From the NCBI GenBank assembly GCA_035295165.1, contig DATGJN010000064.1:1-56628 (forward strand): DNA of 56,628 nucleotides, given 5' to 3'. The position numbers and the translations under genes were made by a program. Position 1 is the stretch's first letter. Each line of letters starts with the position of its first letter. The DNA is from a bacterium (lineage in GTDB: Bacteria; Sysuimicrobiota; Sysuimicrobiia; Sysuimicrobiales; Segetimicrobiaceae). The notes beneath the pieces are model-generated. The model did no database searches. It was not told where the DNA came from and saw only the letters and a list, made by a program, of their open reading frames with translations. Positions 1 through 56,628 of this stretch are shown in pieces.

Positions 1-1206
1 GTTGCCTCCGCGGAGTTGGTGTTGGTGTCGAGCGGTCCGGGAGAAGTCTCGAACTGGGCCGTGCCAATGGCCCGGGACGCGGCGGCGTGGGCGGAGGAAC
101 GCGGCGTGCCGCTCGTCCTCTCGTTGGTCCTGCCGCCGTGCCAGTTCGCGAGCGGGCAGGAAATTCCGTACGCGCGCCGTCAGGGGCCGTTCGCGCGGAT
201 CCTCGGGCCGCGGGCGTGTTTGGCGGTAGTCGCCGGGATCCGGCGGCTGCCGGTCTCCGGTCCCGGGTGCGTGCTCCATCTAGGCGGCGACCTCTGGTAC
301 ACCACCACCCTGGCGGGTCGTCTCGGGTTTCCCGCATTTGCGTATGTGGAGACCGCGCTCGTGCGCAGGCGTGCCCACCGGTTCCAGCGCATCTTCCTGC
401 CGTCTCAGGACCTCGCCGACGCGCTGGCAGCCGTGCGCGTGCCGCGCGACCGGATGGCCGTCGTGGGCGATCTCCGCGTGGATCACCTCGCGTCGTACCG
501 CGATCTTGCCAATGCGTCCCGGCGCGGGGCCCGCGTGGCGCTGCTGCCGGGAAGTCGGGGCTGGATCGTGGAAGGCATGCTGCCGTTTCTGCTGGAGACT
601 GCGTCGGCGATGCGTGCGGAGCGAGGGCAGATCCGCTTCTCCGTGATCGCCTCGCCGTTTCTCGCACCGGACGCGCTCGCGCGGATGTTGGCGCCGCATC
701 GCGCGCGTCTGGCTGCGCTCGAGATTGACGTGGTCCAGGATGACCGCCTGCGCGCCCTCGCCGGATGCGAGCTGGCGATCACGGTGCCGGGTACGAACAC
801 CGTGGAGCTCGCGATCCTCGGCGTGCCGATGCTCGTCGTATTGCCGCTCGACCGCCCGGGCCGCATTCGCACCGAGGGCATGAGCGAGTGGATCAGCCGG
901 CTCCCGGGGCTCGGCACCGCGGTCAAGACGGCGATGGCCTGGCGGTTTGCGCGCCGGCATCAGTTCGTCGCGTGGCCGAACCGCGAAGCCGGCCGTGAGG
1001 TCGTGCCGGAGCTGGTCGGTCACATCGCTCCCGCGGACGTGTCGTGTCGGGCGCTGGAACTGCTCGCGGACGGCACGTGTCTCGACCGCACCGCCGGCGA
1101 GTTGCGCGGCCTGTACGCGACCCCCCCCGGGGTCGCGCGACGCATGCTCGAGGAGATGGCGCCCTTTCTCTCCCTGACCCCGGGCCGGCGCGCCGCGCTC
1201 GCGTGA
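1..1206 (+). CDS. LpxB-superfamily glycosyltransferase (lipid-A-disaccharide-synthase-like), 5' truncated by window edge
   Basis: The frame is open from base 1 without a stop, so the true start probably lies upstream; the first possible in-window start is TTG at 16. The protein shows the GT-B Rossmann pattern of the LpxB family: an N-terminal SSGPGEVSNW stretch, the mid-protein LLPGSRG turn that begins the C-terminal nucleotide-sugar half, and the VPGTNTVELA acceptor/donor segment. LpxB transfers UDP-2,3-diacylglucosamine onto lipid X, but many relatives outside Proteobacteria have no proven substrate, so only the fold and family are safe. It overlaps the next LpxB-like gene by 4 bp (GTGA), which argues for co-translation and a shared envelope-lipid or glycolipid role. 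No lpxA, lpxC, lpxD or lpxK is visible in the window. Confidence 0.8.
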   Translation, partial: VASAELVLVSSGPGEVSNWAVPMARDAAAWAEERGVPLVLSLVLPPCQFASGQEIPYARRQGPFARILGPRACLAVVAGIRRLPVSGPGCVLHLGGDLWYTTTLAGRLGFPAFAYVETALVRRRAHRFQRIFLPSQDLADALAAVRVPRDRMAVVGDLRVDHLASYRDLANASRRGARVALLPGSRGWIVEGMLPFLLETASAMRAERGQIRFSVIASPFLAPDALARMLAPHRARLAALEIDVVQDDRLRALAGCELAITVPGTNTVELAILGVPMLVVLPLDRPGRIRTEGMSEWISRLPGLGTAVKTAMAWRFARRHQFVAWPNREAGREVVPELVGHIAPADVSCRALELLADGTCLDRTAGELRGLYATPPGVARRMLEEMAPFLSLTPGRRAALA

Positions 1207-2336
1207 AGCGGCTGCTCGTCGTCAGCAACGGCTACGGGGAGGACGTCGAGGTGGCGCAGGTGATTGGAGCGCTCCCGTCCGGCGCCGTTGAGGTGTTCGC
1301 ATACCCGCTCGTCGGCCTCGGGCACGCCTACCCCGCCGGCGTCACGCTGCTCGATCCCCGCCGCGAGTTCCCGAGCGGCGGGTTCGGCGCCCGGGTGGGA
1401 CCGGCGGCGCTGTGGGGGGATCTCCGCCGAGGGTGGCTGCGATTCTGGCGGGCGCAGCGGCGGACGCTGCGGGCGCAGCGCGGCCGAGCGGCCCTCACCG
1501 TGGCTGCCGGGGACGTGTACTGCCTGTGGATGGCCGCCGCGGCCGGCGGTCCGGTCGTGCACCTCGCGCTGCCTCGGTCCGAGTACATCGGTCCGCACTC
1601 GCCGCTCGAGTTGTGGGTGATGCGGCGAGCCGCCTCGCGCGTGTTCACGCGGGATGACGTGACCGCCGCGGCGTTGCGGCGGCGCGGGATCCCCGCGGAG
1701 TACCGCGGCTTTACGCTGATGGACACGCTCGCTCCAACCGGGGAGACGTTTGGGATCCCCTCCGGCCGGTCCGTGCTCACGCTCTTGCCCGGCAGTAAGC
1801 CGGCGGCGTTCGACAACCTGCTCCTGCTGCTGCGTGCGGCGGAACTGGTCTCGCCGGGGGGCGGCGAACGCCCGGCCGTGCTCGTGGCGTGGCCTCCCAA
1901 CCTGTCGCGCGACCAGCTCCGGCGCGCCATGGAGACCGCGGGCGCGCACTGGGACGACTCCGATCGGTTCCGGTGCCGCGGGCTCGACGTGCGGGTCACG
2001 AGCGACCGGTTCGCCGACGCGCTCGCACGTGCGACGGTCGTGTTGGGCATGGCCGGCGCCGCGCACGAGCAGGCGGCCGGGCTCGGCAAACCCGTGGTGG
2101 CATTCCCGGGCACGGGACCGCAGGTCACGCGGCGGTTTCTCCGGGAGCAGCAGCGGTTGCTGGGAGACGCGCTCGTGGTCGCCGGAACGCCTGAGGAGGG
2201 AGCCGCCGAGACGTCGGCGCTGCTGCGCGACGCCAGGGAGCGAGAGCGGCGCGGCCGCGTTGGCCGGGAGCGCCAGGGCGGCCCGGGCGGGTCGTCGGCG
2301 ATCGCGCAATATCTTCTCGAGAGACTGGGCGCGTGA
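1203..2336 (+). CDS. Lipid-A-disaccharide synthase-related protein (second LpxB-like gene)
   Basis: A 377-residue GT-B protein starting at GTG 1203, inside the stop of the preceding gene. The N-terminus KRLLVVSNGYGED, the central LLPGSKPAAF turn and the C-terminal GMAGAAHEQAAGLGKPVV motif match the LpxB-related family that occurs in cyanobacteria and Deinococcus-like diderms and lacks an assigned reaction. It differs clearly from the upstream gene, so this is a pair of divergent family members rather than a recent duplication. The C-terminal E/R-rich tail is low complexity. I infer envelope glycolipid synthesis from the family and from the GT39 gene that follows. Confidence 0.8.
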   Translation: MKRLLVVSNGYGEDVEVAQVIGALPSGAVEVFAYPLVGLGHAYPAGVTLLDPRREFPSGGFGARVGPAALWGDLRRGWLRFWRAQRRTLRAQRGRAALTVAAGDVYCLWMAAAAGGPVVHLALPRSEYIGPHSPLELWVMRRAASRVFTRDDVTAAALRRRGIPAEYRGFTLMDTLAPTGETFGIPSGRSVLTLLPGSKPAAFDNLLLLLRAAELVSPGGGERPAVLVAWPPNLSRDQLRRAMETAGAHWDDSDRFRCRGLDVRVTSDRFADALARATVVLGMAGAAHEQAAGLGKPVVAFPGTGPQVTRRFLREQQRLLGDALVVAGTPEEGAAETSALLRDARERERRGRVGRERQGGPGGSSAIAQYLLERLGA

Positions 2337-2358
2337 CGGTCCTCCGGCGGAGCGCGTC

Positions 2359-3993
2359 GTGAGGGACGCCGGGCCCTCCGAGGCCGGGCGTCCCGAGCCG
2401 ACCGGGGGGCGCGACCGGCTGTGGACCGCGGTCCTCCTCGCCGGCGCTGCCGTCCTGACGTTCTACCGGCTCGGCGCCGGATCGCTGTGGGACCAGGACG
2501 AGACGAAATACGCGCAGGTCGCCCGGGAAATCCTCGAGCGGGGCGACTGGGTGACGTTGTACGTGAACCATGTTCCGTGGTACGTGCACCCGCCGTTCTA
2601 TATGTGGTTGACCGCGCTCACGGGCAGCGCCTTCGGCTTCAGCGAGCTCACCGTGCGGTTCTGGTCCGGCGTCTTCAGCGTCGTCGCCGTGTATGCCACG
2701 GTCTTGATCGGACGCGACCTGTTCGGCCCTCGGGTCGGCTGGCTCGCCGGTGCGGTGTTCGCGGTCACGTTTCATTTCCTCGTGCAATCGCGCCTCGCGG
2801 TCTTCGACACCGTGTTGCTCGCGTGGATGCTGCTCGGCGTGCACGCGTTCCTTCGGGCGTACCAGCACGGCCGGCGCGCGGACTGGCTGCGCTTCTTCCT
2901 GTACTGCGGGCTCGCCACCTTGACCAAGGGGCCGATCGGTCTGATCCTGCCCGGGCTGGTCGCGGCCGCGTTCGTCACGGTTCGAGGCGCCTGGCACCGG
3001 TGGCGCGAGGTGCCCTGGGCGGCCGGGATCGCGGTGTACGTCGCCGTCGGGCTGTCGTGGTACGGTGCCGAGACGTGGCTTCACGGCCGGGCGTTCGTGT
3101 CGACCGTGTTCGGGTACTACGGCGTCGGGCGGTTCTTCGGGGTCGTGGAGAACCAGGCCGGCCCGTGGTACTACTACGTGCCGATCCTGGTGCTCGGCGC
3201 GTTCCCCTGGACGGCGTTCTGGCCGGCGGCGGCGGCGTTTCACGGGCGCCGGCTGCGCGACGACGGGAGCCTGTTCGTCGCGCTGTGGTGCGTGCTCACG
3301 TTTGCGTTCTACACGGCGGCGGGGACGAAGCTGCCGAACTACGTCCTGCCGATCTATCCGCTGGCGGCGGTCGGGGTGGCCGCGTGGTGGGAGGCGTTCT
3401 TGCCGGTGCGGCGGCTGGGGTGGGAGGGCTGGATGTCCCTGGCGCTCCTCGTCGTGCTGCTGGGCGCGCTGTGCTGGGGGATCGGCGGCTACCTCGCCCA
3501 GCTCTATCCCGCGCGGTTTCACGCGCTGGGTCACCTGCTCGTCGCGCCGGCGGTGGCGCTCGCGGCCGGGGTCGCGCTGGTGCTGGTGCTGACGGTGACG
3601 GGGGCCCGGCTTGCCGCGCTGCTCGCGATGTGCGCGGCGATGGCCGTCACGTGGCTCAGCGTCGTGACGTGGGTGGTGCCGGTGGTCGAGGCGGAGAAGC
3701 CGATGAAGCCGCTCGCGCTCGAGATTCGTGCGGCGCTTCGCCCCGGCGATCGGATCATCGGGTACCGGTTCGACATCTACTCGTCGCTCATCTACTACAC
3801 CGACCACCATGTCGACTGGATCGACGATCCGAGGGCCCTGCGTGCGGCCGTATGCGCGCCCGGCCGGGTGTTTGTCGTGAGCCACCTGGACGAGCTGGCG
3901 CGGGTGCGGCTGCCCGCGGTCGTCTCGAGGTACGCGGTGCGGGGGGACGTCGTGGCCGTGGTGAAACCGGCGGAGGCGCACTGCACGCCGTAG
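2359..3993 (+). CDS. ArnT/PMT-like GT39 membrane glycosyltransferase
   Basis: A 544-residue polytopic membrane protein; the start is placed at GTG 2359, 22 bp after the previous gene. Residues 44-51 read WDQDETKY, the Asp-Glu pair (D47-E48) in the first extracytoplasmic loop that is catalytic in the GT39/GT83 family. About ten hydrophobic helices follow, then a soluble C-terminal part. Enzymes of this family take a sugar from a polyprenyl-phosphate donor and attach it to a lipid, glycan or protein outside the cytoplasmic membrane. The two LpxB-like genes directly upstream suggest a lipid or glycolipid acceptor, but this is inference. A donor-making polyprenyl-phosphate GT2 of the GtrB type is encoded at 20418-21422. 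Confidence 0.85.
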   Translation: MRDAGPSEAGRPEPTGGRDRLWTAVLLAGAAVLTFYRLGAGSLWDQDETKYAQVAREILERGDWVTLYVNHVPWYVHPPFYMWLTALTGSAFGFSELTVRFWSGVFSVVAVYATVLIGRDLFGPRVGWLAGAVFAVTFHFLVQSRLAVFDTVLLAWMLLGVHAFLRAYQHGRRADWLRFFLYCGLATLTKGPIGLILPGLVAAAFVTVRGAWHRWREVPWAAGIAVYVAVGLSWYGAETWLHGRAFVSTVFGYYGVGRFFGVVENQAGPWYYYVPILVLGAFPWTAFWPAAAAFHGRRLRDDGSLFVALWCVLTFAFYTAAGTKLPNYVLPIYPLAAVGVAAWWEAFLPVRRLGWEGWMSLALLVVLLGALCWGIGGYLAQLYPARFHALGHLLVAPAVALAAGVALVLVLTVTGARLAALLAMCAAMAVTWLSVVTWVVPVVEAEKPMKPLALEIRAALRPGDRIIGYRFDIYSSLIYYTDHHVDWIDDPRALRAAVCAPGRVFVVSHLDELARVRLPAVVSRYAVRGDVVAVVKPAEAHCTP

Positions 3994-4121
3994 CGGGGCG
4001 GATCGGCGGGGCGCTACGGAATCGGGTCTGGGCCCGATCACGTGCCGGCGCGTCGGATGGTACCGTGAGGATGGTGCCCGTTGGGACGGCCGAGTCTAGA
4101 TGACGGCGAGGTGGAGTCACG

Positions 4122-4805
4122 ATGCCGGTGCTCACGGATCAGGTCCGCGCTCAGGTGTCCAAGGTGTTCTCCGAACGGCTCGACGCCCCCGTGACGCTCC
4201 AGTTGTTTACACAGCGGGCTTCGCCGCTCGGTGCGCCTGCGCTCCCGTGTGAGACGTGTCAGGATACCGAGGCGCTCCTGCGTGAGGTCGCGGCGCTGTC
4301 AGCGCACATTACGCTCGCCGTTCGAGACTTCGTCGCGGACGAGAGTGTCGCCCTGCGCCTCGGGGTCGATCGAATCCCCGCCATGGTGTTCCAGGGTCGC
4401 AACAAGGGCGTGATGCGGTACTTCGGGGTGCCGGCCGGATACGAGTTCAGCGTGCTTGTCGAAGGCCTGATCGACGCCGCGCGTGGCGAAACCGCCCTGA
4501 GCGCGGCCACCCGTGAACGGGTGGCCGCCCTCGCGTCGCCGATCCAGATCCGCGTGCTCGTGACCCCGACCTGACCGTATTGTCCCCGTGCGGCCAGGTT
4601 GGCCCACGCACTCGCGGTCGAAAGCCCGCACGTGACGGCGGATGTGATCGAGGTCGCGGAGTTTCCCGAGCTCGCACAGCGGTACCACGTCCAGGGTGTT
4701 CCGAAGACCATCATCAACGAGCAGGTCTCGGTCGATGGCGCCGTCCCGGAGTCGCGCCTGCTGGCGCTGGTCCTCGACGCGGTCGGACGCGGACATGCGC
4801 CCTAG
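4122..4805 (+). CDS. Protein disulfide oxidoreductase-like (two thioredoxin folds), probable selenoprotein with UPYC active site
   Basis: Read through the in-frame TGA at 4572-4574, this is a 227-residue protein with two thioredoxin-fold domains, like the PDO/glutaredoxin-like family. Domain 1 has a CETC motif (C43, C46) and a RIPAMVF cis-Pro loop. Domain 2 would read TPT-Sec151-Pro-Tyr-Cys154-Pro, and GVPKTII supplies the second cis-Pro loop. The family's second site is normally CPYC, so the TGA sits exactly where the first Cys belongs. The downstream part alone has no SD or good start, lacks half of its active site and would begin in mid-domain. A SECIS-like hairpin follows the TGA (4587-4608). 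SD GAGGTGGAG precedes ATG 4122. The neighbours are DUF302, a universal stress protein and a P-type ATPase. The alternative, a point mutation or sequencing error in a Cys codon, is not excluded. No sel genes lie in the window. Confidence 0.82.
4587..4608 (+). promoter_or_regulatory. Candidate bacterial SECIS element
   Basis: Beginning 12 nt after the TGA, CGTG (4587-4590) pairs with CACG (4605-4608). C4591 is a single bulge, GGCC (4592-4595) pairs with GGCC (4601-4604), and the loop is AGGTT (4596-4600). Bacterial SECIS elements are short hairpins just downstream of UGA with a 5'-side bulged base and a G-U in the apical loop; the E. coli fdhF loop is AGGUCU. The bulged base here is C rather than U, and the apical G-U lies a few bases farther from the UGA than in fdhF. 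All eight pairs are Watson-Crick. Confidence 0.7.
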
Positions 4806-4877
4806 CCCCCGGCGCCCCCGCGCGGCGGCGAGGAGCGGGCGTGTGCGGATGGCGGATGGGCTGAGGAGGGTGCGGGG

Positions 4878-5276
4878 ATGTTGACGACGTACGGATTTGG
4901 GACGCGGGTGTCGCTCCCCTACGATCAGGCGATCGAGCGCACGCGTGCGCTGCTCAAAGCGGAAGGGTTCGGCGTGCTCACGGAGATCGATGTTCAGAAG
5001 ACAATGAAGGAGAAGCTCGGCGTGGAGTTCCGTCGGTACGTCATTATCGGCGCGTGCAATCCGCCGCTCGCGCACCGGGCGCTCGAGGCCGAGTTGGAGA
5101 TCGGTCTGCTGCTCCCCTGCAACGTCATCGTGTACGAGGCCGATGGCGGGAGCGTGGTGTCCGTCATGGATCCCAACGCGGCACTCGGTATGGTAGGCAA
5201 CGACGCCGTCCGCCCGATCGCGCAGGAGGCGCGGGCTCGCCTGGAGCGGGTCGTCTCGCGACTGCGGGAGGCCTGA
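4878..5276 (+). CDS. DUF302 domain protein
   Basis: A 132-residue protein with SD GGAGGG just upstream of ATG 4878. It matches the DUF302 pattern: an N-terminal YGFGTRVSLPYDQAIERT segment, the GFGVLTEIDV strand, KEKLGVEFRRYVIIGACNPP and the LLLPCNVIVYE core, and it ends after a short helix. DUF302 proteins are small alpha/beta proteins of unknown biochemical role, often found near redox and sulfur/thioredoxin genes. C56 (GACNPP) and C75 (LLPCNV) are the typical family cysteines, and its position directly after the disulfide oxidoreductase supports a thiol-related role by inference. Confidence 0.85.
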   Translation: MLTTYGFGTRVSLPYDQAIERTRALLKAEGFGVLTEIDVQKTMKEKLGVEFRRYVIIGACNPPLAHRALEAELEIGLLLPCNVIVYEADGGSVVSVMDPNAALGMVGNDAVRPIAQEARARLERVVSRLREA

Positions 5277-5321
5277 GCCCCGCGTCGGGCGAGGTGAAAC
5301 CAGGGGGGTAACGCGAGGGCC

Positions 5322-5759
5322 ATGTATCGCCGTATTCTGATTCCCACCGACGGGAGCGCGTGTAGCCAACTCGCGCTCGAGCACGCACTTGGGCTCGCCA
5401 AGGAACAGCAGGCCGAGGTCAGGATCGTCCACGTGCTCGACCTGCAGCCGCTGTACACCTCCGAGGCCCTGGACGTCGAACCGATCGTCGACGCGTGGCG
5501 GCGCTCCGCGGAGGCGGTGGTCACCGAGGCCGCCGCGGCCGCCGCACGGTCCGGCGTCCACGCGGAACACGCCGTGCTTGAGGCGCTGGGCCACCGCGTG
5601 GCGGACGTCATCGTCGACGAGAGCAAGCGCTGGCAGGCCGACCTGATCGTGATCGGAACGCACGGCCGGCGCGGACTTCACCATGTCCTGCTTGGGAGCG
5701 TGGCGGAGGGGGTCGTGCGGACCACGACCGTGCCCGTGCTGCTGATCCGTGGCAGGTGA
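5322..5759 (+). CDS. Universal stress protein (UspA family)
   Basis: A 145-residue single-domain Usp. It opens with MYRRILIPTDGSACS, the usual first strand and Asp. The C-terminal part carries the ATP-binding signature G-x2-G-x9-G-(S/T), seen as GTHGRRGLHHVLLGSVA, followed by TTVPVLLI. ATP-binding Usp proteins act in the cytoplasm in stress and growth-arrest responses. It follows the DUF302 gene by 45 bp and overlaps the start of the P-type ATPase by 11 bp, so the three are probably co-transcribed with the oxidoreductase. Confidence 0.93.
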   Translation: MYRRILIPTDGSACSQLALEHALGLAKEQQAEVRIVHVLDLQPLYTSEALDVEPIVDAWRRSAEAVVTEAAAAAARSGVHAEHAVLEALGHRVADVIVDESKRWQADLIVIGTHGRRGLHHVLLGSVAEGVVRTTTVPVLLIRGR

Positions 5760-8121
5760 CGCGCGGGACGGTACGCCCGCGGTCGATGCCGCGGCGTCGA
5801 CGCGCGTGCCCAGCGGCCTGACCACCCAGGAGGCCGAGGAGCGCCTCCGCCGGTTCGGCCCGAACGCCATCCGTGAAGAAACGCCGCCGGCTTGGCGGGC
5901 GCTGCTCGGGAAGTTTTGGGCGCCGGTGCCCTGGATGCTCGAAGGCACGATCGTGCTCGAACTGCTGCTTCGGAAGCCGTTCGAAGCGGTGGTGTTCGCG
6001 CTCCTGCTGGCGTTCAACGGGATCCTCGGCTTTGCCCAGGAGCACCGTGCCGAGCGCGCGCTCCGGCTCCTGCGGGAGCGGCTCGCGGTCCAGGCCCGGG
6101 TGCGCCGCGACGGGCGGTGGGACCGGTTGCCCGCAGCCGTGCTGGTTCCCGGCGACGTCGTGCACGTGCGCGCCGGCGACTTCGTGCCGGCGGACCTGCG
6201 CTTGGTCGACGGCCATCTCGGCATCGACCAGTCGGCGCTCACGGGCGAGGCCCTCCCGATCGAGGCGGAGGCCGGCGCCACCGCGTTCGTCGGCTCGGTG
6301 GTGAAGGACGGCGAGGCGACCGGGGAAGTCACGGCGACGGGTGCCGGGACGGCGTACGGCAAGACCGCGGAGCTCGTCCGCACGGCTGTCGCGCCGGGGC
6401 ATCTGGCAACGCTGGTCGCGGGCATCGTGCGCTACCTTGTCGTGTTCGATCTCCTGCTGGTCGCGGCCCTGATCGCCTACGCGGTGGCCGCGCGGCTACC
6501 CATGACCGATGTGCTTCCGTTCGGCGCCATCATTCTGATTGCCGCCATCCCGGTGGCGCTCCCAGCGACGTTTACGCTCGCGACGGTGCTCGGGGCGATG
6601 GAGCTCGCCGGTCGCGGCGTGCTGGTCGCACGGCTGTCGGCGATCGAAGAAGCCGCCGAGATGGACGTGCTCTGCGCGGACAAGACGGGGACGCTCACCC
6701 AGAACCGCTCCGCTATCGCCGCGCTTGCGCCGACCCCGCCGTACACGGAAGCCGAGCTCCTCGGGTGGGCTGCCCTTGCCTGCGACGAAGCGACGCAGGA
6801 CCCCATCGACCAGGCGATCCTCACCGCCGCCCGGGCGCGGCAGGTGCCGTTGCCGTTCACGGGGCGGGTGCGGTTTGTTCCGTTCGACCCCGCGACGAAA
6901 CGGTCCGGAGTGATCTTTCACGACGGGGACGTTGCTCGACAGGTGGTGAAAGGCGCGGTCCAGGTCGTCGTGCCGGAAGGCGCGCCGGACCGCGCCTGGG
7001 CGGCCGAACGCCGGGACGCGCTCGCGGCCGGCGGGGCCCGCGTGCTCGCGGTGGCGGCGGGCCGACCCGACGCCCTGGCGCTCGTCGGGCTCGTTGCGCT
7101 GCATGATCCTCCGCGCGACGACTCCAAGACGCTCGTGCGGCGTCTCCGTGATCTCGGGATCCGTGTTGTCATGGTCACGGGAGACGGGCTCGCCACCGCG
7201 GCGGCCGTCGCGGCGCAGGTCGGCATCGGGCCGCGCGCGGCTCCCGCGGGGATGCTCGACCAGGTGCAGGATCCTGAGGCGGCGCGCTACGACATCTTCG
7301 CCCGGGTGTTGCCCGAGGGCAAGTTCAACCTCGTCAGCGCGTTGCAGCGCGACGGCCATCGCGTCGGCATGACGGGCGACGGCGTCAACGACGCCCCTGC
7401 GTTGCGGCAGGCCGAGGTCGGCATCGCCGTCGCCACCGCCACTGACGTCGCCAAGGCCGCCGCCGGCCTCGTGCTGACACGCTCGGGCCTGGTGAACATC
7501 GTGACGGCGGTGGAGGTGAGCCGGCGGATCCACCAGCGCATGCTCACGTACACGCTCAACAAGATCGTGAAGACGTTCGAGTTGTCGCTCTTGCTGACGT
7601 TGGGCCTCATCGTCGGCGGCATCTTCGTCACGACGCCGCTGTTGATCGTTCTGCTACTGTTCGCGAACGACTTCGTGACCATGTCCGTCGCGACGGATCT
7701 GGCCCGGGCTGCGCCCGCGCCCGACCGCTGGGACGTGCGCGCGCTCGTTCTTGCCGCGCTCGGTGTGGCGGGCGTGCTGCTGGCGTTTTCGAGCGGCGTC
7801 GTGTGGGCCGGCTGGCGGGTGTGGCACCTGCCGCTCTCCACGTTGCAGACCGTGGTGTTTCTCTGGCTGGTGGTGGGGATGCAGGCGACCGTCTACCCCG
7901 TGCGGGAGCGAGGGCGGTGGTGGGGCTCCCGGCCGGGCCGCTGGCTTGTCGTGAGCACCGTCGGGGACCTGGCGGCCGTGAGCCTGCTGGCAACCCGGGG
8001 CTGGCTGATGGCGCCTGTCGGCCCCGGAGTCATCGGCGCGCTCCTCGTCGTGGGGGCCGTGTACATGGTGGTTGCCGATCTCGTGAAAGTGCCGGTGTTT
8101 CGAGCCTGCGGGCTGCGCTGA
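5749..8121 (+). CDS. P3A-type (plasma-membrane H+-ATPase-like) P-type ATPase
   Basis: A 790-residue P-type ATPase from GTG 5749. Visible in order are the actuator TGE loop (SALTGEALPIE), the fourth membrane helix with IPVALPA (typical of P3A proton pumps, in place of the CPC of metal pumps or PEGL of Ca/Na pumps), the phosphorylated Asp in CADKTGTLT (D311) and the hinge TGDGVNDAPAL. About ten membrane helices are present, with no N-terminal metal-binding domain. P3A enzymes export H+ at the expense of ATP. The start overlaps the Usp gene by 11 bp. Association with stress and redox genes suggests use in acid or energy stress, which is inference. Confidence 0.92.
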   Translation: MAGDARDGTPAVDAAASTRVPSGLTTQEAEERLRRFGPNAIREETPPAWRALLGKFWAPVPWMLEGTIVLELLLRKPFEAVVFALLLAFNGILGFAQEHRAERALRLLRERLAVQARVRRDGRWDRLPAAVLVPGDVVHVRAGDFVPADLRLVDGHLGIDQSALTGEALPIEAEAGATAFVGSVVKDGEATGEVTATGAGTAYGKTAELVRTAVAPGHLATLVAGIVRYLVVFDLLLVAALIAYAVAARLPMTDVLPFGAIILIAAIPVALPATFTLATVLGAMELAGRGVLVARLSAIEEAAEMDVLCADKTGTLTQNRSAIAALAPTPPYTEAELLGWAALACDEATQDPIDQAILTAARARQVPLPFTGRVRFVPFDPATKRSGVIFHDGDVARQVVKGAVQVVVPEGAPDRAWAAERRDALAAGGARVLAVAAGRPDALALVGLVALHDPPRDDSKTLVRRLRDLGIRVVMVTGDGLATAAAVAAQVGIGPRAAPAGMLDQVQDPEAARYDIFARVLPEGKFNLVSALQRDGHRVGMTGDGVNDAPALRQAEVGIAVATATDVAKAAAGLVLTRSGLVNIVTAVEVSRRIHQRMLTYTLNKIVKTFELSLLLTLGLIVGGIFVTTPLLIVLLLFANDFVTMSVATDLARAAPAPDRWDVRALVLAALGVAGVLLAFSSGVVWAGWRVWHLPLSTLQTVVFLWLVVGMQATVYPVRERGRWWGSRPGRWLVVSTVGDLAAVSLLATRGWLMAPVGPGVIGALLVVGAVYMVVADLVKVPVFRACGLR

Positions 8122-8265
8122 GGGCGCACGGGCCATCGGAGGCGTCCGCACGGCGGGTAGCGCGCCTTCATCCCCAGAGGAGTCCGACCGGGGCGAGTGG
8201 TAGTCATCCGCAACGACGTGCGCCCGTGCGGCGACGACGCGGCATCTGGGTGGAGGCACACCAGA

Positions 8266-8817
8266 ATGGTCTCGACCGACACGCACGAGCGGCGTCACAC
8301 TCGGAAATGTTTCTGGAGCCGGGCGTCCCAGGCGGCGTTCGTCGCGTTCTTGCTGCTGGGCACCGCGACCACCGTCCTCGGCGCCGGGACGGTCCCACCG
8401 GTCGGCTACGACGGGGCGACGCACACCGTGTCCTTGAGCCTTACCGCGGCACAGGCAGACGCATACAACTTCAACGGTTACGCCGGCGGTGCGCTGGTCG
8501 TGAAGGTGCCGACGGGAAGCACGGTGCAGGTGACGATGCGGAACGTCGCGGCGGACGTTTCGCACAGCGTGCTCGTGGCACCCTGGGACCAGCGCACCAA
8601 AGGGAGCGGGTTCACGCCGGCATTTCCCGGTGCGGCGCCCGCCGACTTCGAGACGGGGATCACGTCGCACGACCCTCCGCTGCACTTCACCTTTTCCGCC
8701 CGCAGCGCCGGGACATATGCCCTTCTCTGCGGCGTGCCGGGGCATGCCCTGATCGGCATGTGGGACGAACTCGACGTTGTGGACGGACTGAGCGCGCCGT
8801 CCGCGACGACCAAGTGA
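8266..8817 (+). CDS. Sulfocyanin-like type 1 blue-copper protein
   Basis: Taking ATG 8266 with GGAGG nine bases upstream, the product has 183 residues; an upstream GTG (8197) is possible but less well placed. A basic N-terminus precedes one hydrophobic segment (about 22-40), which can serve as signal or anchor. The cupredoxin copper ligands are clear: H100 (DVSHSVL), then C155-x4-H160-x4-M165 in LLCGVPGHALIGM. Low-complexity Gly/Ser loops such as NFNGYAGG resemble sulfocyanins. Such proteins carry single electrons on the outer face of the membrane. A sulfite-oxidase-family enzyme follows after 47 bp, so this is its likely electron acceptor. Confidence 0.85.
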   Translation: MVSTDTHERRHTRKCFWSRASQAAFVAFLLLGTATTVLGAGTVPPVGYDGATHTVSLSLTAAQADAYNFNGYAGGALVVKVPTGSTVQVTMRNVAADVSHSVLVAPWDQRTKGSGFTPAFPGAAPADFETGITSHDPPLHFTFSARSAGTYALLCGVPGHALIGMWDELDVVDGLSAPSATTK

Positions 8818-8864
8818 GGCGCGTGGGCACGCGCGACGCGGACATCGAAGAGGAGGGGGCTGAG

Positions 8865-10076
8865 ATGGACCGTGAACCTGCTGCTGGACCGGGTACAGAG
8901 TGGAACGGTGGACTGTCCCGCCGGGCGTTGCTCTATCGATCGGGGACGATCGCTGGGGTGGTCGCGTTTGCTGGAGCGTGGCCGTTGGTCCGCGACGCGT
9001 TGGCGCAGGAGCCAGCAATCCCCGGGGTCGCCGCGGGGATGAAAGTGATTAGCCGGTCACCGATCAACCTGGAAACGCCGATCCCGCCGCTGCGGACATG
9101 GATCACGCCCAACGACTGGTTCTTCGTCCGCTTGCACTTGCCAGGGTACGCGCAGCTCAACCGGGAGACGTGGCAGATGACAATAGACGGAGCAGTCGGA
9201 CAACCCCTCCGTCTCGCGTGGGCCGACATGCAGCGGTTTACACATGTCGAGCTCACCGCATGGGTCCAGTGCGCGGGCAACCGGCGCGGACACTTCCAGC
9301 CCAAGGCCGCGGGCGGGCAGTGGGATCGCGGGGCCGTCGGGAACGCCCGATGGTCCGGCGTACGCCTGCGTGACGTGCTGCTGTCGGCCAACCCCACGGT
9401 GAAAGCGCATCATGTGGCGTTTGAGGGGAGCGATCCCAACGGTGCCGCTCCACCGTACGTCCGCAGCATCCCGATCGAGAAGGCCCTCGACCCCAACACG
9501 TTGCTGGTCTTCGAGATGAATGGCCAGCCGTTGCCGACCCTCCACGGATTCCCGGTTCGCGCGCTCGTGCCGGGATGGGTCGGATCGGCCAACGTGAAGT
9601 GGATCCGAGCGATTCACCTGGTGGAGGAGGAGTGGAACGGACCGTATATGAAGGACCTCTACCGGATCAATCCGGTCCCCATGAACCCGACCGACAAAAC
9701 CTTCAGCTTCTCCCAGGACTTCGTTCCCACCACGGTGTTCCCGGTGAACTCATTCTTTACATCGCCCGTCACGGGCGACACGCTCCCAGCGGGCTCCGTG
9801 ACCCTTGCTGGGGTCGCCTACGCGGGGGAGACTGGAATCGCGAAGATCGAGGTCTCCGTGGACGGCGGGGCGTGGCGGCCGGCGCGGATCACGACGCCTG
9901 GGTCCGCGTACGCATGGTATCAGTGGGAGTTGGTGGAGACGCTTGCCCGCGGACGGCACGAGATCGCCGCACGCGCGACCGACTGGCGGGGCCGCACCCA
10001 GCCGCGTGAGGGATTGTGGAACCCTCAAGGGTACTTCTATAATGCCTGGGACGTGCTCGCGTTGACCGCCTCCTAG
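8865..10076 (+). CDS. Tat-exported sulfite oxidase/sulfite dehydrogenase family molybdoenzyme
   Basis: A 403-residue protein starting at ATG 8865 with SD AGGAGGGGG. A twin-arginine signal (S18-R19-R20-ALL, then a hydrophobic run ending near ALAQ at 45-48) indicates export of the folded cofactor enzyme. The Mo-ligating Cys is C136 in VQCAGNRRG; GSDPNGAAPPY and the NGQPLPTLHGFPVR pterin-binding loop follow. The C-terminal part (about 290-403) is the Mo-co oxidoreductase dimerisation domain with SVDGGAW and WRGRTQP. The family oxidises sulfite to sulfate (SorA, SoxC-like) or reduces methionine sulfoxide or other substrates; the adjacent blue-copper protein favours an oxidising direction. Confidence 0.9.
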   Translation: MDREPAAGPGTEWNGGLSRRALLYRSGTIAGVVAFAGAWPLVRDALAQEPAIPGVAAGMKVISRSPINLETPIPPLRTWITPNDWFFVRLHLPGYAQLNRETWQMTIDGAVGQPLRLAWADMQRFTHVELTAWVQCAGNRRGHFQPKAAGGQWDRGAVGNARWSGVRLRDVLLSANPTVKAHHVAFEGSDPNGAAPPYVRSIPIEKALDPNTLLVFEMNGQPLPTLHGFPVRALVPGWVGSANVKWIRAIHLVEEEWNGPYMKDLYRINPVPMNPTDKTFSFSQDFVPTTVFPVNSFFTSPVTGDTLPAGSVTLAGVAYAGETGIAKIEVSVDGGAWRPARITTPGSAYAWYQWELVETLARGRHEIAARATDWRGRTQPREGLWNPQGYFYNAWDVLALTAS

Positions 10077-10365
10077 TCGTGCCCATCGGGCGGCGCCGTT
10101 CCGCGTCGAACCTTCTGCATCTCGCATTGGGAGGCAGACGGATCGCGGCACCCACTCCGCTCGGCGTGCCACTCTGGCCAGGGCGTGGGCGAGGTCGCGG
10201 CCATGGGGCTCACGTTGATCGTCGTGGCTCTTCGTTCTGGGGTACCGGTCTTTCGGAACACCGTGCCGTCGGCTCCCGCGGGCTGCCCTGAGCGGAAGGT
10301 GTTTTGCCGGTCGCGTCCGTTGTGGTAGGCTTCGAGGGACGGCGAACACGGGGGACAGTTCGGGC
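10077..10365. other. Intergenic stretch without a supported gene
   Basis: This gap separates the sulfite-oxidase-type gene from the epimerase. I see no ORF with family features and no T-tract hairpin. A weak TAGGCT -10-like hexamer lies about 40 bp before the epimerase start, and a GGGGGACAG Shine-Dalgarno-like run lies about 10 bp before it. Confidence 0.4.
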
Positions 10366-11349
10366 ATGAGGATCCTGGTCACGGGTGGGGCGGGGTTTAT
10401 CGGGTCGACACTGAGCGAGCGGTTGCTCGCGCTCGGGCACGAGGTGACGTGCCTGGACATCTTCGACTCGCACTACGATCCGGCGATCAAGCGGCACAAC
10501 CTGGCGGGCGCGGCGCGGTCGCCGCGCTTTCGGCTGGTGGAGGGCGACATCGGGGACGCCGCGCTGATCGACCGGCTCTTGCTCGAGCAGGTGGATAGCG
10601 TGGTGCACCTGGCGGCCCGGCCGGGGGTGCGTCCCTCGATTGCGGATCCCGCCGCGTACGAGCGCGTCAACGTGCTCGGCACGATCACGCTGCTCGAGGC
10701 GTGTCGGCGCCACCCGGTGCGTCACGTCGTGTTCGCCTCGTCGTCGTCGGTCTATGGCCTCTCGCGCGACATCCCGTTTCACGAGGAGACGAGCCGGCTG
10801 CTCCCGGCATCGCCGTACGGCGTCACGAAGCTGGCGGGCGAGTACTTCTGCCGTGCATACCAGCACCTCCATACGATCCCGATCACATGCCTGCGGTTTT
10901 TCACGGTGTACGGCCCCCGGCAGCGCCCCGACATGGCGATCCACCGCTTCGTGCGCCTGATCGACGAAGGGAAGCCGATCCCGGTATACGGGGACGGCAC
11001 CGCGCGGCGAGACTTTACGTACATCGACGACGTCGTGGACGGGGTGGTGCGGGCGATCGAGCGCCCGCAGAGGTTCAAGATCTACAATCTGGGGACCCAC
11101 GACACCGTGATGTTGCGCGATCTCGTCGCGGTGATCGAGCGCGCCCTCGGCAAGACGGCCGCGATTTCGCGGCAGCCCGATCAGCCGGGAGATGTCCCGA
11201 TCACCTACGCGGACGTGAGCGCGGCCGGACGCGACCTGGGGTACGCACCGTCCACGCACATCGAGGCGGGCGTCGCGCGGTTCGTGGAGTGGTTCCGGGC
11301 GTCGCGGGCGGCCCTCGCCTCACCGGACAGTTCGGCCGGCAGCACGTAG
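10366..11349 (+). CDS. NAD-dependent nucleotide-sugar epimerase (UDP-glucuronate 4-epimerase-like)
   Basis: A 327-residue extended short-chain dehydrogenase. The N-terminal Rossmann motif GGAGFIGS is at residues 7-14, followed by the HLAARPGVRPS loop, SSSSVYG and the catalytic SPYGVTK (Tyr-x3-Lys). The LRFFTVYGPRQRPDMAI segment and the YGDGTARRDFTYIDDVV substrate loop closely resemble the UDP-glucuronate 4-epimerase subgroup (UDP-GlcA to UDP-GalA). The substrate is inferred from these motifs and from UDP-GlcA production by Ugd at 34787. Another UDP-hexose 4-epimerase activity is possible. Confidence 0.87.
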   Translation: MRILVTGGAGFIGSTLSERLLALGHEVTCLDIFDSHYDPAIKRHNLAGAARSPRFRLVEGDIGDAALIDRLLLEQVDSVVHLAARPGVRPSIADPAAYERVNVLGTITLLEACRRHPVRHVVFASSSSVYGLSRDIPFHEETSRLLPASPYGVTKLAGEYFCRAYQHLHTIPITCLRFFTVYGPRQRPDMAIHRFVRLIDEGKPIPVYGDGTARRDFTYIDDVVDGVVRAIERPQRFKIYNLGTHDTVMLRDLVAVIERALGKTAAISRQPDQPGDVPITYADVSAAGRDLGYAPSTHIEAGVARFVEWFRASRAALASPDSSAGST

Positions 11350-11380
11350 TCGGGCGCACACGCATTCCGGCGCGCCGCGC

Positions 11381-12199
11381 ATGACGACGGAGCACGCGCA
11401 CAATGAACAACCGCTGGGTGGCGGACAGCTCTCGCCCGTCGTGCGCGTCGGGGACACCATCCGACGTCCGACGGGTCCGTGGACGCCCGCCGTCCACGCG
11501 CTCCTCGCGCACCTCGAGCAGGCGGGCTACCCCGGGGCGCCGCGGGCCCTCGGGACCGATGACCAGGAGCGCGAGATTTTGTCGTTCGTCCCCGGCGAGG
11601 TGCCCGCTCCGGACAACCCGCCGCCGTATGTCTGGGCGGAGTCCGCGTTGACGGGGGCGGCGCGGTTGCTGCGACAGTACCACGACGTCGTTGCCGATTT
11701 CGTCCCTCCCCGCGGCGCCGTGTGGCAGACGGACGACGCGTCAGGACAGGAGCGCGAGATCATCTGTCACAACGACGTGGCGCCGTGGAACACCGGGTTC
11801 CTGGACGGGGTCCCGAGCGCGTTCATCGACTGGGACTTGGCCGGACCGGGCCGGCGGCTGTGGGACGTCGTGTACGCGCTGTGGCATTTCGTTCCGCTGT
11901 ACGCCGAAGAGAAGTGCGCCCGCCTGGGATGCGATCCTTCCCTGGACGAGCGCGCCCGGCGCGCCCGCAGCTTTTGCGACGCGTACCGGCTTCCCGACGG
12001 TGCGGTGGTGATCGACGCGGTGCTCGAGCGACAGTGGCGCGCCCGCGAGCGCATCCGCACGCGGGCCGAGCGCGGGGACCCGGCGTTCGTCGGGTTGTGG
12101 CGCCGAGGCGTCGGGACGGGTATACTCCACGACCTCGCGTTCGTGAGACGCAACGCGGTGACGCTGGCCCGCTATGTGAGCCACACCGGCGGCCGGTAG
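11381..12199 (+). CDS. Phosphotransferase of the aminoglycoside phosphotransferase/choline kinase fold
   Basis: A 272-residue protein. The kinase-like catalytic loop ICHNDVAPWN holds H130, the catalytic Asp D132 and N137; the Mg-binding IDWDLAGPG (D150, D152) follows. The N-terminal lobe is short and lacks a clear glycine loop. Family members phosphorylate aminoglycosides, choline, homoserine or sugars. There is no specific sign of antibiotic resistance, so the substrate is unknown. It starts 31 bp after the epimerase stop and may be co-transcribed with it. Confidence 0.75.
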   Translation: MTTEHAHNEQPLGGGQLSPVVRVGDTIRRPTGPWTPAVHALLAHLEQAGYPGAPRALGTDDQEREILSFVPGEVPAPDNPPPYVWAESALTGAARLLRQYHDVVADFVPPRGAVWQTDDASGQEREIICHNDVAPWNTGFLDGVPSAFIDWDLAGPGRRLWDVVYALWHFVPLYAEEKCARLGCDPSLDERARRARSFCDAYRLPDGAVVIDAVLERQWRARERIRTRAERGDPAFVGLWRRGVGTGILHDLAFVRRNAVTLARYVSHTGGR

Positions 12200-12227
12200 C
12201 GACCCCCTCCGTCAGCCGGCGAACGGA

Positions 12228-12620
12228 CTAGCGAGCCGCGGCCGTTCCGCCGGACACCGCACGTCCCGAGACCCCGCACCCGGCCATGAGCGCGACGGCG
12301 GCGGAGTCGCCGGTCGCCGTCGTTCCGCTCCACACCGAGTCCGCCCAGTTCCTGAAGTCCCCCAACGTATCGCCCTGGCGGTCGAGACATTGGAACGTTG
12401 ACAGTGTGACCTGAGTGTTGATGCTGCCGCTCTGGGCCGCGTGTGCGAACAGCGAGACGGTGTCGTAGACGCCCGCGGCATACCCGTTTCGGAACGTGTC
12501 GTTGTCGCGCCGGACGTCTGAGATCCCCTCGAAGTACGCGCCCGGCGACGCGACGGCCGCCACGGCGGACCCGACAAGAAAGGATAGCACGCATCCTGCG
12601 ATCATCTTCCGCATGATCAT
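12228..12620 (-). CDS. Small secreted protein, Rap1a/Tai-like fold possible
   Basis: A 130-residue protein if it starts at ATG 12620; a second ATG at 12614 has a G-rich SD closer by. A signal peptide is visible (RKMIAGCVLSFLVGSAVAAVA). The mature part has two cysteines, one in FQCLDRQGDTLGDF and one in ALMAGCGV, with NGYAAGVYD before them. This layout resembles the small periplasmic Rap1a/Tai immunity-like superfamily, but similarity is too short to claim that function. It converges with the upstream kinase gene, with 28 bp between stops. No type VI secretion genes are nearby. Confidence 0.6.
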   Translation of the reverse strand: MIMRKMIAGCVLSFLVGSAVAAVASPGAYFEGISDVRRDNDTFRNGYAAGVYDTVSLFAHAAQSGSINTQVTLSTFQCLDRQGDTLGDFRNWADSVWSGTTATGDSAAVALMAGCGVSGRAVSGGTAAAR

Positions 12621-12802
12621 CCCCCCGCAACCGCGTCTGCCCGACCATTGTGCCCACATCCAGAGCGAGGCAGACGCCGGGTCCGGCGCCGCCGAGGGGG
12701 TGTTCGCGCTCCTCACCCTAAACTCGGATCGCCAATGCGAGGGAATCGACGCCAGCGTTTAGGCGCTCCATGCGTACCCGGTCACGCCCAACAGCGCCTG
12801 CT

Positions 12803-13063
12803 TCATTCCTTTGCCCGGCGCTCCCGCTGGAACCGGGTCAAGGCGTCCTGTTGCCGCGCCGTGTACGATGGCAACGGTACCCTCCGATGCTCCTTGCTCC
12901 GCAACACTCGGAGCGCGCGCTTCACCTCCTCCGGCGTCGCGGTGTAGCCGTAGCGTTTCAGGAATCCTCGCGTGTTGTCGACCACGTTCTCCACCGTAGG
13001 GATCATCGCCAGCGGGATCGCTTCCTCGATCTGCGTGCGCGTCGCCGTTCTGAGCCTTCCCAT
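12803..13063 (-). CDS. Small hypothetical protein, basic, unrecognised
   Basis: An 86-residue protein from ATG 13063 with GGAAGGGGG just upstream; a TTG at 13102 would add 13 residues. It is helical and strongly charged: TRTQIEEAIPLAM, then NTRGFLKRYGYTATPEEVKRALRVL, and it ends in an Arg/Lys/Glu-rich tail. I do not recognise a family. The residue pattern (amphipathic helices, no low-complexity GC shadow) and the SD support a real gene. It could be a small DNA- or protein-binding regulator, but that is a guess. Confidence 0.5.
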   Translation of the reverse strand: MGRLRTATRTQIEEAIPLAMIPTVENVVDNTRGFLKRYGYTATPEEVKRALRVLRSKEHRRVPLPSYTARQQDALTRFQRERRAKE

Positions 13064-13213
13064 CCCCGCCCCCTTCCGAAGCAGAAATGTTCGGGACTTC
13101 AAACGCGCTGCGTCCCCCCGCGCCGTCCGCGTTCGCTGCGCGGGGGGGACGGACTGCGTCTCCCGGAGTCAGTATAACCCGGCGACGAGGACGCGATGTT
13201 CCGATGACGAGCG

Positions 13214-14326
13214 TCAGGCCGGGAAGGTCGCGTCCGCATGTCTCTGGAACCGCGGCATGACGTCCCTCGCCAGCAGTTCCATCGAGCGACGCCAGAGTCG
13301 CGGGCGGTCCCAATCGTGGCCGGTCATCAGCAGGGTGCCGAAGTGACCGGTCTCATCGCGCAGCGCGACCAATTGGTCGAGCACGCGGCCCGGCGTCCCG
13401 GAGATGACCTGCGAGCGCTTGATCACGTCGACGGTCGCCGCCTCGTCGGGCATCTCGGGATCTGGTTTGATCATGAACAGGGCCTTGCGCCCCACGGCGA
13501 AGCTGTGCCGGAAGAAGGCGTAGTAGTAGGAGAGGCCGTTGGTCGGGTCCGCGAGGTAGTCTTCGGCCTCCGCGTCCGTCTCGGTGACGAGCACGCAGCG
13601 CGAGACGCGCCAGACGGTTGGGTCGGGCCGCGCTCCCACCCGTTCGCGCCCTTCCGCGTAGCGTTCCCAGTGGCCGCGCAGATACCGGCGGTGAAAGAAG
13701 TTCCCTGAGATCGGAATCCACCCCCGCTCGCCCGCGGTCCGGGCGCTCAGGGAGTTGGGCGTGACGAGGGACAGCGCGATCGGCGGGTGCGGCACCTGGT
13801 ACGGTCGCGGGACCCAGCCGACCTTGAAGGCGGGCCAGACCGAGTCCTTGAGCGACAGCGGCCACGATTGTCCGGGCAGGTCGTACGGCGGGTCCTGGGA
13901 CCACAGCTTCAGCACCGTGTCGATCGACTCGACCACCATCTGCGAGCGCACCTCGCTCGGGGGGACGTGGAACATTTCCATGTCGCTGCCGAGGCCGCCC
14001 GAGCCGATCCCCAGGATGAGGCGCCCGCGGCAGAGATGATCGAACATCGCGGCCTGCGCCGCCACCACGAGCGGGTGCGTCTGCAGAAGATTGAGGACGC
14101 CCGTGCCGAACCGAATCGTCCGCGCGCGGTCGATCACGGTCGAAAGGAACACGAACGGGGAGGTGATGCGCTCGCTCCACGACGTGAGATGCTCGCCGAC
14201 AAACACCTCCGAGAAGCCGAGCCCGTCCGCGAGGATGATCGCCTCGCGGTCTTCCTCGAGCACGGCGGTGTAGTCCCGATCAGGATGGTGAAACGGCATC
14301 ATGAACATGCCGAGCGTGACGCTCAC
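13214..14326 (-). CDS. LLM-class flavin-dependent oxidoreductase (luciferase-like monooxygenase)
   Basis: A 370-residue TIM-barrel protein starting at GTG 14326 after SD GAGGAGG. Bacterial luciferase-like features are present: GMFMMPFHHPDRDY at the N-terminus, AIILADGLGFSEVFVGEH, the FGTGVLNLLQTHPLVVAAQAAMFDHL segment, RLILGIGSGG, and a C-terminal SQVISGTPGRVLDQLVALRDE stretch. Such enzymes use FMNH2 or F420 with O2 to oxidise aldehydes, alkanes, sulfonates, nitrilotriacetate or other small molecules. No flavin reductase or transporter is adjacent, so the substrate cannot be set. Confidence 0.9.
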   Translation of the reverse strand: MSVTLGMFMMPFHHPDRDYTAVLEEDREAIILADGLGFSEVFVGEHLTSWSERITSPFVFLSTVIDRARTIRFGTGVLNLLQTHPLVVAAQAAMFDHLCRGRLILGIGSGGLGSDMEMFHVPPSEVRSQMVVESIDTVLKLWSQDPPYDLPGQSWPLSLKDSVWPAFKVGWVPRPYQVPHPPIALSLVTPNSLSARTAGERGWIPISGNFFHRRYLRGHWERYAEGRERVGARPDPTVWRVSRCVLVTETDAEAEDYLADPTNGLSYYYAFFRHSFAVGRKALFMIKPDPEMPDEAATVDVIKRSQVISGTPGRVLDQLVALRDETGHFGTLLMTGHDWDRPRLWRRSMELLARDVMPRFQRHADATFPA

Positions 14327-14380
14327 GACAGCCTCCTCACCCGTGCCGCACGGAGCATCCCCGAGCGCTTGGGGAAGGTT

Positions 14381-14818
14381 CTAGGTCTGGCTCCCGCTCA
14401 GCCGGCGCACGTACGGCCGGAGCGTGGTGCGGTGAAGGGAGTCGACGAGCCGATCGTCGGCCGTGACAAGGAAACAGTCTTCAGCCACCGCCAACGCGAG
14501 ATATAGCGCATCGTATACGGAACGACCGAACCGTGTCGCAATCTCGAACGCTGCGGTAAGCAACGGTACGGAAGGACGGAGCACAATCGGCGGGGCTGAG
14601 GCGAATGCGGTGACGACGTGCTGTGCCTCGCGTGGGCTGAGCTCGCCGCGCCGGGTCTTTTTCCAGAGCGTGTTGCCGAACTCGGTGAGCAACAGATCGG
14701 GCGCGAGCAGCCGCAGGCCGCGAGCGAGGAGTCCGGACGCGTGATCGCTTCCCCGCTCCGGGACGTACCATTTCACCGCCACGCTCGCGTCGACGACCAC
14801 CAGCTCGGTGCGCGTCAC
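14381..14818 (-). CDS. vapC: PIN-domain ribonuclease toxin, VapC/FitB type
   Basis: A 145-residue PIN protein. The acidic metal-binding residues are in place: D10 in VVVDASVAVKW, E46 in LLTEFGN, D103 in VYDALYLALA and D121/D122 in VTADDRLV. PIN toxins cleave tRNA, rRNA or mRNA when freed from their antitoxin. It overlaps the antitoxin gene upstream by 4 bp, the standard antitoxin-first arrangement, and both are transcribed from the promoter at 15086-15115. Confidence 0.93.
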   Translation of the reverse strand: MTRTELVVVDASVAVKWYVPERGSDHASGLLARGLRLLAPDLLLTEFGNTLWKKTRRGELSPREAQHVVTAFASAPPIVLRPSVPLLTAAFEIATRFGRSVYDALYLALAVAEDCFLVTADDRLVDSLHRTTLRPYVRRLSGSQT

Positions 14819-15054
14819 CGCCGACGGTCCTCTCGGATGAGGGCCGCGCTGTCACTGAAGGTGCGGTCGCGCCGACCGAGCCGCGCGCGCACCGCGGAGG
14901 CGATCCGCGCCGCACTCTGATCGGTCGATTCGCTGGCCGCAGATTCGAGGATGGTCACGAGTTCCTGCTGAAGCGACCGCTGGTGTCGTGCAGCCCTGCG
15001 CTTGAGTGATTTGATCAGGGCTTCGGGAACACGCCGAATGAGGACGTCCGTCAC
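14815..15054 (-). CDS. FitA/VapB-like ribbon-helix-helix antitoxin
   Basis: A 79-residue protein from GTG 15054, chosen because GGAAGG lies seven bases upstream. The farther ATG at 15087 falls inside the operator and the -10 box and is unlikely. The N-terminus TDVLIRRVPEALIKSLKRRAARHQRSLQQEL is the FitA-type RHH: a beta strand for DNA contact and two helices. The C-terminal part wraps the PIN toxin in this family. Dimers normally repress their own operon through an inverted repeat, which is present at 15077-15093. Confidence 0.9.
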   Translation of the reverse strand: MTDVLIRRVPEALIKSLKRRAARHQRSLQQELVTILESAASESTDQSAARIASAVRARLGRRDRTFSDSAALIREDRRR

Positions 15055-15076
15055 GAGCCACCTTCCGTTCGAACGT

Positions 15077-15093
15077 GCTATCATCATGATAGC
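15077..15093. promoter_or_regulatory. Perfect inverted repeat, probable antitoxin operator
   Basis: GCTATCAT-C-ATGATAGC is an eight-base perfect inverted repeat around one central base. It covers the -10 box of the toxin-antitoxin promoter. RHH antitoxins of the FitA/VapB type bind such repeats, so repression by occlusion of the promoter is expected. Confidence 0.75.
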
Positions 15094-15115
15094 AGTCGAA
15101 GCGTTTCGGTGTCAA
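15086..15115 (-). promoter_or_regulatory. Sigma-70-type promoter of the toxin-antitoxin pair
   Basis: On the minus strand a full-consensus -35 TTGACA (15115-15110) is separated by 18 bases from -10 TATCAT (15091-15086, five of six matches). The antitoxin start lies about 31 bases downstream of the -10 box. It is the clearest housekeeping-type promoter in the window. Confidence 0.75.
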
Positions 15116-15351
15116 GAACGTACACTGCCCCGTGAGCCGCGGCGCGGATGGCGTTGCCTGCTGCGGGCTGGTTCGCGGCGGCACTAGCGAGCCTAAACGG
15201 CACGGCCGCCGCGTGTTCCATCGCGTTGCTTCGCATCGAGAGGGTTGTTTCCGCCGTCAGCGAGGCCGTGGCACGATCGTCGTGACGACAGCGGGCCCGC
15301 GGCCGCCCACCGGGTCGCAGAAACGTGGCCGACGCTGGGGAGGGGTAGCTC

Positions 15352-16416
15352 GTGTCCACCAAGCGCAGAGCGCCGACGTCTAAACCCGCCAAGGTCGTGA
15401 AGGAGGGGGCGGCCATGCAATTTCCGGAGATGCCGCAGGAAGACTCCGCATCGTTCGACGAGGTGACGGCGATCGCGCGCGAGCGAGCGCTCGCAATGCC
15501 GACGCAGCGGGCCGCCCGGGAGAAACGCGACCAACACGCGTTGGAAGCGGGAGCGGGCGCCACGTCGCAGGCCGTCATCGACGGCTTGAGCAAGACTCGT
15601 CTGATGGTCAACGAGGCACTCGATGACGTCGGTGGGGCCCTGCTGGACCAGGCAAAGCAACTGGCCGCGCTGGAGGAAGCCGTTCGCCTGCGCCGGGCCG
15701 AACTCCAGGAGGTGTATCGGGTCGAAGTGGCCGTACGCACGCTCGAGGAGATGGTTGCTCGGTATCACGCCGAGCGGCAGCGGCTCGAGAGCGAGCTCTC
15801 TGACGCCCGATCATTGGCCGAGGCAGAGCGCAGTAGGTGGCAGGAGACGTTTGATGAAGAGCAGGCCGAAGCCCGGAAGGCCTGGGAGCGCGCGGAGGAG
15901 GAGTACGACTATCGGAAGAGGACGGAGCGTGCGCGAGAGGAGGCGGAGTACCAAGCAAAGCGGAAGGCGCTTCTGGCCGAACACGATGAAGAGCGGACCC
16001 GCCGCGAAGAGGAGTTGAAAGGCCGGGAGAATGCCCTGGCTGCGAGCGAGGCGCGGCTCGCTGAGCTGGAGGCTCGCGTCCAAGCCTTCCCAGGGGAGCT
16101 AGAGCAGGCAGTGGCCCAAGCCCAGCAAGCCGCGATTGTTGTCGAGCGCGAGCGGGCCCGTATGGCATCGGAGTCAGCCGCCAAGGAAGCTCAGGCTGCC
16201 GAGGCGCTCCTCAAGCAACGCGTCGGAACTCTGGAGGAGCAGAACCGGGCTCAGAGCGCGCGCATCGGGCAATTGGAGCGTGAACTGCGCGAAGCCGTGC
16301 ACCGGGTCCGCGACATCGCGCTGAAGGCCATCGAAGGTGCTAGTGGTGCGGCTGCACTGCAACGAGTCAGCGAGTTCGCGCTGCACCAGGCACGAACGCG
16401 CGGTGAGGGTGCATGA
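15352..16416 (+). CDS. Long coiled-coil protein, unrecognised
   Basis: A 354-residue protein from GTG 15352 with SD GGGGAGGGG. After a basic, Pro/Ala-rich N-terminus, residues about 100-330 are almost unbroken Glu/Arg/Ala/Gln heptad-like sequence (ERQRLESELSDAR, EEEYDYRKRTEREREE-like runs), with no membrane segment or signal peptide. It should form a long cytoplasmic coiled coil. Structural, cytoskeletal or SMC-like roles are conceivable, but nothing in the sequence selects one. It is transcribed divergently from the toxin-antitoxin pair. Confidence 0.75.
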   Translation: MSTKRRAPTSKPAKVVKEGAAMQFPEMPQEDSASFDEVTAIARERALAMPTQRAAREKRDQHALEAGAGATSQAVIDGLSKTRLMVNEALDDVGGALLDQAKQLAALEEAVRLRRAELQEVYRVEVAVRTLEEMVARYHAERQRLESELSDARSLAEAERSRWQETFDEEQAEARKAWERAEEEYDYRKRTERAREEAEYQAKRKALLAEHDEERTRREEELKGRENALAASEARLAELEARVQAFPGELEQAVAQAQQAAIVVERERARMASESAAKEAQAAEALLKQRVGTLEEQNRAQSARIGQLERELREAVHRVRDIALKAIEGASGAAALQRVSEFALHQARTRGEGA

Positions 16417-16682
16417 GACCCAAACCAAGATCACCGTGATGTCTTTTCGGTCAGGAAGATTTCTCGAGAGAAGTCGTCGCAAACCCCGCACCGCGTAGCG
16501 TGATCGAGGCGTCGGGTTTGCAGGATGCGCCACGTCTAACCGCGGGCGCGGCAGCGCAGAACACCTCTCGGTTCATGAGGTGAGCTGCTCGCAGACAAAG
16601 ACTCTGAGAACCGGGGCCCGTGCCAAGGCGTGACCTCACGGCGGCGTTCTCAACGGTCCCGCCGATCCCCTCTGCATGCAAA
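16417..16682. other. Intergenic stretch without a supported gene
   Basis: Between the coiled-coil gene and the broken PIN gene I see no ORF with recognisable features, no strong hairpin followed by T residues and no repeat. The short reading frames here lack an SD and family motifs. Confidence 0.4.
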
Positions 16683-17118
16683 TCAGGCGCCCTCGGGCCG
16701 CTCGTCTTTCTCAAGTACGGAGAGGAACGCTCGAGGGTCGAGAACGGGCGGTCGGGACCTTCGGAGCCCTGTGAGATGGGTATCACCCGAGACAAGAAAG
16801 TGAGCACCCGCAGCCCTGGCCAAACTGACCAGATAGTCATCCTCGCGGTCAGGCGTCAGTCCTCCGACCGACTGTGGACCGGTCGCGGTGCTCGCTCGGC
16901 GATCGAGTAGGGAGACGTATGCCCCCGCTTCCTCGATCGTGACGTACGGCCTGAACTTGGGACGCGGGAGAACGGCCCTCAGCTCACTGCGCAGCTTCGG
17001 GGAGACGACAAGCTCAAACAACCCTTCCATCCAAGCAAGAAGGATCCGAGCCGGAGCGCCGCTGCCTGATAGCAGCGCAGCGATCAGGACGCCGGGATCG
17101 GGGGGCGACCGGATGCAC
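16683..17118 (-). pseudogene. PIN-domain toxin with apparent frameshift near its N-terminus
   Basis: From about 17100 down to 16683 the minus strand encodes a PIN toxin: DPGVLIAALLSGSGAPA with the first acidic residue, FELVVSPKL, REDDYLVSLARAAGAHFLVSGD with the second acidic cluster, and LDPRAFLSVL at the end. No start codon is available in this frame before the neighbouring antitoxin stop. A GTG (17118) directly abuts that stop, but it is in the wrong frame. Removing one C from the six-base run at 17105-17100 would fuse it to the PIN frame as MHPVAPDPGVL, close to the family's usual N-terminus. So the gene looks frameshifted, unless the run is a sequencing error or a slippage site. Confidence 0.7.
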
Positions 17119-17340
17119 CTATTTTCTCGCGGCGTGCAGTTCCCGATAAGCGAGATCGCGAGCGTCCTTCTCCGTCAACTTGCCGCGGCTCCAGATTCTC
17201 TCGAGCGCGCCGTGCCCCAGATATCCACGGAGAGCATCCTCAAAAACCTCGTCCTCCTTCCTGCCGGTGCGAGCCGCAAGAACCTTGATGGCGTTGAGCA
17301 CGGCGTCGCCGATGAAAACCGTAAACTTCCTCCTCGCCAT
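17119..17340 (-). CDS. Small ribbon-helix-helix-like antitoxin
   Basis: A 73-residue protein: RRKFTVFIGDAVLNAIKVLAARTGRKEDEVFEDAL has the strand-helix-helix pattern of RHH/CopG-type antitoxins, followed by the toxin-wrapping tail WSRGKLTEKDARDLAYREL. Its TAG stop is followed immediately by the GTG of the PIN gene, the arrangement expected for an antitoxin-toxin pair. There is no SD before the ATG. A TAAAAT hexamer lies six bases upstream, so the mRNA may be leaderless. Confidence 0.75.
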   Translation of the reverse strand: MARRKFTVFIGDAVLNAIKVLAARTGRKEDEVFEDALRGYLGHGALERIWSRGKLTEKDARDLAYRELHAARK

Positions 17341-17346
17341 ATGTCC

Positions 17347-17352
17347 ATTTTA
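17347..17352 (-). promoter_or_regulatory. Candidate -10 box for a leaderless transcript
   Basis: On the minus strand TAAAAT is followed by six bases and then the ATG of the antitoxin at 17340. That spacing places the transcription start at or next to the start codon. No good -35 hexamer or SD is seen. Confidence 0.4.
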
Positions 17353-17481
17353 ACCGATCGCATCATTCTGAGGCGTCAGCCGTCACGACGCCTACTGCCC
17401 CGGGCGTCCCTCGAGTGCCAGAACTGGAACACTTTCCCGCTCGGGCCGCTTCGAATCTCATGGCACCGCGCCGTCGACGCT

Positions 17482-18408
17482 CTATTCGTCTGGTGCTCCA
17501 GTTTCCTGGTCCGTCCGCGCGGACCGGGCGTCGATGCGCGGGCGCCTCGCAACGGCGAGAAGGCTCGCGCCAAGCGGTAGGCGCAGAAGATCGCCGACCG
17601 ATGCGAGCGCCGATGCCACCCCGCGCTTGATCCGCTCCATGGGACGCTTCCCCATGTCGTTTTGCGCGCTGCGGATCGCGACGACCTGATATCCCATTGA
17701 CGTGAGCAGCGTGCTGATGGTGCTGGCCGAGAAGTGGGCAACATGTTCGCCCGCCCCCACAAAATCGACACCGGGTCGAAATCGTTGCAGCGCTCTCGCC
17801 TTCCACAGATTGTACGGGCCGTTCGGTACCCTCGCGAGCAGGTATCCGCCGGGCTGCAGGACGTTCCAAATGGAGGCCAGGATCGCCTTGGGCCGGGCGA
17901 TGTGTTCCAGCACGTCCAGCATGGTCACAACATGGAACGTCTGAGGATCAAATGCGTTCGCGCGGTTGTCGTAACGCACATTGAGGCGCAGTTGCCGGCA
18001 CCACGCGGCTTGCGTCTCAGACGCTTCAATGCCGTAGCAGTCGTATCCGTACGCGGTCGCCGCACACAGGAACAGGCCCATGCCACATCCCACGTCGAGG
18101 ATCCGCCAGCGCTCGCGATCGATGTTGAGGCAGTCGATCGTGCGCACCGCGGACGTGTACACGTTCATGCGCTCCGTCGCGGCCGCGCGCATTTCGTCAA
18201 ACAGGTCCTGGCGTTGAAGCGCCTGGTAATATTCTCCGGAGATAGGAGGGTCGGTGTAGAGTAGGCCGCAGGCTTGGCATTGAACGATGCGCGCGGTTCC
18301 CTGCGTGAAGCGCGTCACAGGAGAAGTGGCATCGCAGACCGGGCATCGGACTGTCAACGGGCACCCCCCGGAGGTCGGGCGAAGATAGCTGAGCCCGAGC
18401 CGGCGCAT
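17482..18408 (-). CDS. Class I SAM-dependent methyltransferase with N-terminal zinc ribbon
   Basis: A 308-residue protein. Residues about 22-55 contain two Cys pairs (CPVCD and CQACGLLY), a small zinc-ribbon common in polysaccharide-locus methyltransferases. The SAM site is ILDVGCGMGLFL, followed by YGIEASETQ, VVTMLDVLEHI and LQPGGYLLARVPN, the usual UbiE/Methyltransf_23 order. Substrates of such proteins are often sugars or lipid-linked glycans. It precedes, in the same direction but after a 142-bp gap, the glycosyltransferase operon ending at 18551, so a role in modifying that product is plausible. Confidence 0.85.
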   Translation of the reverse strand: MRRLGLSYLRPTSGGCPLTVRCPVCDATSPVTRFTQGTARIVQCQACGLLYTDPPISGEYYQALQRQDLFDEMRAAATERMNVYTSAVRTIDCLNIDRERWRILDVGCGMGLFLCAATAYGYDCYGIEASETQAAWCRQLRLNVRYDNRANAFDPQTFHVVTMLDVLEHIARPKAILASIWNVLQPGGYLLARVPNGPYNLWKARALQRFRPGVDFVGAGEHVAHFSASTISTLLTSMGYQVVAIRSAQNDMGKRPMERIKRGVASALASVGDLLRLPLGASLLAVARRPRIDARSARTDQETGAPDE

Positions 18409-18550
18409 CGGTCACGCCGCCTGTTGACCATTACACGACTTTCATAGGACACAATTTGGAAGCCCATCCTAATTCTTCGAGTTGTAGGCGACAGACTCTT
18501 GCACATCTTGCGACATCTAGGGCGTGCTGGCGGTGGAGGGACTACGGGTC

Positions 18551-20446
18551 TTATGCGGCGGAGTTCTCGAGGTACGAGCGGTGCCAGAGCTGGAGCACGA
18601 GAAGATTCCACAGCTTCTTGCGGTGGTCGTGTGTGCCTTCGAGATGCTCCGACAGCAGGCGGGTCACCGCCTGCGGGTTGAGGAGCCCCTGGCGGGCGAG
18701 GCGATCCGGCGCGAGGACGTCGCGGAACAGATCGCGCCAAGGGCCGCGGATCCACATCCCCACCGGTATCCCAAACCCCTTCTTGCGACGGTCCAAGATC
18801 CGGTCGGGCAGGACCCCCCTCAGGCTGTGTTTCAACAGGAACTTCGTCGTCAGCCCCCGCAGCTTCTGCCGCGCCGGGAGGCGGCTCGCAAACTCGACCA
18901 CCGCGGTGTCGAGGAACGGCGAGCGGACCTCGAGCGAGCACGCCATGCTGGCGCGGTCCACCTTGACGAGCACGCCATCCTGCAGGTACAGTTTGGCGTC
19001 GAGGTAGAGGAGCGTGCCGAGCCAGTCCCGGTCTGCCGCCGCCCGGACGTACCCGCGCACTTCGGAGAACAGGTCGTCCGACCGGACCTGCTGCCACACA
19101 CTGGGCGCGAGCAACGCGGGCAGGTCGTCGGCCGCAAACGTCCCGAGCCACGCGGCGTGTCGGAGCTCGAGAGGCCGGCCGAGGCCCGCCAGGAAGCGCC
19201 GGATCTTGAAGTCCAGGCTGAGGTCGCCGTAGGAGACCGGCAGGCGTGCCGCCAGCGCCCGCGCCCCCGCGACGACCGGGCCCGGGGTCCACTCGAGCCG
19301 GCGCGCCACCTGATGCGCCTGGTACGTCGGGTAGCCAGCGAAGAGCTCATCGCCTCCGTCGCCGGACAGCGCCACGGTCACGTGACGTCGCGTGAATTGC
19401 GAGAGCAGGTACGTCGGCAGGATCGAGGCGTCCGCCAGCGGTTCGTCGAGGATCTCGCCGAGTCGTGCCGCCAGGTCCAGCATCACCCGGGGCGCCAAGA
19501 TCTCCTCGTGGTGCTCGGTGCCGAGACACGCCGCCACCTCGCGCGCGTACCGCGACTCGTCGAACGACGGCTCCTCAAACCCGATGCTGAACGTCTTCAC
19601 CGGCGTCGACGAGTGCCGCGCCATCAGGGCCGTTACCGCGGACGAGTCGATCCCGCCGCTGAGGAACGCGCCCAAGGGGACGTCGCTGATCAGGCGGCGC
19701 TGCGTGGCGGCGTCGAGCAGCTGCGCCAGCCGCTCCGCCGCCTCGGGGACATCCGCCCCGTCGTCGCCGGGGGCGGGGAGGTCCCAGTACCGCGTCAGGC
19801 GGGCGCGGCCGTCCTCGTAGACGAGCACGTGCCCGGGCGGCAGCTTCGAGACGCCCTGAAAGATCGTCTGGGGCGCCGGCACATAGTCGAACGCGAGATA
19901 GCGCGCTAGCGCCGGCACCGACAGCGTACGCGCCACAAGCGGGTGGCGGAGCAGGGCCTTCAGCTCGGACGCGAACACCAGCCCGTCCCCCGCGAGCGTG
20001 TAGTGTAGCGGCTTCTTGCCCATGCGGTCCCGTGCGAGGACGAGGCGCCGGCGGGGTGCGTCCCAGATCGCGAACGCAAACATCCCGTCGAGGAGCGAGA
20101 CGAGGTCGGGGCCGCGGTCCTCGTACAGGTGTACCAGGACCTCCGTATCCGAGCGTGTCCGGAAGCGGTGCCCGCGGAGTTCCGCGTCGGCGCGCAGGTC
20201 GAGGAAGTTGTAGATCTCCCCGTTGAAGGCGACCCAGACGGTGCCGTCCTCATTGCCGATCGGCTGGTGGCCGCCGGCGACGTCGATGATGCTGAGCCGC
20301 CGCGCGCCCAGCGCCGCGCCCGCCGCCACGTAATACCCGTCGTCGTCGGGCCCGCGGTGGCGGATCGCGTCGCACATCGCGCGGATCACCCGGTCCGCGC
20401 GATCGGGCGCGAGCGCGCTACCGGTGAATCCCGAGATCCCGCACAC
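18551..20446 (-). CDS. asnB: Asparagine synthase (glutamine-hydrolysing)-type amidotransferase, first copy
   Basis: A 631-residue protein. GTG 20446 is chosen because it places the essential nucleophile Cys directly after the initiator (M-C-G-I-S-G-F); an ATG three codons earlier would bury it. The N-terminal Ntn glutaminase (RHRGPDD, FNGEIYN, SDTEVLV) is followed by the ATP-pyrophosphatase domain with SGGIDSS (SGGxDS P-loop) and ALSGDGGDELFAGYPTY. It can make asparagine, but AsnB homologues in glycan loci often amidate sugar carboxylates or unknown acceptors. Its start overlaps the GtrB-like gene end by 29 bp, so it is the last gene of the glycosyltransferase operon. Confidence 0.92.
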   Translation of the reverse strand: MCGISGFTGSALAPDRADRVIRAMCDAIRHRGPDDDGYYVAAGAALGARRLSIIDVAGGHQPIGNEDGTVWVAFNGEIYNFLDLRADAELRGHRFRTRSDTEVLVHLYEDRGPDLVSLLDGMFAFAIWDAPRRRLVLARDRMGKKPLHYTLAGDGLVFASELKALLRHPLVARTLSVPALARYLAFDYVPAPQTIFQGVSKLPPGHVLVYEDGRARLTRYWDLPAPGDDGADVPEAAERLAQLLDAATQRRLISDVPLGAFLSGGIDSSAVTALMARHSSTPVKTFSIGFEEPSFDESRYAREVAACLGTEHHEEILAPRVMLDLAARLGEILDEPLADASILPTYLLSQFTRRHVTVALSGDGGDELFAGYPTYQAHQVARRLEWTPGPVVAGARALAARLPVSYGDLSLDFKIRRFLAGLGRPLELRHAAWLGTFAADDLPALLAPSVWQQVRSDDLFSEVRGYVRAAADRDWLGTLLYLDAKLYLQDGVLVKVDRASMACSLEVRSPFLDTAVVEFASRLPARQKLRGLTTKFLLKHSLRGVLPDRILDRRKKGFGIPVGMWIRGPWRDLFRDVLAPDRLARQGLLNPQAVTRLLSEHLEGTHDHRKKLWNLLVLQLWHRSYLENSAA

Positions 20447-21422
20447 GGACCGCATCCCCGTTGTGGCTGACCACCCGCCGCACCACGTAGATCGGCTTCG
20501 CCTGCGACTCGTGGTACGTCCGGACGATCAGCTCGGCGAGGAGGCCCATCAGGATGAGCTGCAGCGCGGATACGAAGCAGAACCCGGCGATCCATGCGAG
20601 CGGGTTCTGGTGGACCCAGATGCCATACGCGAGCTTCTGGACGGCCACGATGATCGTGACGAGGATCCCCACGGCGGCCACGGCGAAGCCCGATCCGCCA
20701 AAGACGTAGATCGGCTTCGTGAGGTAGCTGCTGAGGAACCGCACGGTCATGAGATCGAGGAGGACCTTGAGCGTGCGCACGATGCCGTACTTGGACCGGC
20801 CGAACCGCCGGGGGCGGTGGTTAATGGGAAGCTCGGTGATCCGGGCGCCGATCGACGCCGCGTAGGCCGGGATGAGCCGGTGCATCTCGCCGTAGAGCTG
20901 GACGTGCTCCAAGACCTCTCTGCGGTAGGCCTTGAGCGTACACCCGTAGTCGTGGAGCTTGAGCCCCAGGACCGTGGAGATCGTCAGGTTCGCGAGGATC
21001 GACGGGAGGCGCCGGCTCAGAAACGGATCCGCGCGGTCCCGCCGCCACCCGCTCACGACGTCGTACCCGTCGTCGAGCTTCTCGACCAGCCGCGGGATGT
21101 CCGCGGGATCGTTCTGCAGATCTGCATCCATCGGCACGATGGTGTCGCCGCGGGCGTAGTTGAGGGCGGCGGCGATGGCCGCCGTCTGACCGAAGTTGCG
21201 CCGGAGCTGGACCGCGACCACGTGCGGATCCCGCTCGGCGAGGCCCTCCAGCACGCGGAAGCTGCCGTCGGTGCTGCCGTCGTCGACGCAGACGATCTCC
21301 CACGGCCGGCCGAGGCGCTCCATCACCACCGTGACCTCGGCGTGGAGCGTCGGTAGGCTCTCCGCCTCGTTGTACACGGGCACGACGATCGAGATCTCCA
21401 CGGCGGAATCACGAGACGCCAT
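20418..21422 (-). CDS. GtrB/DPM1-like family 2 glycosyltransferase with two C-terminal membrane helices
   Basis: A 334-residue protein with a GT2 domain: SIVVPVYNEAESLP, VDDGSTDGS, the metal-binding MDADLQNDP (DxD) and the FGRSKYG stretch typical of polyprenyl-phosphate glycosyltransferases such as GtrB/ArnC. Two hydrophobic segments near 235-255 and 270-295 anchor it. Such enzymes transfer glucose or another sugar from a nucleotide donor to undecaprenyl phosphate on the cytoplasmic side, producing the donor for GT39/GT83 enzymes such as the one at 2359. It overlaps the neighbouring GT2 by 14 bp. Confidence 0.9.
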   Translation of the reverse strand: MASRDSAVEISIVVPVYNEAESLPTLHAEVTVVMERLGRPWEIVCVDDGSTDGSFRVLEGLAERDPHVVAVQLRRNFGQTAAIAAALNYARGDTIVPMDADLQNDPADIPRLVEKLDDGYDVVSGWRRDRADPFLSRRLPSILANLTISTVLGLKLHDYGCTLKAYRREVLEHVQLYGEMHRLIPAYAASIGARITELPINHRPRRFGRSKYGIVRTLKVLLDLMTVRFLSSYLTKPIYVFGGSGFAVAAVGILVTIIVAVQKLAYGIWVHQNPLAWIAGFCFVSALQLILMGLLAELIVRTYHESQAKPIYVVRRVVSHNGDAVRVRDLGIHR

Positions 21423-22392
21423 CGTCGGCTCCTCCGTGCACGCGGGCGGCCGGCGCGGGGTCGCGCGACGGCTGCGCGGCCGTCTTCCTCGCCTCGAACA
21501 CCCCGGCGTAGAATGCTTCCTGCAGCAAGTTCTTGTAACACTCGTTGAGCACCAGCAGCCAGTCGCGCCGCTCGCCCACCGGTACGAGCCGGCGGAGCAG
21601 CGGCATCACGAGCGGTGTCCGGAACACCAGCCACTTGAACGGAAGCATCCACGGGAGGATCTCGAGAAACAGCCCCAGCCGGCCCGGCCGTCCGTGTTTC
21701 CTCCAGACGTACACCGCGCAGAGTCCGGCCTCGTACATTTTGCGCCGGACCCCCTCCAGACTTTCGACATGATAGTGATAGCCGAGGGCCTCCGGCTCGT
21801 ACTCGAACACGACGCCCATCGCGGACATGCGGAGCGCAAGGTCCAGGTCCTCGTACCCGTAGCCTGGAAATCCTTCGTCGAAGCCGCCTGCGGCGTCGAC
21901 GTCCGTCCTGAGCATCGAGAAGTTCCGCGCGACGACGTGGTACGGGGACATGCGCTGGCGGCTGCGGACCGTGAGGTCCGGGCTCACCTCCTTGACCCGC
22001 ATGAACGGGGTCACGAGGCTGTCGGGGTGGATCACCGTAGCCCCCTGCACCGCGATCCGGGCCGCCGCCCGCGGGTAGTGGCGGTAGTGCGCGACGAGCA
22101 AGCCGGGCTCGGCCCAGAAGTCCGAGTCGACGAACAGAACGATCCGGCCCCGGGCCTGACGCCAGCCCAAGTTGCGCACGGCCGAGGCGCCGGCGTGTGC
22201 GCGGGTGAGGTACCGGAGATCCGTGGGAAACGCGATCGTCCGCACCATCTCGGCCGTGCCGTCGGTCGACCCGTCGTCCGCGACGATCACCTCGTACCGC
22301 TCGCGGGGAAACCGCTGCGCCGCAAGGTGCTGGAGCGTCCGGCGCAGCACCTCGCGGTTGTTGAACGTCGAGACGACGACGCTAATCTCCAT
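21409..22392 (-). CDS. Family 2 glycosyltransferase (tandem paralogue A)
   Basis: A 327-residue GT-A protein: MEISVVVSTFNNREVLRR, ADDGSTDGT, the VDSDFW metal-binding region, and a conserved GFDEGFPGYGYEDLDLALR acceptor-side motif (the ED of galactosyl/rhamnosyl-like GT2). The C-terminal third (LGLFLEILPWMLPFKWLVFRTPL) is hydrophobic and membrane-associated. It is clearly homologous along its whole length to the next gene upstream (22382-23359), so a tandem duplication occurred. It overlaps that gene by 11 bp. Confidence 0.9.
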   Translation of the reverse strand: MEISVVVSTFNNREVLRRTLQHLAAQRFPRERYEVIVADDGSTDGTAEMVRTIAFPTDLRYLTRAHAGASAVRNLGWRQARGRIVLFVDSDFWAEPGLLVAHYRHYPRAAARIAVQGATVIHPDSLVTPFMRVKEVSPDLTVRSRQRMSPYHVVARNFSMLRTDVDAAGGFDEGFPGYGYEDLDLALRMSAMGVVFEYEPEALGYHYHVESLEGVRRKMYEAGLCAVYVWRKHGRPGRLGLFLEILPWMLPFKWLVFRTPLVMPLLRRLVPVGERRDWLLVLNECYKNLLQEAFYAGVFEARKTAAQPSRDPAPAARVHGGADDGVS

Positions 22393-23359
22393 GCGTCTGG
22401 GTCCGGCGCGGTTCGACCGCGGGGGAAGGGGAGGGCGACGGGGCGCGCCGCAGTGCTGCGAACACGCCGTCGTAGTACGCTTGCCAGATCAACTCTGTGT
22501 AGCACTCGTTCGCGAGCAGCAACCAGCCGCGCCGCTCCGCGACGGGGAGGAGCCGCCGGAACAGCGGCATGAACAGGGGGGTGCGGAACACCAACCACTT
22601 GAACGGGAGCATCACGGGCAGGATCTCCAGGAACAGGCCGAGCCGGGGGGACCGGTTGTGCTTGCGCCAGAAATAGACCGCACCCTCGCCCGCCTGGCGG
22701 AGCTTGCGGCAGATCCCCTCGAACGTCTCGATGTGATAGTGGTAGCCGAGCGCCTCGGGATCGTAGTCGAACTTGGCGCCCCGCGCCTGCATCCGCATCG
22801 CCAGCTCGATATCCTCCCAGCCGTAGCCCGTGAATCCCTCGTCGAATCCCCCGACCTCGTCGAACTCGGAGCGGAGCACCGAGAAGTTCCGTGTGATGAT
22901 GTGGACGGGCGAGAGGTTGTGGCGGCGTCGCATGGAGAGGTCCGGGGTGATCTCCCGGGCGCGCATGAAGGTGTTCACGCGGGCGTCCGGATGCGTCAGG
23001 GCGCGGCCTTGCACCCCGAGCCGGCGGACGCCCGCCGGATAGTGCGCGTGGTGCGCCGCGAGCAGCGTCGGCGTGGCCCAGACGTCCGCGTCCATGAACA
23101 ATAGCAGGCGCCCGCGGGCTGCCCGCGCCCCGCGGTTGCGCGCTGCGGACCGGCCCACGTTGGGTTGGGCGACGTAGCGCACGGCGACCGGGCCGCGCTG
23201 GGCATCCGCGACCATCGCCGCCGTGCCGTCGGTCGAGCCGTCGTCGGCGATCACGATCTCGTACGCGTTCTTGGGAAATGTTTGCGCGGTGAGCTCCGCG
23301 ATCGTCCGGCGCAGCACGTCCCGGCTGTTGAACGTGGGAATGACGACGCTGATCTCCAC
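22382..23359 (-). CDS. Family 2 glycosyltransferase (tandem paralogue B)
   Basis: A 325-residue protein from GTG 23359. EISVVIPTFNSRDVLRRT, ADDGSTDGTAAMV, FMDADVW and GFDEGFTGYGWEDIELAMR mark the GT2 core. The C-terminal LGLFLEILPVMLPFKWLVFRTPLFMPL is nearly the same as in paralogue A. The conserved length and order suggest two successive transfers of related sugars, an inference from duplication. It begins 5 bp after the preceding GT2 gene and overlaps paralogue A by 11 bp. The Pro/Ser-rich C-terminal tail (SPSPSPAVEP) is unique to this copy. Confidence 0.9.
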   Translation of the reverse strand: MEISVVIPTFNSRDVLRRTIAELTAQTFPKNAYEIVIADDGSTDGTAAMVADAQRGPVAVRYVAQPNVGRSAARNRGARAARGRLLLFMDADVWATPTLLAAHHAHYPAGVRRLGVQGRALTHPDARVNTFMRAREITPDLSMRRRHNLSPVHIITRNFSVLRSEFDEVGGFDEGFTGYGWEDIELAMRMQARGAKFDYDPEALGYHYHIETFEGICRKLRQAGEGAVYFWRKHNRSPRLGLFLEILPVMLPFKWLVFRTPLFMPLFRRLLPVAERRGWLLLANECYTELIWQAYYDGVFAALRRAPSPSPSPAVEPRRTQTHGD

Positions 23360-23364
23360 CGGCG

Positions 23365-24297
23365 CTACCCGTTCGCCGCCCGCGTGCGGGGAGCACCGCG
23401 TCCGCGCAGCTCCGCGAGGTACCGTTCGTTCAACACCCCGGAGAGGAGCACGCGGCCGAGCGCGGGGGCGCCCCAGCGCCGCGTACGCGCGACCAACGTC
23501 TCGACGTTGCCCGCGTGGACGGCGCCGAACCCGCGCTGCAGCAGATTGAGCAGCAGGTGCAGGGGTGTCAACTGCACCGCGAACCGGGCCTCGAGCGTCG
23601 GGTACTTGGCAAAGAAGATGCGGGCCGTGCGCGCCCGTTCCTCCTCCTTGACGAGCATCGCCGAGAGCGTGCCGGGGGACACCTCCGGGCGGTAGTGGTA
23701 GAGGACGGCGTCGCGGCGGAACACCCGCCGCAGCCCCAACCGCCGCAGCCGCAACCCGAGGTCGAGGCCCTCCCACCCGTAGGGGAAGAACGCCTCGTCG
23801 AACAGCCCCGCCCGAAGGAGGTCCGCGCGCCGCACCGAGCCGTTGTCCGTGTCGAAGTACGCGGTCGAGATGTCCAGCACCCCGCCCCGGACGTCGAACG
23901 GGCGATCCAGCGTTTCCGTGACGATCACGGGCCCGCGGCACACGATGCCGTCCGGATGCACGGTGTGGGCGTCGAGGTGGGCGTCGAGAAACACCGGCGG
24001 GGCCAGCGAGTCGTCGTCCACGAACGCGACGACCTCGCCCTGGGCGCCGTGGATCGCCGCGTTCCTGGCCGCCGGCACGCCGGAGCGACGGTCCATGCGG
24101 TAGGCGCGGATCGCGCAGCGCGCGCGGCGCCGCGCCGCGTCGACCACGGCGGGCGTGTCGTCGGTCGAGGCGTCGTCCGCGACGAGCACCTCGTACCGGG
24201 CCGGGTCGAGCGTCTGCGCGTCGAGCGCTTCCAAGCACCGCGCCAGCACCCGCGCGCGGTTCCGCGTCGCCGTGATGACGCTGACCGCGACCGTCAC
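23365..24297 (-). CDS. Family 2 glycosyltransferase (third, divergent)
   Basis: A 310-residue protein from GTG 24297, which overlaps the ABC exporter stop by 4 bp (GTGA). The GT-A core is VSVITATRNRARVLARC, ADDASTDDTP, FVDDDSLAPP (DxD) and LFDEAFFPYGWEGLDLGLRL. It shares the fold but not the hydrophobic tail motif of the two following paralogues; its C-terminus is LTPLHLLLNLLQRGFGA. A third glycosyl transfer in the same glycan is the simplest reading. Confidence 0.87.
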   Translation of the reverse strand: MTVAVSVITATRNRARVLARCLEALDAQTLDPARYEVLVADDASTDDTPAVVDAARRRARCAIRAYRMDRRSGVPAARNAAIHGAQGEVVAFVDDDSLAPPVFLDAHLDAHTVHPDGIVCRGPVIVTETLDRPFDVRGGVLDISTAYFDTDNGSVRRADLLRAGLFDEAFFPYGWEGLDLGLRLRRLGLRRVFRRDAVLYHYRPEVSPGTLSAMLVKEEERARTARIFFAKYPTLEARFAVQLTPLHLLLNLLQRGFGAVHAGNVETLVARTRRWGAPALGRVLLSGVLNERYLAELRGRGAPRTRAANG

Positions 24298-26057
24298 GAT
24301 GCCGGCGCCGGTGTCGGGGGCGCCGCCCGGCCGGTCTCCTCGAGGAGCTGCCCTCGCACGAGGCGGCTGTAGACGCCGTCGCGGGATGTAAGCTCGTCGT
24401 GGGTGCCGACCTCGACGATCCGGCCCTCCAGCATCACCACGATCCGGTGGGCGCTTCGGACGGTCGACAGCCGGTGCGCCACGATGAACGTGGTGCGGTC
24501 CCGAGTCAGCCGCGCCATCGCCTCCTGGATCGCTTCCTCCGACTCGCTGTCCAGGGCCGAGGTCGCCTCGTCGAGGATGTACACCGCCGGATCGTTGAGC
24601 ACGGCGCGGGCGAGCGCGAGGCGCTGGCGCTGCCCGCCCGATAGCTGCATGCCGCCTTCCCCGAGCACCGTGTCGTAGCCTTGGGGCAACGCCGAGATGA
24701 ACGCGTGGGCGTTGGCCACGCGGGCCGCCCCCTCGACCTCCGCCCGCGTGGCGCCGGGACGGCCGTACGCGATGTTGTCCGCAACGCTGCCGGCGAACAG
24801 GATCGTCTCCTGCGGCACGAGTCCGATCTGCCGCCTGAGCGACCCGATCGTGACGCGGCGGAGATCGTGGTCGTCGATTTCCACGGTCCCCCGGCTCGCG
24901 TCGTAGAATCGCGGGACCAGGTTGACGAGGCTGCTCTTGCCGGCGCCGCTCGGTCCGACGATCGCGACGTGCTCGCCCGGCTGCACGTCGAGCGTGATCT
25001 CGCGGAGCGCGAAACGCCCGGGTTCGTAGGCGAGGGAGACGTTGCGGAACCGCACGCGGCCCCGCAACGGCGGCAGGGGCACGGCGTCCGCGGGCTCCGT
25101 CACGGTTTCGGGGACATCCAGCAGTTCGAAGACCCGGACGAGCCCGGCCATCGCCTGGCGTGCCTCGGAGTACAGGCGCGTCATCCCCATCGCCGGGTCC
25201 ATCGTCAGCGCGAGGTAACCGAGGAACGCGAGCAGGGACCCCGGCGTCATCTCGTGCCGAGCGACGTACCGCGCGCCCAGCCACAGCACGAACACGAGCG
25301 ACAGCGCGGTGAGCAGGCTGACGAACGACACCTCGAACGCGATCAGCCGGCGGATGTGGTAGTTCGCCTGGAACGTGCGGTCGTTCTCCTGGCCGAAGCG
25401 CTGTTCCTCGCGCGACTCCTGGACGAACGCGCGGATGATCCGGGCGCCGATGACCGACTCCTTGATGAGACGGGTCAGCGCCGCGATCTGTTGCTGCGCG
25501 CTCGTGGAGCTGCGCTGCACCTCGCGGCCGAACAGCCGCGCGACCAGGAAGAACACGGGGACGGTCAGGAACGTCAGCAGCGCGAGACTCCAGTTGATCG
25601 TAAAGACCATCACGATGATCCCGACCAGCGTGAGCACGGTCGTGATCAGGTCCACGAGCCCGTTGAGCAACCGGGCTTCCACGAGTTGGGTGTCCTGGAT
25701 CGCCCGGGAGATGATCTCCCCGCTGTGCCACGTCACGAAGCGGTCGAGCGACCACCGCTGCACCTGCCGGAAGAGCCCGGCGCGAAGGTCGGCGACCAGA
25801 CGGTGGCCGACGTAGGCCAGCAGGGAGAGTTGGACGTACAGGCAGACGCTCCGGAAGGCGTAGATCCCGAGGACCACGAGCGCGCTGTGGTTGAGCACCG
25901 CCAGGCTGCCCGTCTTGATCACCACGTCGGCCTGGTTGCCCAAATAGCGCGGTACGTACAGCCAGGCCACGGCGACCAAGACCGCGGCGCCCACGCCCGC
26001 CCCCAACTGCAGGCTGTACGGCCGGAGGAACCGGGACAGCCGCCGCAATTCTATCAT
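24294..26057 (-). CDS. ABC exporter, fused permease-ATPase (MsbA/lipid-flippase type)
   Basis: A 587-residue half-transporter. Six membrane helices lie in residues about 15-310. The ATPase has Walker [10 protein letters not shown], the Q-loop [11 protein letters not shown], signature [14 protein letters not shown], Walker [13 protein letters not shown] and the switch His in VAHRLSTV. Homodimers of this type flip lipid A precursors, polyprenyl-linked glycans or glycolipids. As the first gene of the glycosyltransferase operon it probably moves the glycan-lipid these enzymes build. ATG 26057 follows a TATAAT box by six bases, so the message may be leaderless. It is divergent from the phosphomannomutase gene. 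Confidence 0.93.
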
Positions 26058-26063
26058 AACGTC

Positions 26064-26069
26064 ATTATA
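26064..26069 (-). promoter_or_regulatory. Consensus -10 box (TATAAT) of the exporter/glycosyltransferase operon
   Basis: Minus-strand TATAAT is followed by GACGTT and the ATG at 26057. The six-base distance puts the start of transcription at the start codon. There is no recognisable -35 TTGACA at 16-18 bases and no SD, which fits leaderless translation. Confidence 0.5.
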
Positions 26070-26130
26070 GCGTTCACGTGCAGGGGGAGATAGGGCCCAC
26101 GGGAAAGTCTTCGTGTCGGAGGAGACGGTG

Positions 26131-27504
26131 ATGCGGCCGGCGGCGGGCATCTTTCGCGAGTACGACATCAGGGGCGTCGTGGGGCAGGATCTGGACGCCG
26201 AGGCGGGGCAGACGATCGCCCGCGCGTTCGGCGTGTACCTCCGGGGCGCCGGCGTGGATCGCGCGGTCGTGGGCCATGACAACCGCGCCAGCTCCGCCGC
26301 GCTCTACGAGGCCGCGATCCAGGGACTCCGAGACGCCGGTTGCGACGTTACCGCGATCGGGCTCTCCCTCTCGCCGATCTTCTACTTCGCCCTCCGCCAT
26401 CTCAAGATCGACGGCGGGATGATGGTGACCGCGAGCCACAACCCGCCGGAGTTCAACGGGTTCAAGCTCGCCCACGGGCCGGGGACGCTCTACGGAGACG
26501 CCATCCAGCGGGTCCGCGAGATCGCCGAGCGGGAACCCGCGAAGACGGGGGCGGGGCGCATCGAGACGCGCGAGGTGGCCGGGGCGTATGCGGCGATGCT
26601 GCAAGAGCGGATCCACCTCGGTCCACGCAAACTGCGCGTGGCACTTGATTGCGGCAACGGCACGGCAGGCGTCTTCGCCCCGGAGATTCTGCGCGGCTGG
26701 GGCTGTGAGGTGCTCCCGCTGTACTGCGAGCCCGACCCGACGTTTCCGCACCATCAACCGGATCCGGTGGATCCGCACAACCTGGTCGACCTGATCCGTT
26801 TGGTCAGGGACGCCCATGCCGACGTCGGGATCGGCATCGACGGCGATGGGGACCGGATCGGCGCCGTGGACGACCGCGGCGAGATCCTGTGGGGCGACCA
26901 GCTGATGGCACTGTTCTGGCGGGAGATCCTCCCCGTGCATCCGGGTGCCACCGCGCTGATCGAGGTCAAGTGCTCGCAGGCGCTGATCGACGAGGTCCGC
27001 CGCCTGGGGGGCCGTCCCGAGTTCACACGCACCGGTCACTCGCTGATCAAGGCGCGCATGCGAGAGATCGGCGCGGTGTTCGCCGGGGAGATGTCCGGAC
27101 ACATGTTCTTTGCCGACGAGTACTACGGCTACGACGACGCGTTGTACGCCGCCGGGCGCCTGCTCCGCATCCTCTCGCGCACGGAGCGGCGGCTGTCCGA
27201 TCTGGCGAGCGAGATCCCGCGGTACTTTGCGACACCGGAGATCCGCGTGGCGTGCCCCGACGACCGGAAGTTCGAGGTGGTGGCGGCACTTACCCGCGCG
27301 TTCCGGGGACAGTATGAGGTGATCGACGTCGACGGCGCGCGGATCGTGTTCCCCGACGGATGGGGCCTGGTCCGCGCGAGCAACACCCAGCCGGTGTTGG
27401 TCGTCCGGGCGGAAGGTACCACCCCCGAGGCGCTCGAGCGCGCCAAGCGCGTGCTCGAGGACGCGCTGCGCCGGTATCCCGAGGTCGCTCCGGTTTCTTG
27501 GTGA
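26131..27504 (+). CDS. manB: Phosphomannomutase/phosphoglucomutase
   Basis: A 457-residue alpha-D-phosphohexomutase. ATG 26131 is chosen because GGAGGAG lies 6-12 bases upstream. IFREYDIRG is the first domain signature; the phosphorylated Ser is S102 in TASHNPPEFNGFK; the metal loop is GIDGDGDRIG; the sugar-binding loop GEMSGHMFF follows; and the phosphate-binding loop RASNTQPVLVVR is near the C-terminus. It converts mannose-6-P to mannose-1-P (and often glucose phosphates). Mannose-1-P is the precursor of GDP-mannose, which feeds Gmd (53559) and the GDP-mannose epimerase-like enzyme (49690). Confidence 0.93.
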   Translation: MRPAAGIFREYDIRGVVGQDLDAEAGQTIARAFGVYLRGAGVDRAVVGHDNRASSAALYEAAIQGLRDAGCDVTAIGLSLSPIFYFALRHLKIDGGMMVTASHNPPEFNGFKLAHGPGTLYGDAIQRVREIAEREPAKTGAGRIETREVAGAYAAMLQERIHLGPRKLRVALDCGNGTAGVFAPEILRGWGCEVLPLYCEPDPTFPHHQPDPVDPHNLVDLIRLVRDAHADVGIGIDGDGDRIGAVDDRGEILWGDQLMALFWREILPVHPGATALIEVKCSQALIDEVRRLGGRPEFTRTGHSLIKARMREIGAVFAGEMSGHMFFADEYYGYDDALYAAGRLLRILSRTERRLSDLASEIPRYFATPEIRVACPDDRKFEVVAALTRAFRGQYEVIDVDGARIVFPDGWGLVRASNTQPVLVVRAEGTTPEALERAKRVLEDALRRYPEVAPVSW

Positions 27505-27535
27505 ACCCCGAATCGCACGAAGCGACGGAGGAGAC

Positions 27536-29188
27536 GTGCCAAACGGGTCGATGATTCGCGCCGTGTGCGGCGCGGCGCGAAGATGGACGGCGTGGCGACG
27601 CGTCTGTCTCGTGGAGGCGGTTCGCCGCGTCACCGCGCTCGGCGCCGCGATCCTCCTGGTGGCGTCCCTCGTCGTTCCGGCGTTCGGGGCGGCCGCGGCG
27701 CCTCAGGCCGCGCCGATCACGTTGACGGCCGATCACATCGACTACAACACGCAGACCGGCGATGTCGTCGCGGACGGGCACGTCAAGGCCACGCAGGCGG
27801 ACCAGACCATCACGTCCGACCATCTCACCGGGAATCTCCAGACCGGCCAGGTCCACGCCGAAGGTCATGTGACGCTCGCGCAGACCGGCCAGACCTCGAC
27901 CGGCGATGCGCTGACCTACAACTATCGCACGCGCGTGGGGCAGATGAGCAACGCCACGTCCAAGTACGGCCCGTGGAACATGACCGGGCACTCGCTCGAG
28001 ACCGCGCGCGGGCAAGGCGTCGGGTACATGACCTCGCTGACCCCGTGCGACCCGAAGCGTCCCGCGTTCCTCGTCAAGTCGAAGCGGGTGGTCGTGATCC
28101 CCGACGACCACCTGACCGCCTATCAGTCGACGCTGTATGTGTACGGCGTGCCGGTGGCCTATCTTCCGGTGTACACTGCGTCCCTCCGGCGACGACGGAA
28201 CGCGGAGAGCGGCCCCACGATCGGCTATACGACCTTCGACGGGCTGTTCGCGGAGTACAATCAGTTCTTTCTTCTGGGGGACGCGACCGATCAGTTACGC
28301 GTGCGCTACGGCACAAACAGCCTGGTTACGGTCGAGAACATCCTGAGCGAGCGTGCGGCGGATCACGTGTGGTCGTTGCACCTCGGTCGACAGGAGTTCT
28401 ACGACCAGAACGGCAACCTGGCGAACGTGGATCGCAACTCGATCGATCTCGTGTACGACGGCCACGACATCCCGGGCGTGCCTGCATCGTACCAGTTCGA
28501 GGCGCACTACGGAGACTACCACGAGAAATTGACCGGCGTGGACACCACGCGCGCCGACGGGATCGTGACGGTGTCGAGCAACACGTTCCAGTTGTCCAAG
28601 GTGCTGAGCGCCGCGGCGAGCGCGTACTACAAGTACGACTACTACGGGACGGGGCAGCAGCGCAACATCTACTCGGTCCAGGCCGCGCTGTCCCAGGTGC
28701 TGAACCCGGTCAGTTCGGCCACGCTGTCGTACAACCTCGTGTCGATCACCGGGATCAACCCGTCGCAGTTTGTCACGAACGGCGGACCCTTCGATCCGTT
28801 CTCGTTCGACAGCCTGAACAACGCGAGCGCGGTGACCCTGACCTACTCCTACTATCCCATCCGCGGATTGTTTCAATCCGGCAGTTGGAACGTGGCGTAC
28901 GACTTCAACAGCCTGCAAACGACCACGAACATGTCGTTGAACTTCAATATCAGCCCGTCGTTGGTGTTCACCACGGCGGCGACCTACAACCTCACGCAGT
29001 CGCTTTTGACCGAGGTCGACTATGCCGTGAACGGCACGTGCGACTGCCTGTCGCTTGGCCTGTTGTATCGGACGTTCCCGAGCAGTCCCGCGAGCAACAC
29101 CTGGTACATCACGGTCGGCGTGAACACGCTCCCGGGCGCGTCGACGCAGTTCCAGCTTGGGGGCGGCGCGCCGAGCCATTTCCCCTAG
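27536..29188 (+). CDS. OstA/LptD-like outer-membrane protein
   Basis: A 550-residue protein from GTG 27536, with GGAGGAG just upstream. A long N-terminus ends in a signal-type segment (about 30-55, LGAAILLVASLVVPAFG). Residues about 60-140 are the OstA repeat region (ITLTADHIDYNTQTGDVVADGHV, TITSDHLTGNLQTGQVHAEGHV), a beta-jellyroll stack as in LptA and the N-terminus of LptD. The rest (about 190-550) is aromatic- and Asn/Ser-rich beta sequence (YYKYDYYG, YPIRGLFQSG) compatible with an outer-membrane barrel. LptD inserts LPS into the outer leaflet. Whether this organism makes LPS is unproven. C162 and C504/C506 are candidate disulfide residues. Confidence 0.83.
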   Translation: MPNGSMIRAVCGAARRWTAWRRVCLVEAVRRVTALGAAILLVASLVVPAFGAAAAPQAAPITLTADHIDYNTQTGDVVADGHVKATQADQTITSDHLTGNLQTGQVHAEGHVTLAQTGQTSTGDALTYNYRTRVGQMSNATSKYGPWNMTGHSLETARGQGVGYMTSLTPCDPKRPAFLVKSKRVVVIPDDHLTAYQSTLYVYGVPVAYLPVYTASLRRRRNAESGPTIGYTTFDGLFAEYNQFFLLGDATDQLRVRYGTNSLVTVENILSERAADHVWSLHLGRQEFYDQNGNLANVDRNSIDLVYDGHDIPGVPASYQFEAHYGDYHEKLTGVDTTRADGIVTVSSNTFQLSKVLSAAASAYYKYDYYGTGQQRNIYSVQAALSQVLNPVSSATLSYNLVSITGINPSQFVTNGGPFDPFSFDSLNNASAVTLTYSYYPIRGLFQSGSWNVAYDFNSLQTTTNMSLNFNISPSLVFTTAATYNLTQSLLTEVDYAVNGTCDCLSLGLLYRTFPSSPASNTWYITVGVNTLPGASTQFQLGGGAPSHFP

Positions 29189-29267
29189 GGCGGTCCGTAG
29201 GGATCTCGCGCGTGTCCCGAGAGCGTGCACGTGTGCCAACGCCCTGGTCTGCGCCGCGCATCTAGTC

Positions 29268-29273
29268 TATACT
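29268..29273 (+). promoter_or_regulatory. Candidate -10 box upstream of the DUF2993-like gene
   Basis: TATACT (five of six consensus bases) lies 62 bp before ATG 29336 in a locally AT-rich stretch. The -35 region is weak (TGGTCT with 17-base spacing). This would give a leader containing the SD GGAGGG. Confidence 0.35.
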
Positions 29274-29335
29274 TTAGAATTGGTTGTCCACCCACCAGCG
29301 GGAGGGGTGCTGACGTCCCCGAACGGAGGGTTGAG

Positions 29336-30070
29336 ATGTTCCGGTATCTCGCGGCGCTCTCGATCGTAGCGTGTGTGGCCGGCGCCGTGTCGGTTGGGAA
29401 CGCCGCGCTGACGATTGCCGACACGTCGGTCTTGAAGCCGATCTTCACCCAACTGCTCGACAACCCCCCGGTGCTGCGTCTCGACGTGGTCCCCGATCTC
29501 TATGAGGGAGGCTACGCGCGGATCAGCATCTACGCCGAGCATCCAGACATCAAGGGGATGCACATCGATCAGCTCTGGATCCGCCTGGTCGGGGTGAGCT
29601 TCGATCCGCAGGCACTCCGGGCCGGCGAGTTGAAAGTGCAGGACGTGCGCGAGAGCGCCATCTACGGAAAGCTCCAACTCGCGAGCGTGCAGGATTTCCT
29701 CAACCACGAGGGCTCGGTGCGGGACGTGCGGCTCGTCGCGCGCGAGGACACGATCCTGGCCTCCGGGACGGTCCTGTACAACGGTGTTCCCACGCGGGTG
29801 CGGATGCAGGGCGTGTTCCAGGTCTACGGAGCGCCCGAGGTGTTCTTCCACCTCCAGGCGCTGCTCGTGAACTCGATCCCCGTCCCGTACGTCCTGGTCG
29901 ACAAGCTCGAGCGGCAGATGAACCCGGTCGTGGACTTTCGTACGTGGCCGGTCCCGTTCCCGATCCGGACGTTCCACCAGGACAACGGCACCTTCGTGTT
30001 GAGCAGTCAGACCGACTACTCGCAGCCCTGCGACGTGTGCGGGGGCGCTCCGGTGAAGCTGAAGCCGTGA
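29336..30070 (+). CDS. Secreted DUF2993/LmeA-like lipid-binding-type protein
   Basis: A 244-residue protein from ATG 29336 with SD GGAGGG. A signal peptide (FRYLAALSIVACVAGAVSVGNA) is followed by a repeated beta/amphipathic pattern: LRLDVVPDLYEGGYARISIYAEH, IDQLWIRLVGVSFDPQALRAGELKVQDVRES, and VRLVAREDTILASGTVLYNGVP. This matches the DUF2993 family, whose characterised member LmeA binds phospholipid in mycobacterial mannolipid synthesis. A CDVCG motif sits at the C-terminus. Location between an OstA/LptD-like gene and a methyltransferase gene suggests an envelope role. The family assignment is from overall pattern, not a decisive motif. Confidence 0.65.
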   Translation: MFRYLAALSIVACVAGAVSVGNAALTIADTSVLKPIFTQLLDNPPVLRLDVVPDLYEGGYARISIYAEHPDIKGMHIDQLWIRLVGVSFDPQALRAGELKVQDVRESAIYGKLQLASVQDFLNHEGSVRDVRLVAREDTILASGTVLYNGVPTRVRMQGVFQVYGAPEVFFHLQALLVNSIPVPYVLVDKLERQMNPVVDFRTWPVPFPIRTFHQDNGTFVLSSQTDYSQPCDVCGGAPVKLKP

Positions 30071-31941
30071 GCCGGCCGGACCATCCGCTCGGCGCACGTC
30101 TGGCGCAGGGGCCGCTGCTCTGCGATGGGGCGATGGGGACCCTGCTGTACGCGCGGGGAGTCCCCTTTGACCACTGTTTCGACGCGCTGAACGCGACCCA
30201 GCGCGAGCTGGTCCTCAACGTGCACCTCGACTACCTGCGCGCCGGCGCGGAGATGATCGAGACCAACACGTTTGGCGCCAACGCGATGCGGCTCGCCGCT
30301 CACGGGCTCGCCGACCGGGTCCGCGACCTCAACTGGCAGGGCGCCAAGATCGCGAAGGAAGCCCGTGACGTCTTCGGGCGACCGGTGCTGATCGCTGGTT
30401 CGGTGGGGCCGCTCGGCCGGCCGGTCGCCCCGTTCGGGAGGATCACCCCATCGGAGGCGCACGCGGCATTTCGCGCGCAGATCGATGCGCTTGTCGAGGG
30501 CGGCGTGGACGTGTTGATCTTGGAGACGTTCGCCGACCTCACCGAGATCCAGGAGGCGGTGCGGGTGGCGCGGGCGGCGTGCGACCTTCCCGTGATCGCG
30601 CAGATGACGTTTACCGAGGACGGCCGCACGCGCTACGGGCACAGCCCCGCCGAGGTCGTGGCGGCCCTGGAGGGGTTCGGGGCGGATGTGATCGGCGCGA
30701 ACTGCAGCGTGGGGCCGGTGCCGATGCTCGAGGTGGTGCAGCAGATGGCCGCGGTGACCCGCACGCCGCTCTCGGCGCAGCCCAACGCCGGGTTCCCAAC
30801 GCTCGTCGACGGCCGCTATCTTTATGTGTCGTCGCCCGAACACGTCGCCGCATACGCGCGGAAGATGGTCGAAGCAGGCGTGGTCCTAGTTGGCGGGTGC
30901 TGCGGCACGACCCCCGAACACATCGCGGCGATCGCACGCGCGATCGCCGATCTGCGCCCCACCGCGGCGCCGCGGCCGGCGACGCTGCCGGCGGCCCCGG
31001 CGCCGGAGGCTGCGTTGCGGGCCGTGGACGAACCGAGCGAGCTTGCGCGGAAACTCCGCAAGACGTTCGTGATCAGCGTCGAGGTCGACCCGCCGAAGGG
31101 GCTCGACGCGACGAAAGACCTGGAGGGGGCGCGCCTGCTCAAGGAGGCCGGCGCGGACGTGATCGATGTCGGCGACAGCCCGATCGGCCGCGTGCGGATG
31201 AGCGCGCTCGCGATGTGCTTCCTCATCCAGCAGCACGTCGGGATCGAGACGATCATCCACTTCACGACCCGCGACCGCAACCTCGTCGGCCTGCAGGCGG
31301 ACCTGATCGGCGCGCACGCCATGGGGGTGCGCAACATCCTGGCGCTCACCGGGGAGCCCCCGCGCGGAGACTATCCGAACGTGACGGCCGTGTACGATGT
31401 GGACAGCCCCGGCCTCGCCCGCATCATCAAGCAGTTCAACGAGGGGCTCGACTTGGCCGGCAAGTCGATCGGGCATCCGGCGCGCTTCCTCATCGGCGCC
31501 GCGCTCGACATGCACCCGGCGACCCTCGATCGCGAGCTGCCCCGCCTCGAACGCAAGCTGGAGGCGGGAGTGGACTTCCTGATGACCCAGCCGATCTACG
31601 AGCCCGAGGTGCTGGATCGGTTCGAGCGCCGCGTGGGCCGGCTGCCGGTCCCGATCCTGGTCGGCGTGCTTCCGCTTCAGAGCTTCCGGCACGCCGAGTT
31701 CCTCCACAACGAGGTGCCGGGCATCACGATCCCGCAGTGGGTGCGGGACCGCATGCAGGCCGCCGGGAACGCCGGCCGCGAGGAGGGTCTCCGTCTCGCC
31801 CGCGAGCTGCTGTTCGCGCTGCTCGACCGGATCGACGGGGCGTACCTGATGCCCTCGTTTGGACGGTACGAGGTCGTGGCCACGCTCGTGCGAGAGATGA
31901 GGGCGCGAATCGGGACGGGCTCGGACCGCGTCCGGACGTGA
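30067..31941 (+). CDS. Fused homocysteine S-methyltransferase / methylenetetrahydrofolate reductase
   Basis: A 624-residue two-domain enzyme; GTG 30067 overlaps the previous stop by 4 bp. Residues about 1-310 form the homocysteine methyltransferase barrel (LLCDGAMGTLLY, ETNTFGAN) with zinc ligands C213 (GANCSVG) and C278-C279 (GGCCGTTP). After an Ala/Pro linker, residues about 340-615 form the MTHFR/MetF barrel (SVEVDPPKG, HFTTRDRN, ILALTGEPPRGDYP, DFLMTQPIY). This is the YitJ arrangement: 5-methyl-THF is made from methylene-THF and its methyl group passes to homocysteine to give methionine. Its place in an envelope operon is probably incidental. Confidence 0.93.
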   Translation: MSRPDHPLGARLAQGPLLCDGAMGTLLYARGVPFDHCFDALNATQRELVLNVHLDYLRAGAEMIETNTFGANAMRLAAHGLADRVRDLNWQGAKIAKEARDVFGRPVLIAGSVGPLGRPVAPFGRITPSEAHAAFRAQIDALVEGGVDVLILETFADLTEIQEAVRVARAACDLPVIAQMTFTEDGRTRYGHSPAEVVAALEGFGADVIGANCSVGPVPMLEVVQQMAAVTRTPLSAQPNAGFPTLVDGRYLYVSSPEHVAAYARKMVEAGVVLVGGCCGTTPEHIAAIARAIADLRPTAAPRPATLPAAPAPEAALRAVDEPSELARKLRKTFVISVEVDPPKGLDATKDLEGARLLKEAGADVIDVGDSPIGRVRMSALAMCFLIQQHVGIETIIHFTTRDRNLVGLQADLIGAHAMGVRNILALTGEPPRGDYPNVTAVYDVDSPGLARIIKQFNEGLDLAGKSIGHPARFLIGAALDMHPATLDRELPRLERKLEAGVDFLMTQPIYEPEVLDRFERRVGRLPVPILVGVLPLQSFRHAEFLHNEVPGITIPQWVRDRMQAAGNAGREEGLRLARELLFALLDRIDGAYLMPSFGRYEVVATLVREMRARIGTGSDRVRT

Positions 31942-31999
31942 CGACCATTCGGCCTGACGGGTTGCCGCGCGGCCTGATGTCGCGGTCGCTGAGGGCGTC

Positions 32000-34672
32000 G
32001 TGACGGTCGATCTCAACCGGCCGACCACCGTGCCGATGCGCCTTCCGGGTCACGCCGGCGCGTTCACGGCCTACGTGCGCTGGGCCGGGGTGGCCATTGC
32101 CGCGTTCTTTGCCGCCGGGTACTCTACGATCGGGTTTGCCCTGCTCTTCTTCGGCCAGTTGTGGAGCCTCGCCCGCCGGCAGACATGGCTGTGGGGGGCG
32201 ACCGCGGTGGACCTGCCGCTTGCGGTGTTCGGCGCGGTCCTGCTGGCGTCCGCGGCGATGTCGCCGTATCGATCGCTCGCGCTCGGTGTGACCCTGATGC
32301 TGATCATCTCCGGCGCCGTGTACTTCGGCGGACTCACGTGGCTGTTGCGTCGCGACCCCGGGGTGCGCCGCACACTGCTGCGCGTGTGGGCGATGGGGTC
32401 CGCCGTCACGGCGCTCGCGGGCCTCGCCTACAGCGCCACCCACCACCTTCGCCTCAACCACGGCCCGATCGTCCCCGACCGCGCGCAGATTTTCCACGGC
32501 GTCGGGCCGAACGGGCTGGGCACGACGATGCTGCTCGGAAGCGTGCTCGCGCTCGGTCTCGCGTTTCGGGCGCGCGGCCGCTGGCGGCTGCTCTGGCTCG
32601 CCGCGGCCGTCCTCGGCTTTGCCGCGCTGCTTGCGAGCGCATCGCGAGCTTCGCTGGTTGGGTGGGTCGCGGCGGTCATCTATCTGGTGTGGAAGGAGCT
32701 GCGGACGCGACCGCGCCTCGCGGTGATGATTCTCGGCGTGGGGCTCGCGGCGCTGGTCCTCATCGTGACGGCGTCCCCCCAACTGATGTCCCGCGTCCGA
32801 TACACGATGAGCGACGTCACCGGAAACCGGGTGCGCATCTGGGAGACGTCCCTGCAGATGATCGCCGCGCGCCCGCTGCTCGGGACCGGCTTTGGCACGT
32901 TCGAGACCGCCTACGACCAGCGCAAGGATCCCTCGATGAGCTCCGAACCGTTCGCCTTCAACATGGGCCTCAATCTCGCCGTGGAGACCGGCCTCCTTGG
33001 CCTGCTTGCCGCCTGCTGGGTGGGGCTCGTTGCCGTGCGCGAATGGTTTCGCACCGGGCGACGCGCGCCGCCGGGGGGGGATCCGCTTCGCGCGGTCGTC
33101 GGCGCGCTGTGGATCGGCCTCCTGGTGGATCAACTGGCGGACAACACGCTCTTCTCCATCAGTACGAGCGCCGGACTGTGGCTGCTGTTGGCGCTGGTCG
33201 TGAGTCCCGCGCCCCCGTCAGTTGGCGCGACTTCGCCCGACGCTGGCGGCCGGGGACCCGTCGGTGCCCCTGCGCCCGGCACCACGGCGGCCCGGACGGG
33301 GATCACGGGGCGGTTGGCGTTCGCCGTCTTCACGTTCGGGCCAACGATGTTGTTCTTCTTTCTCCCGCCGCTGTTCTACCGCGTGCCGATGATCGCCTAT
33401 CTCAACCACGACCGGTCGATCTACGTCGCCGCGCGCGACGTTGTGCAGGCGCTGGCGGTGTGCGCCGCCTGGTTCGGCGTCGCGCTCGCGATCGTGCTGT
33501 GGCCCGGACGGGCCCGGGCGGCCGCGCGCGAATGGACGCCGTCCGTCGTGTGGATCGCGTTCGTCGTGTTCTCGCTGGTGGGCGGCGCGATCGCTCTGGT
33601 CCACGAAGTGATCGCCCTGCCGGCGGCGATCGAGGATTTTGTGCACCAACTTTCCCTCATGCCCGCGCTCGCCGTGATCCTCGGTGTCTACCTGTTGCGG
33701 CAACCGCGATCCCCACAGGCGCCCCGGCGGGTCGTGGCCGTGTGGGTGCTGCTCGCCCTCGATCTCGCCGTCTCGGTGCTGACGCCGTTGGCGCTCGCAA
33801 AGGTGGCGCCGGCTGCGTTCACGATCGTGATGCTCCTGTACGGCATGTGTGTGCTCGGCGTTCCGTGGCGCCGGCTGGCGTTCGCCGCAGTCGCGATGAC
33901 GCTCGTGGTTGCCGCGGCGTTCCCGGCGAAAGAATACCTGCGGGCGCGCTTCTACGGTACGGACGCTTACCAGCGCCTCGGCTTTCTGTCGCACCACCCG
34001 CAGCAGCCGGCGACCCAGCCGTCCGGCGCGCCGACCGCCGCCGCGGCCGCGCAAGCGTACGCGCAGAAGATGGCCGTATACGACGTCTACGAGGGCGGCC
34101 TGCGGTTTCACCGCGCACCGGGCGCGCTCGGCGATCTCGAATACCTCGCGTGGCGAGGCCTGAACCGGATCAACCGTCTTGCGGATCTTGCCTACGTGGT
34201 GCAGGAGACGCCCAGCGCCGTGCCGTTCGCTCGCGGCGCGACGTACGTGCCTCTCATAAGCAAGTTTGTTCCGAGGGTATTTTGGAAAGACAAGCCCGGA
34301 GAGGACGCTGGGCAGTTCTACGGCCACCGGTACGAGTTCCTCGACCCGACGGATACCACCCATAGCGACAACCTCCCGATGGTCACCGAGGGATGGGTCA
34401 ATGGAGGGTGGACCGGCGTGGTCCTCTCTGCCGCGTTCGTGGGCATCATCCTGCGAGGCATCTGGACCTACTGGGTCGGGGAGCACGCGGCGCCCGGCAA
34501 CCTGCTCATCGGCGCCGTCATCGTCGCGACCGCCGTGGACGGGGAGTCGAACCTGAGCCTGATGGTCGGCGGCGTCATCCACGCGCTCGTTGTGTACTGG
34601 GCCATCACGGCGATCGCGGAGCGCTGGGGACGGCGGCGGGATCGACGAGTTGTCGCGAGGACCGAGACCTGA
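32000..34672 (+). CDS. Double polymerase/ligase-like membrane protein (O-antigen ligase-like half fused to Wzy-like half)
   Basis: An 890-residue, very hydrophobic protein from GTG 32000. Residues 1-about 405 have the topology of the O-antigen ligase (WaaL/RfaL) family, including the long loop ending in TGNRVRIWETSLQMIAARPLLGTGFGTFE and later NMGLNLAVETGLLGLLA. After a Gly/Pro/Ala linker (about 405-435), a second block of about ten helices ends in a large loop and the FVPRVFWKDKPGED ... SDNLPMVTEGWVNGG segment, typical of Wzy-like repeat polymerases. Each half would normally be an independent gene of about 400-470 residues. It may both polymerise and ligate, or two halves may form one polymerase; this is inferred. 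Confidence 0.75.
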   Translation: MTVDLNRPTTVPMRLPGHAGAFTAYVRWAGVAIAAFFAAGYSTIGFALLFFGQLWSLARRQTWLWGATAVDLPLAVFGAVLLASAAMSPYRSLALGVTLMLIISGAVYFGGLTWLLRRDPGVRRTLLRVWAMGSAVTALAGLAYSATHHLRLNHGPIVPDRAQIFHGVGPNGLGTTMLLGSVLALGLAFRARGRWRLLWLAAAVLGFAALLASASRASLVGWVAAVIYLVWKELRTRPRLAVMILGVGLAALVLIVTASPQLMSRVRYTMSDVTGNRVRIWETSLQMIAARPLLGTGFGTFETAYDQRKDPSMSSEPFAFNMGLNLAVETGLLGLLAACWVGLVAVREWFRTGRRAPPGGDPLRAVVGALWIGLLVDQLADNTLFSISTSAGLWLLLALVVSPAPPSVGATSPDAGGRGPVGAPAPGTTAARTGITGRLAFAVFTFGPTMLFFFLPPLFYRVPMIAYLNHDRSIYVAARDVVQALAVCAAWFGVALAIVLWPGRARAAAREWTPSVVWIAFVVFSLVGGAIALVHEVIALPAAIEDFVHQLSLMPALAVILGVYLLRQPRSPQAPRRVVAVWVLLALDLAVSVLTPLALAKVAPAAFTIVMLLYGMCVLGVPWRRLAFAAVAMTLVVAAAFPAKEYLRARFYGTDAYQRLGFLSHHPQQPATQPSGAPTAAAAAQAYAQKMAVYDVYEGGLRFHRAPGALGDLEYLAWRGLNRINRLADLAYVVQETPSAVPFARGATYVPLISKFVPRVFWKDKPGEDAGQFYGHRYEFLDPTDTTHSDNLPMVTEGWVNGGWTGVVLSAAFVGIILRGIWTYWVGEHAAPGNLLIGAVIVATAVDGESNLSLMVGGVIHALVVYWAITAIAERWGRRRDRRVVARTET

Positions 34673-34786
34673 TCCAATGGAACGTGCTCGGAAATTGCGC
34701 CCCCCACGGGCGGATGATACCATGAGGCCGCGATCGGCCAAACCGCGCGGGGCGTTGCTGGACAGCCGAGGGAGACAGGGGCGACC

Positions 34787-36076
34787 ATGCGACTGAGCGT
34801 GATCGGAACGGGATACGTCGGGTTGGTGGCGGCCGTGTGCTTCGCCGATCTCGGCCACGACGTGATTGGGGTGGACCGCGACGCCGAACGGATTCGCGCG
34901 CTTCAGGCGGGGCGGTCTCCGATCTTCGAGCCCGGGCTCGAGGAGTTGCTCGCGCGCGGCGCCGAGAGGAAGCGCCTCCGGTTCACGACCGACACCGCGG
35001 AGGCCGTGCGCGAGTCCGAGGTGATCTTCATCACCGTCGGGACGCCGTCGCTGGAGAGCGGGGACGCCGACGTCACCGCCGTGGCGGCGGTCGCCGAGAC
35101 GATCGCGGAGTCGCTACGTGACTACCGGCTGATCGTCGAGAAGAGTACGGTGCCGGTACGAACCGGGGAGCGCATCCGGGACCAGATCCAACTGCTGACC
35201 GGCGGGACCGTGCCGTTCGACATCGCCTCCAACCCGGAGTTCACGCGGGAAGGGTCGGCGATCTACGACTTCATGCACCCCGACCGGATTGTGATCGGCG
35301 TCCAGAGCGAGCGCGCCGAGCGGCTGCTCCGTGAGGTCTACCGCCCGTTCGACTGCCCGCTCCTCGTCGCGAACTTGGCCACCGCGGAGCTGATCAAGCA
35401 CGCGAGCAATGCGTTCCTGGCGATGAAGATCTCGTACATCAACGCGGTGGCGAACGTGTGCGAGCGGGTCGGCGCCGACGTCCGCATGGTCGCGGAGGGG
35501 ATGGGCCACGACGACCGGATCGGCCGCGCCTTCCTGAACGCCGGGGTGGGGTACGGCGGATCGTGCTTTCCCAAGGACGTCGCCGCGTTCGTGCGGATCG
35601 CACACGAGGCGGGCTACGAGTTCCGCCTGCTGGAAGAGGTCGCCAGGGTGAACGAGACGCAGCGAGACCTTCTGGTCCGCCACCTCAAGGACGCGCTGTG
35701 GGTGCTCGCGAATCGCATCGTGACGGTGTTTGGCTTGGCTTACAAGCCCAACACCGACGATATGCGGGACGCCCCGTCCGTGCCGGTGATCGAACGCTTG
35801 GTGCGGGAGGGCGCGCAGGTCCGGGCATGCGATCCGGTCGCCGAGGCCAACGCGCGCCGCCTCCTGCCGGACATCGCCTACTATGCCGATCCGTATGAGG
35901 CCGCCCGGGGAAGCGACGCCGTCGTGCTCATGACGGAGTGGGACGAGTTCCGGAAGGTCGACCTCGCACGTCTGCGCGAGATCGTGCGGCGTCCGGTGCT
36001 GATCGACGGCCGAAACCTCTTCGATCCCGAACAGGCGCGGGCACTCGGGTTTCACTACGTTGGGATGGGCCGATGA
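34787..36076 (+). CDS. ugd: UDP-glucose 6-dehydrogenase
   Basis: A 429-residue enzyme. [14 protein letters not shown] is the NAD-binding Rossmann start, followed by [11 protein letters not shown], the [14 protein letters not shown] substrate loop, [14 protein letters not shown] with the catalytic Lys/Asn, and YGGSCFPKD with nucleophile C260, the usual position. It oxidises UDP-glucose twice to UDP-glucuronate using 2 NAD+. The following gene overlaps by ATGA and decarboxylates this product to UDP-xylose, so they form a pathway pair. Two other nucleotide-sugar dehydrogenases occur at 43064 and 46716. Confidence 0.95.
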
Positions 36077-37011
36077 GGGTCGTCCTCACCGGCGGCGCGG
36101 GCTTCGTCGGGTCGCACCTGTGCGACCGGCTGCTGGCGGACGGCGCGCACGTGCTCTGCGTGGACAATCTCCTTACCGGACGGGCGGAGAATCTTGCCCA
36201 CATCGCCGACCCCCGATTCGAGTTCCGGCAGCACGACATCACGACGCCGATCGAGGTGCCGGGGCCGGTCGATTGCGTCCTTCACTTCGCCAGCGCGGCG
36301 AGCCCCGTGGACTACTTGACCCACCCGATCAAGACGCTCAAGGCCGGCGCGCTCGGGACCTGGATCACGTTGGGGCTGGCGCGCGCCAAGGGCGCCCGGT
36401 TTCTCCTGGCATCCACCTCGGAGGTGTACGGCGACCCCGAGGTGTCTCCGCAGCCCGAGACCTACTGGGGGAACGTCAACCCGGTCGGACCGCGCGGGTG
36501 CTACGATGAGTCGAAGCGGTTCGCGGAGGCGATGGCGATGGCGTACCATCGTTATCACGGCGTCAATACCGCGATCGCGAGGATTTTTAATTCCTACGGC
36601 CCTCGGATTCGCCCGGACGACGGACGGGTGGTCCCCACACTGCTCACGCAAGCGATGCGCGGCGAGCCGCTGACCGTCTACGGGGACGGCAGCCAGACGC
36701 GGAGTTTCTGTTACATCACCGATTTGATTGACGGCATCGTGCGCCTGCTTCGCTCCGACCTGCACGACCCCGTCAACCTCGGGAATCCCGAGGAGATCAC
36801 CGTGCTCGAGTTTGCGCGAAAGGTGATCGCGATGACCCGTAGCCGAAGCGAGATCGTGTACCGGCCGCTCCCCCAGGACGATCCGATGCAGCGCCGTCCC
36901 GACATCACACGGGCGAAGACGCTGCTCGGATGGGAGCCCAGGATCTCACTGCGGGAGGGGCTCGAGCGTACGCTGGAATGGTTTGCCGCACGTACGGGAG
37001 GCCGGTCGTAA
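36073..37011 (+). CDS. UDP-glucuronate decarboxylase (UDP-xylose synthase)
   Basis: A 312-residue SDR starting at ATG 36073, within the ugd stop. [15 protein letters not shown] is the cofactor motif; [20 protein letters not shown] and [12 protein letters not shown] are diagnostic of [19 protein letters not shown] holds the catalytic Tyr-x3-Lys; and [10 protein letters not shown] and [17 protein letters not shown] complete the substrate site. It converts UDP-glucuronate to UDP-xylose, releasing CO2, without an external cofactor. Order ugd-uxs is common in polysaccharide loci and supports xylose as a constituent. Confidence 0.94.
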
Positions 37012-37012
37012 C

Positions 37013-38899
<1,887 letters not shown>

Positions 38900-38992
38900 G
38901 GCGCCGGGCCTTGCGCGTTCGAGCGCGGTGACGGCCACTCCCGCGGTCTGCGGTCGGACGAGGTCCGGCGCTCGACGTCGCTCGGGGCATCG

Positions 38993-40123
38993 ATGAAGAT
39001 CCTGATTCTCGCCACGAGATACCTGGGTCTCGGCGGAGCGGAAGCGTACACGCGGATGTTCGCGGAAGCCGCCGCGGCGTCCGGCGCCCAGGTCGAGGTC
39101 TTGTCCTTTCTCGGTGGAGACGTCCCCGACCGCGGTTCGGCGGTGCGGTACCTGGGACATGCGGCGAGCCGTTCCACTGCGCCGGCACAGGCGCGGTTCG
39201 TGGCGGATGTCCTCCGACGCGGCCGCGGGTACGACCTCTTCGTGTGCAGCCACGTCGCCGTCGCCCCCATCGGCTTGATCCTGCACCGGTTGTTCGGGAC
39301 GCCGTATGTCGTGTTCGCACACGGTATCGAGGTGTGGGGGTCGCTCGGACCGCGCCGGCGGGTGGCGCTGCGGCGCGCGGCGCGGGTGGTCGCGGTGAGC
39401 CGATTCACGGCTCGCGCGCTCGTCCGCGAGCACGGCGTCGCCGAAGACCGGGTGGTGGTGATCTACCCGGCGGTCGATCCCGCGATGCTGCGGCGGGCGT
39501 TGGAGGAGCCCGACGCGCCGCCGAGCCACACCGGGGTCACGCTGCTCACGGTCGCGCGGCTCTCGGCGCAGGAGCGGTACAAGGGGTGCGATGCGGTGAT
39601 CGCGGCGCTTCCGGACGTCATCGCCGCCGCCGGGCCGGTGCGTTATGCGATCGTCGGCGACGGCGACGACCGGCCTCGTCTCGAGGTAGTCGCACGCGAC
39701 CGCGGCGTGGCGGACGCCGTACGCTTCGCGGGCCGCGTGCCGGCGGACGGTCTTGCGGCATGGTACCGTGATTGCGATGTGTTCGTGATGCCGTCGGTCG
39801 CGGAGTTGCGTCCGGGCGGCTGGGCCGGCGAGGGGTTCGGGATCGTGTATCTCGAGGCGGCCGCGTTTCGGAGGCCCGTGATCGCGGGCGCGGGCGGTGG
39901 TGCGCCGGAGGCCGTGCAGGACGGCACGACCGGCGTCGTCGTGGACGGCCGCGATGTGCGTGCCGTGGCAGCGGCGATTGCCGGCTTGGCACGCGACGCC
40001 GCGCTCCGCACAAGCATGGGCGACGCCGGCCGTCGCTGGGTCCTGGAGCGGTTTACGTTCGATCGGCTTCAGGAAGAGGTGGGTGCTGCGGTGCGCCTAG
40101 CCTCGGCCACACGCGCTCGCTGA
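38993..40123 (+). CDS. Family 4 (GT-B) glycosyltransferase
   Basis: A 376-residue retaining GT-B protein: KILILATRYLGLGGAEAYT at the N-terminus, GIEVW and VAVSRFTARAL in the mid-region, then LLTVARLSAQERYKGCD, YAIVGDGDDRPRLE, and the nucleotide-sugar-binding E-x7-E motif in GEGFGIVYLEAAAF followed by GGAPEAVQDGTTG. These enzymes add mannose, glucose, rhamnose or xylose from a nucleotide donor to a growing lipid-linked glycan in the cytoplasm. It is the last gene before an AT-rich gap of about 250 bp. Confidence 0.9.
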   Translation: MKILILATRYLGLGGAEAYTRMFAEAAAASGAQVEVLSFLGGDVPDRGSAVRYLGHAASRSTAPAQARFVADVLRRGRGYDLFVCSHVAVAPIGLILHRLFGTPYVVFAHGIEVWGSLGPRRRVALRRAARVVAVSRFTARALVREHGVAEDRVVVIYPAVDPAMLRRALEEPDAPPSHTGVTLLTVARLSAQERYKGCDAVIAALPDVIAAAGPVRYAIVGDGDDRPRLEVVARDRGVADAVRFAGRVPADGLAAWYRDCDVFVMPSVAELRPGGWAGEGFGIVYLEAAAFRRPVIAGAGGGAPEAVQDGTTGVVVDGRDVRAVAAAIAGLARDAALRTSMGDAGRRWVLERFTFDRLQEEVGAAVRLASATRAR

Positions 40124-40198
40124 CTTCGCCGCCTCGTCGTTATTCCTTCGCACGCCAACTACACCGCTCTCGATTCGTCCATAAATGCCTCGCTCAAG

Positions 40199-40226
40199 TC
40201 GTCAACTATCCCGCATTCTGTAAAAT
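40199..40226 (+). promoter_or_regulatory. Candidate promoter of the wzy-wzz segment
   Basis: TCGTCA (40199-40204, four of six -35 matches) and TAAAAT (40221-40226) are separated by 16 bases in the most AT-rich intergenic stretch of the window. The octamer GTCGTCAA occurs twice here, overlapping the -35 and again just after the -10. No gene is seen between 40124 and 40377 apart from these signals. Confidence 0.35.
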
Positions 40227-40377
40227 GTCGTCAAATTGTCAATCAAATGTTCGATAGATCAAGTGAGGAAGTCTGACGCTTAATGTGAATCGAAAGGAGG
40301 AAGAAGCGCATTTGTGACGGAACTTGCCGTCGCGAAGTTCGTGACGGGACGCAGTATCTGCTTGGGGGAATCCTCGC

Positions 40378-41682
40378 GTGGCTATTTGGATCGGTGTGGT
40401 TCTTCTGGCCGCTTCTGGCCTGCTATCCGTGATGCTCGTAGGCCACCTCTTTACTCCTTCCACCATATTCCTCGCGATATGGACGGGTATGTTTGGTTTC
40501 GTGCTGATCGACGAGACAGTGTATCGGTTCTTCTCGTCTCAGGTGAGCGGTTATGCATATCTCCTCCACGGTCTGAGCTTTCTCGCGTTCATTGTGGGTT
40601 CGGTGACGATTCTCTTAGCACACGCGATGGCACGGCGCCGTCAACACACGTCGCGTCGAGACGACGTGGGTCCAAGCAGTCTCCTTGCGCTCGCGACGTG
40701 GCAGGTCCTCGCTCTTCTTGGGCTTGTGGGATTCAAATTGGTGCTCGTCCATGCTCGGTATGGCAATGTTCTCGCTAGTCTCGGGGCGATTCGGGCCGAC
40801 TTTATCGCCGGCCGCGTTGCGTTTCCCGCGTGGTCCGATCTGACGACCGTGTTCGCAAACTTGGCGATTCTCAATCTTGCTGTTCTCATGGCCTACAAGA
40901 GGACGCCCCTCGCGACGGCGCTGGCCGCAACCACGATTGTTGCGGCGTTCCTCGATGATCTATCGACCGCCGACAAGGGCGGACTCCGCCTGATCATCCT
41001 CCTGGTTCTCGGGACATACTACGCGGCAAGCATTGGGCGTCAGGCGAGATGGAACGGAAAGGTCATCATCACGTGGTCCGTTGTGGTCCTTGCCACGGTG
41101 GCTCTGTTCTCGTTCATCACATCGTGGCGAAGCGGCAGCAGGTCGATTGCGGACGTTACCTACCAACACTTCTACGGCGATATCGTCGGCAATCTCGTTT
41201 CGTCGAGCTGGTTTGTGGAACGCCCCTTGCCGAGCACCGTGCCGGGCGAAAACAGTTTTCATGGACTCTACACGCTGGTGGGAGGCATCACGGACCACCT
41301 GTTTGGACAGTCGGTCTACGCGAGCGGCTACTCAAGCACCGACCCCGCATACTACGCGAACATCGTTGAACGTGGCGTGTACAACACGACGGACTATGTA
41401 GCTTATCTGTACTCCGATTTCGGAATCGTGGGTCTGATCCTTGCGAGCTACGTGTGGGGGGTCGTCGCGACGAGGGCGTTCGTGCGTGCGATCCAACGGA
41501 AGCGCATCGTCGACATCCAAGCGCTGGCCCTGATCACCGTGGGCATCGTGGTCTCCGTCAGGGGATTCTACTATGGCGCCGCGGGATTTTGGCTGACGCT
41601 GCTGTGCGTGTACGCTCGGGGGTGGTTCTCGACGATGTTGCGGGACCATAGGCGAGCTGGTACGACGGTCCGCTCGGGCTGA
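40378..41682 (+). CDS. Wzy-like repeat-unit polymerase
   Basis: A 434-residue polytopic membrane protein with about 11 hydrophobic segments and a large extracytoplasmic loop (about 255-345: FITSWRSGSRSIADVTYQHFYGDIVGN, SSTDPAYYANIVERGVYNTTDY). This is the layout of O-antigen/exopolysaccharide polymerases that join flipped repeat units, and the Wzz-like gene follows after 20 bp. GTG 40378 has GGGGGA before it. Its codon use is visibly less GC-rich than that of neighbouring loci, which is common for horizontally exchanged polymerase genes. Confidence 0.75.
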   Translation: MAIWIGVVLLAASGLLSVMLVGHLFTPSTIFLAIWTGMFGFVLIDETVYRFFSSQVSGYAYLLHGLSFLAFIVGSVTILLAHAMARRRQHTSRRDDVGPSSLLALATWQVLALLGLVGFKLVLVHARYGNVLASLGAIRADFIAGRVAFPAWSDLTTVFANLAILNLAVLMAYKRTPLATALAATTIVAAFLDDLSTADKGGLRLIILLVLGTYYAASIGRQARWNGKVIITWSVVVLATVALFSFITSWRSGSRSIADVTYQHFYGDIVGNLVSSSWFVERPLPSTVPGENSFHGLYTLVGGITDHLFGQSVYASGYSSTDPAYYANIVERGVYNTTDYVAYLYSDFGIVGLILASYVWGVVATRAFVRAIQRKRIVDIQALALITVGIVVSVRGFYYGAAGFWLTLLCVYARGWFSTMLRDHRRAGTTVRSG

Positions 41683-41702
41683 TTGATTGCGGGAGGGAGC
41701 CG

Positions 41703-42980
41703 ATGGATATTGAAGGGTTCGTCGACGTTCTCGTCAAGCGATGGCCTGTCGGCGTGGCGGTTGCTCTTGCGTCGGTCGTGATCGGTGCCCTGATCGGTGT
41801 CACGCTGCCGCCGATCTACGAAGCCCAGGCGCTCATCCTCGTGAGCAGGCCTCCGGTGCAGGTGGGGACGCCTCCCGATCCGACGGGCCCGGGTCTCAAG
41901 ATCGGCGAGGTCCTCAGCCAGGATCTGCCCGCCGCGGCCGTCGTCGAATTTGCCAATTCCGACGGCGTGATACGCACGCTCACCGAGGACCTTCAGCCCC
42001 CCAGGGAGATCCGCGAGCGACTTGTTGCCCGTCTCGTTCCTGGCACAAACTTGGTCGAACTGGTGGTCCGGGGGAGAGATCCGAAGCAGACCGCCGTGCT
42101 AGGAAACGCCTGGGCCCGCGTCGTCGACGCGGCGGGCGATGCGATCCTTCAAGCCGACGCGAATGCCACCCATGACTTCTTCGCGACGCAGGTGCAGGAT
42201 GCGGCGGCGAATCTGGCGGGAGCGCAGAAGGCGCTCCGTGACTTTGACGTGACGACTCCGCTCGGCTTGCTCCAGGCTCGGGTCAACGTGATTACGGGTC
42301 AAATCTCGAACTATGAGTCCCGCCTGACGGATCTCGGGGTGTCGTTGCGGAGTCAAACGGCGACCCTCGCGGGGATCAACGGGCAGTTGCTGGGTCAGCC
42401 CAAGACCCTCACCCTGACGAAGCCTGTGATCACCGACCCGTTCTTGATGCAGGCGGCCAGCGAGGTGACTCGACACGGAGTGCTCGAATCCAGCACGCTT
42501 GCCCTCAAGAGCCAGGAACTCAATCCGGTGTATCTTCAGCTGGATCAGGCGCGAGCAGACGCGGAGATTCGGATCTTGGCTTCCCAGGAGGAAGGCGCCG
42601 CGATCCGGCAGACCATCAGCCAGTTACGGGACGAGATTGGTGGTTTGCGCGCGCGATTGGCCGACGGACAGCTTCGGCGCGCGGCCCTGGCCGGCGCGGC
42701 CAACACGGCGAGTCAAACGTACAGCGTTCTCGTGGAGCGCCGGAATGAGACTCACGTCGCCTCCGTTGTGCGAGGGAAGTCCGTCCGCGCCATTGTCGAT
42801 GCGGTGGCGCCAAGGGCGCCGGTGGCGCCAAAGAAGCACGTGATCCTCGTTCTGTCGTCGTTATTCGGATGCATGCTGGGTGTGCTCTCGATGTTGGTGG
42901 TGGAGTATTCCGTCACGCCTCGGCCTCGGGTAACAACAGTTCCCGGCGCGCTGAAGGCTGAGCCCCGCTTGGAAACGTAG
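41703..42980 (+). CDS. Wzz-like chain-length determinant
   Basis: A 425-residue protein with the polysaccharide co-polymerase layout: a short cytoplasmic N-terminus (MDIEGFVDVLVKRWP), a membrane helix (VGVAVALASVVIGALIGVTLP, then P-rich IYEAQALILVSRPP), a long periplasmic helical region (about 60-395) and a second helix near the end (HVILVLSSLFGCMLGVLSMLVV). It lacks the C-terminal tyrosine kinase found in CpsCD/Wzc fusions. Wzz proteins set the modal length of the polymer by acting with Wzy. Two tandem GTGGCGCCAA stretches encode an APVAPK repeat just before the last helix. Confidence 0.85.
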   Translation: MDIEGFVDVLVKRWPVGVAVALASVVIGALIGVTLPPIYEAQALILVSRPPVQVGTPPDPTGPGLKIGEVLSQDLPAAAVVEFANSDGVIRTLTEDLQPPREIRERLVARLVPGTNLVELVVRGRDPKQTAVLGNAWARVVDAAGDAILQADANATHDFFATQVQDAAANLAGAQKALRDFDVTTPLGLLQARVNVITGQISNYESRLTDLGVSLRSQTATLAGINGQLLGQPKTLTLTKPVITDPFLMQAASEVTRHGVLESSTLALKSQELNPVYLQLDQARADAEIRILASQEEGAAIRQTISQLRDEIGGLRARLADGQLRRAALAGAANTASQTYSVLVERRNETHVASVVRGKSVRAIVDAVAPRAPVAPKKHVILVLSSLFGCMLGVLSMLVVEYSVTPRPRVTTVPGALKAEPRLET

Positions 42981-43063
42981 TACGGCGCCGGCAACGGAGG
43001 AATCAAACGGCATGTCAGGGTACTGATTCGCGGCGGTGCCCTTACTGCAGAGGAGGTGCGCCT

Positions 43064-44392
43064 ATGGACAACGCGCGGCTGCGGGTCGCCGTGATCGGTC
43101 TATGGCACCTGGGTTGCGTGGCTGCGGCGTGCCTCGCGAAGCTCGGGCATGCGGTCGTTGGAGTCGAGACAAGCCCCCGTCGTCTCGAGGAACTGCGTGC
43201 AGGACGCGCGCCGCTGCGCGAGCCCGGCCTGGATGAATTGCTGACCGCGGGTCTCGCTGCTGGCACTCTGCGGTTCTCGGGAGATCTGGAGGAAGCGGTT
43301 CGAGAAGCTGACGTCGGGTACATTGCGTACGACACGCCTGTCAACTCTGAGGACGAGGCCGATCCTTCGATCGTCCGAGAAGCAGCGCAGCGGGTCGGCA
43401 ACGGGCTGCCGTCCGGCGCGCTGTTGTTGGTGCAGAGCCAGGTCCCGGTCGGCAGCTGCGAGTTGATCCGCGCCGCACTTGAGGCCGCACGGCCGGGGCA
43501 GGTTCTCGTCGCCTGCGTGCCGGAGAATATCCGGCTCGGGCAGGCGATCGAGCGCTACCTGACGCCCGACATGCTCGTCGTGGGCGCCCGCGACGGCGCC
43601 GCCTACGAGACCGTGGATCGGGTGTTCGCCCGCGTCGACGCACCACGCGTCCGGACAGACTTCGCGACTGCGGAGACGATCAAACACGCAATCAACGCGT
43701 TTCTGGCAACGTCCATCAGCTACGTGAACGAGATGGCCAATCTCGCCCAACTTGAGGGCGTTGATCTCGATGCGCTCCTGGCGGCGCTCAGGCTCGAGCG
43801 CCGGGTCGGTCCGCACGTGCCGTTGACGCCGGGGATGGGCTTTGCCGGCGGGACGCTGGCGCGCGACATCAAGGCGCTTCAGGCGTTGGGCGGCCGGCAT
43901 GGGTACGTCCCTCATTTGTTCGACGCCGTGCTGCGCGTCAACGACGATCAGAAGACACTTCCGGTTCGGTGGCTACAGCAGGCGTATGGGGCGCTTGAGG
44001 GACGCCGCGTCGGTGTGCTGGGTCTCACGTACAAAGTCGGCACGAGCACGCTGCGGCGTTCCGGCGCCGTGGAAGTGATTCGCCGCTTGGTTGCCTCCGG
44101 CGCAGCGGTGGCCGCCGCCGACCCGCAGGCGGATCCGACGGAGATCGCCGACCTGCCGCCGTTTGAGTTCAGCCGGGATCCGTACCTGGCGGCGGCCGGT
44201 GCGGACGCGTTGGTGGTGGTCACGCCATGGCCGCAGTTCGAGGCGCTGGACTACGCGAGAATCCTCTCCGAGATGCGCCACCCGTTCGTGCTCGACATGG
44301 CGCGCATGTTGGATCGGCGACGCCTCGAAGCGCTCGGGTTCGCCTACATTGGGGTAGGAACGGGTCCGGTTCCACGAACGGCCGCACCGTAA
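43064..44392 (+). CDS. UDP-sugar dehydrogenase-family protein lacking the catalytic Cys
   Basis: A 442-residue protein. It has the NAD-binding start VAVIGLWHLGCVAAACLAKLGH, KHAINAFLATSISYVNEMANL (catalytic Lys/Asn region) and GVLGLTYKVGTSTLRRSGAVE, so all three UDPGDH domains are present. The motif that should read GGSCFPKD is FAGGTLARD, with Thr264 where the nucleophilic Cys belongs. The NPEFxxEG substrate loop is VPENIRLGQAI. Oxidation to a carboxylate needs the Cys, so this enzyme may stop at the aldehyde, work as an epimerase or act on another sugar. It belongs to a recognisable subgroup rather than being a random mutant, since the other domains are intact. Confidence 0.85.
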   Translation: MDNARLRVAVIGLWHLGCVAAACLAKLGHAVVGVETSPRRLEELRAGRAPLREPGLDELLTAGLAAGTLRFSGDLEEAVREADVGYIAYDTPVNSEDEADPSIVREAAQRVGNGLPSGALLLVQSQVPVGSCELIRAALEAARPGQVLVACVPENIRLGQAIERYLTPDMLVVGARDGAAYETVDRVFARVDAPRVRTDFATAETIKHAINAFLATSISYVNEMANLAQLEGVDLDALLAALRLERRVGPHVPLTPGMGFAGGTLARDIKALQALGGRHGYVPHLFDAVLRVNDDQKTLPVRWLQQAYGALEGRRVGVLGLTYKVGTSTLRRSGAVEVIRRLVASGAAVAAADPQADPTEIADLPPFEFSRDPYLAAAGADALVVVTPWPQFEALDYARILSEMRHPFVLDMARMLDRRRLEALGFAYIGVGTGPVPRTAAP

Positions 44393-44428
44393 CCGTCGGC
44401 GCAGACACCCCGCGGGCTTCCAATCCCA

Positions 44429-45283
44429 ATGGACCTATGCTTTAATACGGATGTGGCGCGATCGTTCTCGGATGTTCCAATCACGAGTGTGGCCGAGTAC
44501 TGGAACGCGCGACCGTGCAATATCCGGCATTCGCCGCGCGATGTAGGAACGCGCGAGTACTTCGATGAGGTTGAGGCCCGGAAGTACCTCGTCGAGCCTC
44601 ACATCCCCCGATTTGCGGAGTTCCCGCGCTGGCAAGGGAAGCGCGTCCTGGAGATCGGCTGCGGGATCGGCACCGACACGATCAACTTCGCGCGCCACGG
44701 CGCGCGCGTGACTGCGGTGGATCTGTCTGAGCGATCGGTGGAGATCGCCCGGCAGCGCGCGCACGTGTACGGCCTCGAGCGGCAGATCACGTTTCACGTC
44801 GCGAACGCGGAAACGTTGACCGGAGTGGTGCCCATTGAACCGTACGACTTGGTCTACTCGTTCGGCGTGCTCCACCACACGCCCCATCCGCCTCGTGCGA
44901 TCGAGCAGATTCGCCGGTACATGCGGCCGGGGAGCACGCTGAAGATCATGGTATACCATCGGCGGTCTTCGAAGGTGATGGGAATTCTCGTGCGCCATGG
45001 AAAGGGCCGCGTGTGGGACCTGCCGCGCGTCGTGGCTAGATACTCGGAGGCCCAGACGGGGTGCCCGGTGACGTACACGTATCTTCCCCGGGAGATGCCG
45101 TCGTTGCTGCGCGGACTTCGCATCCGGGAGATGTGGGTCGACCACATCTTCCCATATCGGTTTCCCGACTACACCGAATACCGGTACACGCGCGTGTGGT
45201 ACTATCGCGTCCTGCCGGCGCCGATGTTCCGGTGGTTGGAGCGCCACTTCGGCTGGCATCTGTGCGTGACGGCGGAGGCATGA
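44429..45283 (+). CDS. Class I SAM-dependent methyltransferase
   Basis: A 284-residue protein. The SAM loop VLEIGCGIGTDTINFARHG, the acidic VDLSERSV, HVANAETL and the YSFGVLHHTPHP motif are those of Methyltransf_11/25-type enzymes. The aromatic, Arg-rich C-terminal third (RFPDYTEYRYTRVWYY) is unusual and probably contacts a large acceptor. The next gene overlaps by ATGA. A sugar or lipid-linked glycan O-methyltransferase is the likely role from its position between dehydrogenase and ligase genes. No strong SD is seen before ATG 44429. Confidence 0.85.
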   Translation: MDLCFNTDVARSFSDVPITSVAEYWNARPCNIRHSPRDVGTREYFDEVEARKYLVEPHIPRFAEFPRWQGKRVLEIGCGIGTDTINFARHGARVTAVDLSERSVEIARQRAHVYGLERQITFHVANAETLTGVVPIEPYDLVYSFGVLHHTPHPPRAIEQIRRYMRPGSTLKIMVYHRRSSKVMGILVRHGKGRVWDLPRVVARYSEAQTGCPVTYTYLPREMPSLLRGLRIREMWVDHIFPYRFPDYTEYRYTRVWYYRVLPAPMFRWLERHFGWHLCVTAEA

Positions 45284-46677
45284 GCGCTTCAGGGCCGACG
45301 GCGGCCCCGGCGCGGCGCGGCCCCGAGACGTATGCTGTGCAGGGGTCGCGCCGGTCGCTCGACGTTGCGGCGCTGGATAGATGGGCGCTGATGGCGGTGT
45401 GCGTCGTCGGGGCCATGATTCCGTGGTACACGCTCCGGCTGTTTCCGCTGCTCACGATCGGCAACGCCACGATCAACCTCGTGGACGCGCTCGTCGGGGT
45501 TGCGGTCCTTCTCGCGCTGCCGCGGATCGTCGGCGCCATCCGGCGGCGGACGCCGGCGGCTCTCTGGATCACGGCCTTTCTTGTGTTCATGACAGTGCCG
45601 TTCCTCATGGGCATGCGCGATCCCGACGCCGCGTTCTACGCGCTGCGCGAGGCGCGCGGCCTGGCATTCTACGCGCTCGCGCTCGCGTTCGTCGCGGGAG
45701 GCTATCACGCGGAAGACTACCGCGCCTTTGCCGCGGCGTTTGTGATCGGTGCGGCGGTCTCCGCGGCCGCGGTGTTTGCGCACGTCGAGGGGTATCTGCC
45801 GATCCCCGGCTATCCCGACGAGCTGCTGAAGCTTCAGGGCTGGACGGGAGGTGTGCTCCTCGTGAAATACCTGGAGTGGATCACCCCCGCCGTCGCGTTC
45901 CTGCTTGGGCTCGTCGGTGTGCTGACGGCACGGGGCCGGGGTGCCGCGGCGGGCTGGACCCTTGCGTCGTTCATCTTGGCATGGTACATTCTGGCGACCG
46001 CGGAGCGGTTCATCCAGGGGGTGGCGGCGTTCGCCGCGGTCATGGTCGTCGCGGTCTCCGGATTGCGGGCGATCCGGCTCCGACCGCTGGCCGTGGTTGG
46101 CGCCGTGTGCCTGATCGCGGCCGCGTTGGCCCTCGGGTCGGTTACCGGAGGTCGGTGGATCAGCCGGTGGGCTAGTTTTGGGGCGATGCGGTGGGGACTT
46201 ATCGCGAGCGACGGATCGCTTGCATTTCGTGTCCACGAAGTCGCGGCATCGATCCCGCTGGTGAAGAGAAATCCGGTGTTCGGGACCGGGCTCGGCACCC
46301 GCCTTCCCACCGGGGGGCCGACCCCGAGCGAAGCACAATCGGCCTGGCATTACGTGTCGGCCGGTTATGGGTATCTACTGATCAGGTCTGGCGTCACGGG
46401 CCTGCTCCTGTTCCTGGCGATGAACGCGTGGGCGCTGCGGGTGGCGTGGCGGCGCGCGCATGCGCGGCCAGGCGGCGCGGGTTGGCCGGCGGCGACCATC
46501 GGTGCCATGGGGCTCGTGACGTTGCTGGTTGCGAACCTCCTTCATCCGGTCGTGGATATTCCGGAAGGGGTGATCGCGTTCAGCTTGTTCTTCGGAATGA
46601 TCGCGTCTGTGGATGACGGTCGCGTCGCGGGCGCGACCGGGAGGCTGCCGGCGGCGCCAGCCAGATCGATGCGCTGA
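45280..46677 (+). CDS. O-antigen ligase family membrane protein
   Basis: A 465-residue protein with about 11 membrane helices. ATG 45280 lies inside the preceding stop, with GGAGG before it. The region VHEVAASIPLVKRNPVFGTGLGTRLP and the later YGYLLIRSGVTGLLLFL are the Wzy_C/O-antigen ligase motif. Such proteins transfer completed polymer from undecaprenyl diphosphate to lipid A-core or another acceptor, or polymerise it. Ligase and polymerase cannot be told apart by sequence alone; it is the third protein of this class in the locus. Confidence 0.82.
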   Translation: MSASGPTAAPARRGPETYAVQGSRRSLDVAALDRWALMAVCVVGAMIPWYTLRLFPLLTIGNATINLVDALVGVAVLLALPRIVGAIRRRTPAALWITAFLVFMTVPFLMGMRDPDAAFYALREARGLAFYALALAFVAGGYHAEDYRAFAAAFVIGAAVSAAAVFAHVEGYLPIPGYPDELLKLQGWTGGVLLVKYLEWITPAVAFLLGLVGVLTARGRGAAAGWTLASFILAWYILATAERFIQGVAAFAAVMVVAVSGLRAIRLRPLAVVGAVCLIAAALALGSVTGGRWISRWASFGAMRWGLIASDGSLAFRVHEVAASIPLVKRNPVFGTGLGTRLPTGGPTPSEAQSAWHYVSAGYGYLLIRSGVTGLLLFLAMNAWALRVAWRRAHARPGGAGWPAATIGAMGLVTLLVANLLHPVVDIPEGVIAFSLFFGMIASVDDGRVAGATGRLPAAPARSMR

Positions 46678-46715
46678 GCCGGCGCGCCCGGTCGGAACAA
46701 GAGGGGGGACGTGCG

Positions 46716-48038
46716 GTGACCCGCATCTCCGTGATTGGACTCGGCAAGCTCGGGTTGTGTACCGCCGCGTGTTTTGCGTCTCGCGGGTTCGACGTCGTCG
46801 GGGTCGACGTGGAAGCGCGCACGGTCCAATTAGTGAATGACGGGATCCCTCCCATGTACGAGCCCCGGCTGTCGGAGGTCATGGCCGCGGCCGGCGGTCG
46901 TCTCCGGGCGACCGGGGACTATCGGACCGCCCTTGAGCGCTCCGATGTGACGTTTCTCGTCGTGCCGACCCCGAGTGCGCCGAACGGGGAGTTCTCCGAC
47001 CACCATCTACGGGACGCGCTCATGCATCTGTCGCGCGCGCTTCGGGACTCGCGGAAGCGTTCTCACTTGTTTGCCGTCACCTCCACAGTGTCTCCGGGGA
47101 CCATCGACGGAAGTCTGACTCCGCTGATCGAAACTACGTCCGGGCGAGCGATCCACGACGGGTTCGATGTCTGCTACAATCCAGAGTTCATCGCGCTCGG
47201 CAGTGTGATCACCGATTTTCTCAATCCGGATCTGGTATTGATCGGAGAGAACCGCGACGGTGCGGGCACGCAGTTGGAGGAGATCTACCGGAAAGTCTGC
47301 GAGAATACCCCGCAGATTGCACGGATGTCGATCATCAGCGCCGAGATCACGAAGCTCTCGCTGAACTCGTTTGTGACTACCAAGATCAGCTTTGCGAACA
47401 CGCTCGCAGCGATCTGCGAGGCGATGCCCGGGGCGGATATCGACGCGATCACGCGGGCCCTGGGGGCGGACCGGCGCGTGTCGCCGTACAGCCTCAGGGG
47501 TGGGCTGCCGTTCGGCGGACCGTGCTTCCCGAGGGACAACCGCGCGTTCGCGACCTTTGCGGAGCAGCACGGCGTTGACGCGAGACTCGCGAAGGCCACC
47601 GACGAGATCAACCGCGCGCGCACGCACGACATCGTCGAGCTCGTGCAACGGCATCTTCCCCGCAAGAACCGGCGCGTCGGCATCCTCGGGTTGTCGTACA
47701 AGGCAGGGACCCCGATCGTCGAGGAGTCGCCCGCCCTAGCGTTGATCGACGAACTCCTCGGCGCGGGTGACCTTGAGATTACCGTCTATGACCCGCTCGC
47801 GCTCGAGCCGGCCCGCGCCGTTCTGGGCGATCGCGTCTCGTATGCCCCGTCCTCGCGGGCGTGTGTGGGAGACGTGTCGGTGTGCATCATCATGACCGCC
47901 GCGCAGGAGTTCCATGCCGTGGAGGAAACATATGTGGGCGAGCAGTTGACGGCTGTCATCGACTGCTGGCGGATTCTCGATGCTGAAAAGCTCGGGCCGC
48001 GCGTATGCTACGTGGCACTGGGACGGCCGGTTGAGTGA
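46716..48038 (+). CDS. Nucleotide-sugar dehydrogenase (UDPGDH family, catalytic Cys present)
   Basis: A 440-residue protein from GTG 46716 with GAGGGGGG upstream. ISVIGLGKLGLCTAACF is the Rossmann start. It has STVSPGTIDG, a CYNPEFIALGSVITDF substrate loop, ITKLSLNSFVTTKIS and GGPCFPRD with the nucleophile C270. It should oxidise a UDP-hexose or UDP-HexNAc to the uronate. The substrate loop differs from Ugd at 34787, so another sugar such as UDP-ManNAc or UDP-GlcNAc is possible. A typical GLSYKAGTPIVEESPAL C-terminal domain completes it. Confidence 0.88.
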   Translation: MTRISVIGLGKLGLCTAACFASRGFDVVGVDVEARTVQLVNDGIPPMYEPRLSEVMAAAGGRLRATGDYRTALERSDVTFLVVPTPSAPNGEFSDHHLRDALMHLSRALRDSRKRSHLFAVTSTVSPGTIDGSLTPLIETTSGRAIHDGFDVCYNPEFIALGSVITDFLNPDLVLIGENRDGAGTQLEEIYRKVCENTPQIARMSIISAEITKLSLNSFVTTKISFANTLAAICEAMPGADIDAITRALGADRRVSPYSLRGGLPFGGPCFPRDNRAFATFAEQHGVDARLAKATDEINRARTHDIVELVQRHLPRKNRRVGILGLSYKAGTPIVEESPALALIDELLGAGDLEITVYDPLALEPARAVLGDRVSYAPSSRACVGDVSVCIIMTAAQEFHAVEETYVGEQLTAVIDCWRILDAEKLGPRVCYVALGRPVE

Positions 48039-48097
48039 CGAACGCGAGTCCAGCGAGGTAGACGGCACCCGCCGGAGAGGATTTCTGAGAAACTAGC

Positions 48098-49573
48098 ATG
48101 CAGCATCTTGCCACCAAAGCGGGTGTCCGGTCCGGGGTTCGGTTGCGCCTCCGATTTTCGGAGCGCCGCTTGCTCCTTACCGTGCTGGATCTTATCGCGT
48201 TGTTCGCTGCGCTCACGCTCGCACAAGGCGCTCGGCTGCATTTCCGTTCGGACTGGACATTAGTCCTCCGACAGCCGACGTGGTTTGTCGTGCTCGCGCT
48301 GATCTGGCTGGTGATGGCACCGACGTTCGACGCCTACGAACCCAGGGTCGCTGCGCGCCTGGGGGCCAGCGTCGCTGCTGCGATCAAGGCGGGTCTGCTC
48401 ACCGCGTTGCTGTACCTGGTCGTTCCGTACGTCACGCCGCCACTTCCTGCGTCACGAGTGGAGCTCGTCGCGTTTCCACTGCTGGTCGTCGGCGCGCTCG
48501 CGTTCGAGCGGACGGTCCACACGTTCCTGTTCCCGAGACCGGCGTTCCGGCAGCCCGCCTTGATCCTGGGCACCGGTCGCGCCGGCCACCTAATCGCGCA
48601 GGCACTGGCGGAGGATGGTGACGAGAGTTATCGTGTGGTCGGGTTTGTGGACAGCGATTCGCACTCTCCCGACGCCGGCCGTGGCGCCGAGCGCGACACC
48701 TCGGCGCTGGGTGCCCGGCGGGAGGACAACGGCTCGGTGCCCGTCCTCGGTGCGAGGGACGACCTCAAGCAGCTCGTCGAGCGACATGAGATCTCGGCAT
48801 TGGTCCTCGCGACGACTTATCGCGTGGACTCGGTCTTGCTGCAGACACTGCTTGAATCGGTCGAGCGCGGGGTGGAAGTCATCCCAATGGCGGTGCTGTA
48901 TGAGCGTCTGACCGGCCGTGTGCCCGTGGAGCACGTGCGCGAGGACTGGTACGTGGCGCTACCGGTTGAGCAATTGACGCACAGCACGGTTCGTCTTGTC
49001 GCCAAGCGGGTGATGGACATTGTGTTGGCGTCGTTGGGGCTCTTGTGCCTCGGGTCTATCCTGCCGCTCGTGGCCCTGGCGATTCGGCTTGACTCACCGG
49101 GGCCAATTTTCTACGTGCAGGAGCGCGTGGGTGTCGGCGGACGCGTGTTCCGTGCCTACAAATTCCGATCGATGGTCGTGGACGCCGAGCGCCACGGCGC
49201 CGTATGGGCGCAGGAGGCCGATCCGCGAGTGACTCGCGTTGGGCGGTTTCTTAGAGCCACTCATATCGACGAGTTTCCGCAGTTCCTCAACGTGTTGAAG
49301 GGAGACATGAGCGCGGTCGGGCCGCGGCCCGAGCGTCCGGAATTCGTCGAGAAGTTCGCAGCCGAGCTTCCGCTGTATCGGCTCCGGCATGTCGTGAAAC
49401 CTGGCATGGGGGGGTGGGGACTCATCCGGCAGGGCTACGCTGCCACGACGGAGGACGTGCTCGTCCGTCTGCAGTATGACCTGTATTACATCAAGCATCA
49501 ATCTCTGTGGCTTGATATGGTCATTCTGCTGAAGACCATCGCGCACGCGCTCACCATGCGGGGCCGTTGGTGA
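48098..49573 (+). CDS. Polyprenyl-phosphate sugar phosphotransferase (WbaP/WcaJ type) initiating the repeat unit
   Basis: A 491-residue protein. The N-terminal half has about four membrane helices and a Rossmann-like CoA-binding region (ILGTGRAGHLIAQAL). The C-terminal catalytic domain contains AKRVMDIVLASLGLL, SPGPIFYVQERVG, YKFRSMVVDAE, THIDEFPQFLNVLKGDMSAVGPRPERPEFV and KPGMGGWGLIRQGYAA. This domain transfers hexose-1-phosphate to undecaprenyl phosphate on the inner face of the membrane, the committed step of Wzx/Wzy glycans. The inserted Asp/Gly/Arg-rich loop near 190-210 is unusual. Confidence 0.94.
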   Translation: MQHLATKAGVRSGVRLRLRFSERRLLLTVLDLIALFAALTLAQGARLHFRSDWTLVLRQPTWFVVLALIWLVMAPTFDAYEPRVAARLGASVAAAIKAGLLTALLYLVVPYVTPPLPASRVELVAFPLLVVGALAFERTVHTFLFPRPAFRQPALILGTGRAGHLIAQALAEDGDESYRVVGFVDSDSHSPDAGRGAERDTSALGARREDNGSVPVLGARDDLKQLVERHEISALVLATTYRVDSVLLQTLLESVERGVEVIPMAVLYERLTGRVPVEHVREDWYVALPVEQLTHSTVRLVAKRVMDIVLASLGLLCLGSILPLVALAIRLDSPGPIFYVQERVGVGGRVFRAYKFRSMVVDAERHGAVWAQEADPRVTRVGRFLRATHIDEFPQFLNVLKGDMSAVGPRPERPEFVEKFAAELPLYRLRHVVKPGMGGWGLIRQGYAATTEDVLVRLQYDLYYIKHQSLWLDMVILLKTIAHALTMRGRW

Positions 49574-49689
49574 TAGTCAATCGCGGTTGATAGCTACTAG
49601 ATCGAAATGAGCGTCTTGATCGCCGACGGATTGTGCGAGAGTGATCCTGGTTATTCGAACCGGTTCTCCAGGGGAGGAACGGGTGTCCA

Positions 49690-50685
49690 ATGGTGAGCAC
49701 AGGTCGTCGTGTCGTCGTGACGGGAGCCGGTGGATTCATCGGACATCATCTCGTCAAGTACCTCAAACACCGGGGCTACTGGGTGCGGGGCGTCGACGTG
49801 AAATACCCGGAGTACGACCGAACGCCCGCGGACGAGTTTGAGCTTCTCGACCTGCGTCGTTGGGCCGACTGTCTACAGGCCGCACGGGGCGTTGACGAAT
49901 GCTACAATCTCGCCGCCAACATGGGAGGGATCGGGTTCATCACGAGCTTCAAGGCGGCGGTGATGCACGACAACGTGTTGATCAACGTACAGATGCTCGA
50001 AGCTGCGCGCGTGAACGATGTCGGCAAGTTCCTGTTCACGTCGTCAGCGTGCGTCTACCCAGGGTACCGGCAACAGACACCCGACGTCATGCCGCTGCGT
50101 GAGGAAGATGCATATCCCGCGGACCCCGAAGACGGGTACGGGTGGGAGAAACTGTTCAGCGAGCGCCAGTGCGCCCACTATGCAGAAGAGTTCGGGATGC
50201 GGACGTACGTCGTCCGGTTCCACAACATCTACGGGCCGTTGGGCACGTACGATGGGGGTCGCGAGAAATCGCCCGCCGCGATTTGTCGAAAGGTCGCGCT
50301 TGCGGGACCGGACGACTCCATTGAAGTGTGGGGAGACGGTCGGCAGACGCGTTCCTACTGTTACGTGGACGATTGCGTCGAGGGCGTGTTCCGGTTGATG
50401 CAATCGGACTATCATGCGCCGCTCAATCTTGGTTCGGACCGAGTGGTCACGATCAGTGATTTGGTCGACATCGTGGCGCGCATCGCCGGCAAGCGGATAC
50501 ACAAGCGCTACGATCTGACCAAGCCGCAGGGCGTCCGCGGGCGTAACAGCGACAACACGCGACTGCGAGAAGTGCTGCGATGGGAACCTGGCACCTCGCT
50601 GGAAGACGGGCTCGCGTCGACCTACAGATGGATCAGCGAAGAGCTGCGGAACAAGGGACAGCTCAAGGCGCAGATCACACGTTAG
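49690..50685 (+). CDS. GDP-mannose 3,5-epimerase-like SDR
   Basis: A 331-residue SDR. GAGGFIGHHLVKYLKHRG binds NAD. LAANMGGIGFI, SSACVYP, DGYGWEKLFSERQC (catalytic Tyr-x3-Lys), RFHNIYGPLGTYDGGREKSPAAICRK and WGDGRQTRSYCYVDDCVEG are the pattern of GDP-mannose 3',5'-epimerase (GME), which makes GDP-L-galactose/GDP-L-gulose from GDP-mannose and is best known from plants. Bacterial relatives occur in polysaccharide loci. The substrate is inferred. SD AGGGGAGG precedes ATG 49690. Confidence 0.8.
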   Translation: MVSTGRRVVVTGAGGFIGHHLVKYLKHRGYWVRGVDVKYPEYDRTPADEFELLDLRRWADCLQAARGVDECYNLAANMGGIGFITSFKAAVMHDNVLINVQMLEAARVNDVGKFLFTSSACVYPGYRQQTPDVMPLREEDAYPADPEDGYGWEKLFSERQCAHYAEEFGMRTYVVRFHNIYGPLGTYDGGREKSPAAICRKVALAGPDDSIEVWGDGRQTRSYCYVDDCVEGVFRLMQSDYHAPLNLGSDRVVTISDLVDIVARIAGKRIHKRYDLTKPQGVRGRNSDNTRLREVLRWEPGTSLEDGLASTYRWISEELRNKGQLKAQITR

Positions 50686-50776
50686 GCAGATCCGGCCGCT
50701 CCCGGTGCCGACCGCTCGGGTGGGGCGCGAGCGCGTTGCGGGATGGTGGTGCCGCTCAAGACGGAGCAGATCCCGG

Positions 50777-52015
50777 ATGAAACTTCTCGTCGTCCAGCCA
50801 ACCGGAGACAAGCGCGGCCACTACGGTCTCTACACGACGAAACTGTGCCACGCGGCAGGTGAGCTGGGTCATGACGTGACGCTATGCACGAACCGTCTTG
50901 ACGTTTCCCAATACCTGCTTGTGCCCCCTCGGTTTCGCCTCGTGGAGATCGCCGATCGCCGCCTGGCATTCGATCGGTTCGATGCGGCGGTCAGTCGCGC
51001 GCCTCTCTACTACTACTGGGGGTACTTCCGCAACAGCATCGCGGTCACTGGCGCTGCGATCCGGTTGTGCCAACGCGAGACGTTCGACGCCGTCGCCATC
51101 ATGGATGCGGAATTCATGACGTCCTCGTGGCTGCTGCGGCGCAGCCGGCGCGAGATCCCCCCGGTGATCATGTTCCTTTGGGCGTCGAATTTTTCTTTCT
51201 CCGCGTATCACGGTTCGATGCTGAAAAAGGCATATAAGGTTGTGCAGCGTGAGGTGTTTCGGCGGGCGCTGGGCAACGGGATTCAAGCCCTCGCCGTGCT
51301 CGGTGAGTGGCATCGCGACGCATTGCGTGAGCAGCTCAGGCCTTCAACGGGGTTTCCGATTGCCGTTATCCCGGATGGGGCGGACCCCGCCCCCGATATG
51401 CCGGACCGCGGGGCCGCGCGGAAACAACTTGGATTGCCCGAGGACGGTCCGCTGTTTCTCTTCTTCGGAATTCTCCGCCGGGACAAGGGTGTCGAATACT
51501 TGCTCGACGCCGTAGCCCGGCTTCGGGTGCAACCGTTTCATCTGGTGATCGCAGGATGGCCGATGGAATACACTGCGGAGGCGATGGTCGAGACGGTTCG
51601 GCGGCTTAATATCGCCGACCGAGTGATCCTCCGGCTTGCGTACACGCCCGACGGGGAGGTGCCGGCGTATTTTGCCGCGTGCGACGCCTTGATTCTGCCG
51701 TACACCAGGGCGTACACGGGCGGAAGCGGCCCGTTGATGAAGGGTGCGTGCACGTACGGGCGGCCGGTGATCGCGACGCGCGTCTCTGAGATGGGACGGC
51801 TCGTGGAACGGTACGAGTTGGGGCTCGCGGCGGCGCCCGAGGACGCCGAGTCGCTGCACGAGCAGATGGCCAGATTCCTCACCCTCTCCCAGATCGCCCG
51901 GGACGCGATGGCCGCGAACGCGTCTGCGCTCGGGAAGAACAATTCGTGGGACTCACTCGCGCGTCGGCTTGTCGACCTTGCCGAAACCCTCGCGGCATCC
52001 GGCTCTTCACGGTGA
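50777..52015 (+). CDS. Family 4-like (GT-B) glycosyltransferase
   Basis: A 412-residue protein from ATG 50777. MKLLVVQPTGDKRGHYGLYTTKLCHAAGELGH is the first Rossmann strand and helix; AVIPDGADPAP, FLFFGILRRDKGVEYLLDAV and YFAACDALILPYTRAYTGGSGPLMKG form the C-terminal nucleotide-sugar site. The Glu of the usual E-x7-E motif is replaced by the SGPLMKGACTYG sequence, as in some GT4 subgroups. Its stop overlaps the flippase start by GTGA. Confidence 0.87.
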   Translation: MKLLVVQPTGDKRGHYGLYTTKLCHAAGELGHDVTLCTNRLDVSQYLLVPPRFRLVEIADRRLAFDRFDAAVSRAPLYYYWGYFRNSIAVTGAAIRLCQRETFDAVAIMDAEFMTSSWLLRRSRREIPPVIMFLWASNFSFSAYHGSMLKKAYKVVQREVFRRALGNGIQALAVLGEWHRDALREQLRPSTGFPIAVIPDGADPAPDMPDRGAARKQLGLPEDGPLFLFFGILRRDKGVEYLLDAVARLRVQPFHLVIAGWPMEYTAEAMVETVRRLNIADRVILRLAYTPDGEVPAYFAACDALILPYTRAYTGGSGPLMKGACTYGRPVIATRVSEMGRLVERYELGLAAAPEDAESLHEQMARFLTLSQIARDAMAANASALGKNNSWDSLARRLVDLAETLAASGSSR

Positions 52016-53466
52016 TCGCTTCGTGGTTGTTCCGTAACGTCAATCACCGCCAGGTGATCCTCAAGAACACGTTCTGGCTGACGCTGGCGGTCGGGGTAGC
52101 GGGGCTAGGCGACTTTCTCGTCACGATCTATGTCGTTCGCACGTTTGGCGCGGTCCGGTATGGTATCTACGGGTACGCGTTTTCGTTTGTGTCACTTTTT
52201 TCGGCGCTGTTCGACTTCGGCATCGCGACCGCCGTCACACGAGAATTCGCGGCCAATCGCAGTCGGGAGCGCGCATTCGGCGAATTGCTCGGCTTGAAGC
52301 TTCTCATCGGCGGCGTCGGCTTGATGGTCGTGTGGGCCGGCGGCGCCCTCATTACGCGCGACCCAGTTATCCGGCAGATGATCGTCCTATTGAGTCTCTA
52401 CATCGCCCTCGTCGAGCTCGTCAATTTCTGCTATGCGCTGTTTCGGGCGCGACAGCAGATGGAGTTCGAGGCGGTTTTTCGGTTTGTGTATACTGTCTGC
52501 CTCGTTGGTTTGGTCCTCGGGCTAACGTCCTCCCGCGGCTCGGTGCTCACCCTTGGCGTCGCGTACCTCGGAGCGATTGCAGTGACCGCGGCGAGCGCGT
52601 TCATTTTCGTGGCGCGGTCGGGGAAGCTCCCTCTCAGTCCGCGACCTCGGGTGCAGGGTGAGATCTGGCGAGCGTATCTGGGGATCGGTCTCTACATCGC
52701 TCTGGGGCGAGCGTCCGGTGATCTGAACCAGAACATCGGTGCCGTCACGCTCGGGTATCTTGGCCGGCTCGCCGAAATCGGATGGTACAATGCCGCCGAC
52801 AAGATCTACGGCTTGATGCTGTTCCCAATGGGGTTGATCGCGTCTGCGGTGTTCCCGGCCTTGTCGGAGGCGCGACAGCGAGCTCCGGAGCGGTTTGTAC
52901 GGTATTGGATCACGTGGGGGCGTGTCACGATCACGCTGTCCGTGTTGCTCGCGTGTCTTGTCTTCATGCGATCTCGAGATATCATTGAGCTGTTGTATCG
53001 CGGTAGCTTCCTTCCCGCGGCGCTCGCGTTGCAGATCCTCGTTGTGGCCGCGCTCATCGGTTACGTACAAGTTCTGTACTATCACGTGTTGCTGATTGCC
53101 GATCGCCAGCGCGAGCTGTTTGTCGCAGGCGTTGTGGCAACCGTGGTACACGTCGTGCTGAACTTTCTACTCGTGCCGCGGTACGGCCTGTATGGCGTGG
53201 CGTTGGGCACGGACGCGTCCCAGCTAGTTCTACTCGTTCAGTGCGTGGTACTGACGTCGCGGTACGCCGCAGTCAATCCGGTGTCTCCCGAGCTCCTGCA
53301 GTCGCTCGCGGTTGCCCTGGTGTCCGCGGCGGCGACGGCCGCTGTCGTCGCCCGCGTACCGCAGGGTCGGATCGGCCTCATGGTTGCCTTGCCGATCGGC
53401 GCGGCCGTCTATTTTGGGATGGTCAGAGTGTCGGGTGAAGTGTGGCGTTGGCTGGCGCGCCGGTGA
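52012..53466 (+). CDS. Wzx-type oligosaccharide flippase
   Basis: A 484-residue MATE/MOP-type membrane protein from GTG 52012. About 12-14 hydrophobic helices are visible. KNTFWLTLAVGVAGLGDFLVTIYVVRTFGAVRYG near the start and MEFEAVFRFVYTVCLVGLVLGL mid-protein are typical of the polysaccharide biosynthesis/Wzx family. It moves the lipid-linked repeat unit across the cytoplasmic membrane for Wzy. Translational coupling to the upstream glycosyltransferase is likely (4-bp overlap). Confidence 0.9.
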   Translation: MIASWLFRNVNHRQVILKNTFWLTLAVGVAGLGDFLVTIYVVRTFGAVRYGIYGYAFSFVSLFSALFDFGIATAVTREFAANRSRERAFGELLGLKLLIGGVGLMVVWAGGALITRDPVIRQMIVLLSLYIALVELVNFCYALFRARQQMEFEAVFRFVYTVCLVGLVLGLTSSRGSVLTLGVAYLGAIAVTAASAFIFVARSGKLPLSPRPRVQGEIWRAYLGIGLYIALGRASGDLNQNIGAVTLGYLGRLAEIGWYNAADKIYGLMLFPMGLIASAVFPALSEARQRAPERFVRYWITWGRVTITLSVLLACLVFMRSRDIIELLYRGSFLPAALALQILVVAALIGYVQVLYYHVLLIADRQRELFVAGVVATVVHVVLNFLLVPRYGLYGVALGTDASQLVLLVQCVVLTSRYAAVNPVSPELLQSLAVALVSAAATAAVVARVPQGRIGLMVALPIGAAVYFGMVRVSGEVWRWLARR

Positions 53467-53558
53467 AAGGGGCACGCCGCGCGGCCCGGCGTTGGTCGAA
53501 TGGAACCGGTGTTTGTGTCGGCGAATAGGATCACGTCGTCGAAGGAGTGGATGGCCGC

Positions 53559-54617
53559 ATGAAGCGCGCGTTGATCACGGGACTGACGGGCCAGGATGGA
53601 TCCTACCTCGCAGAACTGCTCCTGTTCAAGGGGTATGAAGTCCACGGGCTGGTGCGACGAGCTTCAACGTTCAACACTCGGCGGATCGAACATATCTATC
53701 GCGATCCACACGACCCGGATCGCCACTTGGCTGGTTACTACGGCGACCTTTCGAGCCTCGAGCAGCTCATCAGCCTCATCTACGATGTGCGCCCGGACGA
53801 GGTGTATCACCTCGGCGCGCAGAGCCACGTCAAGGTTAGCTTCGAGATGCCGGAGTACACGGGGGACATCACGGGGCTTGGGACGACGCGCGTACTCGAG
53901 GCCATCCGCAGGAGTGGAATCAAGACGCGGTTCTACCACGCGTCGAGCAGCGAGATGTTCGGCGACGCGAGGGCGCCGCAGAGCGAGCGGACGCCGTTTC
54001 GCCCCCGCAGTCCCTACGCGGTGGCGAAAGTGTACGCGCATTGGATGACGGCGACCTATCGTGAAGGGTACAAGATGTTCGCGAGCAACGGCATCCTTTT
54101 CAACCACGAGAGTCCCCGGCGGGGCGAAATTTTCGTCAGTCGCAAGATCACGCGTGCGGTCGCGCAGATTGTTGCCGGGCAGCAGCAGCGTCTGTATCTC
54201 GGAAACCTCGCCCCCAAACGCGACTGGGGCTATGCCCCGGAATACGTCATGGCGATGTGGCTGATCCTACAGCAGGATAGGCCGAGCGACTTCGTCATCG
54301 GTACCGGTGAGGCCCATTCCGTGTCGGAGTTTGTCGAGGAGGCCTTTTCGTACGTCGGCCGAAACTGGCGCGAGCATGTGAGCATCGATGCTCGGTATCA
54401 GCGTCCGCTGGAAGTCGAGAATCTCGTGGCGGACGCGTCGGCCGCGAAGGTGCACCTGGGATGGGTTCCCACGGTGAGGTTCCGCGAGTTAGTGCGCATC
54501 ATGGTGGACGCAGACATGGAAGCGATTGGGCTGGCGCCGATTGGAGAAGGGAAGAAGATCCTGGAGCAGAAGTTCCCGAACCAGCGTTTCTGGGATTTGC
54601 GCGCCGTGTCGCCGTGA
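53559..54617 (+). CDS. gmd: GDP-mannose 4,6-dehydratase
   Basis: A 352-residue SDR. ATG 53559 is chosen: the SD GAAGGAG (53541-53547) lies 11 bases upstream, whereas a GTG at 53547 overlaps the SD itself. [73 protein letters not shown] (catalytic Tyr-x3-Lys) and [16 protein letters not shown] are all diagnostic of GMD. It makes GDP-4-keto-6-deoxymannose, the branch point to GDP-fucose, GDP-rhamnose or GDP-perosamine. The following aminotransferase, acetyltransferase and Fcl-like gene could use this intermediate. Confidence 0.97.
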
Positions 54618-54672
54618 ACACGCGGGCGGACGGCGGTCGGTTGGTGCGCGGGACGATTGGGGGACTGCTTTG

Positions 54673-55833
54673 ATGCGGACAGAGATGCTTCCACTCACGA
54701 AACCGTTCTTCGACGACGACGACTTTCGAGCGCTCAACGACGCGCTGCGGTCCACGTTCGTGAGTGGAGATGGCCCGGAGTGCCGGGCGTTCGAGCAGGA
54801 ACTGGCGGCATACCTTGGAGTGAGGCACGCGTTTTTTACGACCTCCTGCACAGCCGCGCTTGACCTCGCGTTCTTGGTCAAGGGGCTTCCGCAAGGCGCA
54901 GAGGTGATCGTGCCCGACTTCACATTTACGTCGAGTGCGCTCGCCGCGATCATGAACGGATTGAAAGTCGTGCTGGCGGATGTACGCGCTGACAATGGCA
55001 ACCTGGATATGCGACAGTTGGAAGCAAAGATCACTTCTCGAACAGCGGCCGTTGTGTCCGTCGACTACGCGGGGAACCCGGCCGAGATGGACGAGTTGTT
55101 GCGCGTGGCCGGGCGGCACGGATTGTATGTGGTGAGTGACTCCGCGCAGTCGATCGGGGCGACATACAAGGATCGCAAGATCGGCGCGCTGTGCGACGTG
55201 ACCTGTTTCAGTTTCCACGGAACGAAGAACCTCGTCGTTGGCGAGGGCGGGGCGATCGTGACGAACGACGATGAGGTCGCCGACCGGATCATCGTCGCGC
55301 GCGAGAAAGGGACCGACAAGCATCGGTTCCTGTCAAACCCGACGATGAAAGGCTACTATGAGTACATTGGGCGTGGCAATAGCTACGTCCAGTCGAACCT
55401 CTTGGGCGCGCTCGGTCGCTCGCAACTGAAGAAACTGGATTTGATGAACGCGCGTCGTCGCGAGATCGCGGCGTTCTACCAGCGCGAACTCGGCGGAATT
55501 GACGGACTGAGACTTCCCTCGATCACTGACGGGGCAGTGCCGAATTGGCACCTGTTCTACGTTCTGGTCGACGGTTCGTTCAAAGAGGCGCTGATCGATG
55601 GTCTGCGCGCGGAGAGGATCGGCGCCAACATTCACTATCACCCTCTTCACATTAATCGCTACTATCGCGAGGTTTGCTCCTTTGAAGACACGGAGTTTCC
55701 TAATGCGACAGCGTTTTTCAACGGGCTAGTCCGGCTGCCGCTCTACTTTGGAATGTCGGACACGGACACCCGAGACGTCGTCGACGCGGTCCACGCGGTG
55801 ATGGCGGTTCACGTGCGGGCGGGACGGGTCTAG
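54673..55833 (+). CDS. DegT/DnrJ/EryC1 sugar aminotransferase (WecE-like)
   Basis: A 386-residue PLP enzyme. LPLTKPFFDDDDFRAL is the N-terminus; VSGDGPECRAFEQELAAYLG and FFTTSCTAALDLAFL shape the cofactor pocket; SDSAQSIGATYKDR carries the PLP-nitrogen Asp; and the Schiff-base Lys is K185 in FSFHGTKNLVVGEGG. Sequence order is close to WecE/RffA, which aminates dTDP-4-keto-6-deoxyglucose to dTDP-Fuc4N. Here the preceding Gmd instead supplies GDP-4-keto-6-deoxymannose, so a GDP-perosamine-type product is also possible. No rmlA/rmlB lies in the window. Confidence 0.92.
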   Translation: MRTEMLPLTKPFFDDDDFRALNDALRSTFVSGDGPECRAFEQELAAYLGVRHAFFTTSCTAALDLAFLVKGLPQGAEVIVPDFTFTSSALAAIMNGLKVVLADVRADNGNLDMRQLEAKITSRTAAVVSVDYAGNPAEMDELLRVAGRHGLYVVSDSAQSIGATYKDRKIGALCDVTCFSFHGTKNLVVGEGGAIVTNDDEVADRIIVAREKGTDKHRFLSNPTMKGYYEYIGRGNSYVQSNLLGALGRSQLKKLDLMNARRREIAAFYQRELGGIDGLRLPSITDGAVPNWHLFYVLVDGSFKEALIDGLRAERIGANIHYHPLHINRYYREVCSFEDTEFPNATAFFNGLVRLPLYFGMSDTDTRDVVDAVHAVMAVHVRAGRV

Positions 55834-55838
55834 GTCCC

Positions 55839-56375
55839 GTGTACACCTACAAACATGTTGGGTTTCGACCAGTCGAAGCCTCGGATCTTGAGCGTCTGCG
55901 CGAGTTGCGGAACGACATGAGCACTCTGCTGCAGCTTGGATCGGTGGACATGGCGTCCAGCGAAGAGCAGGAGGCGTGGTGGAAGGATCTTGCGCGGCAT
56001 CGGTCGGAGAAGCGCTTTACCATTGTGGAGACCGCTTCCCACGAAATCATCGGGGCGCTGCGCGTGCAGCACATCGACCCCGTGAACGGACACTGTGAGA
56101 TCGGCCTCGACATCGTGCCGTCCCGACGTGGGAGAGGCTACGGGACGGCAAGCTACCAGATGGTGCTCGAGTACATGTTTCTGCACCAGAACATGCATAT
56201 GGTGTACCTGCGGGTTGCAGAGTTCAATCCACGTGCGAGGATGCTATACGAACGTCTGGGCTTCGTGGAGACCGGACGGTATCCGGAGTACCTCTATCGG
56301 CACGGCCGCTACTGGGACTACACGATCATGGCGATGACGCGGGATCAGTACGCCAAGCAGTACCCGGTTCCGTAG
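55839..56375 (+). CDS. GNAT N-acetyltransferase, sugar-modifying
   Basis: A 178-residue GNAT protein from GTG 55839, 5 bp after the aminotransferase stop. The acetyl-CoA loop VPSRRGRGYGTASYQM (R/Q-x-x-G-x-G/A form) and the YLRVAEFNPRARMLYERLGF segment are characteristic. PseH- and RimJ-like members N-acetylate 4-amino-4,6-dideoxy sugars. Coupling to the aminotransferase strongly suggests the acceptor is its amino sugar, giving a 4-acetamido-4,6-dideoxyhexose nucleotide. Confidence 0.88.
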   Translation: MYTYKHVGFRPVEASDLERLRELRNDMSTLLQLGSVDMASSEEQEAWWKDLARHRSEKRFTIVETASHEIIGALRVQHIDPVNGHCEIGLDIVPSRRGRGYGTASYQMVLEYMFLHQNMHMVYLRVAEFNPRARMLYERLGFVETGRYPEYLYRHGRYWDYTIMAMTRDQYAKQYPVP

Positions 56376-56388
56376 GCGCGCCGCTGCG

Positions 56389-56628
56389 GTGCCGGCGCTT
56401 CTGCTCGGAGCAACCGGATTCTTGGGAAAACGGCTTGCCCGACGTCTTGCCGCCGAGGGTGTGACGTTCGTTCCGGTGGCTCGTTCGCTCGGAACGGATC
56501 TTCGGGATCCCCGGCAGTTCCGACACCTCTTTGAAACCCATCCCGGAATCGACGTGGTGTTCCACGCGGCCGCGTTCGTCGGCGGGATCAAGTTCGGTCT
56601 CGCGCATCCGGGGGAGATCTACTACAAT
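56389..56628 (+). CDS. GDP-L-fucose synthase-like SDR, truncated by window end
   Basis: Eighty codons from GTG 56389 remain open to the last base. LLLGATGFLGKRLARRLA is the NAD(P) loop; DLRDPRQFRHLFETHPGIDVVFHAAAFVGGIKFGLAHPGEIYYN closely resembles the GDP-fucose synthase (WcaG/Fcl) pattern HAAxxVGGIxxN. Fcl converts GDP-4-keto-6-deoxymannose, made by gmd (53559), to GDP-L-fucose. The C-terminal Tyr-x3-Lys site lies outside the window, so the assignment stays provisional. Confidence 0.7.
   Translation, partial: MPALLLGATGFLGKRLARRLAAEGVTFVPVARSLGTDLRDPRQFRHLFETHPGIDVVFHAAAFVGGIKFGLAHPGEIYYN

Follow-up and report, generated by a model that had tools for sequence, protein, structure and literature searches.

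A predicted selenocysteine-containing protein disulfide oxidoreductase in a Sysuimicrobiota genome

Introduction

Does an in-frame TGA end a gene, or does it encode an amino acid? The question is raised by a locus in a genome of the family Segetimicrobiaceae (Sysuimicrobiota), which we analysed in a stretch of 56,628 nucleotides, referred to here as the window. A frame running from the ATG at 4122 to the TAG at 4803-4805 contains a single internal stop, a TGA that divides it into 150 and 76 codons. The original prediction, made from the sequence alone, was that this TGA replaces exactly the first Cys of the CPYC active site of a protein disulfide oxidoreductase (PDO), and that a gene caller would split the gene into a truncated 150-residue product and a 68-residue orphan. 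Both statements hold: homologue alignment places the TGA at that Cys, and beyond the 150 codons the next in-frame start is a TTG at 4599, which would give a 68-residue protein devoid of the UPYC site. As argued below, the frame is very probably one intact two-domain PDO gene whose UGA is decoded as selenocysteine (Sec). The features of the locus are collected in Table 1.

Table 1. Features of the predicted Sec-PDO locus and its neighbours, in window coordinates
Feature	Position	Strand	Basis or remarks
Predicted Sec-containing protein disulfide oxidoreductase, U151	4122..4805	+	227 residues; TIGR02187, E 2.5e-71; AlphaFold2 model
Shine-Dalgarno-like AGGTGGAG before ATG 4122	4109..4116	+	Read from the sequence
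Domain 1 active site C43-E-T-C46	4248..4259	+	Aligns with CxxC of PDO homologues
Predicted Sec codon TGA (U151), opening U-P-Y-C154	4572..4574	+	Alignment with the Cys/Sec column
Putative bacterial SECIS hairpin	4587..4608	+	9 bp, one bulged C, 3-nt loop GGU
cis-Pro loop G192-V193-P194, reading GVPKT	4695..4703	+	V193 and P194 columns invariant
DUF302 protein	4878..5276	+	PF03625, E 2.3e-27; stop is an ordinary TGA
Universal stress protein	5322..5759	+	PF00582, E 3.9e-35
Cation P-type ATPase	5749..8121	+	PF00122, E 7.8e-41

Family and fold of the read-through protein

The assignment to the PDO family is confirmed by the NCBIfam model TIGR02187, whose current short name is PDO_seleno_TRX. It matches residues 6-219 of the 227-residue read-through protein with 239.3 bits (E 2.5e-71), above the curated cut-off of 185 bits. 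When searched alone, the sequences before and after the TGA hit different portions of this profile: the upstream 150 residues match positions 2-139 (E 3.1e-36), and the downstream 76 residues positions 141-208 (E 2.3e-26). The AlphaFold2 model of the read-through protein has a mean pLDDT of 92.4, and its best structural matches are the PDOs of Aquifex aeolicus and Pyrococcus (2ayt, 2ywm, 1a8l; TM to the query 0.86-0.90), followed by the Aeropyrum PDO and the N-terminal domain of AhpF. Alignment and predicted fold agree with what is expected of TIGR02187 proteins: a pair of thioredoxin folds, each with its own active site, here C43/C46 and U151/C154. The CETC motif of domain 1 and the GVPKT cis-Pro loop after the TGA, both pointed out originally, can be read in the window. 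U151 takes the place of the first Cys in the family's C-terminal CPYC site, in a column that is invariantly Cys or Sec in alignments of 32 and 26 proteins.

The Cys-type PDOs of Pyrococcus furiosus (1a8l) and A. aeolicus (2ayt/2ywm) share with the window protein the two thioredoxin folds, the CxxC of domain 1, and the CPYC-type site and cis-Pro of domain 2, but carry Cys at the attacking position, where the window protein would have Sec. The N-terminal domain of AhpF (5h29, 1zyn) has the same double-thioredoxin fold; however, in AhpF this domain is fused to a flavoprotein reductase, whereas the window protein stands alone with its 227 residues.

From its family, the protein is predicted to act as a dithiol/selenol oxidoreductase. 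By analogy with what is known of that family, the C-terminal U151-P-Y-C154 would be the main catalytic site, where the selenolate would attack the disulfide and Cys154 would resolve the resulting selenenylsulfide. The C43-E-T-C46 site may pass on electrons from a donor of the thioredoxin reductase type or, instead, act on substrates in parallel. These catalytic roles, together with the electron donor and the substrates, are extrapolated from the family.

Selenocysteine decoding machinery in the source genome

Decoding of the UGA would require SelB and tRNA-Sec, probably aided by a hairpin downstream of the codon. The original prediction proposed a search for selA, selB, selD and tRNA-Sec, and all of them are present in the source genome (4.79 Mb, 98% complete, 121 contigs). 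The tRNA-Sec scores 70.6 bits, above the Rfam cut-off, and ARAGORN assigns it a TCA anticodon. selB (329.6 bits) is likewise above its cut-off, and selA (536.7 bits) lies directly upstream of it on one contig; selD scores 383 bits. The set by which a bacterial selenoprotein is judged, selA, selB, selC and selD, was therefore found whole in this genome.

SelD (G000:C80:6495-7415, L083) is itself a selenoprotein, with an in-frame TGA in CAGUASK, which agrees with the UxxK motif catalogued for Sec-containing SelD (PMC13188914). A formate dehydrogenase (G000:C69:30079-31956, L168) also carries a TGA, in RTUHAPS, and a second gene of the formate dehydrogenase alpha type with an in-frame TGA was observed on the same contig (G000:C69, 3827-4618).

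Conservation of the TGA and alternative explanations

Among the 43 genomes of the order, a number that includes the source genome, 21 have a PDO gene interrupted by just one in-frame TGA, and in the translated relatives U occupies the first Cys of a CPYC or CPHC site. The original prediction had asked whether Cys aligns with the TGA in all homologues. Relatives show either Cys or TGA at the U151 site. selB is above cut-off in 16 of the 21; among the remaining five, four are less than 90% complete, and the fifth contains selB-like fragments that score too low to pass. When named genomes were scanned, U forms also turned up in Chloroflexota, Acidobacteriota, Actinomycetota (Aquicultor), Bacillota and a Gemmatimonadetes MAG. 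That so many genomes have TGA in this one column excludes its occurrence by chance. The downstream half, whose conservation in relatives had been made a test of the call, has dN/dS values of approximately 0.14, 0.18 and 0.15 in three pairs, from a comparison of the window gene with two members of its family; the upstream half has higher values, 0.23-0.34. Judged by these ratios, the half downstream of the TGA is under purifying selection.

These data bear directly on the rival explanations. The gene could be a pseudogene, in which a recent nonsense mutation turned a Cys codon (TGC or TGT) into TGA and left a dead, truncated protein. Only one base does separate the TGA from a Cys codon, and two genomes of the same genus (G001 and G002) lack the gene. 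Nevertheless, TGA stands at the same site throughout the order and in other phyla, dN/dS in the downstream half is below 0.2, and the frame is otherwise unbroken, so that this explanation is in effect refuted and we consider it extremely improbable. G001 and G002 both have selB, so the Sec-PDO is dispensable, a point to be weighed against the selenoprotein reading. That a Cys-type gene was misread during sequencing or misassembled would fit the fragmentation of the source genome into 121 contigs, but is very unlikely when the TGA recurs in independent assemblies of relatives and when the window gene has the loop Arg codon and the hairpin of the Sec type described below. Conservation of the TGA and low downstream dN/dS together leave pseudogene, random stop and sequencing error unable to account for the gene.

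Another possibility is that, by suppression or under a changed code, the UGA specifies Trp or some other amino acid. What speaks for this is the open frame and nothing else. Each of the first three genes downstream uses TGA as its ordinary stop, indicating that the code is not reassigned genome-wide; furthermore, the genome has the complete Sec machinery, and the residue aligned with the UGA is the catalytic Cys. Such a reading is hardly credible. Decoding as Sec, the original selenoprotein call, is thus borne out by the machinery, by the conserved TGA and by the Cys found at the site in relatives.

A putative SECIS hairpin

The loop of the candidate hairpin lies 22 nt after the TGA, and the minimum free energy (MFE) of the 42 nt folded is -13.9 kcal/mol. 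It agrees with all four published rules for bacterial SECIS elements (a loop of 3-9 nt with G within its first two positions, an upper stem of 4-16 bp, a spacing of 16-37 nt, and an MFE of at most -7.5 kcal/mol). Even so, its stability is near chance against synonymous resampling (z -1.1) and its fold varies with the length of RNA folded. A SECIS call by thermodynamics of this single sequence is therefore not decisive, and was set aside.

The case for a SECIS element depends instead on how Sec genes differ from Cys genes. Of 35 Sec genes, 27 form all five inner pairs, compared with 5 of 85 Cys genes; AGG serves as the Arg codon at the loop in 25 of 31 Sec genes and in 12 of 56 Cys genes. Kinship among the Sec genes inflates these counts, even though several phyla are represented. 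The inner pair 21-33 is G-C, A-U or C-G among the Sec genes, meaning that both sides change and pairing is kept. In this comparison the codons after the UGA are bent towards a hairpin (GCC-AGG-YTG-GCC), here called a putative SECIS element.

Relation to catalogued selenoproteins

The original prediction suggested that a PDO combining CETC with UPYC may be new. This did not stand, as UxxC proteins of TIGR02187 are already listed as a selenoprotein family, and a domain 1 CxxC occurs together with UPYC or UPHC in many other genomes. A survey from 2006 reported two such selenoproteins, in Carboxydothermus hydrogenoformans and Symbiobacterium thermophilum (PMC1794560). A 2022 review carries the TIGR02187 AhpF-N-terminal-homolog UxxC entry too (PMC9312934), and the 2026 catalogue includes it as 'Homolog of AhpF N-terminal domain (Grx-like domain protein)', TIGR02187, UxxC, with ABB15282.1 as its representative, among the families predicted with high confidence (PMC13188914). 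Compared by description, ABB15282.1 and the window protein share the family model and the UxxC replacement, whereas the latter comes from another lineage and combines a domain 1 CETC with a domain 2 UPYC. The Sec-PDO is thus a member of a catalogued selenoprotein family and not of a new one.

A literature search for 'protein disulfide oxidoreductase' as a selenoprotein returned nothing relevant, since papers on selenoproteins treat this family under the name of AhpF. Neither the TIGR02187/AhpF-homolog family in the Sargasso Sea selenoproteome paper nor selenoproteins in a paper on the phylum CSP1-3 (Sysuimicrobiota) are mentioned. What the present gene adds is a lineage with a conserved and well-supported Sec-PDO, which an ordinary gene caller would split.

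Sec-PDO lineages and apparent loss of the domain 1 cysteines

On a tree of 118 PDO proteins, Sec and Cys forms included, the Sec/Cys states require approximately 10 label changes, at least three of which are forced by well-supported branches. The window gene clusters with those of G009, G004 and the Gemmatimonadetes MAG L088 (support 100/98). A second Sec clade stands apart from it, with 17 proteins from across the order (98/86), most of which lack Cys in domain 1 altogether, leaving U151 and C154 as the remaining redox residues. Both Cys of the domain 1 CxxC are missing from L044, L049, L036, L050, L042, L043, L051, L045, L041, L054, L038, L058 and L057, of which L058 carries an additional Cys; one of the two is retained in L053 and L059. 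The second-clade members G006, G008 and G010, all from the window's own family, retain CxYC, and the loss therefore appears to have occurred inside this clade.

With about even confidence, we propose that the order has two Sec-PDO lineages: one with both sites, comprising the window gene, two genomes of its family and the Gemmatimonadetes MAG, and one that is order-wide and in which most members have lost every domain 1 Cys. Members of the latter may be single-site selenoenzymes with a non-catalytic first domain, whose Sec site would work alone with a different electron path. This variation in domain 1 lies outside the window and is, in our opinion, the part most worth following. G004 and G012 each hold a Cys-PDO and a Sec-PDO, natural material to test the contribution of Sec to these enzymes.

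Genomic neighbourhood

The P-type ATPase gene is followed by an ORF with a sulfocyanin (SoxE) domain and a molybdopterin oxidoreductase ORF of the sulfite-oxidase type (7803-10076 and 8197-8814 in the window). A conserved operon was considered and rejected, as the DUF302, universal stress protein and P-type ATPase genes are not beside the Sec-PDO in relatives. The last two occur near a PDO in relatives only at the Cys-PDO locus of G004 (L070, G004:C70:10000-20000, at 4771-9060). The P-type ATPase encoded there is 65% identical to that of the window, and the Sec-PDO of G004 is located elsewhere in its genome.
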